From Natrarchaeobius chitinivorans (lineage in GTDB: Archaea; Halobacteriota; Halobacteria; Halobacteriales; Natrialbaceae): a DNA stretch of 64,000 nt. Under the pieces are notes generated by a model. It saw nothing but the letters and a program-made list of their open reading frames with translations. It ran no database searches and was not told the DNA's origin. Of the stretch, positions 1 to 64,000 are shown in pieces (position 1 is the stretch's first letter; each line of letters opens with the position of its first letter). The stretch is taken from assembly GCF_003841505.1 (NCBI RefSeq), contig NZ_REGA01000023.1, positions 1 to 64,000 on the forward strand, in the 5' to 3' direction. Position numbers and translations under genes: made by a program.

Positions 1-198
1 GAGTTCCGTCCCATCGATCACGCGCATAACGCGCGGATCAATGGGACTCTCTACGGGCAGAGAGCATTGTCTGAGACCGTCTTCTCAGTGATCAAGCGCA
101 CGCTCGGCGACGCCGTGCGTGCGCGAAGCTGGTATCGAGAGTTCCGTGAAATTGTCCTGATGTGTGTCGTCTACAACATCAAGCGTGCCGTCAAGTAG
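1..198 (+). pseudogene. C-terminal end of an IS5-type DDE transposase (cut by the window edge)
   Basis: The frame is open from the first base to a TAG at 196-198 and encodes 65 residues. The tail carries the pattern of IS5-like DDE transposases: a glutamate in LSETVFSVIKR, taken as the last acidic catalytic residue, followed by a basic helix and a short hydrophobic segment ending in KRAVK. Only the C-terminus lies in the window, so I cannot say whether the element is intact. No inverted repeat was recognised in the 60 bases after the stop. Family placement is by motif only. Confidence 0.7.
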
Positions 199-919
199 TA
201 AAATCAAGCGCCGTATAGCGATTCACCACGGCCCACTATTCAGAAATCAAGTTGTTGATTACCCCGATCGAACCACGGAGGACTTACTCCTCGAAGGTCT
301 TCCTATCCGAATATCCAAAAGAAATAATTGTTAAATACTATATAATATTATGTGGTTGGAACTTATTGTGTGGTAATGGACGAGGAAAAGGGGCTTCGTC
401 AATAGTCGATCACTCCTCGTCCCCCCACGTATATTCAAACGAGACACCACGAACTGTTGGAGTGTGGGGGATGACGATCACCTTATCCGGCCGATCGTCC
501 TGCCTAAACAGCTAACACCCACCCAAGCCCCACAAATCCGTTCACCGTGAGCTCTTTCACACGAGCAACTCGATCTCATTATCTCGTCGAAGCGGCCTAC
601 CGGTCGGTACGGATCCTCGAGCCCAGCCACTTAGGGACCTCTCGATTAACCCAGCGTGCTCATAATACCGATGCTCGAGCGTTGCAAAGCCCCCACTCGA
701 AATAGCGTATCGGCTGAGGTCCAAGCCCCCCATTCCTTGGGCGGCCGACTGTGATCGGATGCGTTGAGGCTAGTAGCGAGGGTGATTGTCTCGTCCGGAG
801 CGTCTTTCATTAGTGGCAGCGACAGACGGCCGGTCCCTCGCCGCCATAATCAATCATACGACTAAGTATATAACTGTTGGGCAAATGAAATAATGGCGAG
901 TGGTCACGTGGATCAGAAA
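199..919. other. Region without a recognisable gene
   Basis: About 720 bases follow the transposase tail. Short open frames exist (for example 252-515 on the plus strand), but their translations have no acidic haloarchaeal character and no motif. A TATA-like stretch (AAGTATATAACTG) lies near 871-883. I see no gene here. Confidence 0.5.
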
Positions 920-1069
920 TTAGGGATACAGACTGTGCCCAAGCTCGTTTACAATTTCAGCACCTGTCCGCCCACAGGTTTCGCAAACGGTTGTTCCCTC
1001 TTTTGGATTCCATGCGGGTGTATGCTCCCCATCGGAACAGACTGTTGTCGATTTCATTTTGGTTCCCAT
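920..1069 (-). CDS. Small putative zinc-binding protein (49 aa)
   Basis: The minus strand reads ATG at 1069 to TAA at 920. The 49 residues include VCSDGEHTP and then VCETCGRTG, so three cysteines and a histidine are spaced as in many haloarchaeal micro-proteins with a single zinc-binding knuckle. An internal ATG at 1057 is an alternative start. The short frame ahead of it on the same strand (1088-1237) ends 18 bases upstream, suggesting a two-gene unit. Function unknown; the case rests on composition and cysteine spacing. Confidence 0.4.
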   Translation of the reverse strand: MGTKMKSTTVCSDGEHTPAWNPKEGTTVCETCGRTGAEIVNELGHSLYP

Positions 1070-1087
1070 CTGTACTGCGTCTCACTC

Positions 1088-1237
1088 TCAGCCGATCAGA
1101 ATATCGTCTGCGTTCTTTTCGTTTTGCTCCAGTTCTTCCATTGCTGCATCAACTTCTGCCTGCGTTGCTTCTTCGAGGGAACTATCCAAATTTCCCCCTC
1201 TGTTGGTTGTTGGTTCCCCATTTGAACCCCCTCGGTG
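1088..1237 (-). pseudogene. Small acidic protein, probably frameshifted near its start
   Basis: The minus strand carries an open frame ending in a TGA at 1088-1090 whose translation is acidic and helical (for example EEATQAEVDAAMEELEQN), typical of genuine haloarchaeal proteins. The frame has no good start: it runs back to a TGA at 1238-1240. A good ATG with a purine-rich stretch before it lies at 1221 in another frame, and the two would join by one indel in the G/A-rich run near 1193-1200. Either a pseudogene or a sequence error. Confidence 0.3.
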
Positions 1238-1456
1238 TCATCAATGCAACTGTATATGCTTGAACATATCTATTGTTTGTACTTATCACCAATAGCACGG
1301 TCTTGTACAGGTATTGGTAGCTGGTCCGGTAACACCCTGACCTGTACGTATCGCAGCGGATCAGGATATGACACCATAATAATGTTGAGGAATATCAGTT
1401 AAGATTTTTCTTGCTCCCTGAATGGCGGGGGAGTAACATCATTCTCCCTGTAAACG

Positions 1457-1957
1457 ATGAGGTCCCAAAAACCACAATCAGTTAGTCCTGAGTCTGCATC
1501 AATTCGAAATAATTTAACCAGGGAATCTGACGCCGGTTCTCAACTCACCGTACCAAATGATCGAAGCACTACAAAACTAATCTCATTTGTCGAATGGGTG
1601 CTCGTTGAACTCACACATGAAAACATCGTCGCTGAGTACCGGTCGTCACATCTCTGGGGTCAACAGCGAACACAATATACTATAGCGGACTCCAACGGGG
1701 AGTCCTTCTTGAAGCAACACTACGATGCTCGGCTTGGCTGGCACACAGAGACACTCCGCCGAGAGGAACTCCGAACGGGACTCGTAAGCCGATTATCGAG
1801 ATCTCGTCCAGAGACATCCGATCCGCCTCGTGACGTGGCGTGTCGGTGTGACCGCTTTGTTCTCAAACCTCTCCGTCGACTTCCTCAGCGGAGGATACGA
1901 AATAATTCGGAAGAATACCAAACTATTAGTACGAGGCAACTCTACAGGGACCAATGA
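1457..1957 (+). CDS. ELTH-motif family protein, copy 1 (unnamed haloarchaeal family)
   Basis: A protein of 166 residues that I cannot assign to a named domain. Its core (about residues 30-140) contains VEWVLVELTHE, then YRSSHLWG, HYDARLGWHTETLRREELR and SRPETSD, ending with a CRCDRF segment. A second copy at 23249-23725 is about 70% identical by eye over the core, and a frameshifted third lies at 35874-36241. The stop overlaps the start of the next gene (ATGA at 1954-1957), so it is very probably co-translated with the DUF7342 protein and TumE-like protein. The repeated association with toxin-like modules suggests a regulatory or accessory role, which is inference. The part before residue 30 differs from copy 2. 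Confidence 0.75.
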   Translation: MRSQKPQSVSPESASIRNNLTRESDAGSQLTVPNDRSTTKLISFVEWVLVELTHENIVAEYRSSHLWGQQRTQYTIADSNGESFLKQHYDARLGWHTETLRREELRTGLVSRLSRSRPETSDPPRDVACRCDRFVLKPLRRLPQRRIRNNSEEYQTISTRQLYRDQ

Positions 1958-2508
1958 GCGATCACTCACATGCGTGGCCAGCAGAGATGGACGCTGCTGA
2001 CCGTGTCAGGCATGTTGCGTTGACTCGAACGACGCCACAAAATGCCGGCTGGATTGCTGAAGAGGCAAATGTCTCGAGGGATACAGCCGCCAAATATCTC
2101 GAGCGGATGGCCGATCAGGGCGACCTTGAGATCGTTGAAACAGCTGACGGAACGTGTTACAAGCCAGATGACGTAACGCAATTCCTCCGCGAAGTCCGCA
2201 CCCTCGCTGAAGAACAGTCTGTGAATGAACTCACCGACGAGTTGCGTGCAATCGGTGACGAAATCGACTCGTGGAAATCAACGTACGATGTCGAATCACT
2301 CGAAGAACTTCGCCGGAGTATTGGGCGTGAGGATCTATCGTCCAGCGATCGACGTGAGCGCCTTGAGGCCATCGAGGAATGGGAGTACAACATTCAGGTA
2401 CGGGAAGCGCTTCAGCTTGCCATCAGCCTCCAGAGTTCACTGACGAGGCTTGACGCAGATCCGCGTATCGGGGAGATTGGTACGGGGACGCTTCCACAGG
2501 AAGGCTAA
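1954..2508 (+). CDS. DUF7342-type winged-helix protein (putative antitoxin/regulator)
   Basis: The 184-residue protein opens with a winged-helix DNA-binding domain (about residues 12-70; AEEANVSRDTAAKYLERMADQGDLE is the helix-turn-helix) and continues as an acidic helical segment with WKSTYDVESLEELR and a long C-terminal helix. This matches the haloarchaeal DUF7342 layout; a second member is at 42650-43162. It overlaps the gene before by four bases and lies 7 bases before the TumE-like gene, as expected for an antitoxin and autoregulator. DNA binding follows from the fold; the antitoxin role is inferred from context. Confidence 0.8.
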   Translation: MSDHSHAWPAEMDAADRVRHVALTRTTPQNAGWIAEEANVSRDTAAKYLERMADQGDLEIVETADGTCYKPDDVTQFLREVRTLAEEQSVNELTDELRAIGDEIDSWKSTYDVESLEELRRSIGREDLSSSDRRERLEAIEEWEYNIQVREALQLAISLQSSLTRLDADPRIGEIGTGTLPQEG

Positions 2509-2515
2509 CACACAG

Positions 2516-2959
2516 ATGGTACTGTTTCTTGCTGGTGGCCGAGGGTTCACTCGGCGCGAAGGACTTCGTCGGATCAAAGAACGCCTCGAGAAAGAACCCG
2601 GTTTTTCCAACGTCCAATATCGACCGTCACGACTCCGTCCCCGGTCTGTTGCTGCTGACGTCGATACGGAGATGTTCCTCGGGAGAAGATTCCGGCGGCA
2701 GCAGGCTACTTTTGAGGTTGCCTGGCGTCCCCGTGCTGGCACTGATGTCCAGCGTGTGCAGTGGGCCGACGATGCAGTCAGTCTGGGATGGCACAAAGAT
2801 AACGACCACGAAGACCTTGGGACAACTCATTTCCAGATCAAGACTGATGAGGACCTAGTCCACGAACCGGGACACCTCGAGGCGGAAGCACCGCTGAGTT
2901 TCCTGGAGATTTGCCTGCAGCGACTCCCTGCAAAGCTTGAGGAGACAATTACGGACTGA
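2516..2959 (+). CDS. TumE/DUF6516-like putative toxin
   Basis: A 147-residue protein starting at ATG 2516, 7 bases after the DUF7342 stop. The C-terminal half has the pattern of TumE-like toxins: RVQWADDAVSLGWHKDNDHED, then TTHFQIKT and a final helix ending LPAKLEETI. The N-terminal 50 residues are basic. TumE partners with an HTH antitoxin in known systems, and the preceding gene fits. Catalysis is not established from the sequence; the conserved W and H positions are suggestive. It is the last gene of the three-gene unit. Confidence 0.6.
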   Translation: MVLFLAGGRGFTRREGLRRIKERLEKEPGFSNVQYRPSRLRPRSVAADVDTEMFLGRRFRRQQATFEVAWRPRAGTDVQRVQWADDAVSLGWHKDNDHEDLGTTHFQIKTDEDLVHEPGHLEAEAPLSFLEICLQRLPAKLEETITD

Positions 2960-2965
2960 ACTTGG

Positions 2966-3245
2966 TTACTCCCGATCCGATAACTTCGTTGAGAAACGAT
3001 CGAGGCGCTCCTGTGCAGACTCTTTTCGAGACTGTGTGACTTCAGGAAGATATTCGGCTTCGCGGAGTTCGCTCGCTTCAACAGCAATCTCAAGAACTGC
3101 CCTTCATGCTGGCTTTCCGACGGTAGTCTCGTTACGTCGATGTCGAGCTGATCGATAGTTTCGCAGCCCTCCTCGAGTAGGAGAACACGGGGTGCAGTAC
3201 AGCCTTGCAAGCAGCATTGCGATGATTCGATTCAGGAATTGAACC
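2966..3245 (-). pseudogene. DUF3006 protein relic
   Basis: On the minus strand one frame gives LLLEEGCETIDQLDIDVTRLPSE, and a neighbouring frame gives the tail with SRKESAQERLDRFSTKLSDRE before a TAA at 2966-2968. Both parts match the intact DUF3006 gene at 25079-25354, at nucleotide level too, but the frame is broken around 3090-3110 and again near the start. It lies convergent to the TumE-like gene. The intact copy is paired with an MBL hydrolase; no partner remains here, so this is a dead duplicate. Confidence 0.75.
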
Positions 3246-3290
3246 ACTTCTAACCGCAGTGACGTCGTAGCTTCATCTACACGCTCAGCT

Positions 3291-4433
3291 TTACCCGTCG
3301 ACATTAATTTCAAGTCTCCGCTTCAAGCGCGGTTCATCGGGTAGTAATTCGTATGTGTGATAGTTCCCGGGGGATCCGGTTCGATTTTCGCTAGTGGTGA
3401 GGACACCATCGCGCTCAAGTTCTGTGAGGTGATCATGGACGGCCCGTTCAGTAAGGACAGGTCGACCGTACTCGCGAGCCAACGACCGGTACCGATCGTA
3501 GATGGCCGTCATACGCCGCTCATCTACCGTGATGAGTGAGAGTAGGACAAGTCGTCGCTGAACGGAGAGATCAGCGACAAGGATATCGACTTCGATACAT
3601 TGGAGACGGTCATATGCCCTCGTGACATGTGTGGTCGTAACGGACTCCGTCCCCTCTTCCATTGCGACAGTTCGAGTCAGATTGAGGAGAGCCAGTGCTC
3701 GTCTCGCGTTCGACTGATCCTGCGCAATAAGAGCGGCACACATGTCGACCACACCGTACTCTATCGATTGTGCCCAGCCTTTCCGGTCAATCCATGTGTC
3801 AAGGATTTCCATCAGACCAGTTCGCGAGAACGGTTCGAATTCAATCCGCTGGTCGTATGATCGGTCATCGACCGATCCAATGAAAACTTCGAGTCCGCGT
3901 TCGTGATCGACGATCTCCACGAGACTAAGCGGCGGGCCGGGCGCCGCCTTGTGGCGCGGAGATCTGCAGATCCAGTCGTGGATCACCATCGGATCCGTGA
4001 TGGCGTCGAGACCGTCGATCACGAGGATTTGTGGCGTTTTGATCTCTGAGATTTTCTTCCGGAGCCGTGTTTTGATTGTCTCACGATCATGCCGATTGAC
4101 GGGAATAAGGGTATTATCCATCTCGAGCATTTGTAGGAGTCGGATAGCGAGTTGATAGGACGTCTCGCCATCCGATACGTCAACCCATGTCATTCCGACC
4201 TGGCCAGAGCTGCGTCGCCTGACGCCGTCAATCGCCTGACGAGTCGTGACCGTTTTTCCTGAGCCGGCCCGCCCGAAGATAAGTACCGATCCTAGCACTT
4301 CTCCTGCCACATTCGGCTCAAGTGCAGACTCGATTCGGTTGCGTTCCCTCGTTCGTAACTGGGCGGTGGACGACATTACGGAATTGCCGTCGAGCGAGTC
4401 AGGGACCGCCCGATCGTAATCCATCCACCGCAT
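3291..4433 (-). CDS. Orc1/Cdc6-like AAA+ ATPase, divergent paralog
   Basis: The 380-residue protein has a Walker A motif (GRAGSGKT, residues 54-61), an AAA+ core, and a C-terminal winged-helix domain (about 290-375; LTERAVHDHLTELERDGVL). The layout is that of Orc1/Cdc6 replication initiators. The Walker B region reads ILVIDGLDAI (136-145), with Gly where the family normally has Glu after the Asp, so ATP hydrolysis may be weak or lost. A TATA-like box lies at 4453-4462, about 25 bases before the start, consistent with a leaderless transcript and this start. No origin-box repeats are seen nearby, unlike the Orc gene at 48970-50469. It may be an accessory or regulatory paralog. Confidence 0.8.
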   Translation of the reverse strand: MRWMDYDRAVPDSLDGNSVMSSTAQLRTRERNRIESALEPNVAGEVLGSVLIFGRAGSGKTVTTRQAIDGVRRRSSGQVGMTWVDVSDGETSYQLAIRLLQMLEMDNTLIPVNRHDRETIKTRLRKKISEIKTPQILVIDGLDAITDPMVIHDWICRSPRHKAAPGPPLSLVEIVDHERGLEVFIGSVDDRSYDQRIEFEPFSRTGLMEILDTWIDRKGWAQSIEYGVVDMCAALIAQDQSNARRALALLNLTRTVAMEEGTESVTTTHVTRAYDRLQCIEVDILVADLSVQRRLVLLSLITVDERRMTAIYDRYRSLAREYGRPVLTERAVHDHLTELERDGVLTTSENRTGSPGNYHTYELLPDEPRLKRRLEINVDG

Positions 4434-4452
4434 ACTTATTCCTCAACCATAC

Positions 4453-4462
4453 CATATATAAG
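4453..4462 (-). promoter_or_regulatory. TATA-like box of the divergent orc gene
   Basis: The minus strand reads CTTATATATG centred about 25 bases before the ATG at 4433. In haloarchaea this spacing puts transcription start at or next to the start codon. A separate weaker box (GCATATAC, 4559-4566) serves the divergent M24-like gene in the same way. Confidence 0.5.
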
Positions 4463-4588
4463 TATTTTGGGAGTTGCTTCGTGTGAATGATGAGAATCGA
4501 GAGAAATTCGAAGATTCACGTGAATTCGGGGAGAACGTGGCCGGAAACGCCCTACTTTTGCATATACCCATCAATTCCATATTGTGGC

Positions 4589-5794
4589 ATGGGAACAGAT
4601 AGCAACCACGAGACAACGACCGAGATAAACACAGCAGAGGGCACGGGACCACCGGATCGGACGGAACTACGCCGAGGAAGGTGGGAGCGAGCCTGGACGA
4701 TGATGGAAGATCACGACTACGATGCGCTAGTCCTCGCGCACCAGGGCATGATCACCGAATACGGGTACCTGACGTACTTCGCGGAGTACTTCACGGTGTT
4801 GCGCTCCGCGTACGCCGTGATCTTCCCAGAAGAACCGCCGACACTCATTCTGCCGACGCGGGCGGACGCGTATCTTGCAGAGAACCGAACGGGACTCGAA
4901 ACTGTCCAGGCAGGAACAGGCGACGTAATCGCCGGCGAACCCGCACTCGGACAGGAACTCGTTGCCCGACTGACTGCCGACGAGCACGATGTCAGCCGCG
5001 TCGGTATCGCAGGTATGAACCAGATCATGAACGTCGAGGATTACCGCCACCTCGTCGACCGGTTACCGGATGTCGAACTGATTGACGCTACAGACACAGT
5101 CGGCAGACTCAAGACGATCAAAGAACCCGCTGAACTCCCGATGGTCAGGGAGAGTGCTGACATTGGTGACGCAGCGATTAAGCGATTTCTTGAAATCGCC
5201 GACCTCGGCATGACTGGTTGGGAACTCCGTGGCGAGATGGAACACGTGACACAATCACGGGGCGCCAAGGAGGTACTGACGTTCGTCGGTCAGGGGCCAT
5301 ACTTCCTTCATCGGCCGACTGCAGACCCGATCGAACCGGGAGACCTGCTGACGGTTTACTCCGAGGTCGTCGGTCCTAACGACTACTGGACCGAACGGGC
5401 GATCACCTGTGCCGTCGGCGATGTGTCCGAGCGGAAACAGCAGGTCGGCGAGGCGTGTTACGACGCTCTCTCAGCCGCAGAGGATGCGTTGCATCCAGGT
5501 AACACGGCTGCAGATGTCGCCCAGGCGATCGAGGCAGTTGCGACTGAGGTTGATGTCGAGACCGGAATTTGGCACGGCCACGGTGTTGGTGTCGATCACG
5601 ACCAGCCGGTAATCGGCGTGAATAATGACACAACGCTCGAGGCGGGCATGGTGATTAGCGTCCATCCGAACTTCAGCGATGAATCATCGGGGATTGGGGC
5701 TTCTGTGGCTGACACGTACGCAATAACTGATGATGGTTACGAGCGACTGAGCAGCCTCCCACGAACATTCCGAACGATCAAACCAGACAGATGA
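4589..5794 (+). CDS. M24 (creatinase/aminopeptidase P fold) hydrolase with altered metal site
   Basis: About 401 residues with the two-domain layout of M24 enzymes: an N-terminal creatinase-type domain (to about 160) and a C-terminal pita-bread domain starting at the LKTIKEPAEL segment. The conserved GHGVGVDHDQP loop is present. The usual metal ligands are mostly not: the D-x-G...SD pair aligns to YSEVVGPNDYWTE, the TVEPG glutamate to SVHPN, and the final glutamate to ASVADTY. Creatinase itself works without metal, so a C-N hydrolase of that kind is plausible. The start at 4589 is chosen because a TATA-like box lies 25 bases upstream. It overlaps the next gene (ATGA), making it the first gene of the hydantoinase operon. 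Substrate unknown. Confidence 0.8.
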   Translation: MGTDSNHETTTEINTAEGTGPPDRTELRRGRWERAWTMMEDHDYDALVLAHQGMITEYGYLTYFAEYFTVLRSAYAVIFPEEPPTLILPTRADAYLAENRTGLETVQAGTGDVIAGEPALGQELVARLTADEHDVSRVGIAGMNQIMNVEDYRHLVDRLPDVELIDATDTVGRLKTIKEPAELPMVRESADIGDAAIKRFLEIADLGMTGWELRGEMEHVTQSRGAKEVLTFVGQGPYFLHRPTADPIEPGDLLTVYSEVVGPNDYWTERAITCAVGDVSERKQQVGEACYDALSAAEDALHPGNTAADVAQAIEAVATEVDVETGIWHGHGVGVDHDQPVIGVNNDTTLEAGMVISVHPNFSDESSGIGASVADTYAITDDGYERLSSLPRTFRTIKPDR

Positions 5795-7872
5795 CAGAGA
5801 CAATACCGATCGATCAGCTTGTCCTAGGTATCGACGTTGGTGGCACATACACCGACTTTACCGCCTATGACGAAACGGCCGACGCACTGTACGAACACAA
5901 GACACGCTCGACCCCAGCGAATCCATCTGACGCTGTACTTACCGGAATCAGTGAACTCGCAGATCGGTTCGGGATCTCCCGGGAGTCACTATTGAATCGC
6001 ACCCGACTGATCGTCCATGGGACGACGATCGCCACCAACGCAGTGCTCACAGGGGACGGTGCGACAACGGGCCTCCTCACGACCGAAGGATTTCGCGACG
6101 TTCTCGAAATGCGACGGGGCATCCGAAGCCGGGAGAACCTTTATAATAATAAGTACGAACCCCCGGAACCGCTCGTCCCACGTCACCGGCGTGTGGGCGT
6201 AACCGAGCGAGTCAACGCAGACGGCGATGTCGTCACGCCATTGGATACTGACTCTCTCGAAACAGCGGCTGAGGGCTTCGATGACGTCGACGCAGTCGCC
6301 ATTTGTTTCATGCACAGTTACGCTAACGGCGAGCACGAGACGCAGGCTGAGACCTTCATTGAAGAGACCGTCGACGACGCGTTCGTAACCGTTTCGAGTG
6401 ACGTCCTCCCGGAGGCAGGCCACTACTCTCGGGTGAGTACTACGGCAATGAACGCCTACGTCGGCCCGGTCGTCGAGCGCTATCTGAACGCGCTTGAGGA
6501 GCGCCTCGAAACGAACGGGTTCAGCGGGTCGCTCCAGATCATGCAATCCAACGGCGGGATTGCCCCACCGGGTTCAGTCATCAAACGGCCAGCGACCACT
6601 GTCTTATCGGGACCTGCGGGGGCGCCAGTTGGTGCAAACCAGTTCGCGGAGGACCTCGGGTTCGACCGGGCGGTCGTGGCCGATATGGGCGGGACGAGTT
6701 TCGACGTCTCGCTCGTCAGCGACGGTAGCGTAAACGTGACGACCGACGGAGAAATTAACCGCCAACCCGTCTCGTTACCGATGTGTGACGTGAATACGAT
6801 CGGTGCTGGCGGCGGCTCGATTGCCTGGGTCGACGACGGTGGCTTGCTCCGGATCGGGCCCGACAGCGCCGGCGCCGATCCCGGACCAGCGTGTTACGGT
6901 CGTGGCGGTGAGCAACCTACCTGCACCGACGCCGATCTCTTGCTTGGCTACCTTAACCCGGAAAAATTCGTCGACGGGACGTTTGATGTTGAAGCCGCCG
7001 AGACGGCGGTCGCGTCCGTCGCGGACGAACTTGGCTACGACCTCAACGAAGCCGCCTCCGGCATCTTCGACATCATCAATCTCAGCATGGCTAGGGCTAT
7101 CGAGGACATTACACTCTCGGCCGGCTACGATCCGCGCGAGTTCCCACTCGCGATTGGCGGCGGAGCCGGACCTATCCACGCGGCTGGTATTGCACACGAA
7201 CTGGACATTGAGACCATTATTATTCCCCAAATATCACCAGTTCTTGCAGCGTTTGGCATGCTAACGGCTGACCTTCGACATGACTACGTCCGCGGTTTCC
7301 ACGACCAGTGGGCAGACATCGATGCGCCGACCATTCGCGAAACGATCTATGAGATGGTCGGGGAAGGACGGGAGGCCCTTGATGATGAGGGCGTTGCCCG
7401 CGAACACCAGCGCATGCAGCCCGCGATCGACCTGCGCTATCGCGGCCAACATCACGAACTAACGATCGACGTACCAATGGATGAGATCGAACGAGGTGAA
7501 CTGGATCGAGTTCCCGATCGCTTCGACGAAAAGCACGAGAGTCTCTACGGCTACGCAATGGAAGGAGAACCGCTCGAAGTCCTCTCACTTCGCGTCACTG
7601 CGGAAGGCATCCGCGAGGGCGTTCTCAACGATGAGGAGATCACCGGCGACGTCACGCGAACGGGAGTGCGGACAATCCGCGACCCAGTCTCGAAAGACTC
7701 CGTAGAAGCAACAATATACGAAGGAGCAACGATGGATCCGGACGAATCGATACCGGGACCAGCCGTTATCGAGTCGCCGTCAACGGCGATCGTTGTCCCG
7801 TCAACGTTTACCTGTGAATCAGACCAACGCGGGAGCTTCGTCTTGAACGCAGGAGGTGGTTCCAATGAGTGA
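5791..7872 (+). CDS. hyuA: Hydantoinase/oxoprolinase family protein, subunit A
   Basis: A 693-residue HyuA-type subunit of the ATP-dependent N-methylhydantoinase/5-oxoprolinase/acetone carboxylase superfamily, full length for the family. The N-terminus has the ASKHA nucleotide-binding start (LGIDVGGTYTDFTAYD, residues 8-23), then HGTTIATNAVL, a second ATP-binding segment with VADMGGTSFDVS, and the glycine-rich GAGGGSIAWVD loop with DPGPACYGRGG. It forms a heteromer with the following subunit B and would hydrolyse a cyclic amide such as a hydantoin or 5-oxoproline with ATP in the cytoplasm. It overlaps the M24-like gene by four bases. The exact substrate cannot be read from sequence. Confidence 0.93.
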   Translation: MTETIPIDQLVLGIDVGGTYTDFTAYDETADALYEHKTRSTPANPSDAVLTGISELADRFGISRESLLNRTRLIVHGTTIATNAVLTGDGATTGLLTTEGFRDVLEMRRGIRSRENLYNNKYEPPEPLVPRHRRVGVTERVNADGDVVTPLDTDSLETAAEGFDDVDAVAICFMHSYANGEHETQAETFIEETVDDAFVTVSSDVLPEAGHYSRVSTTAMNAYVGPVVERYLNALEERLETNGFSGSLQIMQSNGGIAPPGSVIKRPATTVLSGPAGAPVGANQFAEDLGFDRAVVADMGGTSFDVSLVSDGSVNVTTDGEINRQPVSLPMCDVNTIGAGGGSIAWVDDGGLLRIGPDSAGADPGPACYGRGGEQPTCTDADLLLGYLNPEKFVDGTFDVEAAETAVASVADELGYDLNEAASGIFDIINLSMARAIEDITLSAGYDPREFPLAIGGGAGPIHAAGIAHELDIETIIIPQISPVLAAFGMLTADLRHDYVRGFHDQWADIDAPTIRETIYEMVGEGREALDDEGVAREHQRMQPAIDLRYRGQHHELTIDVPMDEIERGELDRVPDRFDEKHESLYGYAMEGEPLEVLSLRVTAEGIREGVLNDEEITGDVTRTGVRTIRDPVSKDSVEATIYEGATMDPDESIPGPAVIESPSTAIVVPSTFTCESDQRGSFVLNAGGGSNE

Positions 7873-9667
7873 AAACGAACGTAAATCCGGTCGTGACGAC
7901 TCGCTCGACCCTGTGGTGACCTCGGTCATTGCGTCTCGGTTGGAGGGGATCGGCCGAAAGATGGGGACGACGATCGAACGCAGCGCTCGGTCGCCGCTGC
8001 TGGTTGAGGGCCGAGACTTCTCTGTAGGAATCTATGACGCCAACGGCGTCCTGATCCACCAGACAGAGTACATCCCAATCCTCGGGTACGCAACGGCGCC
8101 TGGCGTCCAGCAGGTTATCGACGCCTTCGAGGGAGATATCAACGAGGGCGACGTCATGCTTCACAACGACGTGTTCACCGGCGGGAATCAGCCCTCCGAC
8201 TGGAAGGTCCTCAAACCCGTCTTCGTTGAGGACGAACTCGTGGCGTGGACGGTGATCAACGCCCACCAGGCCGACGTCGGCGGCTCCGTTCCCGGATCGT
8301 ACAATCCTGACGCCACGGAGATCTGGCAGGAGGCGCTACGCATCCCGCCGGTCAAACTCTATGACGGCGGTGAGCGTCGCGACGATGTCTGGGAACTCAT
8401 CTTCGGCAACGTTCGGTTAGACGTCGTCTCTGACGACGTCCGCGCGATGATCGGCGGCTGTACGGTTGGGGAGCGCAACCTTCACGAGCTCCTCGAGCGA
8501 TACGACGTCGAGACGTTCCATCGCCACAAGAGTGAACTGCTCGATTCGACAGAGAAGATGGTCCGTGAAGGCATTCAAGAGATTCCTGATGGGACCTATG
8601 AAAGCGAGGTACCCGTCGTTGACGACGGATTCGATCACGAACGGGAAATGACCATCGCCGTCACGATCGAGGTCGCTGGCGAGACGATGTCCTTCGACTT
8701 CGCCGGAACTACTGATCAGACGCCAGGCTACGTTAACGCACCGCGAGCGGTGACAATGAGTTCCGTCATGATTACCATATTCATGATCCTCGAGGAACAC
8801 ATCCCGCATAACGACGGCATCCTTCGGTGTGTCGATATCGACATCCCCAGTGGGTCGATGCTTAATCCGGACTTTCCGGCGGCATCGGCGTTCGGTAATC
8901 ACCTCAGTGACCAGATTTGCACAGTGATCATGGACGCACTCGCAGACGCAGTTCCCAAGCGCGTAACCGCCGGCTGGAACCCACTCCTGTGCGGACTTGT
9001 CAGCGGTATCGATCCGCGGATCGATGAACCATACGTCGACCTCATCCTCAACGGAACGAAAGGTGGTAGCGGCGGCACGTACAACGCTGACGGTTACGAT
9101 CACATCGGCCTCATCGCCTCGGGCGGAGCAATCGCCGCACAGGATCCAGAAATGTTCGAAATTCAAGACCCCCACTTCCTACATCACTACGAGTTCGAAC
9201 AAGATTCCGCTGGGGCAGGTCGCTGGCGCGGCGGACTTGGTGTTCGCACCGAATTCGAATTCCTCGCCGATGGCGTCGAGGCCAGTATCTTCGGCGACGG
9301 CGATTCCACAGAGACGGCGGCACCCGGTCTCTTTGACGGCCTTCGGGGCAGTCCGAACGCGCTCGAACTTGAATACCCAGACGGAGACACCTACGAACCG
9401 GAGCTAAAGGAGCTCGTCGGGGGTATCCCCAAGGGGACGACGTGGAAACAGGTCGCAGGCGGTGGCGGCGGCTACGGGAATCCCCTCGAACGCCCCGTCG
9501 AGACGGTTGCCGAAGACGTTCGCAACGGGCTGATTTCTCCTGAGGCAGCCAAATCGGAGTACGGGGTTGTAGTAACGAAGGACGGAACGGTGAATACCGA
9601 CCAGACTGAGCAGTTGCGACGTGAACTTGCCCCCACGGACCTCGAGGTTGTCGACGCGGATTCTTGA
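7865..9667 (+). CDS. hyuB: Hydantoinase B/oxoprolinase family protein, subunit B
   Basis: About 600 residues, full length for HyuB. Recognisable features are the N-terminal DPVVTSVIASRLEGI segment, the NAHQADVGG motif, the FDFAGTTDQTPGYVNAP motif and the C-terminal glycine-rich GGGGGYGNPLERP. The start at 7865 (MSENE) is preferred; an in-frame ATG lies three codons earlier at 7856. Either start overlaps the end of subunit A, indicating translational coupling. With HyuA it forms the ATP-dependent amidohydrolase; the M24-like protein upstream probably acts on a product or related amide. The operon ends here, next to an insertion-sequence relic. Confidence 0.93.
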   Translation: MSENERKSGRDDSLDPVVTSVIASRLEGIGRKMGTTIERSARSPLLVEGRDFSVGIYDANGVLIHQTEYIPILGYATAPGVQQVIDAFEGDINEGDVMLHNDVFTGGNQPSDWKVLKPVFVEDELVAWTVINAHQADVGGSVPGSYNPDATEIWQEALRIPPVKLYDGGERRDDVWELIFGNVRLDVVSDDVRAMIGGCTVGERNLHELLERYDVETFHRHKSELLDSTEKMVREGIQEIPDGTYESEVPVVDDGFDHEREMTIAVTIEVAGETMSFDFAGTTDQTPGYVNAPRAVTMSSVMITIFMILEEHIPHNDGILRCVDIDIPSGSMLNPDFPAASAFGNHLSDQICTVIMDALADAVPKRVTAGWNPLLCGLVSGIDPRIDEPYVDLILNGTKGGSGGTYNADGYDHIGLIASGGAIAAQDPEMFEIQDPHFLHHYEFEQDSAGAGRWRGGLGVRTEFEFLADGVEASIFGDGDSTETAAPGLFDGLRGSPNALELEYPDGDTYEPELKELVGGIPKGTTWKQVAGGGGGYGNPLERPVETVAEDVRNGLISPEAAKSEYGVVVTKDGTVNTDQTEQLRRELAPTDLEVVDADS

Positions 9668-9737
9668 GCTACCCACGACTTCATAGTAGTTGCTGAAGTA
9701 GCCAAGCGACGATTGTCGTCGGGGTCGTTGTCTCGAT

Positions 9738-10110
9738 ATGGTCGAGACAACCGAGGCAACACAGGTGACTCGCGCGGCTTCGTCACTGCTGTTTCCGGAA
9801 CTAGAATTTGGGATCGGTGCAAACGACACATATCCGAGCGAGGACTTCCAGCGAGTCCTCGCTCGGATCGCCTTCGACAATGAGTTCGCTAACACTGGCG
9901 CGAAGCCTATCAGCTTGCCCGTGGCGACGATATTGCCATTGATGCAGCCGCTCGAAGCCCGCTTGCACGGGCGCTCCTCTACCATTTGCGTGGACTCGAC
10001 GCGGACGCGGTCGACGACCAGTTCGACCGCGTCCGCGACGCAATCCTTGCGGAAGCAGCTCGCAACCGCGTGTTTACCAGAATTGAGGCGAGAATGCCCC
10101 TTCCTCAAGG
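9738..10110 (+). pseudogene. N-terminal relic of an ISH3/IS4-like transposase
   Basis: The frame starting at 9738 (VETTEATQVTRAAS) matches the start of the transposase at 43885 up to the EFANT motif. The match then continues one frame over (YQLARGDDIAIDAAARSPL, then LLYHLRGLDADAVDDQFD), so there is an indel near 9895. Homology stops near 10075 where the TnpB element begins; the catalytic domain is missing. It sits 70 bases after the hyuB stop. Confidence 0.8.
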
Positions 10111-10200
10111 AGCGAGTATTGCGAGCGAGTAGGGAGGGGATGAATCGCCGCACGACAGTACAAGCCATTAAGTAAACACAACCCAAACCAGTAGGAAGCG

Positions 10201-11451
10201 ATGGAATACAGTCACCGCTACCCTGCATACCCGACAAAAGAGGGAGCGGCTGAACTGCAACATCACATCGACATTCATCGCCAAGCGTACAACTACACCC
10301 TCTACGAGTACGAGAATGTAGACGCCGACGACATCGGCTCCGCGTACAAACACCACTACCGACTCCCCGACTGGAAAGAAGAGTTCCCCGTCTTCTCGGA
10401 AGTCAACTCGAAGGCTCTGCAACGAACCGTTACGCGGTTCTACCAGAACCTCGATGGACTCTCCGAGCAGAAGCAAAACGGTCGAAAGGTCGGGAAACTC
10501 AAGTGGAAGTCCCCGAGTGAGTTCCAGAGTATGACGTACTCGCAGTCCGGCTTCGAACTCAAAAACACGAGTGGCCGACGTGCGACGCTCTGGCTCTCCA
10601 AAATCGGCGACTTCCCGATCCGCTACCACCGCGAAATCCCAGACGAAGCAGCCATCAAAGAAGTCATCATCAAGAAGGAGACAACTGGTGACTGGTTCGT
10701 CTCCTTCGGCCTCGAAACCGATGAAGCCGATCTACCCGAGAAACCTGACGTAGATTCACTCGACACGAGCAACAGCGTCGGTGTTGATCTCGGCATTCTG
10801 AACTACATCCACACTAGTGACGACAAGATCGTGGACTGGCTCGACCTCGAAGACGAATACGCCCTCCTCCGCCGTGAACAACGCAAGTTGTCGCGGAAAG
10901 AAGAAGGGGCGAACAACTACGAGAAGCAACGCCGAGAAGTGGCGAAGGTCAAGCGTCACATCCGTCGGAAGGTGCTGGACTACCAGCACAAGTTGACGAC
11001 GTGGCTCGTCTGCGAATACGACGCCGTGTTTGTCGAGGACTTGGATGTGAAGGGGATGTTGGAACAGTCGCACAACGCTCGGAACAAACAGGGTGCAGCG
11101 TGGCGACAGTTCATCTCCCTCCTTGAATATAAGGCAGACTTGTACGGCTGTCACGTCGTTCAGGTGGAAGCCGCTGGGACGACGAAAGAGTGCGCGAAGT
11201 GTAATGTGGAGACGGCGAAACCCATCTGGGTTCGAGAACACTCGTGTCCGTCGTGTGGGTTCGAGTGTGCTCGGGACGCGAACGCGGCGGTAAATGTCTT
11301 GGAGCGCGGCTTTTCTGAGTTAGGGCTGGGATGGCCCGAAGACACGCCTGTGGAGACTGCACTCCCTACGGACACCCATTCGGTGTCTGCAAAGCGCGTC
11401 ATCGAAACAGGAAGCCCCACCTTCAGCGAAGCCGCTGTAATGATAAGATAA
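10201..11451 (+). CDS. tnpB: TnpB, RNA-guided nuclease of an IS1341/IS605-type element
   Basis: The 416-residue protein has an N-terminal HTH/wedge region and a complete RuvC site: Asp196 in VGVDLGIL, Glu279 in VFVEDL, and Asp359 in ARDANAA, with a zinc ribbon between (CAKC at 331-334, CPSC at 349-352). It should be an active reRNA-guided nuclease. No TnpA gene is present, so this is a solo-TnpB element that depends on a transposase in trans. Downstream it abuts the end of an IS630-type transposase and upstream the ISH3-like relic, so it landed in older insertions. A guide RNA overlapping the 3' end of tnpB is expected from other haloarchaea. Confidence 0.92.
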   Translation: MEYSHRYPAYPTKEGAAELQHHIDIHRQAYNYTLYEYENVDADDIGSAYKHHYRLPDWKEEFPVFSEVNSKALQRTVTRFYQNLDGLSEQKQNGRKVGKLKWKSPSEFQSMTYSQSGFELKNTSGRRATLWLSKIGDFPIRYHREIPDEAAIKEVIIKKETTGDWFVSFGLETDEADLPEKPDVDSLDTSNSVGVDLGILNYIHTSDDKIVDWLDLEDEYALLRREQRKLSRKEEGANNYEKQRREVAKVKRHIRRKVLDYQHKLTTWLVCEYDAVFVEDLDVKGMLEQSHNARNKQGAAWRQFISLLEYKADLYGCHVVQVEAAGTTKECAKCNVETAKPIWVREHSCPSCGFECARDANAAVNVLERGFSELGLGWPEDTPVETALPTDTHSVSAKRVIETGSPTFSEAAVMIR

Positions 11452-12546
11452 CTTTTGCAAATACGGGCTGAGGAACTGGTCGATCCAGGACTTAGCGAAT
11501 CCAAGTCGATCGGTGAGGGTGTTGAAGAGACGGCGAGCGAGAGTGCGGAACGCGCTCTCGCTCGCCACGACGATTGGCGAAGCATTGCGTTTGAGCACTT
11601 TCCAGACCTGCTCGATTGGGTTGAGATGCGGTGAGCCAACCGGAAGAAAGACGAGATCGATACCGAGTTGATGTGCGCGCTTGCGCGTGTGTTCACAGAT
11701 GTGAGACGAGAAGTTATCCAAGACGAGCAGAATCCGGGAACGCGGATTCTGCTCGCGGACCTGCTCCAATAGCGCACAGATGTTCTCTTTCGATTGGTCT
11801 TCAGGGAACGTCAGGACGCTTTCACCGTTGAGTGTGTAGCACCCGACCGCTGGTTCGTCAAGCTTCACCAGCGGTCGTTCGAGTGTCGGATCATCGACGT
11901 ACCACAGTCGATGCGAATTGTCGTATGGTTGCGGATGAGAAGCGTCACAAAAACCGACGACAGTACCCCCATCCGTACAAATATCGTCATCGAGGACCCA
12001 GCCTTCGTCTTCATCCTCAGGGCGTTTGTTATGCGCTGTCTCTGTGTCCTCGTCGAACGCGTCTGCGACGCGTTCTTCGAGGATTTCATCAGCGTTTTCT
12101 GGCCGAGAGGGACGTTTTGGACGAGGTTTCGCGTAGGACAGTCCGAGGTTCCGGAGGAATCGGCCGAGATAATCCGGATGGTACTCTACATCGAACTCTT
12201 CGTCCAAGAGTTGATGAACTTCCTGTGCTTTCCAGGGCTGTCCCTCCCGGAGAAGTTCTAACAGACGCTCTTGTTCCTCGTCACCGAGCTTCGGGGGCCT
12301 TCCGCCCCCGAAGTTCGGTGTCAGCTGCCCAAGTCCACCATTGTTCCATCGACGTGCCCAGCGACTTCCAGTCGACGCAGATTTGCCAACGTCATCGGCT
12401 GCTTCCTCATACGTTGCGCCCTTGTAGAGGCGTTTGACAAAGGTGAGCCGCTTGATGACCTTTGGATCGTCTGCTTCGTCCAGCAGACGATCCAACTCCT
12501 CCTCACTCAGATGACGAACGAGATCGCCTCGCCGGTCGCCTCCCAT
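11320..12546 (-). CDS. IS630-type DDE transposase with replaced C-terminal tail
   Basis: The frame encodes 408 residues: two N-terminal HTH regions (ATYEEAADDVGKSASTGSRW; GQPWKAQEVHQLL), then the IS630/Tc1 catalytic domain with a first Asp in VVGFCDASH, LVLDNFSSH for the second, and NPIEQVW for the glutamate. The natural protein probably ends near SPYLQKLS (about 11460); the last 40 or so residues are antisense to tnpB and come from insertion of the TnpB element. At its other end it interrupts an ISH8-like transposase at a TA, the usual IS630 target. It may still be functional. Confidence 0.85.
   Translation of the reverse strand: MGGDRRGDLVRHLSEEELDRLLDEADDPKVIKRLTFVKRLYKGATYEEAADDVGKSASTGSRWARRWNNGGLGQLTPNFGGGRPPKLGDEEQERLLELLREGQPWKAQEVHQLLDEEFDVEYHPDYLGRFLRNLGLSYAKPRPKRPSRPENADEILEERVADAFDEDTETAHNKRPEDEDEGWVLDDDICTDGGTVVGFCDASHPQPYDNSHRLWYVDDPTLERPLVKLDEPAVGCYTLNGESVLTFPEDQSKENICALLEQVREQNPRSRILLVLDNFSSHICEHTRKRAHQLGIDLVFLPVGSPHLNPIEQVWKVLKRNASPIVVASESAFRTLARRLFNTLTDRLGFAKSWIDQFLSPYLQKLSYHYSGFAEGGASCFDDALCRHRMGVRRECSLHRRVFGPSQP
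11424..11437 (+). other. Hairpin at the right end of TnpB element 1
   Basis: CAGCG, loop AAGC, CGCTG forms a perfect five-base-pair stem inside the last codons of tnpB, just before the stop. Right-end hairpins of this type form part of the transposon end and of the overlapping guide RNA (the sotRNAs described for haloarchaeal IS1341 genes). The exact end is not resolved. Confidence 0.4.
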
Positions 12547-12581
12547 TACTCGCCCATCTCAGCCCATGCCCATAACTTCCA

Positions 12582-13280
12582 TCACTCATTACCGCGCCAT
12601 TCCCGTAATTCCTCCGTTACGACCGGGTTTGCGTTCTCTTTCAGCCGACTCACGAAGTAGCCGTCGTTCTCATCGATCAACGCGAAGCGGCGATACTTGA
12701 AGTAGGCTCGGTCGAACAGAACGAGCCGATCTTCGAGCCACGACCCTATGTTAAACAACGTGCTGTCGTGCGTTTTCTCGTCAGTCACGTCGAGCCGTTC
12801 TATCGTCTGCTCAGTGGCATTGTGGAGCAGGTGGAGCTTCGCTCCAGCCTGCTCTTCGTGGCGGGCTTGGAACTCATCGGTGAGGAACTCGTGTAACCGC
12901 AATACCGTTCCATCAGCAATCATCACGTCCCTGAATCGGTCGATATCGGCGTCAACAGTGTCAGGGACAGCGACCTCGTCGAGACCGTGCTCGACGAGGT
13001 AGCGGAAGTACTCTGCAAGAGACGGCGTCAACCGGTGATAGAAGCCGCCGGGAGAGATCGTCTCATCAGCTGTCGAGTTGTAGCTGCGTCTGAAGCCAGC
13101 GAGTGTTCGGCTTTCGCCTGCGGCGAAGCCGAACACGAATGCCCAGACGAAGGCAGGGATCTGGAGCTTGCGGTCGCGTTCGATCACGCCGAGTTCCTCG
13201 GCGTGCTCTTCGAGGAACTCAGAGGGAAACAGTGTAGTGAGCCGACGCATAATCCGAGATGAGGAGGCATTGGTGGACAC
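12582..13280 (-). pseudogene. ISH8-type (IS4 family) transposase, N-terminal half
   Basis: 232 residues beginning MSTNASSSRIMRRL closely resemble the first half of ISH8 transposases (LTTLFPSEFLEEHAEELGV; VMIADGTVLRLH with the first catalytic Asp; FDRAYFKYRRF with the second). Reading stops at EWRGNE where the IS630 element has inserted, and the C-terminal half with the catalytic Glu is nowhere in the window. Thus a truncated, inactive element. Confidence 0.9.
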
Positions 13281-13352
13281 AGCCGTTGCCTCCTCATTCC
13301 TCTCGAAAAGATGTCTCGATAAGCCGCCGCTGTCACGTGGTTCTTCGCTTAG

Positions 13353-13751
13353 CTAAAGACGGATAAGCGTCGGCGTATTGGAAACGTCGACGGTGACCTC
13401 GGGCTCGCAGCGAACGTATTGGTCAAACCGCTGTCGCAGCGCCGATACTGCGAGAGATTTCATCTTCCGATGCGGGTCCGACTCTCCTCCGGAGCAATTG
13501 ATCGTCGGAGTCCCTGAGCCCGCGGTGACGTGATAGAAATGGCGGGCGCGACCATCATCAAATGGACCCCGTGGTCGCATCGTTCCGCCACAGGATGGAC
13601 AGATGACGTCGGTTCCGTCCTTTACTTCCTCTGGAAGAACGGTGGTGGCCCCTTCTTCGGCAGAGGATTGGGCATGAAGGGCATCTATTCCGAGATTCCG
13701 GCTTTGTTCGTGATTCAAATATATTCTTCTCTTATAGCCGCCAAGTTTCAA
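13353..13751 (-). pseudogene. CoiA-like protein, N-terminal part only
   Basis: 132 residues with a zinc-binding motif CPSCGGTMRPRGP followed by HFYHV and a CSGGESDPHRKMK segment, the pattern of the N-terminal part of CoiA-like competence/nuclease proteins. The nuclease domain that should follow is missing: the frame ends after TLIRL exactly where the ISH8-like element starts (about 13350). It was probably a DNA-processing protein before the insertion. Confidence 0.55.
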
Positions 13752-13904
13752 TATTATGATATGTTCAATACCTAGTCGATGGTGAGACGTATATTGAACC
13801 AGTTACCGAGTTCATAGACGCCGTCCGTGAAGATAGAACCGGATGATCACCTCTCGAATCGAGAGATATCTCAACGTGGACGATGTGTCGGAGGACGGCG
13901 TCAA

Positions 13905-14156
13905 TTAGCTCGTAGTCGCTGGTTCCTCAATCGGCGTAACTTCGACGCCCGAGTCAGAATCGAACTCGATGCCATAATCGAGATAGTGGAACCGAACCGT
14001 TCCGACTTGCTCTGTCCGCTCGAATAATCGATCGAGGGCCTCAGGATCGATTACCTTCCAGAGTGGTGGTTGCAGGGCTTCGGGTGACACGCCTTCGTGT
14101 CGCGCGATTTCGGTGACGATGGCAACGCTGGGTGATGTCTCCGTAGTGAGCGGCAT
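13905..14156 (-). CDS. HalOD1 output-domain protein
   Basis: 83 residues with the HalOD1 signature: VAIVTEIARHEGVSPEALQPPLWKVIDPEALDRLF, then a beta-rich tail VRFHYLDYGIEF. HalOD1 is a small haloarchaeal domain thought to act as an output module in two-component signalling; here it stands alone. Related copies are at 15683, 32893 and 57763, and relics near 14807, 15345 and 26568. Confidence 0.85.
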   Translation of the reverse strand: MPLTTETSPSVAIVTEIARHEGVSPEALQPPLWKVIDPEALDRLFERTEQVGTVRFHYLDYGIEFDSDSGVEVTPIEEPATTS

Positions 14157-14255
14157 CGACGCCTCGTACCGTCCGGGTGCGGGTTAATGTTTGGGAGCTG
14201 TGCATTGACGAACAGAATTAAGAAACATCGTTTCCGGCGGGAGCCAAAGAAACGA

Positions 14256-14738
14256 TCACGGGTTCACCGCATCGTCGCCCAAATGATCGAACGGACACCG
14301 GTGCGCACTTTTTACAACACCCGAGTCGAGGAGATCCAGTCCGATCCCTTCGAGTCGCTGTGAAATCTCGGAGAGTTCCGCGATACTGCGCCCGACGGTC
14401 GTGACGTGAAGGTTTCGCTCGCCGGCCAGTACGGTCCGGACCTCTGTTACACCGTCCATCTCGATTGCTTTCTCCGCTAACGCTTCCCGTTCCGACGCCG
14501 GTGCGGTACACACGAGAAGCATTTTCGGATTAACGCCGATCCGTTCGAAGTCGAGTTCGACCGTATATCCTTCGATGACACCTTCCGATTCGAGAGCAGC
14601 GATCCGATTGCTCACAGTTGTGTCGGAAACGCCGACAGCGTCACCGATCTCCTTCGTCGTATAATTTCGCGCATCGTGCTGGAGTAGTTGGAGAATTCCT
14701 TTGTCGGTCTCGTCCAGTTCGAGTCCGTCCTGAGCCAT
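14256..14738 (-). CDS. Lrp/AsnC family transcriptional regulator
   Basis: About 160 residues: N-terminal winged HTH (LDETDKGILQLLQHDARNYTTKEIGDAVGVSDTTVSNRIAALE with shorter motifs inside) and a C-terminal RAM/AsnC sensor domain (VRTVLAGERNLHVTTVGRS). The frame could begin at 14768, but ATG 14738 (MAQDGLELDE) is the usual family start. Such proteins bind DNA as octamers and sense amino acids. A CPFDHLG tail may be a small metal-binding extension. No obvious target operon adjoins it. Confidence 0.85.
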   Translation of the reverse strand: MAQDGLELDETDKGILQLLQHDARNYTTKEIGDAVGVSDTTVSNRIAALESEGVIEGYTVELDFERIGVNPKMLLVCTAPASEREALAEKAIEMDGVTEVRTVLAGERNLHVTTVGRSIAELSEISQRLEGIGLDLLDSGVVKSAHRCPFDHLGDDAVNP

Positions 14739-14806
14739 GCCCGTACTCACCCGGTCGAACACTATCAAACCCGGTTGGACACGTCGTCTTCAGCGAAAGG
14801 AGGACT

Positions 14807-14899
14807 ATGGATGAGGGTGTCATAGAACAGTTCGCACACCCACCCTATGACTACCCAACAACGGTAAGTACAGAGAAAATACTGATTGGCACAGTGCTA
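14807..14899 (+). pseudogene. HalOD1-type N-terminal fragment
   Basis: From ATG 14807 the frame reads DEGVIEQ, then PPYDYPTTVSTEKILIG and then loses similarity. The PYDYPT-VSTGEAV type of start is seen in HalOD1 proteins, and two related relics exist (15345-15430; 26568-26640). It sits just ahead of the receiver fragment. Confidence 0.35.
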
Positions 14900-14960
14900 T
14901 GGGGAAATCCGGGCCAACGAATCGTAGTTGGGCAATTGATTCGTAGCCCGCTTCTACAGT

Positions 14961-15338
14961 ATGGTTTCCTATACAGAAAAGGGGGAGGATCAATCAGGAG
15001 TCGGTGTCAGCGATGGTGATGAGGCGCTAACCGTGCTGAGAGATCAATCCTCGTCCGAGGAACATCCGTATCCGGACATTGTGCTTTTGGATCTGAATTT
15101 GCCCCGAGTAAGCGGATTTGACGTGCTCGCGGAACTGAAAGACCAGCCAGGCCTTTCCGCCCTCTCAGTACTCGTGCTCACGAGTTCAGAAGCTGAAGAG
15201 GATATCGTCAAAAGCTACAAACTGGCCGCCAACGCGTACCTGACGAAGCCAACTGGGCCAGGTGAATTCGATTCGCTCATACGCTCAGTTGAAGACTTCT
15301 GGTTCGACAAAGCACGCATTCCACCGACGTCTGCTTGA
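14961..15338 (+). pseudogene. Response-regulator receiver domain lacking its N-terminus
   Basis: 125 residues match receiver domains from GDEALTVLRDQ onward: PDIVLLDLNLPRVSGFDVL carries the phospho-acceptor Asp, VLVLTSSEAEED the Thr/Ser, and AYLTKPT the Lys. The first strand with the two acidic Mg-binding residues is missing and replaced by unrelated sequence (SYTEKGEDQ), so phosphorylation should be impaired. HalOD1-type fragments flank it on both sides, consistent with recombination through such repeats. Confidence 0.7.
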
Positions 15339-15682
15339 TACACGTTGAGGATGTCATAGAACGTTCGTATATCCTCTCTACGACTACCCGACGAACAATA
15401 GGTGCAGGGGAAGCAGTCACCTGAGCAATCGCCGAACTCTTTAGTATCTGTCAAAAGTTGCCTGCTAACTATAGAGGTTAGAGGATATATCGCCCAGCAT
15501 TTCCTTCAGAGTCAACCAGGTTAAAAACACCAGGGTAGAGATACTATTTGACATCCTTGACAGCAATGTAGATGGATTCTGCTACGAATCGGGGTCTAAA
15601 TATAGCGGCTATTTCATCATCAGTGGTGGACCGGCTGGGAGCACGGCTTTGCTACAGGACGAACTTCGACTGTGCGACCGAG
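15339..15682. other. Intergenic, with a HalOD1-type N-terminal relic
   Basis: At 15345-15430 the plus strand resembles 14809-14890 (GATGTCATAGAAC, then CTACGACTACCCGACGAAC and GGGGAAGCAGTCACC), the remains of a HalOD1-type N-terminus. The rest (15440-15680) shows nothing recognisable. Confidence 0.4.
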
Positions 15683-15883
15683 TCAGGAGTGTTCTTCGAG
15701 ATGAACCGATTCATCGCCGTTGATGGTGACTATATAGCCGTCGTACGAGAACGTGACCGAAACTTCCGCGGCGGTACACAAAGCGTCAAGCGCGTCCGGA
15801 TCGACAACGTCGTGCAGCGGTCGCAACTCCTCGACGGGGGTTCCCTTTCGCTGTGCGACAGCCATCACGACTGCAAGACTCAC
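15683..15883 (-). CDS. HalOD1 output-domain protein
   Basis: 66 residues, essentially a bare HalOD1 domain: LAVVMAVAQRKGTPVEEL, LHDVVDPDALDALC, then VTFSYDGYIVTINGD. It is 35 bases after a small gene on the same strand (15919-16119), so the two probably form a unit. Signalling-output role by family. Confidence 0.85.
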   Translation of the reverse strand: MSLAVVMAVAQRKGTPVEELRPLHDVVDPDALDALCTAAEVSVTFSYDGYIVTINGDESVHLEEHS

Positions 15884-15918
15884 AGATCAACTGACTCTAT
15901 TGGATCTGTACACACTGG

Positions 15919-16119
15919 TCATCCCTCTTCTTGATCGTCGTATCTGGCCAGTTCGATTATCTCTACTTCCCACTCGTGGGTTGACCCTCGCGTTCGAAAC
16001 TCCCAGGCACCGCGCACGTCCACATCAGCCTCGACGGCCTTCTCGACCACCTCGGCGAGAGCGGCCTCGAAGTCGTCGGCGCTGGTAATCGAACCGTCAC
16101 CGGGTTGATCTCGTGTCAT
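15919..16119 (-). CDS. Conserved small acidic haloarchaeal protein
   Basis: 66 residues from ATG 16119 (MTRDQPGDG). The sequence has ADDFEAALAEVVEKAVEADVDVRGAW and then an acidic beta segment (HEWEVEIIELARYD). I recognise the type as a small conserved haloarchaeal protein found beside HalOD1 genes but know no function. An earlier in-frame ATG at 16179 would add 20 less typical residues. Confidence 0.65.
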   Translation of the reverse strand: MTRDQPGDGSITSADDFEAALAEVVEKAVEADVDVRGAWEFRTRGSTHEWEVEIIELARYDDQEEG

Positions 16120-16341
16120 GATAGGTGGGCCACGATCCTTGACCCGAAGATATGGAAGCAAACCCACGACCACATCCACACAACTGGGTCACACTTCGCG
16201 CAGGGCGTTCGGTCCCTCTTCGCCAAGGGACGCCACACCCATATCTCTGCCGTTTTGCATGGCACACCATGCTATATACTCAGGGCTGGTAGACCATGCT
16301 GCCTATCTTTACACGTCTCGAACTCCAACGACTAGCAAGGA

Positions 16342-17028
16342 ATGGCAGTCATCGCGCATCTTCGGATCCCGGCCGACTCGTTCGAACTCGGCCGGATCCT
16401 CGAACTGGAAGAAACCGGGACGATCGAACTCGAAAACATGGTCCCGCTGGGGGAGAAAGCCGTTCCGTTCTTCTCAGTGAGTGACGCAGTCCGAGAATCG
16501 TTCGAGCAAAACGTCGAGAATCACCCGTCGGTCGAACGCATCATAGAAGTGACGCGCCACGACGACGAGCGGCTGTATTCGCTGGACTGGAACATCGGCC
16601 GCGACGTGTTCTTACAGGGGATTATCGATCTACAGGGACAGCTCCTGAGTGCTACTGGAACGCTCAATACGTGGGAGTTCGAGATTCGGTTTCCCACGCA
16701 CGAGGCGCTCAGTGAGTTTCAGGAATACTGCTCGAACGCCCACATTCACCTCGAAGTCGGACGCATCTACAATCCCGTCCGTCCGGGAACCGGCATGTGG
16801 TACGGGGTGACAGAAGCCCAGCGTGAAACGCTGATGCGCGCTGTTCAGGGTGGGTACTACTCCATTCCACGGCGAATGTCCACGCAGGATCTGGCCGATG
16901 ATCTCGGGATCTCCGATCAGGCCGTCACAGAACGACTGCGCCGGGCGATCGAAACGCTCACCGAAAACACGCTCATCGCAATGGAAGAGGAGCTCGCCGA
17001 AGAGTTCGAACAGCCCCAAGAATCCTGA
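16342..17028 (+). CDS. Bat-type HTH-10 regulator
   Basis: 228 residues. The N-terminal 155 residues are the BAT/GAF-HTH associated domain seen in bacterioopsin-activator-like proteins (HLRIPADSFELGRIL; TWEFEIRFPTHEALSEFQEYC). The C-terminal HTH-10 domain (about 158-215) contains GVTEAQRETLMRAVQGGYY and STQDLADDLGISDQAVTERLRRA. A transcription factor that probably senses a small ligand or redox state. The paralog at 19232 shares the layout, and each is followed by a DUF7344 gene. Confidence 0.88.
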   Translation: MAVIAHLRIPADSFELGRILELEETGTIELENMVPLGEKAVPFFSVSDAVRESFEQNVENHPSVERIIEVTRHDDERLYSLDWNIGRDVFLQGIIDLQGQLLSATGTLNTWEFEIRFPTHEALSEFQEYCSNAHIHLEVGRIYNPVRPGTGMWYGVTEAQRETLMRAVQGGYYSIPRRMSTQDLADDLGISDQAVTERLRRAIETLTENTLIAMEEELAEEFEQPQES

Positions 17029-17152
17029 TCGCCACAACCCTCTCAACTCGGGCGAGAGGACTACTGGCCCGGGTGTTATTGAATAACAACCTTGTCCACC
17101 ATGCAGCGAAAGGAACCGTTTGGGACGCCTGTATAGGTACGTGAGACTACAC

Positions 17153-17455
17153 ATGGGGTTTGATGACATAACCGAAGCCCTTGGGGGTCGAGCGCGGCGG
17201 CAGGTGCTTGTGGAACTTCTGGATCACAATCCGGTGGACCAACCAGAGGTGATGACGAAGGATAATGTGCAAGAGGCCGAGGTACGGGAGCTGCAGCTTA
17301 CTCACACGCATCTCCCAAAACTCGATGACATGGGCTACATTGTGTGGGATAGGGACCACGGGACTATCGTAAAGGGGCCAAATTGGGAAGAGATCGAACC
17401 GGTGGTTCGATTACTCAGCGACAACAGGGACCAAATCCCCAACGACACGTTCTAA
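17153..17455 (+). CDS. DUF7344 winged-helix protein
   Basis: About 100 residues from ATG 17153 (GFDDITEALGGRARRQVLVELL). It has the DUF7344 pattern: a short HTH start, a linker, then LQLTHTHLPKLDDMGYIVWD. An in-frame start at 17120 would add 11 unlikely residues. It follows the Bat-type gene on the same strand. Probably a DNA-binding accessory regulator. Confidence 0.75.
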   Translation: MGFDDITEALGGRARRQVLVELLDHNPVDQPEVMTKDNVQEAEVRELQLTHTHLPKLDDMGYIVWDRDHGTIVKGPNWEEIEPVVRLLSDNRDQIPNDTF

Positions 17456-17747
17456 TACTCTCAAAAATAACTATTTGTCTGCTGCTGAACCCGTGCTGTG
17501 TATCCTGCACGGCCGAATACATCATCCAGATTTGATAGGACTCAGGGCACTAACTACGCAGGCGTAGTGAACGGATAGTTCAGTTTGGATGGGGCGAAAG
17601 AAACGGCATGAGAATCGTTCTATGACACCATCCTATGGATGGTAAATAGCTACACTCGTATCGGCGTCTCAGGCAGATAGTTCAGAAAGTGAGGGGTATG
17701 TATTTGATATACAAATCGCAAATGAAGGGAATAGGCGGGAGCTATAC
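17456..17747. other. Intergenic, no gene seen
   Basis: About 290 bases separate the DUF7344 gene from the kinase relic. It contains a TTCTATGACACC stretch (17618-17629) resembling the ISH11-like ends at 20841 and 21891, which I treat as chance. No coding signal was found. Confidence 0.35.
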
Positions 17748-17816
17748 GTACTTGAACCAGAACTCTTTGATGATTCCGCTATCGACCCGGACGACCAAGA
17801 CCGCATTTTCGAAGTA

Positions 17817-18817
17817 CGCTCTTGTGTAGCACTTTGTTGATTTCACAACGTGGCTTTGATGGCGTGTTTGAGCGCCTCTCTTCCTGGTTTCCGCAGTAGC
17901 TTTCGTCGAAGTTGGAACGCTCGGAGATACTGTGTGAGCTTGTCCTTAGAGATGCCTCGATGAGGCGAGAGCCACGGTCGCAGCAGCGATCCGTGGCTCT
18001 CGCAGGTATTGACGTGAACGTCGTCGTCCGCATATTCGCCGTCGCCGTGGACGACGTATTCGCGGTCGAATGCGTCGTCCTCATTGAGTGGATCGTAGTC
18101 ACGAAATCCGTCGGTGTAGACGGTCAGTGGCTCCTTCTCGCGGTTTGCGAGAAGGAGCCGAATCGTCGATTCGTCGGCTGATTTCGCTGGGATCACGTAT
18201 CGATCGCCGGTGCCACGATCGACGATCGTGAACACCGGCGGTTTGTCTTGATCGTACGATCCTCGCCCACGCGTGGACAGGCCACGCGAGCGCGACTCTT
18301 GGTCGCGCTCGCGGCCTTTCAGCCCTGCAGAAACGTAGACTTCGTCGATTTCGACCAGACCAACGAGGTCGAGCGAAGGTGCGTCGAGCGCCTTCGTGAA
18401 GCGCTCGACGCGCTGGTAGATCGTTTTGTACTGGACGTCGATTTCTAGCTGGAGTTGGCGAAGACTCGTGTTAAACCGGAGAAACGCGTAAATCGAGAAC
18501 AGCCACTTCCTGAGCGCAACTTTCGAATGGGCAAAGATCGTGCCGGTCTTGTCGTTGAACGTGCGGTCGCAATTCTTACAGAGATAGCGCTGAAAGTGCC
18601 CATAGCTGCCGTTCTTGACCGTCAGGTCAGAACGGCAGCGAGGGCAAGTAACACCGTTACGCCAGCGAACCTGCTCCAACAGGTCCGCTGCGACCGATTC
18701 CGAGCCAAACACATCGAGCGGAATCATGCCTAACGGACACCGCTGACGCGGTGTCCTTGCTCTCTTCGATTCCACAGCGATAGCTGAGCAGTATCAACAA
18801 TCTTCTACAGAAGAGCG
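17817..18817 (-). mobile_element. IS1595-family insertion sequence, complete
   Basis: Left end 17817-17841 and right end 18793-18817 are inverted repeats: both read CGCTCTT, then TGTAG and TTGTTGAT inward. TTCGAAGTA directly flanks both ends (17808-17816 and 18818-18826), a target duplication of 8-9 bases as expected for IS1595. The element holds a single transposase gene. Confidence 0.9.
17843..18727 (-). CDS. IS1595-family transposase
   Basis: About 294 residues from ATG 18727 (MIPLDVFGSES); an in-frame ATG at 18775 also lies inside the element. An N-terminal zinc ribbon (CPRC, then CKNCDRTF) is followed by the ISXO2-like DDE domain: VEIDEVYVSAGLKGRER with the first Asp, VYTDGFRDYDPL with the second, then the H-rich region VNTCESHGSLLRPWL and RGISKDKLTQYLRAF. 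The stop abuts the left inverted repeat. The gene appears intact. Confidence 0.9.
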   Translation of the reverse strand: MIPLDVFGSESVAADLLEQVRWRNGVTCPRCRSDLTVKNGSYGHFQRYLCKNCDRTFNDKTGTIFAHSKVALRKWLFSIYAFLRFNTSLRQLQLEIDVQYKTIYQRVERFTKALDAPSLDLVGLVEIDEVYVSAGLKGRERDQESRSRGLSTRGRGSYDQDKPPVFTIVDRGTGDRYVIPAKSADESTIRLLLANREKEPLTVYTDGFRDYDPLNEDDAFDREYVVHGDGEYADDDVHVNTCESHGSLLRPWLSPHRGISKDKLTQYLRAFQLRRKLLRKPGREALKHAIKATL

Positions 18818-19051
18818 TTCGAAGTATTCCAACGGCCGCATACACGTGAAGAACACGCTGGAACAGGAGCTGGGCTCGCACTCTGTCGACGGATCGTCGA
18901 GCGTCACGATGGCACGATCTGGGTCGAGTCTGGACCAGACGATGGAGCAACCTTCTCGTTTACACTCTCGGCAGTCGATCCGTGACTTTGCGCGAGTACT
19001 GTGCAGAAATACCGTATAACAGAGTTGGAACTATACATTATTTATCCATAC

Positions 19052-19069
19052 AGCTTACATATATAAGCT
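19052..19069. promoter_or_regulatory. Small palindrome with TATA content upstream of the Bat-type gene
   Basis: AGCTTA, CATATA, TAAGCT is a perfect six-base inverted repeat in an AT-rich stretch about 165 bases before the start at 19232. It could be an operator overlapping a promoter, but no second copy was found. Confidence 0.25.
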
Positions 19070-19231
19070 GATCGAGTCGTCTCACGTAGACTCGCACTAC
19101 GCAACTCATTCATATCCTACTATCTGGAGTTATCTTCGTGAGGGGTCTATATGATAATGGATCGGTGCGCTGGGTTGTCGGTTTGTTTGATCAATCTCAC
19201 CACTTTTATCCGCAAACCCTCTGCAGTCTGT

Positions 19232-19900
19232 ATGAGCGTTTTCGGTGAATTCTTCGTTCCATCGAACGCATTTGCACTGCACGAAACACTGGACACCGTC
19301 TCCGATATGGTGATCGAAATCGAACGCGTCGTTGCTACTGAAGAAGTGCTTACACCGTACTTCTGGGTTTCAGGAAGGCATCCAACGCGGTTCGAAAACG
19401 CAGTCGCTGACGATCCGTCCATCCAAAACCTGGAGCAACTGGATCAGTTCGAGGAGTCTGCGCTATACCGTGCCGAGTGGACTAGTCATATCGAATCAGT
19501 CGTTTACATCTACACTGAGATCAAAGCCGTCGTTCTCGAAGCCACCGGAACTGACGAACGGTGGGAGCTCCGAATTCGGTTTGACGACAGAGAACAACTC
19601 GACAAATTTCAGGACTACTGCGAGGATAACGGAATCGCGTTTAACCTGCAACAGCTGTACGATCTTTCACAGCCGAAAACCGGCGGACAATACGGTTTGA
19701 CCCCGAAACAACAGGAGGCCCTGGTGACAGCATGGCACAAAGAATACTTCGAAACGCCGCGTGAATCCTCACTTGAAGAGGTAGCTGATGAACTGGATAT
19801 CACCCAACAATCGCTATCTAAACGATTGAGCCGAGCCCATCACTCCCTGATCGGTAACACGTTGATCATCGAATCAGACTCTTCAAACGCGCAGCTGTGA
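19232..19900 (+). CDS. Bat-type HTH-10 regulator, second copy
   Basis: About 222 residues from ATG 19232 (MSVFGEFFVPSNAFAL), the usual family start; the frame is open upstream but the extension is not acidic. It has the same layout as 16342-17028: N-terminal bacterioopsin-activator domain (WELRIRFDDREQLDKFQDYC) and C-terminal HTH-10 (GLTPKQQEALVTAW; SLEEVADELDITQQSLSKRLSRA). Followed by a DUF7344 gene, repeating the pair order at 16.3-17.5 kb. Target unknown. Confidence 0.88.
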   Translation: MSVFGEFFVPSNAFALHETLDTVSDMVIEIERVVATEEVLTPYFWVSGRHPTRFENAVADDPSIQNLEQLDQFEESALYRAEWTSHIESVVYIYTEIKAVVLEATGTDERWELRIRFDDREQLDKFQDYCEDNGIAFNLQQLYDLSQPKTGGQYGLTPKQQEALVTAWHKEYFETPRESSLEEVADELDITQQSLSKRLSRAHHSLIGNTLIIESDSSNAQL

Positions 19901-20041
19901 ACCGCCTCGGAGCCAAACCCCGTGGCATTCGCCTCGACTCCCTGTGAACATACGCACCCTGATTTAAAGATGTGATAGTACAGCCCCTGTTACTCTCCCG
20001 CTAGCAGTCAATGCCCATATGCGGCGATCACAGGAATTCCC

Positions 20042-20380
20042 ATGACCCGTGAAAAACCATCGGTAGATTCGTTGCTGGAAACGCTTACAAACGAGTACAG
20101 ACGCCACACGCTCTCAATCCTGTACAAAGAGAATACGCTGAGTGTGCACGAACTTGCGTCTCGAATCAAAAAACGGGCTGATTTCGACAGCGGCTATAGA
20201 AGGAAAACGGTGGAGGAGATTAGAATAGTTCTATGTCACGTTCACCTTCCGAAACTTGTCGACACCGATCTGGTACAGTACTCACACGAATCGTCCAAGG
20301 TAGCCCTGAACGAGAACGGAATCAAAAAGCTACCACGGGTTTCAGAACTAATCCAGTTCAACCAAGACTTTGGGGCGTGA
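20042..20380 (+). CDS. DUF7344 winged-helix protein
   Basis: 112 residues: SVDSLLETLTNEYRRHTLSIL, a linker with a basic stretch, then VLCHVHLPKLVDTDLVQY and a short tail. The pattern is DUF7344, a small haloarchaeal winged-helix family. It follows the Bat-type gene by about 140 bases and may be regulated with it. The middle (KKRADFDSGYRRK) is more basic than usual. Confidence 0.75.
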   Translation: MTREKPSVDSLLETLTNEYRRHTLSILYKENTLSVHELASRIKKRADFDSGYRRKTVEEIRIVLCHVHLPKLVDTDLVQYSHESSKVALNENGIKKLPRVSELIQFNQDFGA

Positions 20381-20445
20381 AACGGTAATTCTACGTCGCC
20401 TATCCCGAAGCTGCGAACACCCGAGAAAGCTTAGGTTGTTTAGAC

Positions 20446-20694
20446 CTATTCGATAGAATCGAGGAACTCGTCTAACGTGTCCGTGAGTTCATCGATTTGC
20501 TCTCCGTCTTCTTTCGTAGAATACCGGACGATAAAGACGTCCTTCTCGTTCGCTTCACGGGTCGAATCGACGCCCTGGATGCCTTTCCAAATTCCCGCGA
20601 CCTCTACTAAGCCGTACGTCTCGTGTTGATACGTCTTCTCGCGTTCAATGACTGTGTCAGCTCCGATACTGGGTAGATCGTCAGAATTACTCAT
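20446..20694 (-). CDS. Small acidic haloarchaeal protein, function unknown
   Basis: 82 residues with a beta-rich middle (HETYGLVEVAGIWKGIQGV; DVFIVRYSTKEDGEQ) and a C-terminal helix (LTDTLDEFLDSIE). No domain recognised. Its ATG overlaps the stop of an upstream fragment on the same strand (ATGAGTAA), so it was the second gene of a coupled pair whose first gene is now cut by the ISH11-like element. Confidence 0.65.
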   Translation of the reverse strand: MSNSDDLPSIGADTVIEREKTYQHETYGLVEVAGIWKGIQGVDSTREANEKDVFIVRYSTKEDGEQIDELTDTLDEFLDSIE

Positions 20695-20835
20695 CTGTAT
20701 CCGTGCCTAGTGACTGTTTTTTCATCTCTACCCACCCCTGTGCAATCACTGTAATCTTGAACTCCCCGAATAAAAATCCGATGGAACACGATTGGATCCT
20801 TTCAAGCAGGACGTCAATTTGTCGAGTAGGGTAGT
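20687..20835 (-). pseudogene. 3' fragment of a gene truncated by the ISH11-like element
   Basis: The frame enters from the insertion end (about 20835) and reads RQIDVLLERIQSC, FGEFKITVIAQGWVEMKKQ and a short acidic tail before TAA at 20687. The start/stop overlap with the next gene supports that it was coding. Too little remains to name it. Confidence 0.4.
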
Positions 20836-21906
20836 AGAGCGTGTCATAGAAAGCGTCACGTACGAAGCAGCAGGGTGCGGAAAGTGTGTCCAGCACCAGC
20901 GCAACCCTGCAAGACGTAGCTTCGGTAGACGACTTCTTGAATGTCGCGGCTACCGAGACAGTACCGCTGTTCGAGCACCTTGAGTTCGAGTTTCTGCTGG
21001 AGTACGACGTGTTCGCCCCCGATTCGAGGGGGCGAACACGAGTCCACCAGCCACCAGACCTCTTTCGCGGCTTTCTCCACTGCTACTACAAGGATATCTA
21101 CGGCACACGACCGGTTGCACGAGAACTCCAGCACGGCCTCGCTTGGTACTACTGCGGACTTGAGAAACCGCCATCGAGAGACACGATTGATCGGTTTCTC
21201 ACTGACCTCGAACACGTCATCGACGATGTCTTCGACAGACTCGTCGAGCAGGCCGCCGCCCGCGGCCTGCTCGACTCGACGTACTCCATCGATTCGACCC
21301 ACGTCGAAGCGATCCAGTACAACGACGCTGCCTCATGGAACTACGATCCAACAGCCGAAGAGTACTACTACGGCTTCGGTTGTACGATCGTCTCAACCGG
21401 CGCAAAGATCCCGATCGCGGCGGAGTTCACCCAAGCCAAACATGCAGACCAAGAGACGGCGATGCGCGTCACCCGTGACGCGCTCGCCGTCGATACACCG
21501 ATCTGGATGCTTGGAGACAGCGCCTACGACATCCTCGATTGGCACGACCACCTGCTGGCCGCAGGGGTCGTGCCAATCGCCCCATACAATCCACGAAACT
21601 CTGACGATCCGAAAAACATCGAGTACAGGGCCGAAGACCGAATCGAGGAACACAGCGAGGACGTTCAGCTGAAACAATCTATTCTGGACGAGACGTACAA
21701 CAACCGAACAGGAGTCGAACGAACCAACGATGCAGTCAAGGACTGCGGCCTCGGGCACGTTCGCGCCCGAGGCCGCGTCCATGCATGAACAGAAGTGTTC
21801 GTTGCTCTGTGTCTTCGGATCGTCATTGCAATCACCAACTACGAGCGAGGACACGATCCGGGACGTGAAATACTCAAGCTATGAGTTGGATTCTATGACA
21901 CGCTCT
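20836..21906 (+). mobile_element. ISH11-like insertion sequence
   Basis: AGAGCGTGTCATAGAA at 20836-20851 and its exact reverse complement at 21891-21906 bound the element, which holds one transposase gene. I could not find a convincing target duplication in the flanks, so the insertion may have been followed by rearrangement. Confidence 0.85.
20886..21884 (+). pseudogene. ISH11-like transposase with a premature stop
   Basis: From ATG 20886 the frame matches ISH11 transposases almost throughout (LFEHLEFEFLLEYDVF; YYKDIYGTRPVARELQ; YSIDSTHVEAIQ with the first Asp; MLGDSAYDILDWHDHL with the second; RTGVERTNDAVKDCGLG with the Glu). It stops at TGA 21786-21788, but the same frame continues as TEVFVALCLRIVIAITNYERG to a TGA at 21882-21884, the normal C-terminus. 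A CGA to TGA change would explain the stop. Loss of the last 32 residues may or may not inactivate it. Confidence 0.9.
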
Positions 21907-21936
21907 TGAAGCGTACATCGAATCCCAAACAGGACA

Positions 21937-23217
21937 GTGAAACGATCCAACACGTTCGACGTAGCGCCCCGTTCGCCGCAGGACGAGGAGCTTCTGTCTC
22001 GCGTGTTGGACGCTTCGGCCTGTCTGTGGAACGAACTCACGTACGAACGCCGTCAGCGATTTTTCGGCGAGCTTGACGGAAGCGTCTGGGACACCCCGCG
22101 CGTCCACGGCCGGTACATAGGCGTTCTCGGATCGGCTGCCGCGAAGGAAATGAAGCACAAAAACGACGAAGCGTGGCGCTCGTTCTTCGCGGCCAAGGAG
22201 AAAGGGGAACCCGCAGGGCCGCCGGGGTACTGGGGCAACGAGGAGGACGGCCGCACCCTTCGCTGGTACGGTCGGTGCGACCAGTACACGCTGGAACTCG
22301 GTGACCGCTCCCGTCTCGAAATCCCGGTCGGGAAGGAACTCAAGGACGAGTTCGGACTCGGCCACACCGAACGGCTGCGCCTCGAAGTGCGCGGCCGTCC
22401 CAAGTGGGACGGCAAGCCCGGTCGGTTGGAACTGTACTACGACGAGTTGGACGACCGATTCAGAGCCATTCAGCCTGTCACAACGGACAATTCTCGACAG
22501 GATTCACCACTGGCGGACGAAACCGCCGCTTTGGATATTGGTGCAAACAACATCGTCGCCTGTACAACCACGACCGGTCAGCAGTACCTGTACGAAGGGC
22601 GCGACCTCTTCGAGCGGTTCCGCGAGACGACTCGAACGATTGCGGAACACCAATCGAAGGTGAAGCGAGAAGAGGGGCGGTACACGTCGAATCGGATTCG
22701 ACGCCTGTACCGCCGACGGACGCGGCGGCGCGACCACGCCATGGACGCGCTGGCTCGCGACCTCTTCGAGCGACTGTACGAGGAGAGCGTTTCGACGGTG
22801 TACGTCGGCGACTTAACCGACGTACTGGAAACGCACTGGTCGGTGCGGGCGAACCAGAAAACGCACAACTTCTGGGCGTTCCGCGCATTCATCGACCGCC
22901 TGACGTGTACCGCCGAGGAGTTCGGCATCACCGTCGAAGTCCGCCCCGAAGCGTGGACAAGCCAGACGTGCCCGAACTGCGGTTCGACCGACCGCACGAC
23001 TCGGCATCAGGACACGCTCACCTGTTCGTGTGGCTTCGAGGGACACGCGGACCTCTCCGCGTCGGAGACGTTCCTCCGACGCCACGCAGCAGACGTACCA
23101 CGGCCGATGGCACGGCCCGTATGCCTCAAGTGGGACGACCACCGATGGTCGGCGTCACCACGCGCTCACCGTCCCAACGAGGAGCATACAGACCAGAGTA
23201 TCCTACGGTCGGCGTAG
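21937..23217 (+). CDS. tnpB: TnpB-family protein lacking the RuvC-II glutamate
   Basis: 426 residues starting at GTG 21937; the equivalent start of the paralog at 42303 is ATG. RuvC-I Asp200 (AALDIGANN) and RuvC-III Asp372 (GHADLSAS) are present with a zinc ribbon (CPNC 345-348, CSC 363-365), but the RuvC-II position reads VYVGDL, with Gly291 where the element at 10201 has VFVEDL. The paralog reads VYVGAL. So this subfamily either uses a displaced acid or does not cut DNA. It lies directly after the ISH11-like element and carries its own right-end hairpin. No TnpA is present. Confidence 0.88.
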
Positions 23218-23220
23218 GAG

Positions 23221-23302
23221 AAAGTTGCCTCCGTGGAGGCTGGTGCTGATGCCAGACCCCCAACGCGAGGAACCCCACGACTTCAGTCGTGTGGAGGATG
23301 TC
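23221..23302 (+). ncRNA. Putative guide-RNA scaffold and right end of TnpB element 2
   Basis: Right after tnpB: AAGTTGCCTCCGTGG, a GCTGGTGCTGATGCCAG hairpin, ACGCGAGGAA, then a perfect stem CACGAC-TTCA-GTCGTG at 23276-23291, ending TGGAGGATGTCA. The same order and ends occur at the paralog (40978-41030, minus strand). Such conserved ends form the right terminus and the 3' scaffold of the TnpB guide RNA; the bases after the end would be the guide. Transcription is not shown by the sequence. Confidence 0.5.
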
Positions 23303-23725
23303 AATTCTGAACCACCAACACCGAAACTGGGAGTCGGCTACAAGACGCCTCGAGAGATAACGGCCACGTCACGGGTGACTCGTCGACACCTCTCTGTTCC
23401 AAACGATCGTAGCAGAGTCTCGATCGTCTCGTACGTGGAGTGGATTCTGATCGAACTCACACATGATAGCCTCGCTGCCGAGTACCGGTCGTCACATCTC
23501 TGGGGCATCAAACGCACACAGTATACCGCAGAGAACTCTCGAGGAGAGGTCTTCTTAAAACATCACTACGATGCTCGACTTGGTTGGCATATCGAGACAC
23601 TCGGTCGGGAGGAACTTCGAACAGAGCTCGTGAACAGGTTGGCACGATCTCGTCCAGAGACATCAGATCCGGATCTCGATGCACCGTGTCGATGTGACCG
23701 TTTCGTGCTCAAACCGATCAGATAA
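23249..23725 (+). CDS. ELTH-motif family protein, copy 2
   Basis: The core from about 23385 (LSVPNDRS, then VEWILIELTHD, YRSSHLWG, HYDARLGWHIETLGREELR, SRPETSD, CRCDRF) is very like copy 1 at 1457-1957. The 5' end has been altered: the first ATG (23249) lies inside the right end of the TnpB element, so the first 18 or so residues are not native and the original promoter may be lost. About 75 bases later comes a winged-helix gene and then a PIN nuclease gene, again placing this family ahead of a toxin-like pair. Confidence 0.7.
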   Translation: MPDPQREEPHDFSRVEDVNSEPPTPKLGVGYKTPREITATSRVTRRHLSVPNDRSRVSIVSYVEWILIELTHDSLAAEYRSSHLWGIKRTQYTAENSRGEVFLKHHYDARLGWHIETLGREELRTELVNRLARSRPETSDPDLDAPCRCDRFVLKPIR

Positions 23726-23802
23726 CTTCGCTAACAGCAGAATTCGAATTGACATCCAGGAGTAGAGAAAAATCGAGAAGAGTTGGCGGTAGTCTGAAGT
23801 AC

Positions 23803-24525
23803 ATGGACTCCGAACAAGGGAGTATGGATGATACGAATCGCATTCGTCCTGACGGTGGGATCGACGTCTTAGATCCACCACCGACGGACATCATGGACGA
23901 AGAGACGCTCGAGCCAGCAAGGCTTGCACAGAACGCGCCCAGGCTCGAAACAGTCGTTCAACTCCTCAATCAGCCGGCGTTGGCACGTGTGTATGTTTAC
24001 GTCTGCTACTGGGGTCCGGTTTCGCCGCCGGAAATCATGGACGACCTCGAGCTGTCGAAGTCGACGACCTACGAGTACGTCGATCAATTGGTCGACCTCG
24101 GTCTCATCGATCAAGATGACTCAACGCGTCCGCAGCAGTTGACCGCAGATCCGATCATCATCGTCGAGCAGTACGTCCCCATCGTTATCACGCCGACGGT
24201 CTTGCACGCACTTGCGCTGGAGGAAGTTGACGAGGACGTCGAGTACTTCATGGACCGCTACGGTGCTGGCAAACTCATCGCTGCGCTGCGGGGTGCAGGA
24301 TTACACTTCGCGGGGAAGACGACTCAGCGGATGGTCGCGACCGATATCGACGTTCGTGAGACCGAAGCGATGATGATCATCTACGCACTCGAGCCAGCAC
24401 TGACTGTTGGCCGAACCCATGATCCGTTCTTCGAGCATCTGTTTCCGGATGTCCACGATCAGATGGATCTTCCGTCTCTTGACGAGGTAGATGGAGCCCC
24501 AGCAGAGTCAAATTCCCACGAGTGA
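23803..24525 (+). CDS. DUF7437-type winged-helix protein (putative antitoxin)
   Basis: About 240 residues from ATG 23803 (MDSEQGSMDD; 23824 is an alternative). An N-terminal winged helix (YVCYWGPVSPPEIMDDLELSKSTTYEYVDQLVDLGLI) is followed by a domain with YFMDRYGAGKLIAALRGAG and a C-terminal helix region. A second member at 39007-39606 has the same layout and is also followed by a PIN gene. Its stop is 9 bases before the PIN start. Likely autoregulator and antitoxin of the pair; that role is inference. Confidence 0.75.
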   Translation: MDSEQGSMDDTNRIRPDGGIDVLDPPPTDIMDEETLEPARLAQNAPRLETVVQLLNQPALARVYVYVCYWGPVSPPEIMDDLELSKSTTYEYVDQLVDLGLIDQDDSTRPQQLTADPIIIVEQYVPIVITPTVLHALALEEVDEDVEYFMDRYGAGKLIAALRGAGLHFAGKTTQRMVATDIDVRETEAMMIIYALEPALTVGRTHDPFFEHLFPDVHDQMDLPSLDEVDGAPAESNSHE

Positions 24526-24534
24526 GGACGTTGG

Positions 24535-25065
24535 ATGAGCCGAGACAATCTACTCTCTTCCGAACAAGACGTCGTCGTCGACGCAAACGTCTTCTTTGCG
24601 ATCGGTCACCCATCGAATCCGAAATACGCACGCTTCCGGAGTGCTGTCCGGAACGCTGGTGTCGTGTGCAAACTCCCTCAGCGTGTTATTGGAGAGCTTG
24701 GTGGGCCAAAGACGGATCGCGTACAGGCGGCTCTTGATGAAGGATGGGCCGAAATCATCGATGCATCATCGCCGACAGATGGAGATGCTGTTGCAGCAAG
24801 TGATATCGCCACGAGAACGATCGCGAACGAAACCGGCAAGCCAGAACACGAGGTCGAAAAAACAGATGCAATCCTCGCGGGACTGGCCATCCAGTATGTC
24901 AGAGACCACTCAACAACGGGCGTGGTCGTACTGACCGATGATAAGCCAGCTCGAAAAGGAATCGAAAATGCAGTCACCGCACAGGGCTATACTAATGTAA
25001 TCTCCGTCTACGGTCTAGCAGATATCATTGGAGACGATTCCAGTGACTCAATGCGATTGATCTGA
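24535..25065 (+). CDS. PIN-domain protein (putative toxin ribonuclease)
   Basis: 176 residues with the four acidic PIN residues: Asp in VVVDANVFFAIG, Glu in RVIGELGG, Asp in EKTDAILAGLA and the pair in VVLTDDKPARKGIENA. PIN domains bind Mg/Mn and cut RNA. It follows the DUF7437 gene by 9 bases. The truncated PIN at 39603 shows the same start (a VFFAIGHPSN-like motif), so the two pairs are related. The gene looks intact. Confidence 0.85.
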   Translation: MSRDNLLSSEQDVVVDANVFFAIGHPSNPKYARFRSAVRNAGVVCKLPQRVIGELGGPKTDRVQAALDEGWAEIIDASSPTDGDAVAASDIATRTIANETGKPEHEVEKTDAILAGLAIQYVRDHSTTGVVVLTDDKPARKGIENAVTAQGYTNVISVYGLADIIGDDSSDSMRLI

Positions 25066-25078
25066 GTATCGCAACGAC

Positions 25079-25354
25079 TCAGTCTCTCTCGGACAATTCC
25101 GTCGAGAGACGATTGAGGCGCTCCTGTGCAGACTCCTTGCGAGACTGTGTGATTTCAGGAAGGTATTCGGCTTCGCAGAGCTCGCTTGCTTCGACAGTGA
25201 TCTCGAGAACTGCCCTCTCGTGTTGCCCTTCCGCCGGTAGTCTCGTTACGTCGACGTCGAACTGGTCGACAGTTTCGTCGTCGTCCTCGAGTAAGAGCAC
25301 CGCTGTTTGTCCGTCAACGATCCGATCGACCGTCGCAATGTAGGTCTCAGTCAT
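25079..25354 (-). CDS. DUF3006 family protein
   Basis: 91 residues: IATVDRIVDGQTAVLLLED, then a beta/helix with DVTRLPAEGQHERAVLEI and a C-terminal helix of basic and acidic residues. This is DUF3006, a small domain commonly encoded next to ComEC/Rec2-like metallo-beta-lactamase-fold proteins, as here: the start codon overlaps the hydrolase stop (TAATG). A broken copy is at 2966-3245. Function unknown; probably a cytoplasmic partner. Confidence 0.85.
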   Translation of the reverse strand: MTETYIATVDRIVDGQTAVLLLEDDDETVDQFDVDVTRLPAEGQHERAVLEITVEASELCEAEYLPEITQSRKESAQERLNRLSTELSERD

Positions 25355-26481
25355 TAGCCGTCTAGTGGTGCTGGAGCCACGTCAATCAGGTGGGTGACCG
25401 ACGCTTGTGTGTCGTCATCAGCTGGTTTCTCTTCGAGAAGATCCGCGGCCTCAGTCGAGAACTCGTGTTCTGTCTCGAGTTCAACATCGGTCCCGTCGGT
25501 GGTGAGCACGACGTCGCCGTGGACGGCAGTCCAGTAGGTCTCGATTCCCCGATCAGCGTAGTCCTCGAGAACTTCGTCGTGTGGATGCCCGTACTGGGAG
25601 TCGTATGCACTCGAGATAATCGCTATCGCTGGTGTGACTTCATTCATGAACGGCGTTGTCGAGGACGTCGACGAACCATGATGTCCTGCTTGATACGCGT
25701 CTGCCTCGAGGCTGTCATCGTGTTCGTCGACCATCCGTTGTTCTGCATCAGCTTCCACATCGCCGGTCGTAAGATAAGAGAACTCACCAAATTCGATCGC
25801 GAGTGTTACGCTGTTGTAGTGAAGGTCTGAACCCGAGTCACCCGTCGGTGGGTTGAGAACATCGACGTTTGCATCTCCGAACTCGATGTGATCTCCCTCT
25901 TCGACGATCAATAGTTCAACGTTGTGTTCGTCAATCGCGTCGAGATATCGCTCGTACGTCTGACTCGTGTGTGCAACACCAGAGTCATAGGCTGCGCCGA
26001 TACCGTTACGTTCGGTTTCGTAGTGTTCGATGATTGCATCGTGGCCACCAATGTGGTCAGCGTGACCGTGGGTTGCGACGAGATGATCGATCCGATTGAC
26101 ATTCTGGTCCTCGAGGTACGCGATCACCTCGGAGCCACCCTGCCGCCAGTCGCCGGAGTCGATGAGCATCGTCTCACCGGATGGTTCGATTAGGAGCGTG
26201 GCATCAGCCTGGCCGACATCTATGTGGTGAATCTCGAGTTCGCCGTCGATATTGGGATCATCACCCGAGTCAGAGTCGTTCGTTTCGGCATCGTCGGATT
26301 CGTCTGAATCAGGTTTCGCTTCATCGGTTTCTGAATCGTCGTCAGTAGCGTCTGGATCGGTCTCCTCGAGGTCGTCATCTGCGTCGACTGTCGGATCATC
26401 GGTCCCTGTCCCAGTTCCGTCAGCACAGCCCGCAAGAGCGAGCATCGCTGCGACAAGAACGACCAAGAGAAGTCGTTTCAT
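25354..26481 (-). CDS. Secreted lipoprotein with ComEC-like MBL hydrolase domain
   Basis: 375 residues. A signal peptide with a lipobox (LALAGC, Cys at about 18) suggests lipid anchoring outside the membrane. A very acidic, Asp/Glu/Thr-rich linker follows (about 20-80), then a metallo-beta-lactamase fold with the metal motif THGHADHIGGHD, an Asp-bearing TTGDVEADAE segment and a histidine in QAGHHGSS. This is the soluble MBL part of ComEC/Rec2-type proteins, here without the channel. It probably acts on extracellular nucleic acid or phosphoesters. It is coupled to the DUF3006 gene. Confidence 0.9.
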   Translation of the reverse strand: MKRLLLVVLVAAMLALAGCADGTGTGTDDPTVDADDDLEETDPDATDDDSETDEAKPDSDESDDAETNDSDSGDDPNIDGELEIHHIDVGQADATLLIEPSGETMLIDSGDWRQGGSEVIAYLEDQNVNRIDHLVATHGHADHIGGHDAIIEHYETERNGIGAAYDSGVAHTSQTYERYLDAIDEHNVELLIVEEGDHIEFGDANVDVLNPPTGDSGSDLHYNSVTLAIEFGEFSYLTTGDVEADAEQRMVDEHDDSLEADAYQAGHHGSSTSSTTPFMNEVTPAIAIISSAYDSQYGHPHDEVLEDYADRGIETYWTAVHGDVVLTTDGTDVELETEHEFSTEAADLLEEKPADDDTQASVTHLIDVAPAPLDG

Positions 26482-26743
26482 TAGTGTGTGATTCGACTGC
26501 TATCACATGATCGTTCGGGATTCTTTATCAGTCAATAGTGGTGAGATTGGATTATTCGGAGTGGGGCGTGACATTCACGGTAAGTACAGGTGAAGCAGTT
26601 ACCGAAGCCACAATCGATCTATCCCGAATATGTTAAAACCATCCGCTGTATATAGAGGAGACATCCTGTACAAACATTCTCATTTGTTCCACTTAATATA
26701 CTACAGATAAATAATGAGTAAAATGTGCTTATATGGATTTGAT
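26482..26743. other. Intergenic, with a HalOD1-type relic
   Basis: At 26568-26640 the plus strand reads VTFTVSTGEAVTEATIDLS before a TAA, resembling the start of HalOD1 proteins and the relics at 14807 and 15345. The remainder is AT-rich (26680-26720) and holds no gene. Confidence 0.4.
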
Positions 26744-27655
26744 TTATACATCCATCAGACTAAATTGGCGTATTGCCACGGTAAATGAGCCTACCAGAAT
26801 TACCAACAACAAAAGAACAGATATTTCCATCGGAACAAAACCAGTAACTTCCAATGACCCTGGGGAACCGTTCGATTCGTCAGGAAACCTGTAAATTCCA
26901 GTCCACAACTGTAACGGCTCCCGTGATTCGCTCGGAATCGCGGTGCCAATCGTTCGATGGATAACAACGAACGCGTGCCCGAAGTGGTGACTCACGTCGA
27001 ACAGATACAGGTGGTACGTTTCGTAGGTGTCCCAAGCGAAAATCCGCACAGGAATGTATATGAAATAGAGCACAGGGATAACCAGCGCGCCGAGCGTGGT
27101 CTGCAAACGATCCTTGGTAACCACTGCGAGCGCGAGACCGACCGCAGTAACAACCGACGCTCCGAGCAAGGCAAACATCATTGTTCCGGGCAGAAGCACA
27201 AAGACACTCCCAGGAATCGCTGACGCACGAATGTCGGCGAATTGAATGAGCATTACTGCGGTCAGCAGAAGGTTTGCCAGCGCGACGATCAGCGCAAAGC
27301 TGACAATGCCGAGGAAGGTGCCCAGGAGCACTTCCCATCGTTTGACCGGTTTACTGAGAAGGATTCGCAGAGACCCCCGTTCGCATTCCGTACCGAGCGT
27401 GAGTCCACAGAATACCGCACAGAGTGCCAAGAGTGGGATAGCAACTCCCAAAAAGATCGACATGAGAATAAAGTTCTCGTGGAGCCATGCTTCCTGTTGA
27501 GCCACCGTGTGGCCGATTGCTTCACCTTCCAATGTCGGTGCGATTCCAAGCGCGAGGAAAATCGAGACGCCGAGAAACGGGATGAAATAGGCCAGTAACA
27601 ATTTCGGGTTCGAAAGATCGGCAAATGTTTTGCGATAGACGGCGATGACACCCAT
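26744..27655 (-). CDS. nosY: ABC-2 type permease, NosY-like
   Basis: 303 residues with six predicted membrane segments and the ABC-2/NosY layout: IAVYRKTFADLSNPKLLLAYF at the N-terminus, a cytoplasmic loop with TLGTECERGSLRILLSKPVKRWEVLLG, and long hydrophobic stretches after. It is the third gene of a minus-strand run beta-helix protein, ATPase, permease, the order of nosDFY. With the ATPase it would form an exporter. The nos symbol is by analogy only; no nosZ is in the window. Confidence 0.8.
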   Translation of the reverse strand: MGVIAVYRKTFADLSNPKLLLAYFIPFLGVSIFLALGIAPTLEGEAIGHTVAQQEAWLHENFILMSIFLGVAIPLLALCAVFCGLTLGTECERGSLRILLSKPVKRWEVLLGTFLGIVSFALIVALANLLLTAVMLIQFADIRASAIPGSVFVLLPGTMMFALLGASVVTAVGLALAVVTKDRLQTTLGALVIPVLYFIYIPVRIFAWDTYETYHLYLFDVSHHFGHAFVVIHRTIGTAIPSESREPLQLWTGIYRFPDESNGSPGSLEVTGFVPMEISVLLLLVILVGSFTVAIRQFSLMDV

Positions 27656-27656
27656 C

Positions 27657-28577
27657 TCACGTCTCCCCCGTTTCTTGATTGATCATCTCAAGAAATGCGG
27701 TTTCTAACCCGTCTTCTCGGGACACGGATCGAAGACCGATTCCAGCGTCGCCTGCGATTGTCGTAAGATCGATGGGGAATGCATCTTGATCCTCAACGAA
27801 GACCGTCAGACCTGCCTCATTATTAACTTCAACGCTCTCGACTGACGAGCAGTTATTCAATAAATCCTGAAGTTGTTGGTCGTTCGTGGATTTGACAGTA
27901 TACGTTTCCAAGAGTCCTGCAGTGATTTCTGACAGCGGACCAGACATGACGACCTGCCCGTCGTTAATGATGGTCACTCTTTCGATAAACTGTTCGAGTT
28001 CGGCCAGAACATGACTGCTCACGAAGACCGTTTTTCCTTGATCGGTGAGGTTCCGTAGCGTCTTGATGATCGATGCCCGTCCCTGTGGATCAAGTTCAGC
28101 CGTCGGCTCATCGAGAATGAGTAAGTCGGGATCATGCACCATCGCCTGTGCGAGACCGAGGCGACGCTTCATGCCACCGCTATAACCATTGATCGGTTGA
28201 TCAGCAGCATCCGCGAGGTCAAGCCAGACCAACAGTTCATCAACGCGTCCAGAGAGATTACCGTCCAGTCCAGCTACTTTCCCGATATACTGAAGGTACG
28301 ATCGTGCCGTCATCGACTCATAGAACACTGGCTTTTGCGGCGCATAGCCGAGTTGTTCGAGAGCGGCGTGCGATCCCACAGGCTCTCCCCCAATCGTCGC
28401 CTCACCAACTGTTGGGGTAACAACGCCGACAAGCATTCCCATGGTCGTTGATTTACCCGCTCCATTCGGACCGACAAATCCGTGAATACTTCCCTCCTCC
28501 ACCGTCAAGTCGATACCACGGACCGCCTTGATGTCGCCGTAGTGTTTGGTCAAGTTCGTCGCTTCGATCGCGGCCAT
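27657..28577 (-). CDS. nosF: ABC transporter ATP-binding protein, NosF-like
   Basis: 306 residues with a full ABC ATPase core: Walker A GPNGAGKS, Q-loop YAPQKP, signature YSGGMKRRLGLAQAM, Walker B LLILDEPTAELDP, and the switch His in VFVSSHVLAELEQ. A C-terminal extension of about 90 residues resembles NosF-type ATPases. One base separates it from the permease start, and three bases from the gene upstream, indicating a tight operon. It powers the adjacent permease; the cargo is unknown. Confidence 0.9.
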   Translation of the reverse strand: MAAIEATNLTKHYGDIKAVRGIDLTVEEGSIHGFVGPNGAGKSTTMGMLVGVVTPTVGEATIGGEPVGSHAALEQLGYAPQKPVFYESMTARSYLQYIGKVAGLDGNLSGRVDELLVWLDLADAADQPINGYSGGMKRRLGLAQAMVHDPDLLILDEPTAELDPQGRASIIKTLRNLTDQGKTVFVSSHVLAELEQFIERVTIINDGQVVMSGPLSEITAGLLETYTVKSTNDQQLQDLLNNCSSVESVEVNNEAGLTVFVEDQDAFPIDLTTIAGDAGIGLRSVSREDGLETAFLEMINQETGET

Positions 28578-28580
28578 CTC

Positions 28581-29990
28581 TTATCGCCTCCTGAATCTGC
28601 GTAGTGCATAGGGAACGAACAGTGACCCTGTGGCGAGCGCGGTAGCAGCATAGAGCAGTGAGTCTGCGGATGATGACTGATCAGCTGATTCCACCTCCGA
28701 TAGTTCGAAATTGGAGATGGCAGCCCGACTCGCTTCAGGATCTCCACCTGTGTGCCCGACACCCTCTCCGACAGGGACATCCTCAGGACATTCGGTCTCC
28801 GGATCGCCAGCGGTTCGTCCCTCGATACTGTTGCCACAGAGGATCGCCTGGTGCTCGGGGCCCTGCCCGGCATCCGACCCCGGGAAAAACGCAAGTCCCC
28901 ATCCGTCCTCAAAGCCACTGATTTCGTTCCCGTAGATTGCATTCTCGGTGCCGACTCGTTCAGCAATCTTGTCATTGGGTGAATCCTCAGAAATCTCTGT
29001 CCCAACGTTGACCCCGTTTCCGTCCCCGTCCTGAATGAGACACCACCGCAAGGTACAACTGTAGCCTGAAAGCTTCACGGCCGAGACGGCCCAGTCCTGA
29101 TCGTTCTGTGAGCCCCCACCGTCTGTGCAGTACTCGATCGTCACATCCTCCGCCCCTGCTTTCACATCAACAAGCTGCGAGTGCGAATGGCCAGCGGAGT
29201 TGTCAATGTGGTGAACGTGAATGTTTTGCGTTCGATCCCAGCCATCGAAATCATCTATTTGCTCGATATTTGTTCTGGCCGTTCCGATATAGACGATCTC
29301 GCCGTTGTGGTTCTCTTCGTCGGTCAGTTGCCACTTGGCACCGGCTCGTCCCGTCACTCTGAATGGGCCTATCTCGGCATCCTTCACGAAGTTCAGATTC
29401 ACGAGCTGTCGTCCAGAGTTCCCTACTCCATGAGGTGCGATGACTGCACCTTCTACGTAGTCTTCGAGTTCGAAGCCGCTACCCGTAAGATGAACCAAGG
29501 GACCGTCACCGTATGCATCGGGATCTTCTGGATGATCCGGATCTGCAAGCCCGTCAATTGTGAGGCCAGTCACATGAACATGATCGCCAAGGATCACGAG
29601 CGCGGCTGGAGCTTGTGTGTCCGGATTCCACCGAAGCACCGCTTCAGGTGGTCCCGTCAACTCGATCGGGTTTTCTGGAGTGCCACTCTGCTCTATGACA
29701 ACTAACTCTCGATACTCACCGGGAGTGACGTAGATCGTTTCTCCAGGTTGGACTCGTTCGACCGCTTCACCGATCGTCTCAATCGGCTCGTCCACAGTTC
29801 CCGGATTCCCATCGGATCCTGCTGAATCAACGATGACGGTACTTTCAGCCCGGAGTTCTTCTCCTGCGCTCAATCGAGTAGATCCTTTGGCATTCGCTGC
29901 CTTTGCCGTAGAAGTTCCTGCGACAAGAGTCCCACCACAGAGTCCAGCAAGAACGGAACGGCGGCGGACGGTTCCATCAGTCATAAGCAC
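28581..29990 (-). CDS. nosD: Exported right-handed beta-helix protein, NosD-like
   Basis: 469 residues. The N-terminus has a twin-arginine signal (RRRSVLAGLCGGTLVAG), so it is exported folded. DUF1565/NosD-type beta-helix repeats follow (GNPGTVDEPIETIGEAVERV; VTPGEYRELVVI; HVHVTGLTIDGL; IHVHHIDNS). A single C-terminal membrane helix (LLYAATALATGSLFVPYAL) and an RFRRR end anchor it. Histidines and cysteines in the repeats could bind copper, as in NosD. It heads the operon with the NosF- and NosY-like genes. The start may instead be the ATG two codons later (29984). Confidence 0.75.
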   Translation of the reverse strand: MLMTDGTVRRRSVLAGLCGGTLVAGTSTAKAANAKGSTRLSAGEELRAESTVIVDSAGSDGNPGTVDEPIETIGEAVERVQPGETIYVTPGEYRELVVIEQSGTPENPIELTGPPEAVLRWNPDTQAPAALVILGDHVHVTGLTIDGLADPDHPEDPDAYGDGPLVHLTGSGFELEDYVEGAVIAPHGVGNSGRQLVNLNFVKDAEIGPFRVTGRAGAKWQLTDEENHNGEIVYIGTARTNIEQIDDFDGWDRTQNIHVHHIDNSAGHSHSQLVDVKAGAEDVTIEYCTDGGGSQNDQDWAVSAVKLSGYSCTLRWCLIQDGDGNGVNVGTEISEDSPNDKIAERVGTENAIYGNEISGFEDGWGLAFFPGSDAGQGPEHQAILCGNSIEGRTAGDPETECPEDVPVGEGVGHTGGDPEASRAAISNFELSEVESADQSSSADSLLYAATALATGSLFVPYALRRFRRR

Positions 29991-30348
29991 ATGTATGACG
30001 CAAATAAATTCTAAACATATAATAGTATCCCGTAGACGGGCCTTGCGACGTATCCCTGGAGAGTTAATGTATACTGCGATTGTCCGTTTCCAGTCATATT
30101 AAAGTGAAAGTAAAGGGTGTTGACTCCGCTATTAAGCCATGCCACAAATATAAAAATTTAGATATGTCGTATTTATTACCGTTAAATTAGTTTTAAATCC
30201 CAGGTACGTGCTGCATTCGCGCTCTTCATTTTGCCCCGCTCTCGAAAGACGTACGAGTAATGGCATGAATCTCAGCGGTCAGTACGCACACGTAGGTACC
30301 GTAGAGCTTGAACTAAATGAACTCACTTGCAATGAGTATACTTATCCG
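29991..30348. other. Divergent promoter region
   Basis: About 360 AT-rich bases between the NosD-like gene (minus) and the PadR gene (plus). TATA-like runs occur near 30015-30030 (ACATATAATAG) and 30145-30200. No gene seen. Confidence 0.4.
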
Positions 30349-30648
30349 ATGACACATGTATTATCGGGTATGTACGACCTCACTGGCTTCCAGCGCGACT
30401 TGCTGTATGTAATTGCCGGTCAAGATGACCCACACGGCCTCGCAATCAAGGAAGAACTTGAAGAGTACTACGAAAAGGAAATTCATCACGGGCGGCTGTA
30501 TCCTAATCTCGACACGCTCGTGGACAAAGGCCTTGTTGAGAAAGGGCAAGAAGACCGCCGGACGAACTTCTACTCAGAGACGCGCCGTGGTACTCGCGAG
30601 ATCGAAGCTCGACGGAAGTGGGAAAATCAGTACGTTGATCTCGACTGA
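30349..30648 (+). CDS. PadR-type winged-helix regulator
   Basis: About 99 residues from ATG 30349 (an ATG at 30370 is also possible). Core: YDLTGFQRDLLYVIAGQDDPHGLAIKEEL, then HGRLYPNLDTLVDKGLVEKG and a C-terminal helix. This is the compact haloarchaeal PadR form. A close paralog is at 33498-33773. It may regulate the divergent NosDFY-like operon, which is inference from position. Confidence 0.85.
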   Translation: MTHVLSGMYDLTGFQRDLLYVIAGQDDPHGLAIKEELEEYYEKEIHHGRLYPNLDTLVDKGLVEKGQEDRRTNFYSETRRGTREIEARRKWENQYVDLD

Positions 30649-31201
30649 AAATATCCTTTTGACACTTAACCCTGTATAACAGCCAGGATGTACAAACCGA
30701 AAATTGAACAAGGAAGAGTTACAGTCTATCTCCGTAGATTGAATCGAAGCGAGTGCACACCGCCGAAATGCGATGAAGACAGCGATTGCTCCGATAGCGA
30801 CACCAGTCCATTCTCCGTATGGCACACCGTATCCTAACAGGACTGTAGCAAGCCGTTCCCCGACAAATGCCATCGTCATGGTCCCATCTAAGCCAAGGAG
30901 AACCTCACAACGAAATTCCGCTCTATGATGTTCTGACTTATGTTAGATATCCATCATAAAACAAGATGAGTTTTCCTTCTGATGGTCAGTACGCATGTAT
31001 AGTGTGTACCGGAGGCTCCCGTGGTAGCGGACCACTGCTTTACCGGAAAATACTCTCTCTCTATCCACAGAACCGTTTCTGACGACAATTCGGAAACTGG
31101 CCAAACCCATACAAGATATAGAGCATAGGTCGTATCAGACATGTTAGCCGGAAGACCTTAGTTTCTCTAGAATTATCTTTTCGTAAGGAGAGGTACTAAG
31201 C
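30649..31201. other. Region without a confident gene
   Basis: About 550 bases. A minus-strand open frame (30574-30879) contains one hydrophobic stretch (WTGVAIGAIAVFIAFRRC) but its second half is antisense to the PadR gene and lacks haloarchaeal composition; it may be a relic of a small membrane protein. Nothing else is recognised. Confidence 0.35.
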
Positions 31202-31552
31202 ATGAAACTCCGTCAACCAACAGACTTTCTTATCCTTGAGGAACTTGAAGACAAAGGTCGGAACGTTGCGACGAATTTAGCCTCTCACACGGGGAAGACT
31301 CGCAAGAACATCAACACACGATTGCCGATGCTTGAAGACTACGGCCTCGTTCAGAAGATCGGCCCGTCCAAACGATCCGGATTGTATGAAATTACGTCTG
31401 ACGGGAAGGTGGTACTTCTCTATCAGGATCAGTACGATCAAGTGGACAACTTCGAGGAACTAATCAAGGGACCCAACACCACTACCGACGAAAAGACCGA
31501 TAATCCTCAGGCGAGTTTCGCTCGCGGAGAAGACGGGACTGAAGACATCTGA
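31202..31552 (+). CDS. PhiH1-repressor-like winged-helix protein
   Basis: 116 residues: MKLRQPTDFLILEELEDKGRN, then a winged helix (LASHTGKTRKNINTRLPMLEDYGLVQKIG) and YEITSDGKVVLLYQ. The pattern is that of phage PhiH1 repressor-like haloarchaeal regulators. The C-terminus is a disordered acidic tail. Likely a transcriptional repressor; no target is evident beside it. Confidence 0.75.
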   Translation: MKLRQPTDFLILEELEDKGRNVATNLASHTGKTRKNINTRLPMLEDYGLVQKIGPSKRSGLYEITSDGKVVLLYQDQYDQVDNFEELIKGPNTTTDEKTDNPQASFARGEDGTEDI

Positions 31553-31783
31553 GCGACTCTATGGAAGCCCTCACAAGGTGAACCGTACTGCAGACAGAGC
31601 GTGAATGTGCCACGACGTTTAGAGAAGTTTAAAAGGCAGTGATCGGTCAGTTCAGGACACTCTCTTACTAAGAGATCCAGGTCATTCTGTCAAGTGGCGT
31701 TTCTCTCCTCCCAACCGAGACTCGTGATCGGACGGCACCCGGCAGCGAGCCAATTATATCCACCCTATGCGTCTCTCCCGCTA

Positions 31784-32108
31784 ATGGCCTCGTTAGACAT
31801 GGTGTTCGACTTGCTCAGCGACGAGCGACGCCGATATGCCCTGTAACTACCTCAAAGAACAGAACCGGCCTGTGGCCGTCGATGAACTCGCCGACGTGGT
31901 CGCCGACTGGGACGATTCCGCACCGACCGATGCGTCCGAACAACACATACAGATCGAACTCGAGCACAACCACCTTCCGAAAGCAACCGAAGTTGAGTAC
32001 ATCAAGTATAAGCCCGACTCTGGTCTCGTCGAAGTACAGGGCCCACCCCCATCGTTCAACGTTATCACCTCTATCGCCCGCGTGATCGAACAGCCGGCAG
32101 AAGATTGA
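31784..32108 (+). pseudogene. DUF7344 winged-helix gene with a frameshift
   Basis: ATG 31784 begins ASLDMVFDLLSDERRRYAL and then meets a TAA; the next frame continues with CNYLKEQNRPVAVDELADVV and LEHNHLPKATEVEYIKY, the rest of a DUF7344 protein. One indel near 31838 joins them. A TATA-like box (AATTATATC, 31752-31760) lies about 28 bases before the ATG. Pseudogene or sequence error. Confidence 0.8.
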
Positions 32109-32487
32109 CGATGACTAGAAGTCGATCACATCGTAAAACTCGCCGTTCCTGTCGGGTAATATACCTATTTGCTCACTATCTGGGTCGGTAGAATACACGG
32201 TGGAATTCAACGCCCTGATCCAAATTCGGGCCGGGACCGTTGCCCGATTCATCCATCCACTCCACCCTGATCCCAGCGTGGTGACCCTTTCACGTGACAC
32301 CAGCGAACTTGGTCATGAAAATCATCTGTCCGATTCTTCGCCGATTTCATGGTGAGCGGATTCGGTGACTCGACTACTGTTAACGCATACACTGTGATCG
32401 TAAGCGAAGCGCCACCACGATAATGGTCGTCATCCGTGTAGCTTTACTCCAGTCAGAAAACTCGCGAATTCGTCAAGGAGGAACTAG
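32109..32487. other. Intergenic, no gene seen
   Basis: About 380 bases between the DUF7344 relic and the gene at 32488. A short minus frame (32115-32300) ends in an acidic run (DSEQIGILPDRNGEFYDVID) but its start is basic and unconvincing. Confidence 0.3.
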
Positions 32488-32766
32488 TTACCGCTCCTCA
32501 GCGGACGTCGTCACCCGAAGCTCAGTATCAACTTGGTAGAGGTATCCGCGATCAATCAGTCGCGCAATTGCATGTGCAGCGTCCGCTCGTTCAAGGCCCG
32601 CTGTCTCAGATGCAGAGAGCAACTCGACTGCTTGGTCACGGCTGATCGCCGGAACCTGGTCGTCCCTGTTACTGGCCTCTAAATCGGTGATGTGAGTCAA
32701 AAGCACAGCATATGCGTCTGTAATCCACTCGGGAAGCGGCGGACGCGGGTCGTCGACCAGAGACAT
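32488..32766 (-). CDS. Small acidic helical protein, probably winged-helix
   Basis: 92 residues: PPLPEWITDAYAVLLTHITDLEAS, then RDQAVELLSASETAGLERADAAHAIARLIDRGYLYQVDTELRVT, a helix-helix-wing pattern. I do not recognise a named family. It may be a small DNA-binding regulator among the many here. Confidence 0.6.
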   Translation of the reverse strand: MSLVDDPRPPLPEWITDAYAVLLTHITDLEASNRDDQVPAISRDQAVELLSASETAGLERADAAHAIARLIDRGYLYQVDTELRVTTSAEER

Positions 32767-32892
32767 GCTTCAATTAACCTGTATCTATCGTATTCAAGAC
32801 CGTTCCGCTTAATTGTACTCCATAATTGAAAGAGAGTGGGCATTGAACGGCAGGAGCCGCGTTATTACGTTGGTACTATGAAACCGGTGAAA

Positions 32893-33207
32893 TTAGGCTT
32901 CGGAGTCGGATTTGACGTGAACTTCGCCGCTCCCACTGACCACGATAGTGTAGCCTGCATACTGGAACGTAAGTTGTTCTACAGTGGATTCAGATCGTGA
33001 CGTAAAGAGGTTGTTCAACGCCTCGGAATCGATTGCGTTGTAGAGCGGTGGCAGGTCAACGGGATCAGTATCTTCAACCTTTGCAACCGCCGAGACAACC
33101 GCGTAGACTGGCGTGTTCTCATCGTCGTCTCCCCATTCCGCGGCGGTGAGAACGTTCGCCGTAGTTGCACAGTCAGTTTCCTTGATCTCCGTGTGACTCT
33201 GTGACAT
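32893..33207 (-). CDS. HalOD1 output-domain protein
   Basis: 104 residues. After a variable N-terminus comes VYAVVSAVAKVEDTDPVDLPPLYNAIDSEALNNLF in short blocks, then LTFQYAGYTIVVSGSGEVHV: a HalOD1 domain. A TATA-like box (TTATAAAATC, about 33224-33233) lies 25 bases before the ATG at 33207, consistent with leaderless transcription and with this start. Confidence 0.88.
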   Translation of the reverse strand: MSQSHTEIKETDCATTANVLTAAEWGDDDENTPVYAVVSAVAKVEDTDPVDLPPLYNAIDSEALNNLFTSRSESTVEQLTFQYAGYTIVVSGSGEVHVKSDSEA

Positions 33208-33497
33208 TATCCGGTATTCCGGAGCCTATTATAAAATCTTTATCCAAGCATATTAGATCCATCATGATCGTTTATCCTGTTTGCGACTACGTCACTTTGG
33301 GTTGCATTTGAAGTGTCGCGTAACACGATCCGAAAAAACGGCTATCTCGTTGTGAAATTCCGTATCCAGATCTGGACTCATTTTCAAACGAATATTTATA
33401 TTTTAAAATTGGGTTAAAAACCACCTGCACATGTAGATACGTCCTAAAAGTCGATCATCCTGATGATTACAATTACTCAGTTCATGGTGATCCGGCT

Positions 33498-33773
33498 ATG
33501 GATGATTTGACCGGCTTCCAACGTGACCTGCTTTATGTCATCGCTGGGATTGAGCAACCGTCAGGTCAAGAAGTAAAGGGTGAGGTTGAAAGGTACTATG
33601 AGAGTGAGATCAATCACGGTCGCCTGTATCCGAACTTGGATACGCTCGTCAACAAGGAGTTAGTCGAGAAGGGGCAACTCGATCGCCGGACGAACTACTA
33701 CGCCATCACCGATGCCGGGAAGGACGCAATCCAGGACCGACAGGAGTGGGAGCACCAATACGTCAATATGTAA
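33498..33773 (+). CDS. PadR-type winged-helix regulator, second copy
   Basis: 91 residues closely related to 30349-30648: DDLTGFQRDLLYVIAGIEQPSGQEVKGEV, HGRLYPNLDTLVNKELVEKG, then TNYYAITDAGKDAIQ. Compact haloarchaeal PadR. The pair suggests duplication with about 3.1 kb between copies. Target unknown. Confidence 0.88.
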   Translation: MDDLTGFQRDLLYVIAGIEQPSGQEVKGEVERYYESEINHGRLYPNLDTLVNKELVEKGQLDRRTNYYAITDAGKDAIQDRQEWEHQYVNM

Positions 33774-33865
33774 GTCGACGTGCATTCGGACACAGCGGAC
33801 GTTCACTGGCACCGTCGGTTGTATCAAAGAGAAGGCTTATACTGGCTGAATAGCGTCATCGGAGT

Positions 33866-34174
33866 ATGTCCGCTGAGACTACCGACACTCTGCCACATCT
33901 CATTACTATCGTCGGCAGAGGCGTCCCTTCGAACTACGAAATCACCGTCGAGGGCAAGATTGAACTGATTGGTGCTGATCCACTCGAGGAAGCCACGGTC
34001 GTCACAGACCACGCTGCAGAGGGCGCGGTCGATATCGGAGTAATGCGGTTCCGATTTTCCGGTCAGATGGCAAACGTCCAGGTCGGTGACTGGAACGGCG
34101 TACCAGCACCAGACTCACCGAGCACACCAGGGGTCCACATCGATTACGGCGCACCCGCCCGAGACGGAACCTGA
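33866..34174 (+). CDS. Conserved haloarchaeal protein of unknown function
   Basis: 102 residues with a beta-rich core (PHLITIVGRGVPSNYEITVEGKIEL; VMRFRFSGQMANVQVGDWNGV). No named domain recognised, but composition and codon use fit a real haloarchaeal gene; I have the impression of a widespread small family. A TATA-like GGCTTATAC stretch lies about 30 bases upstream. Confidence 0.6.
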   Translation: MSAETTDTLPHLITIVGRGVPSNYEITVEGKIELIGADPLEEATVVTDHAAEGAVDIGVMRFRFSGQMANVQVGDWNGVPAPDSPSTPGVHIDYGAPARDGT

Positions 34175-34389
34175 TGTGTTTTCGGTCGCTCGACGGAGCT
34201 ACTGGCGGCGGCTAGCTCGGGATGTGCTAGAGATGTGGAACCTAAGCTCTGACATCAGTAGTTTCAGTTTCACTGTGGTTGGGTCGCTTATATACTGTTC
34301 TAGGTTGGATACTGACTGTAGAGGAGGCAGACACACCACACCCAGTCGCAGTCACACGCGCTCCCCCTTTCACCCACTTGCAGTAACTC

Positions 34390-34542
34390 ATGTCCACGAC
34401 GAATCCACCCTCTCTCGGTACCTGCCCATTTTGCCACGCTGAGATCACGAGAACCGACGTGATTCTTGAATACGAAACAGACTCGGGACCGGCAGTATAC
34501 GCCGAGTGTCCCGAGTGCCGAGACGTCGTGACTCCACAATAA
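34390..34542 (+). CDS. Small zinc-finger protein (50 aa)
   Basis: ATG 34390 to TAA 34540-34542. Two zinc knuckles, CPFCHAEI and AECPECRDVV, separated by a short beta segment (VILEYETDSG), as in haloarchaeal two-CPxC micro-proteins. It is first of three tightly spaced small genes (34390, 34553, 34709). Confidence 0.75.
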   Translation: MSTTNPPSLGTCPFCHAEITRTDVILEYETDSGPAVYAECPECRDVVTPQ

Positions 34543-34552
34543 CCGCTGTCCC

Positions 34553-34705
34553 ATGCTATTTGAAGAGATGAACCGGTTGCTGGCCCAGATAACCCAGACA
34601 GAGGTTGTCTACGAGTGCCGGCGCTGCGGAACCACTGTCGATAGCGATGCTGAAACCTGTCCAGCATGCGAATCAGACGCGATCGTCCAGCACCGGATCT
34701 CCTAA
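34553..34705 (+). CDS. Small zinc-finger protein (50 aa)
   Basis: ATG 34553 to TAA 34703-34705, 10 bases after the previous stop. A helical start (LFEEMNRLLAQIT) is followed by ECRRCGTTV and TCPACESDAI, a rubredoxin-like zinc ribbon. Too short for domain assignment beyond a zinc ribbon. Confidence 0.75.
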   Translation: MLFEEMNRLLAQITQTEVVYECRRCGTTVDSDAETCPACESDAIVQHRIS

Positions 34706-34708
34706 CAC

Positions 34709-34936
34709 ATGCCATCAGAATACGACCGGATTCTGGATATTGTAGCGGAGAACCCGGGAGCTACCGTCGAGGAGATCACGGACCTGGCACATGATCGCGA
34801 CATCACCGACACAGGTATCCCGAATCTCCTTTCAAATGCGGAAGGCAACGACGATCTTCTCGAGTTTAATGGACGGTACTGGGTAATGCGGACAGGCAAG
34901 TATCAGTTCCACCGCTACGACCACCCGGAAACCTAA
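34709..34936 (+). CDS. Small winged-helix-like protein
   Basis: 75 residues, 3 bases after the second zinc protein, so clearly in the same unit. It reads EYDRILDIVAENPGATVEEITDLAHDRDIT and NGRYWVMRTGKYQFHRYD, a HTH-like start with a beta end. Together the three may form a small protein complex; this is inference. Confidence 0.65.
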   Translation: MPSEYDRILDIVAENPGATVEEITDLAHDRDITDTGIPNLLSNAEGNDDLLEFNGRYWVMRTGKYQFHRYDHPET

Positions 34937-35144
34937 CTCTCCTTCCAAACCCAAATGTTGGGGGATTGGTATAAATCACTATGTCCCGATGAATATCGAG
35001 GATATATTCATCGGTAGGGTGCAGCAAAACACGGCGCTACAAGAATCGTGAGTAGACTATTAGTTAGCGATGATACGCTTGCCGGAGTGCATCTGCGGTC
35101 GCTGGTCCAGCCGGTATAAATCCTGACATCGAGGTGCTTGAGCG

Positions 35145-35450
35145 ATGGCGCCAGGTGATTCTGATCCACACGACGTTCCCGGATCGGATCGCGCACTTGG
35201 TGTCGACGATTCGGTTCCTGACTCCGAGTACGGTAATCAAGGGAACTGTCCAGAACGCAGCGCCGTGGATAGCGGCCAACCTCCCAGCGACGAACTGCAC
35301 GGAGCACTCCTCGAGACCGAACGCACACTCAGAACGGTTGACGAGCAACTGCCCGATCCACCGACGCTTAACAGTTCACTCACTGAACTCCGTGCCACTG
35401 TAGATGCGTATGCTCGGATCGATGTTGAGTATCGCGAGGATTGGGTCTAG
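35145..35450 (+). CDS. Possible small acidic protein
   Basis: 101 residues, acidic, with a helical second half (LHGALLETERTLRTVDEQLPD; LTELRATVDAYARIDVEYRED). Convergent with the next gene. No domain recognised. The N-terminal half is low-complexity, and the start is uncertain. Confidence 0.45.
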   Translation: MAPGDSDPHDVPGSDRALGVDDSVPDSEYGNQGNCPERSAVDSGQPPSDELHGALLETERTLRTVDEQLPDPPTLNSSLTELRATVDAYARIDVEYREDWV

Positions 35451-35460
35451 GTCAACGTAC

Positions 35461-35679
35461 TCAGCGATGCCATTCACCGGGGGGAAGTGACTCGCCAATC
35501 TCGAGTTCGGCAGCGATCTCGGACGGTTGTATGTCATACTCGATAAGACGATCAGCCGCCAACTGCCAAGCTCTGTTCGCAAGTTCTGGGTTGGCTTGCT
35601 CGTAGTGAACGGATAGTTCGGTGAGTGCGAGCGCAGTGAGTAGGTCGTCGCGTTTCTGGTGGCTGGTAGCGGACATCAC
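35461..35679 (-). CDS. Small helical protein, unknown function
   Basis: 72 residues, mostly helical: RDDLLTALALTELSVHYEQ, ANRAWQLAADRLIEYDIQPSEIAAEL. Composition fits a genuine gene. It resembles small haloarchaeal regulatory or TA-associated proteins but no family is recognised. Confidence 0.55.
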   Translation of the reverse strand: MMSATSHQKRDDLLTALALTELSVHYEQANPELANRAWQLAADRLIEYDIQPSEIAAELEIGESLPPGEWHR

Positions 35680-35873
35680 CGAGATTGGCCTCGGTATCCC
35701 ATATAAATCTCAGTAAGCTGGGGAGGGAGAGTCGGAAAGATACCACGCATCTATCGCCCACGAGGGGGCGAGGGGAGCCGCACGTGCGCGCTTCAACTAT
35801 GGCTTCGGAACGGACCAGCGAGACACGGTCAGAGCATTGAGCAGCAGCCAACCCTGACGGTGAGGCCCCGCGG

Positions 35874-36241
35874 GCGAATCTCGAGGTAACAGTTTCGACT
35901 GATCGGGATCAGGCGTCAGTCGTCACACTCGTAGAGTATACCCTCGTCGAACTCACGCACGAGGCCGTTGGTGCCGTATTTGGCTCACGGCAGGTCAGGC
36001 ATTCGACGCGCACGCATTACGTCGCCGTCGACGACGTCGGCGAACAGTTCCAGAAGCGGCACTTCGACGACCGTTAGGCTGGCACGAGACTACTGTCCCT
36101 CGACGAACTGTTCGTGACGAGCTCATCACCCAGCTCACGCGGTCGCCCTTGACGCCGGCGGAGCGCCCACGTGAGGCGGCAGCTATCGAGCCAGACACGT
36201 TCGCGGTGGAACTTGCGAACTCCAGACTCCATAGCGGTTAG
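35874..36241 (+). pseudogene. ELTH-motif family protein, copy 3, frameshifted
   Basis: The plus frame from 35874 (ANLEVTVSTDRD) matches the core of copies 1 and 2: VEYTLVELTHEAVGAVF, then THYVAVDDVGEQFQKRHFDDR and a TAG. The match resumes one frame over with GWHETTVPRRTVRDELITQLTRS, ending at TAG 36239-36241. A single indel near 36069-36078 breaks it. It ends a few bases before an operator-like palindrome and the nuclease gene at 36414. Confidence 0.8.
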
Positions 36242-36243
36242 TC

Positions 36244-36285
36244 TTAACCAACGTTTCGGACAGATAGCGGCACAGTGTTGGTTAA
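36244..36285. promoter_or_regulatory. Operator-like inverted repeat TTAACCAAC...TGTTGGTTAA
   Basis: TTAACCAACg at 36244-36253 and TGTTGGTTAA at 36276-36285, 22 bases apart, lie about 130 bases before the nuclease gene at 36414. The same arms with a 21-base spacing occur at 48296-48336, between two divergent genes. Two dimeric half sites about three helical turns apart are typical of cooperative repressor binding. Confidence 0.6.
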
Positions 36286-36413
36286 TTCTGGAGCAGAATA
36301 CTCTCTCGACCGCCGCCGCCACCCGGCCCTCGAGTGAGTGTGTCCTGGCTGCCGGTCGGCTCGTATGGCCGTCGCGACGGGTTTTATGGGGCCGCTACTC
36401 CTCGAGAGCGAGT

Positions 36414-36959
36414 ATGGTAGTCGTCGAGCAAATCAGCCGATTGAGCGAGCGCCGCAACCAGATCTCGTCCGAGGCGTTTCCGGACGACGCACTGGCGTCG
36501 ATTCAATCGGCCGTCGAAGCCGTCCCGACCAGCGTCTTCGACGGCTCGACGAAACACACGGAGGTCGGTGGATTTGATGCCGCGATCGCCGACGGCCTCT
36601 CGCAGTACGAGTACGAGGGGGACGCCGCCGGCGGCTACAACCCGAACTGCAAGCTCTGGTCGCATCAGGGGTTTAACTACAGCGTCGACCTCTACGACGC
36701 CGACACCCGCATCGCCATCGAGGTCGAGAAGAGTGAGCGGAAGAACGTCAGCGATGACCTCCTCAAGTTCCAGAAGGGGTACCGCACCCAGAAGGACGGG
36801 CAGCCGAAGATCGAGTTCGGCTGTCTGGTGGTGCCGGTGAACTATCTCGGCCGGCATAACCTCTACCAGCACAGCCTGACCAAGCTCGACTTCATGAAGG
36901 GCGTTCTGTTCATCGACGACGTCGCCGTCATCGGCTATCGCGACCCCAGGCCTGACTGA
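36414..36959 (+). CDS. PD-(D/E)XK restriction-endonuclease-like protein (BglII-like)
   Basis: 181 residues from ATG 36414 (MVVVEQISRLSERRNQ). The catalytic core is visible as FNYSVDLYDADTRIAIEVEKSERKNV, giving D...ExEK, followed by DLLKFQKGY, FGCLVVPVNYLG and DVAVIGYRD. This fits BglII/BstYI-type folds. No DNA methyltransferase is next to it, so it may be a relic of a restriction system, a defence effector or a DNA repair protein. It lies downstream of the operator-like palindrome. Confidence 0.65.
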   Translation: MVVVEQISRLSERRNQISSEAFPDDALASIQSAVEAVPTSVFDGSTKHTEVGGFDAAIADGLSQYEYEGDAAGGYNPNCKLWSHQGFNYSVDLYDADTRIAIEVEKSERKNVSDDLLKFQKGYRTQKDGQPKIEFGCLVVPVNYLGRHNLYQHSLTKLDFMKGVLFIDDVAVIGYRDPRPD

Positions 36960-37032
36960 CGCTGTCCGCCCTGACTGTTTGTCGGCGCCAGGAAGCGTGC
37001 GGCGCACGACAGCGGGCGCGGCGTGACTCACC

Positions 37033-37323
37033 ATGACTGATCCAGATCCTCACGACGACACGAGTGCCGACTACGAACATTTCGAGACTGAACTGCTCGC
37101 TCAGGACCGCGACGTTGCCGGCGTCGACACGGCAGACGTCGACGACACGACGGCTCAGAACCTGGTCAACGAGCTCATCGACGCGGACGTCGTCACTCCA
37201 GTTCCCGAGGACCACGTTCTGGTTCACGAACCGAGCGGCGCCGCGTTCGACTCATCGACGCAGCTGGCCGTCTTCCATCGGGGCTGGACGGCCGGCCGCG
37301 ACGCCGACGCGGAGGGCGAGTGA
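37033..37323 (+). CDS. Small acidic haloarchaeal protein
   Basis: 96 residues, very acidic: AQDRDVAGVDTADVDDTTAQ, LVNELIDADVVTPVPEDHVLVHEPS, then FHRGWTAGRDAD. I recognise it as a plasmid-type conserved hypothetical but know no function. It overlaps the next gene by one base. Confidence 0.65.
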   Translation: MTDPDPHDDTSADYEHFETELLAQDRDVAGVDTADVDDTTAQNLVNELIDADVVTPVPEDHVLVHEPSGAAFDSSTQLAVFHRGWTAGRDADAEGE

Positions 37324-37658
37324 TGCAACAGACCCTCGTCGGCTGCGCGTTCTGCGACGCCCCGCCCGGTACCGAGACTGGCGAGGCGCACACCTCGGGA
37401 CAGGACGAGCGGGTCACCCACCCGATCTGCGTCGACTGTGCCATCCAGACGGAGCCGGATCCCGACGAGCGCGATCACGTCGCCCGTGACGGCTGTGGAC
37501 TGATCGTCGACACGCTCGCGGCGCTCACCCGATTCCGGGTCGAACTGGGGCATCTGGAAGGTCCGTTGCAGTTGTGCGCCTGTTGTAGTCCGGGCGGGGT
37601 CGCGACGTACTGGACGCGTGACCTCGAGGAGCACCTCGTCGCAACGCCAGTGGAGTGA
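37323..37658 (+). CDS. Zinc-binding protein with three Cys pairs (DUF7558-like)
   Basis: 111 residues with CAFCDAPPG, HPICVDCAIQ and QLCACCSPGG, so three cysteine pairs plus histidines suitable for two zinc sites. The start ATG overlaps the previous stop (GTGATG). DNA-binding or protein-binding role is possible; the family name is tentative. Confidence 0.6.
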   Translation: MQQTLVGCAFCDAPPGTETGEAHTSGQDERVTHPICVDCAIQTEPDPDERDHVARDGCGLIVDTLAALTRFRVELGHLEGPLQLCACCSPGGVATYWTRDLEEHLVATPVE

Positions 37659-37741
37659 CTCCATCTCTCAGTACGGAACCTATCCAACCCAAGTAACAAA
37701 CATGCCAAACAGCTATATTCCAACAGTTCCAACACCAGTCT

Positions 37742-38101
37742 ATGTCGAGCGGTACCATCGATATCGATGAGTTCGAAAACGCCGACGCCGACGAATTTGA
37801 GGAGCGGAATGACACCGAGCGGATCGTGCTGTTCCTCGACGAGCACGACGACCGTGCGTGGAAGGCGGCGACGATCGCCGAGCGACTCGGGCTGGATACG
37901 GACGCTGTCAGTGCTATCCTCTCCCGACTGAAGGAACGTGGGCTCGTGCGACACAAGCGCCCGTACTGGGCGATCACGGACGACGAGGAACGGCTCCAAT
38001 CTGTCTACCGACTTCATCGACACCACGAGACTGCAGACGAACAGTACGGTGAGGAACGTCTTGAGGAGCTCCAGACCGACGAGATGGAGCAAGTACAGTG
38101 A
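37742..38101 (+). CDS. MarR-like winged-helix protein (putative antitoxin)
   Basis: 119 residues: acidic N-terminus, then TERIVLFLDEHDDRAWKAATIAERLGLDTDAVSAILSRLKERGLVRHKRPYWAI in overlapping motifs, a winged HTH, then a charged helix. It overlaps the MazF-like gene by four bases (GTGA), so it is the likely antitoxin/autoregulator. A TATA-like ACAGCTATATTCC occurs about 35 bases before the start. Confidence 0.8.
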   Translation: MSSGTIDIDEFENADADEFEERNDTERIVLFLDEHDDRAWKAATIAERLGLDTDAVSAILSRLKERGLVRHKRPYWAITDDEERLQSVYRLHRHHETADEQYGEERLEELQTDEMEQVQ

Positions 38102-38439
38102 CTGCGTTCGAGGAACTGGAACGCGGCGACATCGTTTGGGGGACTGACCCACTCTCGGAGAAGGGGCGCCCGATGCTCGTTCTGGGAACCCCTCAACTCC
38201 CGAACCACGGTACCCAGCTCATCACAGTCCTGCTCTCCACGAAGACCTATCACGAAGAATCACTCCCACTTCGGGACGACGACTACGAGGGCGACCCACT
38301 CGGCGAACAAAGCCACGTCCTCCCGTGGTCGCTCGCGACCCTCAACAGTGCTGCAGACGTAGAACACTACCTGACCTCTCTCGTCGACGACCGCACCGAA
38401 GATGTGTCGAGCCAGTTGATCGGCTACATCTCCGCCTGA
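38098..38439 (+). CDS. MazF/PemK-like toxin
   Basis: 113 residues from GTG 38098. It has the MazF/PemK core: ELERGDIVWGTDPLSEKGRPMLVLG, TQLITVLLSTKTY, and PWSLATLNSAADVEHYLTSLVDD. MazF-type toxins cleave RNA. The HTH gene before it is the likely antitoxin, an unusual type of partner for MazF but common in haloarchaea. Intact. Confidence 0.8.
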   Translation: MTAFEELERGDIVWGTDPLSEKGRPMLVLGTPQLPNHGTQLITVLLSTKTYHEESLPLRDDDYEGDPLGEQSHVLPWSLATLNSAADVEHYLTSLVDDRTEDVSSQLIGYISA

Positions 38440-38449
38440 ACGGACTTGG

Positions 38450-38880
38450 CTACCGCCAATAGCGACACCGAGAGCAGAGGACACCTCGACTACCGGTATT
38501 TGCTTCCCAGCAATTCGGCCATCTCGAGGCGTTCCCTCTTACCATGGCCCATTCGCTCCCGAGTGCGTACACATCACCAGCGTTCGTCGCCACGAGAACG
38601 ACGCCGTTCACGACCGTCGATGCGGCATCGATCTCACCCAGAAGGACGCCACCAAAGTTCCGCTCGCGAGTTTCAAACGACCACCGCTCGGTCCCATTAG
38701 CCGCTGCCATCGCTCGAACGGTCCTGCCATCACCAAGGAGGACCTTCCCGTCAACGAGAACCGGTTCGGTCGCAACCTCAATCTTGTCCTCGACCCATTG
38801 CTCAGTGCCTGTTGGGTCGACGGCGACGAGGCCTCCCCCTGCCGGATGATCACACGATCGTCCGCGACGGCAGTAGACTG
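38450..38880 (-). pseudogene. PQQ-type beta-propeller relic
   Basis: The minus strand shows propeller repeats: GGLVAVDPTGTEQWVED, VLVDGKVLLGDGRTVRAMAAANGTERWSFET, and NGVVLVATNAGDVYALG. The start is frameshifted (YCRGDRVIIRQG lies in another frame) and both ends are missing, so it is a fragment of a larger extracellular PQQ-like protein. Confidence 0.65.
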
Positions 38881-39006
38881 GCGCACTTTCTCGGGGAGTT
38901 CCCCTTTGGGCTATCCACCTCTTAGACGCGTGGTTGTCGCGACGCCGGCGGAGTGACCCCAAATACTCTTTACTGATTCGCTATAAACTGTAATCAGGGG
39001 CGAATC

Positions 39007-39606
39007 GTGTCACGCACCACAAACCGCGCCGACGGCGACATCGTCCGCGACTTCCTCTCGGTCGCAAACCTCCTCGAGGAGCCACAGCTCGCCCAGCTGT
39101 ACTCGTATCTCGCCCGAGAGGGGGAGGTGACCGTCCAGAACGCGATAAAGGACCTCGAGCTTGCTCAGGGGACCGCCTACAGCTACGTCAACCGGCTCGT
39201 CGACGCCGGCGTCGTCAACGTTACCGACGACGAACAGCCGCGCCGATACACCGCCCGGGAGATCGATCTGACCGTGACGACGGCGGCGGACGACCGCGAG
39301 TACACGATCACGCCGGCGCTCATCGACTCCGTCGGCCGCCGCGAGACGAACGCCGACATCGACACCTACATCGACCGCCACGGCGTCGCCGGCCTCGCGA
39401 CCGCGCTCACCTACGCGGTCGCCCGCGAACGCGGTGAGGTGACCCACCGGCTGATGGCGGAGGATCTCGATATCTCGCCGCTGGCTGCGGAGATGATTCT
39501 GCAGGCGCTCCGCCCCGTCGTCCACGAGCACTACGACATCGAGGAAGCTGGGGCGGGGCTCGACAAACTGGACATCGACGACGGCGACACGATTGACGAC
39601 GCGTGA
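39007..39606 (+). CDS. DUF7437-type winged-helix protein, second copy
   Basis: 199 residues from GTG 39007. N-terminal winged helix (LAREGEVTVQNAIKDLELAQGTAYSYVNRLVDAGVV) and a second domain with DTYIDRHGVAGLATALTYAV and VHEHYDIEEAG. The same layout as 23803-24525. The following PIN gene overlaps the stop (GTGA) but is truncated, so this would be an antitoxin without a toxin. Confidence 0.75.
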   Translation: MSRTTNRADGDIVRDFLSVANLLEEPQLAQLYSYLAREGEVTVQNAIKDLELAQGTAYSYVNRLVDAGVVNVTDDEQPRRYTAREIDLTVTTAADDREYTITPALIDSVGRRETNADIDTYIDRHGVAGLATALTYAVARERGEVTHRLMAEDLDISPLAAEMILQALRPVVHEHYDIEEAGAGLDKLDIDDGDTIDDA

Positions 39607-39704
39607 GCGCGCTCTACATCGCCGACACCGGTCTGTTCGTCGCGATGGGGCAGCCGTCGAATAGCCGGTACCAAGTTGTTCGGCGGGTCGCGCTGCGCCT
39701 CTGA
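39603..39704 (+). pseudogene. PIN-domain gene, N-terminal stub
   Basis: Begins at GTG 39603, overlapping the DUF7437 stop: ALYIADTGLFVAMGQPSNSRYQ, matching VVDANVFFAIGHPSNPKY of the intact PIN at 24535. After 33 residues it stops at the border of an IS6-type transposase relic. Only the first catalytic Asp remains. Confidence 0.85.
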
Positions 39705-39863
39705 GAGTTTGTGCGTCCACCTCCAAATTGCGCCGTTAGAACGGTCAATACCGAATGATTCGAAGACTGAGATGACCTCTCGGACCGACAATCCCATCGA
39801 ATGCAGTCGCACCCGAACACCTGATCGGTGTCGGGGTGCGCCCGTTCTCCCAAACCTCATCAC
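39685..39863 (-). pseudogene. IS6-type transposase N-terminal relic
   Basis: On the minus strand: VRVRLHSMGLSVREVISVFESFG, then DRSNGAIWRWTHKLSEAQRDPP, the characteristic N-terminal HTH of haloarchaeal IS6 (ISH14/15/29-like) transposases. The catalytic domain is absent: the frame runs antisense into the PIN stub. The insertion and deletion probably destroyed the PIN gene. Confidence 0.8.
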
Positions 39864-40057
39864 AGTCCATATCTAAAGTCTCTCTGAGCAGGTTGGCGAG
39901 TTGCATTGGCCACTTCTCGCCACCACCTGCTCGTTCCTCAAACTCTCATCTAGACAGTGCCTAGTTGGAGAAACTTCCAAGGCGTCGATGTTTATCTGCC
40001 CCTCAATGGGTGAGGGGCTTGGTGTTGAGGCGAGCTCCCCGTAATTCGGTGAGAACG

Positions 40058-40996
40058 ATGGCAACTAGAGACATCTACGAAACTGGGTTCGATGAAGACG
40101 TTCAGGCAAAGTCGAATGCTAACCAATGTCCCGAATGTGACGGGCATGTCACTACGAACGCGGTCGAAACAGTCTGCGAGGACTGTGGGCTCGTTATTGA
40201 CGAACAACGAATCGACCATGGCCCTGAATGGAGAACTCACGATCAAGACCAACGAAAGCGGACGGGCTCTCCACTGACTGCGACACGCCATGACCGAGGG
40301 CTTTCGACCGAGATCGGTCGCTGCAAAGATGCGAACGGGAACGAACTCTCCGGACGAAAGCGCCAGCAGCTATCCCGAATGCGGCGTGAACAGACTCGTG
40401 GTCGCTTCCAGTCGAAAGCCGAGCGAAACCTCGCACACGGCTTGGGTGAAGTTCGAAGAATCGCGAGCGTCCTCGAGCTCTCAGATTCGGTTCGTGACCA
40501 GGCGTGTCAACTGTTCCGGAGCGCTCAAACCGAAGACCTGCTACGAGGTCGATCGATCGAGGCGATAGCTGCAGCAAGCATCTACGGAGCCTGTCGCTGT
40601 AACGGCCACTCGCGGTTACTCGACGACGTCGTCGACGCGGCACGCGTTGAACAATCAAGAGTCACGAATGCCTATAAGACGTTGAATACAGAACTCGGAC
40701 TGCCGACCCAGCCTGTTCGCCCTAGCGAATTCATCCCCCGTCTCGCGTCAGAACTCGATGTTCCAGCGTACATCCGACAGCGAGCTCAAAGGTTGGCTGA
40801 ACAGTCGGAATCGACAGGAGTAGCGTCGGGTGTCAAGCCATCAGGATTCGCAGCCGCCTGTCTGTATAAGGCGGGTCGTGAAGAGGGACGATGGCTGACG
40901 CAGTCGGAAGTCGCTGCGGCGGCGAGCGTCACTGCAACGACCATCCGGTCGCATCAAGACACGTTAGAAGAGCAGATGACATCCTCCCCGGCGTGA
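40058..40996 (+). CDS. tfb: Transcription initiation factor TFB, C-terminus altered
   Basis: 312 residues from ATG 40058 (MATRDIYET). The zinc ribbon (CPECDGHV, then CEDCGLV), the B-reader/linker region and two cyclin repeats (SIEAIAAASIYGACRCNGHSRLLDDVV; GVKPSGFAAACLYKAGREEG) are present, and the final HTH (VAAAASVTATTIRSHQDTLEEQ). The last residues (MTSSPA) come from the right end of the adjacent TnpB element, so the native tail was cut. Haloarchaea carry several TFBs with different promoter sets; a second is at 58310. Probably still functional. Confidence 0.9.
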   Translation: MATRDIYETGFDEDVQAKSNANQCPECDGHVTTNAVETVCEDCGLVIDEQRIDHGPEWRTHDQDQRKRTGSPLTATRHDRGLSTEIGRCKDANGNELSGRKRQQLSRMRREQTRGRFQSKAERNLAHGLGEVRRIASVLELSDSVRDQACQLFRSAQTEDLLRGRSIEAIAAASIYGACRCNGHSRLLDDVVDAARVEQSRVTNAYKTLNTELGLPTQPVRPSEFIPRLASELDVPAYIRQRAQRLAEQSESTGVASGVKPSGFAAACLYKAGREEGRWLTQSEVAAAASVTATTIRSHQDTLEEQMTSSPA

Positions 40997-41030
40997 ACGC
41001 CGGGGTTTCCTCACGCTGGGGGTATCGCTT
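40978..41030 (-). ncRNA. Putative guide-RNA scaffold and right end of TnpB element 3
   Basis: Read on the minus strand after tnpB: AGTTGCCTCCGTGG, a short linker, GCGTGAGGAA, then the stem CCCCGGCG-TTCA-CGCCGGGG (40987-41006) and AGGATGTCA. This repeats the order at 23221-23302, including the TTCA loop and the GAGGATGTCA end. It abuts the TFB gene, into which the element inserted. Confidence 0.5.
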
Positions 41031-42303
41031 ACCGGCCCACGGAGGCAACTTGCGGGTTCGTGCGCTCCTCGTTGGAACAAGAGTGTGGTGACTCTGACCA
41101 TTCGTGGTCGTTCCACTTGAGGCGCACAGGCCGTGCCATCGGCCGTGCTACCGTCGTCTGCCGTCTCAGGAACGTCTCGCTTGCCGTAAGGTCCGCGTGC
41201 CCCTCGAAGCCGCACGGACACGTCAGCGTGTCGCTGTGGCGCGTCGTCCGCTCGGTTGAACCGCACTGTGGGCACTCTTGGCTTGTCCACGCTTCCGACC
41301 GAGTTTCGACCGTCATACCGTACTCCTCGGCGGTACACGCGAGTCGGTCGATGAACTGCCGGAACGCCCAGAAGTTGTGCGTCTTGGCGTTCGCCTTGAC
41401 CGACCAATGCGTATTGAGTACGTCCGTTAACGCGCCGACGTACACCGTGGAGACACCTTCACCGTGCAGCCGTTCGATGAGGTGGCGTGCGAGCGCGTCT
41501 TGGGCATGGTCGCGCCGTCGTGTCCGCCGTCGGTATAGCGACCGTATCCGGTGGCTGCTGTACCGGCCGTCGTCCAAGAGCGACTGCAACCGGGCGATTT
41601 CTCGCGTCGTCTCGCGAAACCGCTCGAACAAGTCGTGCCCTTCGTACAGCAGTTGCGTGCCGGTCGTGGTCGTACAGGCGACGAGGTTGTTCGCACCAAT
41701 ATCCAGAGCGGCGGTTTCGCCCGCCAGTGGTTGTACCAGCCGAGAAGTGCCGATTGTGACTGGCTGAAAGGCCCTGAATGTTTGTGCGTTCTCGTCCCAG
41801 AACAACTCCAACCGGCCCTGCTTGTCGTACTCTTCCCATTTGGGGTTGCCCCGGACTTCGAGCCGGAGACGTTCGCGGTGTCCCAGACCGTACTCGTCTT
41901 TCAGGTCTTGGCCGACGAGAATTTCGAGTCGGGAGTATTCGCCCCACTCGACGGAGTACGACGTGTTGCGGATGTACGTTCGGAGTTCGCGTCCTTCGCG
42001 TTCGTTGCCCCAGTATCCGGGCTTCCCGTTGGCTTCGCCCTTCTTCTTGAGCGCGAAGAACGACCGCCACGCTTCGCGGTTCTTCCGTTCGATTTGCTGA
42101 ACGGTCGAAGCTCCGAGCGTGTCTCCGTACCGCCCGCGATACTCGCTTATGTCCCATACGTCGGCGTTTGGGTCGGCGTAGTGTTCGCGGCGCTCGTAGT
42201 TGATTTCGTTCCAGAGAGCGGCAGAAGCGTCCAACAGGCGTTGAAGCAACTCCTCGTCCTTCTCGGACTGAGGAATCACATCGAACGTGTTGGTCCGCTT
42301 CAT
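41029..42303 (-). CDS. tnpB: TnpB-family protein lacking the RuvC-II glutamate
   Basis: 424 residues, closely related to 21937-23217. RuvC-I Asp201 (AALDIGANN) and RuvC-III Asp371 (GHADLTAS) are kept with zinc ribbon CPQC and CPC, but the RuvC-II position reads VYVGAL with Gly290, so neither the Glu nor the neighbouring Asp is present. Its ATG at 42303 faces a 43-residue RHH-like gene starting at 42357. The right end inserted at the end of the TFB gene. Whether it cleaves DNA is an open question. Confidence 0.88.
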
Positions 42304-42356
42304 TAACTTCTCCTTGTACCCGAAGGCTAATGTATGTTTATTTTTTGTATGTTTGT

Positions 42357-42488
42357 ATGGTGAAGAACATCCACGTGGTGGTTGACGACGACGTGCATGA
42401 GCGGTTAGACCGAATTAAGAAGGAACATGGCCTAACGTGGGAAGGAATGTTGCTCCACGCGGCGAAAGACTTGGATACTCTAGACTGA
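42357..42488 (+). CDS. 43-residue ribbon-helix-helix-like protein divergent to TnpB
   Basis: ATG 42357 to TGA 42486-42488. It starts with a beta strand [10 protein letters not shown], followed by [13 protein letters not shown] and [16 protein letters not shown], the strand-helix-helix pattern of Arc/MetJ-type regulators. Divergent from tnpB with 53 bases between starts (including the AT-rich TTATTTTTTGTATG). It may be an element-encoded repressor. Not found beside the other two TnpB genes. Confidence 0.65.
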
Positions 42489-42649
42489 ACGGTGTCGGCG
42501 GCAGTTCGACAGTTGTCAAATTCACGCCCGCCGTGAACAGCGGGACTCTCTCCTTGAATCAGGTAGCCTGACGATGCTCCTGTACAAGCACTGTTGAAAG
42601 GATAGTTTTCTCAGGGAATTATTTGTTTATGGAGTGCGTAGCACCCAGT
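42489..42649. other. Promoter region of the second DUF7342 pair
   Basis: About 160 bases; a TATA-like TTATTTGTTTATGG lies near 42618-42631, about 25 bases before the ATG at 42650. Confidence 0.35.
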
Positions 42650-43162
42650 ATGACCGAGACATGGGATAACATCAACGAGCAGGTCAAAGCGGACTGGAAA
42701 GAGGATACCACGCCGTTCGAGCGGGTGTACGAAATCGTCGAACAAACCCACGACGGACAGTCGGCAGCCGAGATCGCTGACCGCGCCCTCGTGAGCGAAC
42801 CGACGGCACGTCGACACTGCAAGGCGCTCGTGAACACGGGCTTCGCCGAGACGGAGCAGGACGGCCAAACAACGCTGTACAAGCGAAACAGCGACCGGGT
42901 GTTGATATCCCGGATCCGCGAACTTCGAGAGGAAGTCACTCGGCCGGAGTTGCTCGACAGCATCAAGGAAATGAAGACCGAGATCCGGCGCTATGAGGAC
43001 CGCTACGACGTGGTGTCACCCGAAGAGCTCAGCCAGCAACTCGACGCCGACGAGACGGAGGGCTGGGACGACCTCACCGCGTGGCGAACGACGCGGCAGA
43101 ATCTCGCCGTCGCCCAAGCAGCACTTGCCTACGACGAGGCCAGCCACCAGCTCGCTGTATGA
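42650..43162 (+). CDS. DUF7342-type winged-helix protein, second copy
   Basis: 170 residues from ATG 42650 (MTETWDNIN). N-terminal winged helix (AAEIADRALVSEPTARRHCKALVNTGF) and a C-terminal acidic helical half (RELREEVTRPELLDSIKEMKTEIR; WRTTRQNLAVAQAAL). Same family as 1954-2508. It overlaps the next gene by four bases (ATGA). Likely antitoxin/autoregulator of the pair. Confidence 0.8.
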   Translation: MTETWDNINEQVKADWKEDTTPFERVYEIVEQTHDGQSAAEIADRALVSEPTARRHCKALVNTGFAETEQDGQTTLYKRNSDRVLISRIRELREEVTRPELLDSIKEMKTEIRRYEDRYDVVSPEELSQQLDADETEGWDDLTAWRTTRQNLAVAQAALAYDEASHQLAV

Positions 43163-43554
43163 GCGAGGACGACCGAGCCGGCGAGTTCGGACCGATCTAT
43201 CTCCCGGCGCTTCAGCGGATTCGTGACCTCTGGCTCGAGCTTGAGCCGTTAATCGACGCAACCTCGTACGATGACGTCGTCGCACCCACGGAACTGCAGA
43301 TCAGTCTCAGCGACGGTCTTGGAGACGCCGACGCTGCGCGACTCGATATCCAGTGGAGCGAACTGGGGATGTATTCGTTTCATTACGTCGATACCGAAAA
43401 CGTCAATTGGCGATTCGATCGGCACCCGAATACACACTCACCCGAAATCCATTTCCATCCTCCTCCCGAGGCCACCACGACGGCAGCCGAACCGTCCTGT
43501 ATCGACGTGACCGAGGTCTCACTCGTCACTCGTGCAGTCCATACGATGTGGTGA
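43159..43554 (+). CDS. TumE-like putative toxin, divergent
   Basis: 131 residues from ATG 43159, overlapping the DUF7342 stop. It has LDIQWSELGMYSFHYVDTE, then DRHPNTHSPEIHFHPPP, echoing the W...H...H-x-H pattern of TumE-like toxins and of 2516-2959, and ends VTLVTRA-like (VSLVTRAVHTMW). The sequence otherwise differs, so the DUF7342 family appears to pair with varied TumE-type proteins. Toxicity is inferred. Confidence 0.6.
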   Translation: MSEDDRAGEFGPIYLPALQRIRDLWLELEPLIDATSYDDVVAPTELQISLSDGLGDADAARLDIQWSELGMYSFHYVDTENVNWRFDRHPNTHSPEIHFHPPPEATTTAAEPSCIDVTEVSLVTRAVHTMW

Positions 43555-43884
43555 GCAGCGTACGAGGACGATGACCGGGATCTGCTGAATAGTGCGTCAA
43601 ATCCACCGTAAGGATGACTACCGCGAAAGTCTAGAAGGGATCTCACCATTGAGACACGGCCGTATCGGTATCCTGTCGCGCCCGTAGTGGTGTTGATGCG
43701 GCACTGCAACAGTATCGCGGCTTCTCTCAGAGTGAGAACGTTCCGATCTGGAGCGAAAGCGAGATCGACGGATCAGTTTTTCCCGCTCGCGCTGGAACAC
43801 CGTCTACGCACATGGACTTGACATCCTCCCCGCGCTAAACAGTAGACGCCGAACCTAATTTGCGCCGTTGCTGGTAGGGCGGCT
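43555..43884. other. Intergenic, holding a solo TnpB-element right end
   Basis: At 43812-43832 the plus strand reads TTGACATCCTCCCCGCGCTAAA, the reverse complement of the conserved GGGGAGGATGTCAA end of the TnpB elements at 23290 and 40978. No tnpB follows, so it is a relic or a non-autonomous end. The rest of the interval holds nothing recognised. Confidence 0.55.
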
Positions 43885-44996
43885 ATGCTCGAGACGACCG
43901 AAGCAAAACAGGTCTGTCGCGCCGCTTCCACCGTCATGTATCCAGCGCTCGATTTCGATATCAAACCCTGTGGGAGCTATACGAGAGAGGACTTTCTGAA
44001 CGTCCTCTCTCGTGTCGCGTTCGAACAGGAGTTTGCCAATACCGCCGGGAAAACGTGCCAGCTCGATCGCGGCGAGCCCGTCGACGTCACGTCGACGGCT
44101 CGCAACGGACTCGCTAAATCGCTCCTCTATCACCTTCGGAACATGGAGATGGACGCCATCGACGACCAGTTCGATGGCGTCCGCGACGATCTCTTCGAGA
44201 TTCTCCGGAAACAACGGCTGTTACCCGAGTGTGTCGATGTTGCGATCGACCTCCACCAGTGGCGGTTTTACGGCGACGCAGACACTGACCATGTCCTGAT
44301 TACCTATCCCGATAAGGGAACCAATCGAACGTACTGTTTTGCGACGATCTGTATCGTCGCACCAGGAACGCGGTTCACGCTCGACGTGCTGGCACTGGAG
44401 GCGAACGGCTTTCGCGAAAAGCGCGAAGCCGTTCGCTCGCTGCTCGAGACGGCACAAGAGTGCGTCGCGGTCAGACACGTCTACCTCGACAGAGGCTTCT
44501 ACCAGGTTCACGTCGTTGCGGAACTCGAACCGCTCGGCGTCGATTATATTGTCCGTGCACGCCCGAGTAAGGGGATGAAAGCCCGTCTCAGCGCCGGCGC
44601 TGAGACGGTCGTTGACGAGTATCTCATGCAACGGAAACGTAAGCCGACCGCCTCAGTTGCAGTAACTGTGTTTGCTGTGCCACACCGGTCAACCGAGGAC
44701 GAGCACGTCTGGTTCGTGACGAATCTCGACCTTGAGCCTGAGGCGGCGAGAGCGTACGCAGCGGCGTTCCGCCGCCGCTGGGGTATTGAGACCCCTACCG
44801 CCAGATCGGTGATTTTCTCCCGAGAACGTCGGCGACGACGTTCTCGGTGCGGCTGTTCTACTTCCTGTTCGCGATTTCGATGTACAATCTGTGGATCCTC
44901 GCAAATGTGCTTGTCTCAGCTGGTGCTATCCCGGAGAAACCACCAATCTCGACACGTGTCTTCAGGGAATTCGTTGTTGTGACCGATTACGGATAG
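43885..44996 (+). pseudogene. ISH3/IS4-like DDE transposase with a late frameshift
   Basis: A DDE transposase: an N-terminal helical region (VLSRVAFEQEFANT; LLYHLRNMEMDAIDDQFD), CVDVAIDLHQWRFYGD with the first Asp, VRHVYLDRGFYQVHVV with the second, and RRRWGIE with the catalytic Glu. After IETP (about 44795) the frame shifts; the proper tail YRQIGDFLPRTS...LFYFLFAISMYNLWIL continues one frame over to TAG 44994-44996. A single-base loss in a C run explains it. The N-terminal relic at 9738 is a relative. ISH3 naming is tentative. Confidence 0.8.
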
Positions 44997-45187
44997 GGGG
45001 TGATCAGTCCGACCGAGATGATCAGTCAGAACGCCGTAACCGAGTGGAAACGCTCAGAAACGCCGCCGACAGCGGCGTTTCTTCGCTTCCTTCCTCGCTG
45101 TGTCGCATAGATCGTTGGAGCGATGCAATCCAAGTCGATTGATCGACCAGTTTGATTCGGCTGTCCACGTTGAATCGGCAACTACTG

Positions 45188-45566
45188 TGAAGGGCGGACG
45201 TGAATCCCCGCACGGTAAAGCGAAGGGCACTTGCGAACAGCTCAGTCTCGTAGATATGCAGCCGCGTGTCGAGGTTCGTGCCCGGGAGAACGACGCCGAC
45301 CTTGTCCGGACGCTGATTCACGAGTATGCGCACGCCCTGCTCACTTCGACGTTGACGACGACACCGAACGGTCGAAACGTGAAGTCGAGGCCGAGGCGGT
45401 AGCCTACGTCGTCGGGCGCTACTGCGGGCTCGACACCAGTGGGTCGGCGTTCTACGTAGCTTCGTGGGAGTCGGACGATCCCGAGGTCGTTCGGGAGCGA
45501 CTCGGGCGGATCAGTCGGACGGCAGAAGAACTCATCGACGTCCTCGAAAACTCGCTCATTCCCTAA
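45188..45566 (+). pseudogene. ArdC-like metallopeptidase, C-terminal relic with a frameshift
   Basis: The translation has DADLVRTLIHEYAHALL and, after a frameshift near 45350, SKREVEAEAVAYVVGRYCGLDTSGSAFYVASWE and a final helix, closely matching the C-terminal half of the ArdC-like protein at 56835-57770. The N-terminal half is missing. The zinc-binding HEYAH site is retained but the frame is broken. Confidence 0.85.
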
Positions 45567-45570
45567 TCTG

Positions 45571-45580
45571 TTAACCAACA
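45571..45580. promoter_or_regulatory. Half site TTAACCAACA of the shared operator
   Basis: TTAACCAACA, 5 bases before the ATG at 45586, equals the left arm of the inverted repeats at 36244 and 48296. The expected right arm position (45602-45611, CGTTGGGTGA) matches only seven of ten and lies in coding sequence, so this is probably a half site. Confidence 0.4.
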
Positions 45581-45585
45581 AACAG

Positions 45586-45996
45586 ATGATCCCTTCTGAC
45601 TCGTTGGGTGAGTTTTTCAGCGCCCGCCGAGGGGCGGAGGTGCAATCTGACCTCCGTCGAATCATGACTGATCGATATCTCACGATGGTCCTCGAGGAAG
45701 CTGAGCACGTTGCCGAGCAGCATGACCAGGTCGCTCGAACAGCGGACAACCAAGCGCACGAGTATCTTCGATACGCCGTCCTCCGAGTGCTCGAAGGACA
45801 GGCAGACCACCTACCGACGGGCTGGACGTCGATAGACGGCGTCACTGTCGGCTACGGCAGCGACGAAGCGATGTGCGACAGCTGGGGCTCCAGCGAAGAC
45901 TGGTGGGAGACCGTCCCGCCACAAGAAGCGTATACCCGCTTCCGAGTGTTCTTTCCGGACGACCACCAGACGGTTCCACGGACGATTTCGACGTGA
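45586..45996 (+). CDS. Acidic haloarchaeal protein of unknown function
   Basis: 136 residues: SLGEFFSARRGAEVQSDLRRIM, a long helix (MVLEEAEHVAEQHDQVARTADNQ), then HLPTGWTSIDGVTVGYGS and WETVPPQEAYTRFRVFFPD. No domain recognised. It begins right after an operator half site and may form a unit with the SWIM-domain gene at 46022. Confidence 0.65.
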   Translation: MIPSDSLGEFFSARRGAEVQSDLRRIMTDRYLTMVLEEAEHVAEQHDQVARTADNQAHEYLRYAVLRVLEGQADHLPTGWTSIDGVTVGYGSDEAMCDSWGSSEDWWETVPPQEAYTRFRVFFPDDHQTVPRTIST

Positions 45997-46021
45997 TGGC
46001 CGCGCTTGGTGCCTGGCGGGT

Positions 46022-46474
46022 TTGGACTGGCAGCGCAGCCGCGTGCGGGTCCTACGACCATCGCGATCGTCGCGAAGTCCACTACCTTTGGCCGGGGTCG
46101 AGGACCTTCTCCACGAGCGGCTCAGTGGCCCTGCGGAAGCCGTCGCCACGGACGGTGGACGAACGGGCGACGTCCGCGACCGGCTGGTAGACGACGATGA
46201 CCCACAGTCACAGGACGACCTCGAGCCACGAACCCAGCGCGCCGTCAATGAAGCGATGGACGTCTCGCTCCTCTCGAAAGGTGGCCGCTACGAGGTGCAG
46301 TCCGCGTCCGGAAACAGGTACGAAGTCGACGTCATCGAAGAGTCGTGTACCTGTCCCGACTGGCAGCAGCGCTCACCCGAGGGTGGCTGCAAGCATCTTC
46401 GTCGCGTCGATCACGAGATCAAACGGGGCCGTGTTCCCCGACCAGACGGCCGGCCCCTAACGACCTCAGGGTAG
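46022..46474 (+). CDS. SWIM zinc-finger protein
   Basis: 150 residues; the C-terminal 70 carry a SWIM finger: YEVDVIEESCTCPDWQQRS followed by GGCKHLRRVDHEI (CxC...CxH). SWIM domains bind DNA or proteins. The N-terminal half is Arg/Ser-rich then acidic and its start is uncertain; a later start near the acidic DDDDPQSQ segment (about 46190) would give a more typical protein. Confidence 0.7.
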   Translation: MDWQRSRVRVLRPSRSSRSPLPLAGVEDLLHERLSGPAEAVATDGGRTGDVRDRLVDDDDPQSQDDLEPRTQRAVNEAMDVSLLSKGGRYEVQSASGNRYEVDVIEESCTCPDWQQRSPEGGCKHLRRVDHEIKRGRVPRPDGRPLTTSG

Positions 46475-46565
46475 ATCACCATCCGCTTCGTCGGAATCGC
46501 TCTTCTGTTACAGGGTAGTGTGGCGACACACTAGGCTTTTCACGGCCGGTCACATACAGTGAGGT

Positions 46566-46817
46566 ATGAGCAGCGACAGAATCGACGCCGAAAGCAAGGT
46601 GTCTGGAAACCAGGCAAACATCCCCGCCCGGATTCGGCGTGAACTCAATATCGACGATGGTGATCAGCTCCGTTGGCATCTCGAAGACGACGGGAGCATA
46701 CGGGTCCAAGTCATCCAACAGCAAACGGGCACGTTCGCCGACTTCGACGGCTACGCTGGTGAGGAGCCGACCGATGTCACGAGCGATCACGACGCCTGGG
46801 GCGTCGACGTTGAGTAA
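46566..46817 (+). CDS. vapB: AbrB/SpoVT-type antitoxin (VapB)
   Basis: 83 residues: the swapped-hairpin motif ESKVSGNQANIPARIRRELNIDDGDQLRWHL is at the N-terminus, followed by an acidic tail that would bind the toxin. It ends one base before the PIN gene. VapB represses its own operon with VapC. Confidence 0.85.
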   Translation: MSSDRIDAESKVSGNQANIPARIRRELNIDDGDQLRWHLEDDGSIRVQVIQQQTGTFADFDGYAGEEPTDVTSDHDAWGVDVE

Positions 46818-47252
46818 ATGCCTCGTGCACTCATCGATACGACAGTCCTCTTTGCAGCCGCATACCGACGGGATGGATCCCACGATGCCGCGCTTCCCGT
46901 GCTCCACGGCATCGACAATGGAACGCTCCCAGAGGCAGTCGTCCTCGACTACGTTCTCGCGGAAACACTCAACGGCCTCACAACCCACGCCGGCCACGAC
47001 GCAGCCGTCGATCTCCTCGATCGCATCGAAGAAAACGCCCGCTTCCACATCGACTCACTCACCACCGACGCCCTCGCGACAGGGAAGGCCCTCTTTCGCC
47101 AACACGAACCCCTCTCCTTCGTCGATGCCTGTATTGTCGCGTATATGCAAACCGAGGGGCTCGGCTACCTGTATGCGTTTGACGACGATTTTGACGCTGT
47201 CGAGGATGTCTATCGGCTCGATACAGCAACGAATCCCTACGATCCGAACTGA
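46818..47252 (+). CDS. vapC: PIN-domain ribonuclease toxin (VapC)
   Basis: 144 residues, full-length VapC with the acidic site: Asp in ALIDTTVLFAAA, Glu in YVLAETLNGL, Asp in LSFVDACIVAYM and Asp in AFDDDFDAV. Directly follows the AbrB-type antitoxin without a gap. VapC toxins cut tRNA or rRNA. Confidence 0.88.
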   Translation: MPRALIDTTVLFAAAYRRDGSHDAALPVLHGIDNGTLPEAVVLDYVLAETLNGLTTHAGHDAAVDLLDRIEENARFHIDSLTTDALATGKALFRQHEPLSFVDACIVAYMQTEGLGYLYAFDDDFDAVEDVYRLDTATNPYDPN

Positions 47253-47289
47253 CGCTGGCAGACGCTACGGCTGGCGACGACGTTCGGTC

Positions 47290-48212
47290 TCAGAATGGTC
47301 GCACCTCGTAGTCAGCCGCCAGCTCCTGGAACGCGTTCCACTCCGAGAGCCGGTCGTCGTCGACCTTTCCGTGCGTCTCGAGGTAGCGGAGCAAAGCGTC
47401 GATGTCGTCTTCGAGGCCATACTTCGCCGCCTGCTCTCGGAGGTCCGCCTCGTCGACGTCGACGTGGCTGAGCAGGAGGAGACAGTACGAACGGTAGCGG
47501 CTACCGTTGTCGATCAGCAGCGTGTGCCAACACAGCTCCGCCGGCGAGACTGCGTCGAGTTCCTCGGAGTAGACGTAGTAGCGGTGGCCGGTGAGCAGGA
47601 ACTGGAGATCAAACGCCGCGAACCGAGCAAGGCCGGTTTCGTGGAACGCCGCCGCGTCGATTTCCGTCTCGGCCTGGGCGAGGAATTCGTCGTAGTCCTC
47701 CCAGAGAATCGTGCCCTTCGGGGCAACGGCTTCGAGGCGATGGCGATGGAGATGATGTGCGAGTTCACGGGCGAACTCGTGGAGGCGGTCGAAGTCGGCG
47801 TTGAAGTCATAGCGGCTGTCGGCCGTCCCGACGAGACCACGGTCACGAAACCGCTTGAGGACGCGGTTAACTGTGTTGCGGTAGTTGTCGCTTCGATCGG
47901 CGATCTCGGAGACGGTTTGCGGCTGGTCGAGGTAGTACAGCACTTCGAGTGCCTTGCCGGTCAACAGTTCGGGGAAGTCGATGTGGGAGTGCTGGCGGAC
48001 GAGGTCCTGATAGAGTTCGACGGCGCGAGCATCCGACGGAACGACTCGTTTTCGCCGCCCGCGCGTTCCGAGTAGACGAGCCCCCTCTCGACGAGGTCGG
48101 CGACGCCACGAGAGAGGTAACTCTCCCTGTGGTCGAGCTTCGTCGCGAGCTCGGAGATTGTGTCGCCGCGGTCGACCGTGGCGAGGACCTCGAGTTCGAT
48201 GCGCCGGAGCAC
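47290..48212 (-). pseudogene. Winged-helix regulator with a frameshift
   Basis: The minus-strand gene starts at ATG 48212 (LRRIELEVLATVDRGDTISELATKL, a winged helix up to LVYSERAGG), then shifts frame near 48058 and continues with KRVVPSDARAVELYQDL, a second winged helix (TVSEIADRSDNYRNTVNRVLKRFRDRGLV) and a long C-terminal domain to 47290. It is one gene of about 305 residues broken by one indel, or a sequence error. It faces the operator-like palindrome and is a candidate for the protein that binds it. Confidence 0.75.
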
Positions 48213-48295
48213 GGTGTAACACAGTACGAAACTGTTTTATAAATGAGTTGCCCGTGATGTTACAGAGAGCGAGGTCACAGAGTCGACGAACTTTC

Positions 48296-48336
48296 TTAAC
48301 CAACAAAACTATGGGTTGAGAGTCCGTGTTGGTTAA
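48296..48336. promoter_or_regulatory. Operator-like perfect inverted repeat TTAACCAACA...TGTTGGTTAA
   Basis: TTAACCAACA at 48296-48305 and TGTTGGTTAA at 48327-48336, 21 bases apart, lie between the winged-helix gene (minus, 48212) and the gene at 48353 (plus), 16 bases before the latter. The match with 36244-36285 includes both arms and nearly the spacing. Confidence 0.7.
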
Positions 48337-48352
48337 CACGAGACAACAGCCG

Positions 48353-48676
48353 ATGTCTTACGAACCCCCGACCCCACCGACGAACCTCCCGACGGATTTG
48401 GTCAATACGCTCAACGAGTCCACTCCGGAGCGTCTCCGTGACATTGCCACGTACGCCGAAGAGCTAGCCGAACACAAGGAACGCGAGGCTCGTCTTGAGG
48501 AAGAGACAACGGAGGACGAGATCGAAAAGCGACCTGACGACCTCCCAGACGACGTTCCAACGAAGGCAACGATCACGATCAAAGAGATCAACGATAATCG
48601 CTACTACTACTGGCAGTGGCGGGAGGGCGAAAAAATCAAATCGAAGTACAAGGGGCCGGTCAATCCAGATAAGTGA
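48353..48676 (+). CDS. Small conserved haloarchaeal protein (DUF6788-like)
   Basis: 107 residues from ATG 48353 (MSYEPPTPP). A proline-rich start, a helix (RLRDIATYAEELAEHKEREARLEEE) and a C-terminal KATITIKEINDNRYYYWQWREGEKIKSKYKGP motif, which I know as a common small haloarchaeal protein near mobile or replication genes. Biochemistry unknown. It lies under the operator-like palindrome. Confidence 0.7.
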   Translation: MSYEPPTPPTNLPTDLVNTLNESTPERLRDIATYAEELAEHKEREARLEEETTEDEIEKRPDDLPDDVPTKATITIKEINDNRYYYWQWREGEKIKSKYKGPVNPDK

Positions 48677-48757
48677 ACTCGATTCGCAGCCCTTTTCCGT
48701 CGTTTCTTTACAACATTCTCATCGATGGAACTGTCAGCGAGAAAATCGGAGGCCACA

Positions 48758-48946
48758 CCCCCCGTTTTCGAGTAGTAAATGGGAGAATGCGATGAAATGG
48801 CACATCATATCCAAAGGGACATCGAATCCTTAGCTCCCCACCCCCCGTTTTCGAGTAGTAACGAGAAATTCCGATGAATGACACCCACCATTTTCGAGTT
48901 GTAAGACGCCTCCAGAACCCTAACACCCCCCGTTTTCGAGTAGTAA
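48758..48946 (+). repeat. Four origin-recognition-box-like repeats downstream of orc
   Basis: CCCCCCGTTTTCGAGTAGTAA at 48758-48778, 48841-48861 and 48926-48946, and the variant CCCACCATTTTCGAGTTGTAA at 48884-48904, all in the same direction. Reverse-complemented they read TTAC-AACTCGAAAACGGGGGG, i.e. a conserved box with a G run, like haloarchaeal ORBs. Confidence 0.85.
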
Positions 48947-48969
48947 GTGCAGGGAGAATCAGGGCAAGA

Positions 48970-50469
48970 TTAGTTCTTGTTGCGGAACTGCTTCAGCCGC
49001 TCGCGGACAACCGCACTGATAGTCGCATCTTCGTGAGCTAAATCTTCGAACCGCGAATCCTCACGAATCGTCTCCATGATCGTTTCCGGATCTTCAGAGA
49101 GGGAGAAATACATATGCACTCCTCGGCCTCGACCCTTGCCTCGGCGCTCGTAGTCCAACACACCGTACGTACTCTGCTCAGTTACGTGGTTTACGAACGT
49201 CTCGCGACTGTACTGATCCGCGCCCATCGTATCAGCAATGAATTGGTACGTTTTGAACGTAGGTCCAGCGGGTATCCACTCAGGATGTTCTCTTGCGTAA
49301 TGGGCTGTAGCCGCCACAGCGTAGATGGAGAGTTTCTTTTGAGTCGAGATCCCACTAATGTGTCGGAGTTTGCGATTTTCGGTGTATTTCTCCTGGGCTT
49401 TACGGACATCCGACTCGGTAACCGTGTCAGCACCACGTCGCTCGGCTAATTCGCCAGCCCACCTGAGGAGATCAATCGCTTTCCGTGCATCACCATGCGT
49501 TTGGGATCCGAACGCGGCAACAAGCGGAACGACGTCATCTGCGAGTGATTCTGGCTTGAAGGCGTCTCGTCGGTTGTGGAGAATACTACGGAGTTGGTTC
49601 GCATCGTAATCGTCGAAGAAGATGTCGTCAGGATTGTAAGAACTCTGTGCGCGGCTGTTGAGATCCTTCATAAAATCGGCATAGTTCGTGATAGCCGTAA
49701 GTGAGATCGGGCCATCAAAGTCGGCGAGTTTTCGAGCCCGTGAAAGCTGGTAGATAAGAGAATTGTACTCTGCCTCCTGATACGGTCCTTCAAGTATATC
49801 GATCTCATCGAGGATGAAGATGACACCGTCGTAGTACTCGCGCATCAGTTCATACAGTCGCTCGAGCTTCTGATCCGTTGAAACGCCGGTTTGGGGGACA
49901 CCAGGATCAACGTCGAGATCGTCGGCAGCAGCTCTAACTAAACGATAAACAGCCCGATCTGCAGTCTTCGGCCCCTCACAATTGATAGAGAGAACCCCGA
50001 AGGTCTTGCCTTGTGATTCACACAGCTCGACGATCTGTTTACAGACCGCATGAATAATGAGTGACTTCCCAGTTCCAGATGGGCCGCTCAGGAGCATATC
50101 CGGGATGCCGTCGTTCTGAAGCACTGGTTTTAGATTGTCGACAACGCGACCTAGCTGGTCATCACGACCGACGATACGATCCTCGTCGATGATGGTATCT
50201 GACCGGACGAGGTCTTTGTTCGCGAAGACTCCACCGGATGACTCGGTTTGTAGTCGCTCTCGAATTGAGATGCCGCCACTGTCGCCGTTCGTAGCTTCTT
50301 GAGACGAATCAGTGGGATCCGAGTTATTCCCGAACGTCATTTGTGACGTATCGGCGTAATCTGCATCTTGGCCCGTCGGTTCAAGATTTTCAGAATCAAC
50401 AGATGAGGAATCATGATCCATCTCATCTTCCGGATGATCCGATTCTGCTCTACGTCCCTCTCGTCCCAT
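48970..50469 (-). CDS. orc1: Orc1/Cdc6 replication initiator
   Basis: About 499 residues from ATG 50469 (MGREGRRAE); a TATA-like box (TATAAAAA, 50493-50500) lies 25-30 bases ahead, supporting this start and a leaderless mRNA over the longer frame to 50553. An acidic N-terminal extension of some 80 residues precedes the AAA+ core with Walker A GPSGTGKS (about 129-136) and Walker B FILDEIDIL (about 218-226), sensor-1 TAITNYADF, and a C-terminal winged helix (TFKTYQFIADTMGADQYSRETFVNHV). Flanked by nine ORB-like boxes, it should initiate replication at this origin. Confidence 0.95.
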   Translation of the reverse strand: MGREGRRAESDHPEDEMDHDSSSVDSENLEPTGQDADYADTSQMTFGNNSDPTDSSQEATNGDSGGISIRERLQTESSGGVFANKDLVRSDTIIDEDRIVGRDDQLGRVVDNLKPVLQNDGIPDMLLSGPSGTGKSLIIHAVCKQIVELCESQGKTFGVLSINCEGPKTADRAVYRLVRAAADDLDVDPGVPQTGVSTDQKLERLYELMREYYDGVIFILDEIDILEGPYQEAEYNSLIYQLSRARKLADFDGPISLTAITNYADFMKDLNSRAQSSYNPDDIFFDDYDANQLRSILHNRRDAFKPESLADDVVPLVAAFGSQTHGDARKAIDLLRWAGELAERRGADTVTESDVRKAQEKYTENRKLRHISGISTQKKLSIYAVAATAHYAREHPEWIPAGPTFKTYQFIADTMGADQYSRETFVNHVTEQSTYGVLDYERRGKGRGRGVHMYFSLSEDPETIMETIREDSRFEDLAHEDATISAVVRERLKQFRNKN

Positions 50470-50492
50470 TATGAAACCCCTCGAACTCCGGG

Positions 50493-50500
50493 TATAAAAA
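50493..50500 (-). promoter_or_regulatory. TATA box of orc1
   Basis: The minus strand reads TTTTTATA centred about 27 bases before the start codon at 50469. It sits between the gene and the upstream ORB-like boxes, so Orc1 binding could affect its own transcription. Confidence 0.5.
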
Positions 50501-50601
50501 TGTGGACCCTTGTGGAGTTGTAACCGGGCGAAATCAGACGATCTAACAACCACAGTCGTGCATTTTCGAAGTGAATCAGATACCGTCTTCGGAATCTATC
50601 A

Positions 50602-50938
50602 CCCTCCGTTGTCGAGTTGTAACGGATCCTCGAGGATCTTCGTTATCGGAATCCATTCGTGACTAGACCCCCCATTTTCGAGTTGTAAGTGCAAGTGGAT
50701 CGAATCGAGTATGAAGACAAAATCTACATAATTTGGATTTTGTGAATGATGTTCTGGACGAGAGGATTCGTCTCACACCCCCCGTTTTCGAGTTGTAAGA
50801 ACCAGGATTGTTGAGAAGGGACAACGCTTGCGGCACCAGTTCACGAGTGACAGTAATACCGACCTACGAACACGATAATCATAGAGCGGTTTGTTGATCT
50901 CGAGTGTTCTACCCCCTCCCCCCTTTTTCGAGTTGTAA
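50602..50938 (+). repeat. Four origin-recognition-box-like repeats upstream of orc
   Basis: Boxes at 50602-50622 (CCCTCCGTTGTCGAGTTGTAA, weakest), 50668-50688 (CCCCCCATTTTCGAGTTGTAA), 50778-50798 (CCCCCCGTTTTCGAGTTGTAA) and 50918-50938 (CCCCCCTTTTTCGAGTTGTAA). All point the same way as the four downstream of orc. Confidence 0.85.
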
Positions 50939-51272
50939 GTCGCTGGCACAGACCTCTCAAGAGGGGAAGGAATGAAAGTCGAGAAATTGAAAATGGACGG
51001 AGAGGCACTGAAACATCAAGATACACGAGAAAAGACCACGAACAAGATTAGAGAGTCCGCGTTCCCTCTAAGATCTCGATCATCTAGCTTGGTTAGGTGA
51101 TCTATTTTCTATGATCTAGTACGGTTATGGTTAGCAGATATACGATATAAACTTTCGTATTCAAATATGTATATTGTAGAACCAGGTTTTCAGACCTTCT
51201 ATTTCGTGTATCCGGTACAATCGGTTGTTTGATTACCCCTTTTGCTGTTCACCCCTCCCCACCGTCACGAGT

Positions 51273-51293
51273 TTACAACTCGAAAAAGGGGGG
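51273..51293 (-). repeat. Inverted origin-recognition-box-like repeat
   Basis: TTACAACTCGAAAAAGGGGGG at 51273-51293, followed by AGGGGG, is the reverse complement of the box at 50918-50938. It is the only box in this direction and faces the others across the AT-rich region. Confidence 0.85.
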
Positions 51294-51303
51294 AGGGGGT
51301 TCG

Positions 51304-52505
51304 TCAGGTCCAGTCCGTGATACCGACTCCACGTGTTCCATTGAGCTTTCGTCGAATGTCCTTGCGATCCCAACTAAAAGGAGAGAGTATGCTTTCGACA
51401 GCTCGGACGAGCTGCGTCTCGTAGTACGAGGCGTCGTAGGTCTCGACCCCTTCATGAGCGAGGGCAACACAATTCCGCGAAGACTTCTCATCGTCAATGA
51501 CCACGTACTCAATATCCTGTCCTGGATGGACCATAAGGTCCTGGGCACGGGCACGTTTCAGTGCCGCCACGTTTCGTGTGTTCTGCGTATAGGATTCGAG
51601 TGGTTTGGAAACCCGATTCCGTTCGACGAGCTCCTTTACCGGGACCTCTTCCGCGTGAAGTCTCTCGATTGCCTTCTCGAGACGCCGAAGAACAACCTCT
51701 GGAGAACGAGTTGTGTCGAATTTTTCGAGACATGACCGCTGGACGTCCTCGATGAACGGTGGGGTCGAACGCTGCCGGGCTTCGATACCGCGTATCTTGA
51801 AATCGTCGTCGCCGGCGACCTTCCCGAAGTACTTCGTCAACGCGCTGGCGTCGCTCTCGCGTTGCGGGACGAACGCGACCCAGTCGTAGTGTGCCTCGTA
51901 TTCGAGCCCGATCTCGACGCGCTCGGTAATCTCCGTCGCGAGCATCTCGAGCTCCTCGCGGTCATCGTCGTTGACGTCGGGGTCTGGGGTCATCAAGATG
52001 GAGTCGACGATGCCGTGGACGACCCGCCAGCCGCCGGCTTCCAGTCGCTGTTTCGCCGTCAGCAGAATTTCGCGAGCGAACGCGTTGATTGCCTCGTGGC
52101 ACTCGATGCGGCCGGACTTCGTGTTGCTGAACCCTTGATAGCCGAAGCAGGCGACGAGGATCCACTTCAGCGCTCCCGACCGCCCCTCGAGTTCCGCCAG
52201 TCGGTCCTCGTCGGGGCCGTCCCGATCCTTCTCGTGACGGATGGCCGCCTTGATCTCGTCGCGAGCGTCGATGAGCGGCTGCAGCACGTTGACGAGGTAG
52301 CCCCGGTCGTCGCAGATGAGTACCCGGGGGCGGGAACGTCGTCGCGGTCGCTGTGGCAGTCACACCGGATAACGTCCAGTGAGCCGTTCAGGGTACAGAT
52401 AATGTTTCGATAAAGACTCGAGAAGACGAGTTCGTGGACGGCCTCGTGGAGGCCGACCTCAGGTGCGAAGACGAAGTCTCGCTTGCTCCCGTTCGCTCCG
52501 CTCAC
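51304..52505 (-). pseudogene. polB2: Family B DNA polymerase (PolB2-like) relic
   Basis: The minus-strand frame 51304-52287 has LKWILVACFGYQGFSNTKSGRIECHEAINAFAREIL, the palm region, and GWRVVHGIVDSILMTPDPD where motif C lies, then a C-terminal thumb (SALTKYFGKVAGDDDFKIRGIEARQRSTPPF). The preceding part (VFSSLYRNIICTLNGS, the motif A area; CDCHSDRDDVPAPGY) is in another frame, joined by an indel near 52310. The exonuclease and N-terminal domains are missing beyond about 52500. It ends right beside the origin. PolB2-type genes of haloarchaeal plasmids match this pattern. Confidence 0.8.
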
Positions 52506-53152
52506 GGGAACCCCGCTGTGCTCCTCGTGCCTGCGGTGCTTGCTGGATCGAGGGACAGCGAGACAGCCTCGCCCTTTCTGAATCCACCAGGGCGGTAGTT
52601 GTTGTGCCGAGCGGTGAAAGCCGTTGGTCAGGTGGTTCGTAGCGGCCCGCCCCGCTCGTCGCTACCGCCCTCCGCTTGCTCACGGCTCACTCCGTTCACC
52701 GTTCGCCTCGAGTCGCTCCCGGTGGTCGCGCCTCGCTTCGCTCGCGACCGACCATTCCGGGCGGGCTTCCGCTCCAGTGGGTGCGGGTCCTGCCGGGCAT
52801 CTGGTTTCGACGCCAGCACCAAGCGCGCTTTCGGTTGCGTCTCACTCGCTCCTGCGCTCGCTCGACGGACACGAAACCGGCTTGTGTGCTGGCCGCTCGC
52901 TCCGGGCGGGTCGCCGAGTCGCTCACTCCGTTCGCGCCTCGAGTTCTGCCTCGCTTCCCTCAGCAGAACGACGCGCGGTACTGGTTGATCCTTCTTCAGA
53001 GGCGCTCTCGCTCGCGCCCCAGGGGGACGCGAGCGAAGGCGCGAGCGAGAGCGCGTGTGTTGGATGAGTCGGTCGACGTCGAGAGCCACGGCTGGAGAGT
53101 CGTGGAGTCGGAAGAAGACGCCGAGTGAGCGCCTTCAGGTGCTAACACACCA
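52506..53152. other. GC-rich interval with CGCTC-type short palindromes
   Basis: About 650 bases crowded with variants of CGCTCGCT, CTCGCTCCGCTC and GCGAGCG in both directions. Open frames exist in all phases because stop codons are rare in such sequence, but none has haloarchaeal protein character. The very end (53060-53128) encodes an acidic tail (LDESVDVESHGWRVVESEEDAE) before TGA 53126-53128, perhaps the 3' end of a lost gene. The block occupies the place where the N-terminal part of the polymerase should be. Confidence 0.45.
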
Positions 53153-54019
53153 ATGTCTAGTAAGAATTCAGTCAGTAAGGTCGTTTCGGTCGATGAACAG
53201 GCATACGAACAGGCGGACACTCGAGCGGAGCGCGACCCCGATGCGGAGTACGCCGTCGACGAAACCCCGGAGTTCCGGGCAACAGTCGAGATGGAGATCC
53301 AGGCAAAGGTGGATGCGAACCACCCTGACGGAATCGTCGATACGAGCGATGAACGAATCCATGGCGCGACCCTGGCCCAGGAAGAACGCATTCGAGCCAG
53401 AGAAGACGAGCTCGAGCGCATCAGTGCCCAGGCCGAGTTCGGTCAGCAGAAGGGACGGGCACGACGAACTCGGAAGACAATCAAGTCGGTGCGTCGTGAA
53501 CAGCGGCGGTCAGAACGGCGGATCGATCCCCGTGAAACGCTCGAGCGCGAGCAGTTAGCAGCGGTCAATCAGCAGGCACAGCGGTTGGCCGACGATGTCC
53601 AAGGTGGCTACAGTCAGGCAGTCATCGCAAAGCGGATCGCGAGTCGCGTCCTCGAGAGAACGGAGTTGTTCGAGGCTGTGATGGAGACGAAAGAAGAGCT
53701 GCTCCACGAAGCAGGGACGATCGTCCCGATCGGCAAACTCGAGGAGATCAATCGTGGCGAGGTCAGTGTCGAGGGTCGCGTAATCGAACTGTGGGACGCC
53801 TCGAATCCGGCGATTCAGCAGGTTGGGTTGATCGAAGACGATAGCGGGAAGACAAAGCTGACGAGTTGGGAGGCCTCTCAGGCACCGTGGATCGAAGAAG
53901 GCGAGTACCTGCGCATTCGCGGGGCAGCGAAAAACTGGTACCAGGGACGCGTCTCACTGGCAATCACCGGGTGGACTACGATCTACTTCCCGGATCGCGG
54001 CCGCTGGTGGGAAGCGTAG
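53153..54019 (+). CDS. OB-fold single-stranded DNA-binding (RPA-like) protein
   Basis: 288 residues. The N-terminal half is charged and helical, with a coiled-coil-like stretch (ARTLAQEERIRAREDELERI-type region about 80-130). The C-terminal 100 residues form an OB fold: VSVEGRVIELWDASNPAIQQVGLIEDDSGKTKLTSWE, then RIRGAAKNWYQGRVSLAITGWTTIYFP. This fits haloarchaeal plasmid RPA-like DNA-binding proteins. A C-terminal fragment of a relative is at 57976-58125. Position near the origin suggests a role in replication or repair. Confidence 0.75.
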   Translation: MSSKNSVSKVVSVDEQAYEQADTRAERDPDAEYAVDETPEFRATVEMEIQAKVDANHPDGIVDTSDERIHGATLAQEERIRAREDELERISAQAEFGQQKGRARRTRKTIKSVRREQRRSERRIDPRETLEREQLAAVNQQAQRLADDVQGGYSQAVIAKRIASRVLERTELFEAVMETKEELLHEAGTIVPIGKLEEINRGEVSVEGRVIELWDASNPAIQQVGLIEDDSGKTKLTSWEASQAPWIEEGEYLRIRGAAKNWYQGRVSLAITGWTTIYFPDRGRWWEA

Positions 54020-54234
54020 CCAACGTGTCTCCCCCTCATTTTTGCTGTGTGCCGGACCAACCCGAACCCCACCGCCCCACCCTCCGCTCCGTGCTCGCTC
54101 TCTGCGTTCGCTGTGCGCGCAGCCACGACCTCACTTACCTATGTAAGATTTATCCGGTGAACTGGGTGAATCGGTACGCGGCCCGAGCAGGTTTATCCAG
54201 CCCCCAGAGGGGTGCGGGCGCATGAGCGCCTGAG

Positions 54235-55206
54235 ATGCAACAAATGACATATGACGCCGATTTTATCTGTGATGTTTGCGGAGACCGCTTTGAGACAAAG
54301 AATGCATTAGGAGGTCACGTCAGTGGACATCGTCGTAGAATATCAGACAAACAGTTACTGGCTGAACTTGAGCGTCTCGGCGATGAGTTGAGTCGTTCAC
54401 CAACAATCAGTGAGATGGACGAATTGGGGGCCTACGCAGCAGGTACATACAAAGACCATTTTAACAGCTGGACAAACGCGCTCCAGTTGGTGGGGTATGA
54501 ACCAATCCAAAAATATCGTGTTTCCAAAGAAGCAATCCTTGACGATATAGCCAGCTTAGCAGATGCACTCGGGAAGCCACCGACGGCTTCTGAAATGCGA
54601 TCGAAAGGAAAGTATTCGGTTAAACTCGCCCAGAACCATTTTGGTAGTTGGAATAAAGCGTTGCAAGCCGCCGGATACGACCCTCACCATCGGCATCGAA
54701 TCTCCGATGAGGCATTATTTGAAGAAATTCGTCGGCTTGTCGACGAGTTAGACAAAGTACCGACTGCCCAAGAGATGAGGGATCACGGCCAATATTCGCA
54801 CCGTCCCTATTTCCGGCGGTGGGACAGTTGGCAGGCTGCTATTCAAGCAGCAGAGTACGAACCAGTCGGTTACCCCTCTGGTCCAGAGAATCATAAATGG
54901 AAAGAACAATCGGCACATGAATGGCGTGGGTACGGTGATAACTGGAGGGTGCAACGGTTGAAGGCCCTCAAACACGACGATTTTACCTGTCAAACGCCCG
55001 GATGCGAGAGGACCCAGAAAGAACACCGTGAAGAATTTGGGGTAGGTCTCAACATTCATCATATTCGGCCTCTCAGTACGTTTGGTGAAACCGAAAGCGA
55101 AGTCGACTTTGAGCGAGCTAATCAGTTAGATAACCTTGTAACGGTCTGTGTTGAACACCATTACCTATGGGAACGCGCCTCACCGCTTCGGTTAGATACG
55201 CGGTAA
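54235..55206 (+). CDS. HNH endonuclease with zinc finger and homing-endonuclease-associated repeats
   Basis: 323 residues (start at 54235 or the ATG at 54244). Domain order: a C2H2-like finger CDVCGDRFETKNALGGHVSGH (about 12-33), then three homing-endonuclease-associated repeats of about 60 residues, each with PT-EM...G-Y...F-SW-ALQ-AGY (for example PPTASEMRSKGKYSVKL; HFGSWNKALQAAGYDP), and a C-terminal HNH nuclease (LNIHHIRPLSTFGE; NLVTVCVEHHYLWE; zinc Cys in CQTPGCERT). Lower GC than its neighbours and a different codon feel suggest recent acquisition. Could act as a free-standing homing or phage-derived nuclease. Confidence 0.85.
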   Translation: MQQMTYDADFICDVCGDRFETKNALGGHVSGHRRRISDKQLLAELERLGDELSRSPTISEMDELGAYAAGTYKDHFNSWTNALQLVGYEPIQKYRVSKEAILDDIASLADALGKPPTASEMRSKGKYSVKLAQNHFGSWNKALQAAGYDPHHRHRISDEALFEEIRRLVDELDKVPTAQEMRDHGQYSHRPYFRRWDSWQAAIQAAEYEPVGYPSGPENHKWKEQSAHEWRGYGDNWRVQRLKALKHDDFTCQTPGCERTQKEHREEFGVGLNIHHIRPLSTFGETESEVDFERANQLDNLVTVCVEHHYLWERASPLRLDTR

Positions 55207-55242
55207 GCAAACGCTTCGTTCGTCGCGATCACGATCGATGCG

Positions 55243-55518
55243 GTGGGGGTGAAAACCCGTTCGGCGATGTTGATAGGGGGACTAACGATGCTGTCGGCCA
55301 CAATCGTGGTGCTGGCGCTTCGACCCGGCGTGTTCGGGCTTCGTGCATCCTACGTCGAGTTGCTCGCGCAAGTACTCATCCTGCTGAGTGCAGGCTACGT
55401 CGTCTACTCGAACCGAACGCTCTATCGAGTGATCGCTTTCGCACTCGTGTTCATCGCTTCGGTGCCCCTCTTGCTGATCATGATTCCACTATACGGCGAG
55501 GCATTCGTTGCACCGTGA
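55243..55518 (+). CDS. Small membrane protein (three predicted helices)
   Basis: 91 residues: SAMLIGGLTMLSATIVVLAL, ELLAQVLILLSAGYVVY and YRVIAFALVFIASVPLLLIMIPLY are hydrophobic helices. No family recognised. It lies 36 bases after the HNH gene on the same strand. The start could also be the ATG at 55264. Confidence 0.5.
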   Translation: MGVKTRSAMLIGGLTMLSATIVVLALRPGVFGLRASYVELLAQVLILLSAGYVVYSNRTLYRVIAFALVFIASVPLLLIMIPLYGEAFVAP

Positions 55519-55589
55519 CGAGCCGTTGCTACCGTTCAGATCATCTATCTGTCGAGAACGAATGTGGTGCAATACTGAGAAGGATTCGC

Positions 55590-55842
55590 GGAACGATCTA
55601 TAGTTCTGCTTCAGTGGTCTGTTCTGGAATTTGCCGGACTCTTCCGTCCCGTAATAGTTCACACCGACCAGAAACAGGAGTCCCACGAGTCCGCATACGA
55701 CGACGAGAACACGTCCATCGAGGAATGGGAGAGGCTCGACAATATACTGACCGAACCCGACCATATAGAACGCACTCGCAAACATCAATTCGGTCCAGAC
55801 TCCCTCCGGACCACCGTCGATGTGGATAACCACGCACCACAA
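55590..55842 (-). pseudogene. APC-type amino-acid permease fragment
   Basis: The minus strand reads WTELMFASAFYMVGFGQYIVE, then FLDGRVLVVVCGLVGLLFLVGVNYYGTEESGKFQN: the NYYGT-E-GK-QN motif is characteristic of haloarchaeal APC-superfamily permeases. Only this middle portion is present and similarity ends by about 55620, so it is a fragment. Confidence 0.6.
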
Positions 55843-56097
55843 CTCACCGCTGAAGAGTTGACCGCATTATGCGACCTGCATCAGACCTTTGCAGAGCGTG
55901 AGGACCGTGAAACGGTCGTCGAATTCTGGCGTCGGAGCACAATCCAACAGTGTTCAACGATCACCTCCACCGCTCACCACCTCCACGTTCCGGGCTGCTC
56001 ACGACCTATGGCCGTTTCGCTGCCGGGCTTTCGCCTATCCGTCTTGGTGGCGGAAGGGCCCGAATTATCAGTTCGAAAATATGACTTCCGAGTCCCC
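55843..56097. other. Interval with a short repeat also found near 58.2 kb
   Basis: 55984-56027 (CACGTTCCGGGCTGCTCACG, then GCCGTTTCGCTGCCGGG) matches 58200-58243 at 38 of 44 positions by eye. The first part (55822-55960) has an acidic open frame (LTAEELTALCDLHQTFAERED) of unclear origin. No confident gene. Confidence 0.4.
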
Positions 56098-56334
56098 TTA
56101 GTCCGATTCGACGTGCGCTCGAGCCTCCCGTGTGAACTCGAGCATCCCGATGCCGGCGATGCAGTTGGGACAGTACGTCCTCGTGACGGCTGCATAGCGA
56201 CCCGCGAGTTCTCGACAGGGTTCGCTCGAGAGGTGGATCACCCGCTCAGATGGAATCGGTTTGCCGCACCGATCGCAGACGGGATCAGCGAGATCGTCAT
56301 CCGTTTCAGTAGTGGGGTTCTCACTGGAACTCAT
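56098..56334 (-). CDS. Small zinc-ribbon protein
   Basis: 78 residues from ATG 56334 (MSSSENPTTETDDDL), chosen because the part upstream is basic and unlike a haloarchaeal protein. CDRCGKPIPSERVIHL and TYCPNCIAGIGM form a two-pair zinc ribbon around a helical segment. Function unknown. Confidence 0.65.
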   Translation of the reverse strand: MSSSENPTTETDDDLADPVCDRCGKPIPSERVIHLSSEPCRELAGRYAAVTRTYCPNCIAGIGMLEFTREARAHVESD

Positions 56335-56834
56335 TCGTGGCTCCTCCGTGCGTGTCGCCAGTGGCGACAGAGGGAGTCCCCACGTCGGAGCCGGCATAAA
56401 GCGTGTGAACAGGTTCGAATCGAACTGAAGTAGCGGCCGGGCCAGGGCTGTGACTGATCGATGGCGATACTCAACCGTCGTGCGAGACCTTTTTGTCTCG
56501 GTAGCAGTAACGAAAGCATGGCAGCCAAACATACCGCGTTTGGAAGCCACCGTCTCGGGTGTTGCCGCACCCGGGGCATTTCAATACGCATGCCCCCGCG
56601 TCCGCTGTTTTGGAGCGCGATGGCTTCCATCTCGTTAATTGTAGTCTACAATAATATAATTTCTGGTGTGGAGTTAATGGAATCGATCGTTTGAAAACCA
56701 GCTGGCGTACCAGTCACCTACAACCGTCACTATCGATCGGATCGCGGCTTCACAGCTGCTTATTTACGGCGTGTTTTTCTGACCGTCATGGGTGCCGGTC
56801 GTCTCGAGTTCGACTCGAGAGACGTGAATCGATT
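56335..56834. other. Region without a recognised gene
   Basis: About 500 bases ahead of the ArdC-like gene. An AT-rich stretch at 56636-56670 (TTAATTGTAGTCTACAATAATATAATTT, containing the palindrome TTGTAGTCTACAA) could be promoter or operator sequence. No coding frame with haloarchaeal character. Confidence 0.4.
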
Positions 56835-57770
56835 ATGGCTACCAGCAGCAGCACCCGGGAAACGTTCGACGATTCGGATACCCGGCACGACGAGATGCAT
56901 AGTACGATCGAAGCATGGCTTGGAGACCTCGTCGAGGAGGTTGACGACGCCGTTTCGAGCGAGCAATTCAAAGAGTGGCTCGACGTCCAGAGCCGGTTCC
57001 ACGACTACTCGCACCGGAACACGTTGTTGATCAAGCTGCAGTGTCCGCACGCGACCAAGGTCGCCGGTTACCGAACGTGGCAAAACGAATTCGACCGGCA
57101 TGTGAAAGAGGGCGAGAAGGCAATCTGGATCTGGGCACCGATCATCGCGAGACAGTGCCCTGAATGCGGAAACTCACCATCGTATCACGAGCGGAGTGAC
57201 TGCGAATACGACGATACTGAACCCGACGAGTGGGACAAAGGGCTCGTCGGCTTTCGACCAGCGCCGGTCTTCGATGTGTCGCAGACTGAGGGAGAGCCAC
57301 TCCCGGAACTCGAGACCCAAGCACTCGGTAACGTCGACGGGCTGCTTCCAGCACTCCTCGAGACAGCGTCGGAACTCGGGGTAGCTGTCGACATCGTCCC
57401 TCCTCAGGAATGGTCTCACGGCAGCGCCAAGGGTGTCTGTCAGTATCGGCTGGGGACACAGCCACTCGTGAAAGTCCGTGATCGTGAAAGCGAGGCTGAT
57501 CTCGCCGTCACACTCGTTCATGAGTACGCTCACGCACTGTTGCACGGTGGCATCGATACCGAAGACGAACGATCGAAGCGCGAACTCGAGGCCGAAGCTG
57601 TCGGCTATATCGTCGGTCGATATTTCGGATTAGACACGAGTGGGTCAGCGTTCTACCTCGCTGCGTGGGAGGGGGACGAACCGGAGACGCTCCTCGATCG
57701 ACTCGAGCGCATTAGTTCGACGTCTCAGGAGATCATCGACGCCGTCGAAGAGGTGATGAGCGATGAGTGA
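56835..57770 (+). CDS. ArdC-like protein with ssDNA-binding and metallopeptidase domains
   Basis: 311 residues from ATG 56835 (MATSSSTRETF). The N-terminal ArdC/DUF1738 domain shows WLDVQSRFHDYSHRNTLLI, VAGYRTWQNEFDRHVKEGEKAIWIWAPI, with a four-cysteine insertion (CPECGNSPSYHERSDC). The C-terminal domain is an ImmA/IrrE-like peptidase with LVHEYAHALLHGG and the third ligand in ELEAEAVGYIVGRYFGLDT. ArdC proteins protect incoming plasmid DNA from restriction. A broken copy is at 45188-45566. It overlaps the HalOD1 gene that follows. Confidence 0.88.
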   Translation: MATSSSTRETFDDSDTRHDEMHSTIEAWLGDLVEEVDDAVSSEQFKEWLDVQSRFHDYSHRNTLLIKLQCPHATKVAGYRTWQNEFDRHVKEGEKAIWIWAPIIARQCPECGNSPSYHERSDCEYDDTEPDEWDKGLVGFRPAPVFDVSQTEGEPLPELETQALGNVDGLLPALLETASELGVAVDIVPPQEWSHGSAKGVCQYRLGTQPLVKVRDRESEADLAVTLVHEYAHALLHGGIDTEDERSKRELEAEAVGYIVGRYFGLDTSGSAFYLAAWEGDEPETLLDRLERISSTSQEIIDAVEEVMSDE

Positions 57771-57975
57771 GCAGCGGTTGTTGGTTGAGATTGTTGAAGC
57801 CCTCGAGGAACAGGGACTCGATCAAGATGGGTACCAGCTGCAACGGGTGATTGACGTCGACGCACTCGAGCAACTCGCAAACTCAGCAGACTCAGATACT
57901 GAACTCGAGATTCGATTTACTGTTGGTGAGTTCTGTGTTCTAGTTACAGACTCCGAAGTAACAATCTTTGTCTGA
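57763..57975 (+). CDS. HalOD1 output-domain protein
   Basis: 70 residues: LLVEIVEALEEQGLDQDGYQLQRVIDVDALEQLANS, then LEIRFTVGEFCVLVTDSEVTIFV, a slightly diverged HalOD1 domain. Its ATG overlaps the end of the ArdC-like gene by eight bases, so they are co-translated. Confidence 0.75.
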   Translation: MSEQRLLVEIVEALEEQGLDQDGYQLQRVIDVDALEQLANSADSDTELEIRFTVGEFCVLVTDSEVTIFV

Positions 57976-58125
57976 TATAACAACCAACCAAATTCGGGAA
58001 CAGGAACGATCGCGCAGGACGGTGAACAAGTGCGGTTCAGGGCAGCTGCGAAGAACTGGTACAATGGTCAGTGTTCGATTACACTGACTCGTTGGTCGGA
58101 AATCATCTTCCCAGAGCGCAATTAG
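57976..58125 (+). pseudogene. C-terminal relic of an OB-fold (RPA-like) protein
   Basis: Directly in frame after the HalOD1 stop: GTGTIAQDGEQVRFRAAAKNWYNGQCSITLTRW and IIFPERN before TAG 58123-58125. This matches the end of the protein at 53153-54019 (RIRGAAKNWYQGRVSLAITGW). Everything before the last OB strands is missing. Confidence 0.8.
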
Positions 58126-58199
58126 TGGTTGGAGAAACTGGAGAATGTCTCTTTTTTGGTGGTTCCTGATTACCTACTACCCCTCTCCCTACCCACCTT

Positions 58200-58243
58200 C
58201 ACGTTCCGGACCGCTCACGGCCAATAGCCGTTTCGCTGCCGGG
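58200..58243. repeat. Second copy of the 44-base repeat
   Basis: CACGTTCCGGACCGCTCACG followed by GCCGTTTCGCTGCCGGG; the other copy is 55984-56027 (six differences by eye). Here it lies 75 bases after the OB-fold relic and about 65 bases before the TFB gene. Confidence 0.5.
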
Positions 58244-58309
58244 ATATCGCATATTCTCCACTCATATTGTACCCAGTGTTTAACCGTATCGGACAATTCA
58301 TTCTAGGTA

Positions 58310-59275
58310 ATGGAACGCCTGACCCACCAGAAAGAGCGTGATGATGAAACTGAACACGAAACCACTGGACAAGAAGGCGTTCGATCCTGTCCCGAATGTG
58401 ATTCGACGACGCTCACGAGAAGTTCGGATGGAAGCGAAATTAGCTGTGAGGACTGTGGACTGATTTTGGAAGAGGAGACGATCGATCGAGGGCCAGAGTG
58501 GCGGGCATTCAACGCAGCCGAGCGTGACAACAAATCACGCGTTGGTGCGCCGACGACTCAGACGATGCACGATAAGGGGCTGACGACGACGATCGACTGG
58601 AAAAACCAGGACGCCTACGGACGATCACTTTCCTCGCAGAAGCGCAGTCAAATGAATCGACTGCGGAAATGGCAAGAGCGAATCCGGACAAAGGATGCCG
58701 GCGAACGAAACCTTCAGTTTGCGCTCTCTGAGACAGACCGGATGGCTTCTTCGCTGGGTGTTCCCCGCTCTGTTCGAGAGGTTGCAAGCGTCCTCTATCG
58801 ACGTGCACTTGATGAGGATCTCATCCGAGGACGCTCGATCGAAGGTGTGGCCACCAGTACGCTATACGCAGCCTGTCGGATGGAAGGAATCCCACGATCC
58901 CTGGATGAGATTGCGACCGTCTCACGAGTAGACCGGATGGAGATTGGTCGCACATATCGATACATCTCACAGGAACTGAACCTCGAGATGGAACCTGTCG
59001 ATCCAAAAAAATATGTCCCGCGTTTCTGTTCTGAACTCGAACTTCCCGAAGAGGTACAAGCAAAAGCCAACGAAATCATCGATACGACAGCCGAAAAAGG
59101 GTTGCTGTCAGGTAAATCACCGACTGGATATGCCGCAGCGGCGATCTATGCCGCTGCGCTCCTTTGCAATAGCAAAAAGACTCAGCGTGAAGTCGCTGAC
59201 GTGGCACAAGTAACCGAGGTCACTATCCGAAATCGCTATCAAGAGCAAATCGCTGCAATGGGAATTCACAGCTAA
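58310..59275 (+). CDS. tfb: Transcription initiation factor TFB
   Basis: 321 residues. The zinc ribbon CPECDSTTL...CEDCGLIL is followed by the B-reader/linker ([23 protein letters not shown]) and two cyclin repeats ([58 protein letters not shown]) and a recognition HTH ([15 protein letters not shown]). It is a complete, canonical TFB, unlike the altered one at 40058. With TBP it recruits RNA polymerase; plasmid-borne TFBs often drive condition-specific genes. Confidence 0.95.
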
Positions 59276-59297
59276 CCTCGATGATTAGGAAACCAGT

Positions 59298-59705
59298 TTA
59301 CAGGTAGTAGTCCTCGCGTTCGATAACCTCAGCGAAGGCAACGGTTTCTTTGACATCTGTGATTTCGATGGTCACCCGTTCACCCTTCTCCGTATCGGGG
59401 ACGATGATCACATATCCTCGCTCGACACGAGCAACGCCATCACCTTGCTCTCCGATATCTCCAATGTCTACAGTTCGGGTTTCGTTTTCCTCAACAGGTG
59501 GCTCTGGAATGCCCACCTCTCGTCTCTGTGTGATATCCTCGTCAGGTGTAGATTTTGTTTCAAGCAGTGCAACGTGGTATACTTCTCCCTCTTGGAGATT
59601 TCCGGTTGCAATCTCAGAGTCGGGAATTTCGATAACGTAAGAATTGCGTTGTTCTGTCACGCCAGCACTGAACAGACATAGTAGGTTGTCGGGAATCTGT
59701 ATCAT
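59298..59705 (-). CDS. TRAM-domain protein
   Basis: 135 residues. The C-terminal 70 form a TRAM domain (RTVDIGDIGEQGDGVARVERGYVIIVPDTEKGERVTIEITDVKETVAFAEVI in overlapping motifs), an OB-like RNA-binding fold common in haloarchaeal small proteins, where it may act as an RNA chaperone. The N-terminal 60 residues are a second beta-rich segment (YVIEIPDSEIATGNLQEGEVYHVAL). It is convergent with the TFB gene. Confidence 0.88.
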   Translation of the reverse strand: MIQIPDNLLCLFSAGVTEQRNSYVIEIPDSEIATGNLQEGEVYHVALLETKSTPDEDITQRREVGIPEPPVEENETRTVDIGDIGEQGDGVARVERGYVIIVPDTEKGERVTIEITDVKETVAFAEVIEREDYYL

Positions 59706-60211
59706 TATCGTTCCTTCTCAAAACAGTGTCTTGATACCCCCTTGAGACCATCGGTGACACAATTTTTGATTGAGCCGTGTCTCTGTCCCAGATGCCCGCT
59801 GCACGTCGTGTTTTTTAGAGCCGCTGGTGGCCAGTGGTCTTCTCGAATTAGTCTCAACAAGATCCTGGGTTCTCCGGAAATTGGGTAGACCAATGGTACA
59901 AAGAAAGGTGCGGACAAACTCATCGTGCGTGGCTACGTCGTCCTCGATACGAGCGACGTAGCGACACGTCGACTTCGTGAGTTGGGTGTTGATGATGAGA
60001 CGCCGATCGACCTTCCGTCAACGTTCGATGTCGGGGATCAAGCTGAAGCAGAAGGCGTGTGACTGGCTATCATCGAATCGACAACGTGCCATCTGGATGC
60101 ACGACCTGTACCTAGTGTTACTGCACGAAGCAGTTCACGAGACCTCGAGGTTCATCCACGGATACGTCACGCCCAAGGATTTATTATACCGAAATGGATT
60201 GGATTCCATAT
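59706..60211. other. Interval with a short gene relic
   Basis: At 59893-60062 the plus strand reads KKGADKLIVRGYVVLDTSDVATRRLRELG and ends with FDVGDQAEAEGV before a TGA, the C-terminal part of an acidic haloarchaeal protein with no start. I do not recognise the family. The remainder is not coding. A TATA-like TTTATTATACC lies at 60180-60190, about 25 bases before the ATG at 60212. Confidence 0.45.
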
Positions 60212-60838
60212 ATGTCTGAAAACCAGAAACCTTTCGCCTCAGCTGGGGCAGGGATCACATTGGGGCTCGCGCTTGCCGCCGTGATTGTCAGTGTCGTTGT
60301 CCAGCCGGAAGCGATTCCGTTGAGTGAGAAGTTCCAGTACGTCTTCGCCGCACTCTTCTTAGGGATGTCTATCGGTCACTACCTCGGAGAGGCCTTGATT
60401 GATGGCGGAGAAGACAAGAAATACGCGTTAGTCGGCCTCTTCTCCACGCTGGGAGTATTGTTCGTGGTCTTCCTAGTGCTCGGGCGGGGACTCACCCCAT
60501 TCGCCGCCGGCATCGGTGGTACACTCGGGTTCTTCGCCCTATGCCTGATCCTCAGCCATCATTCCGGGTTGATCGCTGACAGTGAGCGTCTCGATGTGCT
60601 CGTTGGTGAGTTCGCGGGGAAGATATCTCCCAGCGGGCTGGCGTTCATTATCGTGGCGTTCGTCGCAGATATGGCGTTCAGCCAAGAAGTGGCTGAAGCG
60701 ATGGCGGAAGTTGCTATCTATGCGGTTGCAATCCTGCTTGCCTTCTACATCTTGAAGTTCCGGGAACCTATCCTTGCCGAGATCAAGCCGCTTCTGGAGG
60801 AACTGAAAGGTTCTGATACCAGTAAGCGATCGCGGTGA
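60212..60838 (+). CDS. Multi-pass membrane protein of unknown function
   Basis: 208 residues from ATG 60212 (MSENQKPFASAG), supported by a TATA-like box 25 bases ahead. About six hydrophobic helices (ITLGLALAAVIVSVVV; YVFAALFLGMSIGHYL; YALVGLFSTLGVLFVVFLVLG; GGTLGFFALCLIL; LAFIIVAFVADMAF; IYAVAILLAFYIL) with a charged C-terminus. No family recognised. Convergent with the RecB-like nuclease gene 20 bases away. Confidence 0.7.
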   Translation: MSENQKPFASAGAGITLGLALAAVIVSVVVQPEAIPLSEKFQYVFAALFLGMSIGHYLGEALIDGGEDKKYALVGLFSTLGVLFVVFLVLGRGLTPFAAGIGGTLGFFALCLILSHHSGLIADSERLDVLVGEFAGKISPSGLAFIIVAFVADMAFSQEVAEAMAEVAIYAVAILLAFYILKFREPILAEIKPLLEELKGSDTSKRSR

Positions 60839-60857
60839 GGCGGTTCTTCCGTCAGCT

Positions 60858-61841
60858 TTAGAAGTCAAACAAGCTTGTCTGGCCCTCGAAATCGTACTGC
60901 TCGGTCAGGACCTCCCGGTACGGATCATAATTCCGGCGGCCATCATGGTTCTCATCGATCGCCCGGTCCACGAACCATGCACGGAACCGTTCGTACTCGT
61001 CTCGCGGCTGTAGATACTCGTCCACGTCGATGGTCTGGAGTTCACCGAACCGGGCAAAGTAGACACCAACACTCGTAAGGTCAGGATACGGTACGTCTGC
61101 ACTGCGACTGTCGACCTCTGCAGCGACCAGCTCCCGGTGAATATCGTTGAGCACATAATAGGCGAGCAGCTGCCGCCAGTACTCAGGCTTGAACGCCGGG
61201 TCTTCAGTGGTCTTCACATCTATCAAGGTCTGGTCTACGATGAAATCTCCATGGCCCTCAAGGATAAACGACCGCTGCCCAAAATCCGGGCTGAGGATCA
61301 CTGAGTCACCGAGCAATGTGTCCTGTTCCCGGAACAAATGAAACAGGTCCTGTAACTCCGAGACGACATCGTCCTCGAACGAGTTTGCTTCTATCGTCCC
61401 GTCCTCGAACCCAACGTTGAGGTCAAGCCCGGAATACACGAGGGCGGCATCAATCACATCATTCGCGTTCATCCCGGTTTCCCGAAACTGCTCATGTTTT
61501 TTCTTAGCCCGCTCCAGCGCGGTGTTACGGGGTTCCCGATCATCTGACCCTGATTCACCCGGTTGTTCCCAAGCAGGTGTAAAGTGGGACCGTGTATATT
61601 CGAGAGCATGTGTCCAGTCACGATCCAACCGACCAGTGTGCGGGTCGTGCACCTCACTGTGCTGGTGTTCCAGCCAGAACCGGATCAGGTAGTCGAAGGC
61701 CTGTCCGAGCAGCGAGTGTTCATACGAGACATGTATCACCTGTAACTCGGCGTCCACATCTGCCCCTGGATTCGGATACTCCGTGGAGATCTTGTCCCGG
61801 ACCGCGTTTTTCGCAATGAATTTGGTAACCCCGATACCCAT
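60858..61841 (-). CDS. RecB-like PD-(D/E)XK nuclease
   Basis: 327 residues. The C-terminal half carries the RecB/Cas4-type site: FILEGHGDFIVDQTLIDVKTTEDPAFKPEYWRQLLAYYVL, with GxxD, the DVK pair and the QLLAYY motif. The N-terminal half is acidic and helical (YEHSLLGQAFDYLIRFWLEHQ). No iron-sulphur cysteine cluster is visible, unlike Cas4. It is a lone nuclease divergent from the S10-like gene; a defence or plasmid-maintenance role is inference. Confidence 0.8.
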   Translation of the reverse strand: MGIGVTKFIAKNAVRDKISTEYPNPGADVDAELQVIHVSYEHSLLGQAFDYLIRFWLEHQHSEVHDPHTGRLDRDWTHALEYTRSHFTPAWEQPGESGSDDREPRNTALERAKKKHEQFRETGMNANDVIDAALVYSGLDLNVGFEDGTIEANSFEDDVVSELQDLFHLFREQDTLLGDSVILSPDFGQRSFILEGHGDFIVDQTLIDVKTTEDPAFKPEYWRQLLAYYVLNDIHRELVAAEVDSRSADVPYPDLTSVGVYFARFGELQTIDVDEYLQPRDEYERFRAWFVDRAIDENHDGRRNYDPYREVLTEQYDFEGQTSLFDF

Positions 61842-61959
61842 GACCTGTAACTTCTTACCAGTGTTTCAAAACTCCTCGGTGATATACTGCCGCACAGATT
61901 GGTGAACGCGGATCTCGGACATACTTATTTTAGTTTGCAGGATAGTGGTGTGGTATATC

Positions 61960-62430
61960 ATGGACAGAGTCCACCTGATGGCGTTCAGTTTGGACCGGGA
62001 TGCTCTTCTCGATTACAGTAGAGAAATCCAATCCATCTGTGACCGAAAAAGCGTGGACTACAAAGGCCCCAGTCCGCTGCCAGTGTTCAAATTCCAAGGT
62101 CCGCTAACCGATATCGCACCGAAGGATTGGCTGGAAGAGACTCCGCACTGGGTGCGAGAACTCGGGATGGATGAAAGCGATTTTTCGCGGCTTCAGTCGT
62201 TCGAACAGGCAGATGACTTGACGAGTCTTGCATTGTTCTGCCGCCAGTTCGAGGTCTATGATAGTGGTACGGTGCAGGAGGCGGTGGCACTTCCACTGCC
62301 GGAGACGGTGTGCTTGCACGTAAACGTGGACACGATCGAGCATCACACCGGTGGAGAGCATTCGCCGTACACGTACGATCCCGGCCGTGAACATGTGACC
62401 GATCTTGATTTTGAGGCCCACCACTCCTAA
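61960..62430 (+). CDS. Ribosomal-protein-S10-like protein
   Basis: 156 residues from ATG 61960 (MDRVHLMAFSLDRD). The N-terminal 85 residues follow the S10 fold: a strand RVHLMAFS, a helix ALLDYSREIQSICDRKSVDY, the KGPSPLPVFKF loop (S10 has RGPIPLPT), then a strand and a helix with a WVRELGMDESDF segment. The C-terminal 70 residues are unrelated (VQEAVALPLPETVCLHVNVDT). Some haloarchaeal proteins are annotated as uS10/mL48-like outside ribosomal operons. S10/NusE also functions in transcription antitermination, so an RNA- or polymerase-linked role is possible. The next gene is an Mrr-like nuclease. Confidence 0.55.
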   Translation: MDRVHLMAFSLDRDALLDYSREIQSICDRKSVDYKGPSPLPVFKFQGPLTDIAPKDWLEETPHWVRELGMDESDFSRLQSFEQADDLTSLALFCRQFEVYDSGTVQEAVALPLPETVCLHVNVDTIEHHTGGEHSPYTYDPGREHVTDLDFEAHHS

Positions 62431-62544
62431 GCGGGGCGTATCCCTGGAATCTGTGTTGAGCCGGAGGGACTGATGAAGATCACTGTCAAAATATTCGATC
62501 TGTATTGGTCCGCGGAAACGTTCTTTTGTGAGCCATCCCATATC

Positions 62545-63429
62545 ATGGCAATGGACGAGGACAAGGCGGATCGCCTCTATGAGACAGTGGAAAGCGCCGA
62601 GAAGCTGAGGTCAACTCTCTACGAGGAGGTCACTGCGACGATCCTCGAAGACAAACTCAAGCATCTTCCCGACGCCCATACCGTAACACACGACCACGAT
62701 CTCCGGTGTGATTTCGGAGAGAAGCAGATGGATGTGGTTCTCGAGGTCGGTGACGGCGAAGACGCGGTCATGGTTATCGTTGAATGCAAAGGACGGGGAA
62801 GGCCGATGAAGAAGGATCACCTGGCGAGTTTCGCCTTCTACGTAGAACACTCCGACGCCGACAAAGGCATCTACGTCTCCCGCAGCGGGTTCCAGCGCGG
62901 AGCGGAGCAGATTGCCGCCGCATGCGATATCCAACTTTTTGAGATCACGCTTCTTGGAGAGCCCAACATAAAACACGTCGAGGGTAAGATCACGTCTAAT
63001 CCCAGTCCATACTACCGCCATCAGATTGGGGTGATCCATGTTGAGGACGGGACTCCGGCGAATCTCTCCAATCTCACCTCTACGTTCCACGAGAAACGGC
63101 AACTGGATATCCGGGATGAATTGGGTGGTCCGACAGGGGAAACGTTAGCGGATCGGTTGCCTGACGAGTCTGGAGAAGACATGGAGGCGATCACAACCAC
63201 ATTCGAGAACGGAGAACGGGTGCGAGTTGATGGCGAGGAATATGAGCTACACTATGCAATGTCAGTCCCGCAGGGAGGAGACAGTGAAGACGGTGAAGGG
63301 GACAGTTTCGAGATCGATTTCGAGGACCGGGTTGATCTTCACCTGAGAGATGTGCTTGCTGATCAGGACGAGTACATGGTGTTCGACGATATCAAGGACC
63401 AGTTCATTGACGTGGAGAACGGCGATTGA
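62545..63429 (+). CDS. Mrr-like PD-(D/E)XK endonuclease
   Basis: About 294 residues from ATG 62545 (MAMDEDKADRLYE); the frame extends back to 62473 but the added part is less typical. The catalytic motif is QMDVVLEV...VMVIVECKGRGRPMKKDH, i.e. D...ExK, followed by FAFYVEHSDADKGIYVSRSGFQRGAEQIA, as in Mrr-type restriction enzymes. The C-terminus is acidic. Mrr enzymes cut modified DNA; there is no methylase beside it. It follows the S10-like gene on the same strand and is convergent with a membrane-protein gene. Confidence 0.75.
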   Translation: MAMDEDKADRLYETVESAEKLRSTLYEEVTATILEDKLKHLPDAHTVTHDHDLRCDFGEKQMDVVLEVGDGEDAVMVIVECKGRGRPMKKDHLASFAFYVEHSDADKGIYVSRSGFQRGAEQIAAACDIQLFEITLLGEPNIKHVEGKITSNPSPYYRHQIGVIHVEDGTPANLSNLTSTFHEKRQLDIRDELGGPTGETLADRLPDESGEDMEAITTTFENGERVRVDGEEYELHYAMSVPQGGDSEDGEGDSFEIDFEDRVDLHLRDVLADQDEYMVFDDIKDQFIDVENGD

Positions 63430-63430
63430 T

Positions 63431-64000
63431 TCACCAGAATACGATGCCCGTCCGCTCCACCTCATAGATAATCGCCACTGCTACCAACATCAATATCGGC
63501 AACAAATCATGCCGCGCCCCACTCACATCCTTGAACGACGCGTTCCCATACCGCGACAAAATAAACTGCAGAAATCCTTGCATCGGTAACGCTGCGACCG
63601 CCAATGACACCGCTAGTATTCCGGTATGGAACAGCGAACTTCCCGTCACCACATACAGGACCGGCACCGCCACCACCGCACCCAGTAACACGACAGCCAC
63701 CGTTGCGATCAACACGACCAACGCTGTCACGGTCTGCGCCCGTTGTGACCGGATATCCGCTCCCTGAAATCGGACTTTACGTACCGAAAGATGCTCGATC
63801 CCGTACTTTTCGTAATGCGGGGACAGCTGATGTACCCATGCTGCGACAGCCAGCAAACCTCGATTGAAGGCGCTGGATTCGTCTTGCAGCCCAAGATTAT
63901 GGAACGTTACCGCCATCCAGAAGAAGAGATCCCCAACCATCCACTCGTACAGAAGCATACTCGCGAACAGAAACGAGAAGACACCGGCCGCCCACAACGC
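63431..64000 (-). CDS. Membrane protein, cut by the window edge
   Basis: At least 188 residues, reading in from the window end. Hydrophobic helices: GVFSFLFASMLLYEWMVGDLFFW; TVTALVVLIATVAVVLLGAVVAVPVLYVV; TGILAVSLAVAALPMQ; PILMLVAVAIIYEV. The start is outside the window. No family recognised. One base separates its stop from the Mrr-like gene stop. Confidence 0.65.
   Translation of the reverse strand, partial: ALWAAGVFSFLFASMLLYEWMVGDLFFWMAVTFHNLGLQDESSAFNRGLLAVAAWVHQLSPHYEKYGIEHLSVRKVRFQGADIRSQRAQTVTALVVLIATVAVVLLGAVVAVPVLYVVTGSSLFHTGILAVSLAVAALPMQGFLQFILSRYGNASFKDVSGARHDLLPILMLVAVAIIYEVERTGIVFW

What the first reader, a model, noticed from the sequence alone, without database searches (positions are those of the whole stretch)
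61960..63429. S10-like protein next to an Mrr-like endonuclease, with a RecB-like nuclease and two membrane proteins
The S10 fold signature (strand, helix, G-P-x-P-L-P loop) appears in a non-ribosomal protein beside a PD-(D/E)XK nuclease on the same strand. The cluster also has a RecB-like nuclease and membrane proteins of unknown family. It looks like a defence or plasmid-conflict island with an RNA/transcription-linked component.
Basis: partly seen in the sequence, partly recalled or inferred. Interest (0 to 1): 0.65.

Follow-up and report, generated by a model that had tools for sequence, protein, structure and literature searches.

The report
Mobile ribosomal-S10-like protein near defence genes
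On a salt-loving archaeon's plasmid-like DNA there is a gene for a protein with the fold of ribosomal protein S10 plus a unique conserved tail; it belongs to a rare third S10 family that moves between genomes and often sits beside antiviral gene systems, so a ribosome part may have been reused outside the ribosome, although nobody has tested that.

Summary
The ORF at 61960-62430 (156 aa) is a genuine, full-length S10-fold protein. One-sequence profiles give only a marginal match (Pfam E 0.036), but a family profile matches archaeal uS10 (E 4e-8), profile-profile comparison confirms it, and the AlphaFold2 model aligns to uS10 at Z 10.8. It is neither of the two S10 proteins every haloarchaeon carries (canonical uS10 and its unexplained paralogue Rps10b, both present in this genome). 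It belongs to a third, rare family: 12 loci found, 8 intact, 4 decayed or truncated. Members have lost the loop signature of uS10 and share a strict C-terminal tail, P-x-[TS]-[YW]-D-P. A DNA pattern for the tail hit 5 of 391 haloarchaeal genomes, all five this family. The pairing with Mrr is not conserved. However, other members lie next to Dnd-Pbe, DISARM, a type IIG restriction enzyme, a DpdJ-like helicase cluster and a UvrD-nuclease. The defence association is suggestive (0 of 150 random genes match PADLOC below 1e-50, against 4 flanking genes), but the threshold was chosen afterwards. Best guess: a standalone S10 mimic that binds an S10 partner (perhaps Spt5) and the tail's unknown target. 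Mechanism untested.

The parts
61960..62430 (+). S10-like protein (third haloarchaeal S10-fold family), 156 aa, ATG start
61960..62097 (+). first S10 half: strand, helix, strand, with G-P-S-P-L-P at 62065-62082
   Evidence: AlphaFold2 secondary structure; alignment with uS10 and Rps10b
62098..62223 (+). insert in place of the uS10 loop; variable in length and sequence in the family, low-confidence helices in the model
62224..62334 (+). second S10 half: strand with the conserved Arg, helix, strand
62365..62403 (+). C-terminal tail motif PYTYDPGREHVTD, family-specific, predicted disordered
   Evidence: tail DNA pattern hits only this family
62473..63429 (+). Mrr-like restriction endonuclease (PD-(D/E)XK), 42 bases downstream on the same strand; not linked to S10-like genes elsewhere
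   Evidence: Pfam Mrr_cat 3.5e-7; no counterpart in other neighbourhoods
60858..61841 (-). RecB/Cas4-like PD-(D/E)XK nuclease, divergent from the S10-like gene
   Evidence: PADLOC RTasPDDEXK 2.6e-9, PDC-S61 2.8e-7; phrog_34041 6.8e-19; relatives on haloarchaeal and bacterial plasmids
60194..60838 (+). membrane protein, about 4 hydrophobic segments, no known family
63431..64000 (-). membrane protein, no known family; the complete gene runs to 64438 on the contig (335 aa)

Best explanation
What it is: a member of a third, rare, mobile family of S10-fold proteins of Halobacteria, separate from canonical uS10 and from the universal paralogue Rps10b. How it most likely works (inferred): it is not a ribosomal subunit. 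It keeps the S10 core, the part through which uS10 can bind proteins such as NusG/Spt5, has lost the uS10 loop signature, and carries a conserved disordered tail as a docking peptide. It would act as a free S10 mimic that binds an S10 partner, for example the Spt5 KOW domain or a 30S-head component, and brings it to, or competes with it for, the tail's target. I think this serves as a standalone accessory gene of defence islands, sensing or throttling gene expression during infection, rather than as a subunit of one system. Shown: fold, separate family, tail, patchy distribution and decay, neighbourhoods. Inferred: non-ribosomal role, partner binding, defence role.
For: Fold. Separate family, one side of a branch at 99/99 support. 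Host genome has its own canonical uS10 and Rps10b. The uS10 loop motif (P-T-K ... W ... HKR) and the Trp that Rps10b keeps are absent; inserts differ between members. Tail conserved in members only 13-50% identical to the window protein, and found only in this family (5 hits in 391 genomes, reversed-pattern control 0). Purifying selection suggested in the closest pair (differences by codon position 59/42/84). Patchy and decaying. Neighbours: Dnd genes and PbeA (G410), DISARM DrmA/B/C plus C5 methylase (G261), type IIG enzyme (G052), DpdJ-like helicase with PLD and STAND-like genes on one strand (G396), UvrD-PD-(D/E)XK (G264), Mrr (window). Random genes from the same replicons: none below 1e-40 except one at 1.1e-40; 4 of 22 flanking genes against 0 of 150 below 1e-50, p 2e-4. 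Precedent for S10 binding NusG/Spt5: PMC10931766, PMC7289017.
Against: No function has been measured. The defence test is post hoc: at 1e-20, where the random genes also hit PADLOC, 5 of 12 loci against 5 to 10 of 36 windows gives p 0.05 to 0.29, and the control is not fully matched for accessory DNA. At least four loci have no clear defence neighbour (G326, G397, G448, and the stub G265). The G448 copy follows rps2 in a ribosomal-protein operon, which fits a ribosomal role. Orientation relative to defence genes varies (convergent at G410, divergent at G261), so there is no shared operon. Spt5 as partner is only an analogy.
Confidence: 0.42

Rival explanations
1. Cargo of plasmids or viruses: an S10 mimic that serves the mobile element by redirecting host transcription or translation, as phage lambda uses host S10 (NusE). 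Defence genes are near only because both gather in the same islands.
For: Two copies are on annotated plasmids; G000, G397 and G245 share an ArdC/OB-fold backbone; the G265 copy is cut by an IS5-type transposase; GC 0.54 on a contig of 0.55.
Against: No relative in the viral contig collection or in phages; copies also sit beside Dnd-Pbe, DISARM and type IIG genes.
Confidence: 0.28
2. An alternative ribosomal S10: it replaces uS10 in some ribosomes under stress and changes translation.
For: Complete S10 core; one copy directly follows rps2 (G448); S10 duplication is characteristic of haloarchaea (PMC3353972, PMC8305020).
Against: Loop signature and loop Trp lost, insert variable; added conserved tail; rare, mobile and often decayed; host keeps uS10 and Rps10b.
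Confidence: 0.13
3. A two-gene system with the Mrr-like nuclease: the S10-like protein controls or recruits Mrr.
For: Same strand, 42-base gap.
Against: No other locus of the family has this nuclease, and Mrr relatives on plasmids lack the S10-like gene.
Confidence: 0.06
4. Chance resemblance to S10.
For: Single-sequence scores are below family cut-offs.
Against: Family profile, profile-profile comparison, reciprocal genome hits and structure all agree.
Confidence: 0.01

Closest known systems
Haloarchaeal Rps10b (HVO_1392 type), second S10 paralogue
   Same: Full S10 fold; closest profile match (hhalign 98.8%, 5.7e-17); same K-G-x-x-x-x-G-P stretch
   Different: Rps10b is near-universal, about 110 aa, keeps a loop Trp and has no tail; the new family is rare, 137-161 aa, with insert and tail
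Ribosomal protein uS10 / NusE
   Same: Fold, G-P-x-P-L-P turn, conserved Arg in the third strand
   Different: Loop signature lost, below the Pfam cut-off, extra to the host's own uS10
Standalone accessory genes of defence islands
   Same: Patchy, mobile, beside varied defence systems
   Different: No measured defence activity; no known defence gene with an S10 fold was found in PADLOC or in the papers searched
Mrr-type restriction endonucleases (the neighbour)
   Same: Mrr_cat domain over its cut-off, D ... ECK motif
   Different: An ordinary member; not linked to the S10 family elsewhere

Membership tests
Ribosomal protein uS10 | S10 fold | tested here: met
   Z 10.8
Ribosomal protein uS10 | scores above the curated family cut-off | tested here: not met
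   PF00338 14.8 of 21.2 bits; NCBIfam uS10 13.1 of 96
Ribosomal protein uS10 | conserved loop (PLPTK ... W ... HKR) | tested here: not met
Ribosomal protein uS10 | present in nearly every genome | tested here: not met
   intact in 5 of 391 class genomes, whereas PF00338 is over its cut-off in 124 of 125 genomes of the host's family
Ribosomal protein uS10 | part of the 30S subunit | not testable with these tools
   needs ribosome fractionation
Rps10b | groups with Rps10b in a tree | tested here: not met
   family separated from all Rps10b at 99/99, though some branches are long
NusE-type transcription factor | binds NusG/Spt5 or NusB and affects termination | not testable with these tools
   needs binding and transcription assays
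Component of a known defence system | conserved gene set around it | tested here: not met
   neighbours differ at every locus, apart from one RAMP-like block shared by two and a plasmid backbone shared by three
Mrr restriction endonuclease (62473-63429) | Mrr catalytic domain | tested here: met
   Mrr_cat 30.8 bits over 21

The most novel reading that the evidence does not exclude
A ribosomal-protein fold has been turned into a mobile antiviral factor in archaea: the S10 mimic guards or blocks transcription-translation coupling, with the tyrosine-containing tail as its effector or docking signal.
Probability: 0.22. Interest if true: 0.88.

Novelty: new variant of a known kind. Interest (0 to 1): 0.57.

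Why it matters
Haloarchaea are known to carry a second S10 of unknown role (PMC8305020, PMC3353972). A third family that is mobile, non-universal and marked by its own tail gives a testable handle on what S10 folds do outside the ribosome in archaea. If the defence link holds, it would be a case of a core ribosomal fold recruited into immunity.

Tried and rejected
No relative of the S10-like protein in viral contigs (three scans) or phages; genome contigs gave only the Natrinema plasmid. No Rfam family and no tRNA in the window. PDB sequence searches with the Mrr-like and RecB-like proteins: nothing; no relatives of either in viral contigs. G368 looked like a possible member but is Rps10b. Considered the tail as a widespread motif: rejected, the pattern finds only this family. 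G261 and G396 neighbourhood labels rest on PADLOC matches, not on a full system call.

Full report
Setting. The window is part of a 66,331-base contig of a haloarchaeal genome (G000). The contig carries two Cdc6/Orc genes, ArdC and OB-fold genes, a TFB, a TnpB and transposases, so it is plasmid-like. GC is 0.55, 0.54 in the S10-like gene.

The observation. On its own it matches S10 only weakly. I therefore looked for relatives. Plasmid and whole-genome searches gave a Natrinema plasmid protein at 49% identity and more distant ones. A profile from four of these, with no ribosomal S10 in it, hits S10 proteins (Rps10b and/or canonical uS10) in nearly every haloarchaeal genome, for Rps10b over the whole S10 length. 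Profile-profile comparison, PDB sequence search and structure comparison agree. The S10 similarity is real and covers both halves of the fold.

Which S10. Almost every genome of the host's family has two S10 genes: canonical uS10 and the divergent Rps10b (HVO_1392 type), whose place in the ribosome is unknown (PMC8305020; also counted in PMC3353972). G000 has both. The window protein is a third kind. In a tree the eight intact members lie on one side of a 99/99 branch; some of their branches are long, so inner order is unsure. Two features mark them: the uS10 loop signature and its Trp are replaced by an insert of variable length, and the C-terminus ends in a tail P-x-[TS]-[YW]-D-P. A DNA pattern for the tail hit 5 of 391 genomes with no reversed-pattern hits. 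Four were known members. The fifth (G265) is a C-terminal stub directly after an IS5-type transposase. The tail therefore belongs, as far as tested, to this family only, and is conserved where the rest is not.

Distribution. Twelve loci: intact in G000, G397, G281, G326, G410, G052, G448, G245; decayed in G264, G396, G261; truncated in G265. Members lie in at least two haloarchaeal families, with decayed or truncated copies in two more. None was found in viral contigs or phages.

Neighbours. The Mrr-like and RecB-like genes of the window do not recur. What recurs is the type of neighbour. G410: DndA (5e-152), DndE, DndD/PbeC, DndC and PbeA. G261: C5 methylase with DrmA, DrmB and DrmC (DISARM). 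G052: type IIG enzyme 172 bases upstream on the same strand. G396: inside a same-strand run with a DpdJ-like helicase, an MZB-domain helicase, PLD and a STAND-like ATPase. G264: UvrD-PD-(D/E)XK, 90 bases away, same strand. G245 has a weak STAND-like neighbour. G281 has an HNH-repeat gene next to it and an Nmad3 gene further off. G448 is different: the gene follows rps2 in the ribosomal operon. G410 and G261 also share a four-gene block with a weak RAMP match.

Is the defence link more than chance? As a control I took 150 genes from 36 random 5-kb windows of the same replicons: the best PADLOC match was 1.1e-40. Below 1e-50, 4 of 22 flanking genes against 0 of 150 gives p 2e-4, and 4 of 12 loci against 0 of 36 windows gives p 0.0025. 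The threshold was set after seeing the data. At 1e-20, where general helicases also score, the result is not significant (p 0.05 to 0.29), and the control is not fully matched for accessory DNA. I call the association suggestive.

How it might work. In bacteria uS10 binds NusG, linking ribosome and RNA polymerase, and with NusB acts off the ribosome in antitermination (PMC10931766); the archaeal Spt5 KOW domain probably binds S10 too (PMC7289017). A protein with an S10 core, no uS10 loop signature and a conserved disordered tail fits a free S10 mimic: core for the S10 partner, tail for a second partner. Its placement suggests use in conflict with viruses or plasmids. Fold, family, tail and neighbourhoods are shown; partner and purpose are inferred. 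The main rivals are a mobile-element factor unrelated to defence, and an alternative ribosomal S10.

Verdict. The specific pair it proposed is not conserved; the wider picture, a mobile S10-fold family often beside defence genes, is new as far as the papers searched show.

Noticed in passing
L109:2859-8862 (G410) and L010:11399-16311 (G261): A four-gene block (41-69% identity) with a RAMP-superfamily-like protein, a weak Cmr3-like protein and an HNH protein, beside S10-like genes in two distant families; possibly an undescribed RAMP-based system.
   Followed up: partly
L112:7772-9289 (G448): An S10-like gene 199 bases after rps2, in the ribosomal-protein/enolase operon.
   Followed up: partly
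window 54235-55206 (+): Protein with a C2H2 zinc finger, three HNH_repeat copies and a C-terminal HNH nuclease.
   Followed up: no
window 59298-59705 (-): TRAM-domain protein of 135 aa; NCBIfam PyTRAM RNA chaperone is the best match but below its cut-off.
   Followed up: no
L046:1489-1662 (G000:C17) and L047 (G254:C65): A short reading frame with a weak S10 match (E 0.02-0.03), nearly identical in two genera; probably part of a repeat or a dead gene.
   Followed up: no
window 53153-54019 and 56691-57770: OB-fold and ArdC-like genes shared with two other loci of the family (G397, G245): a common plasmid backbone.
   Followed up: partly
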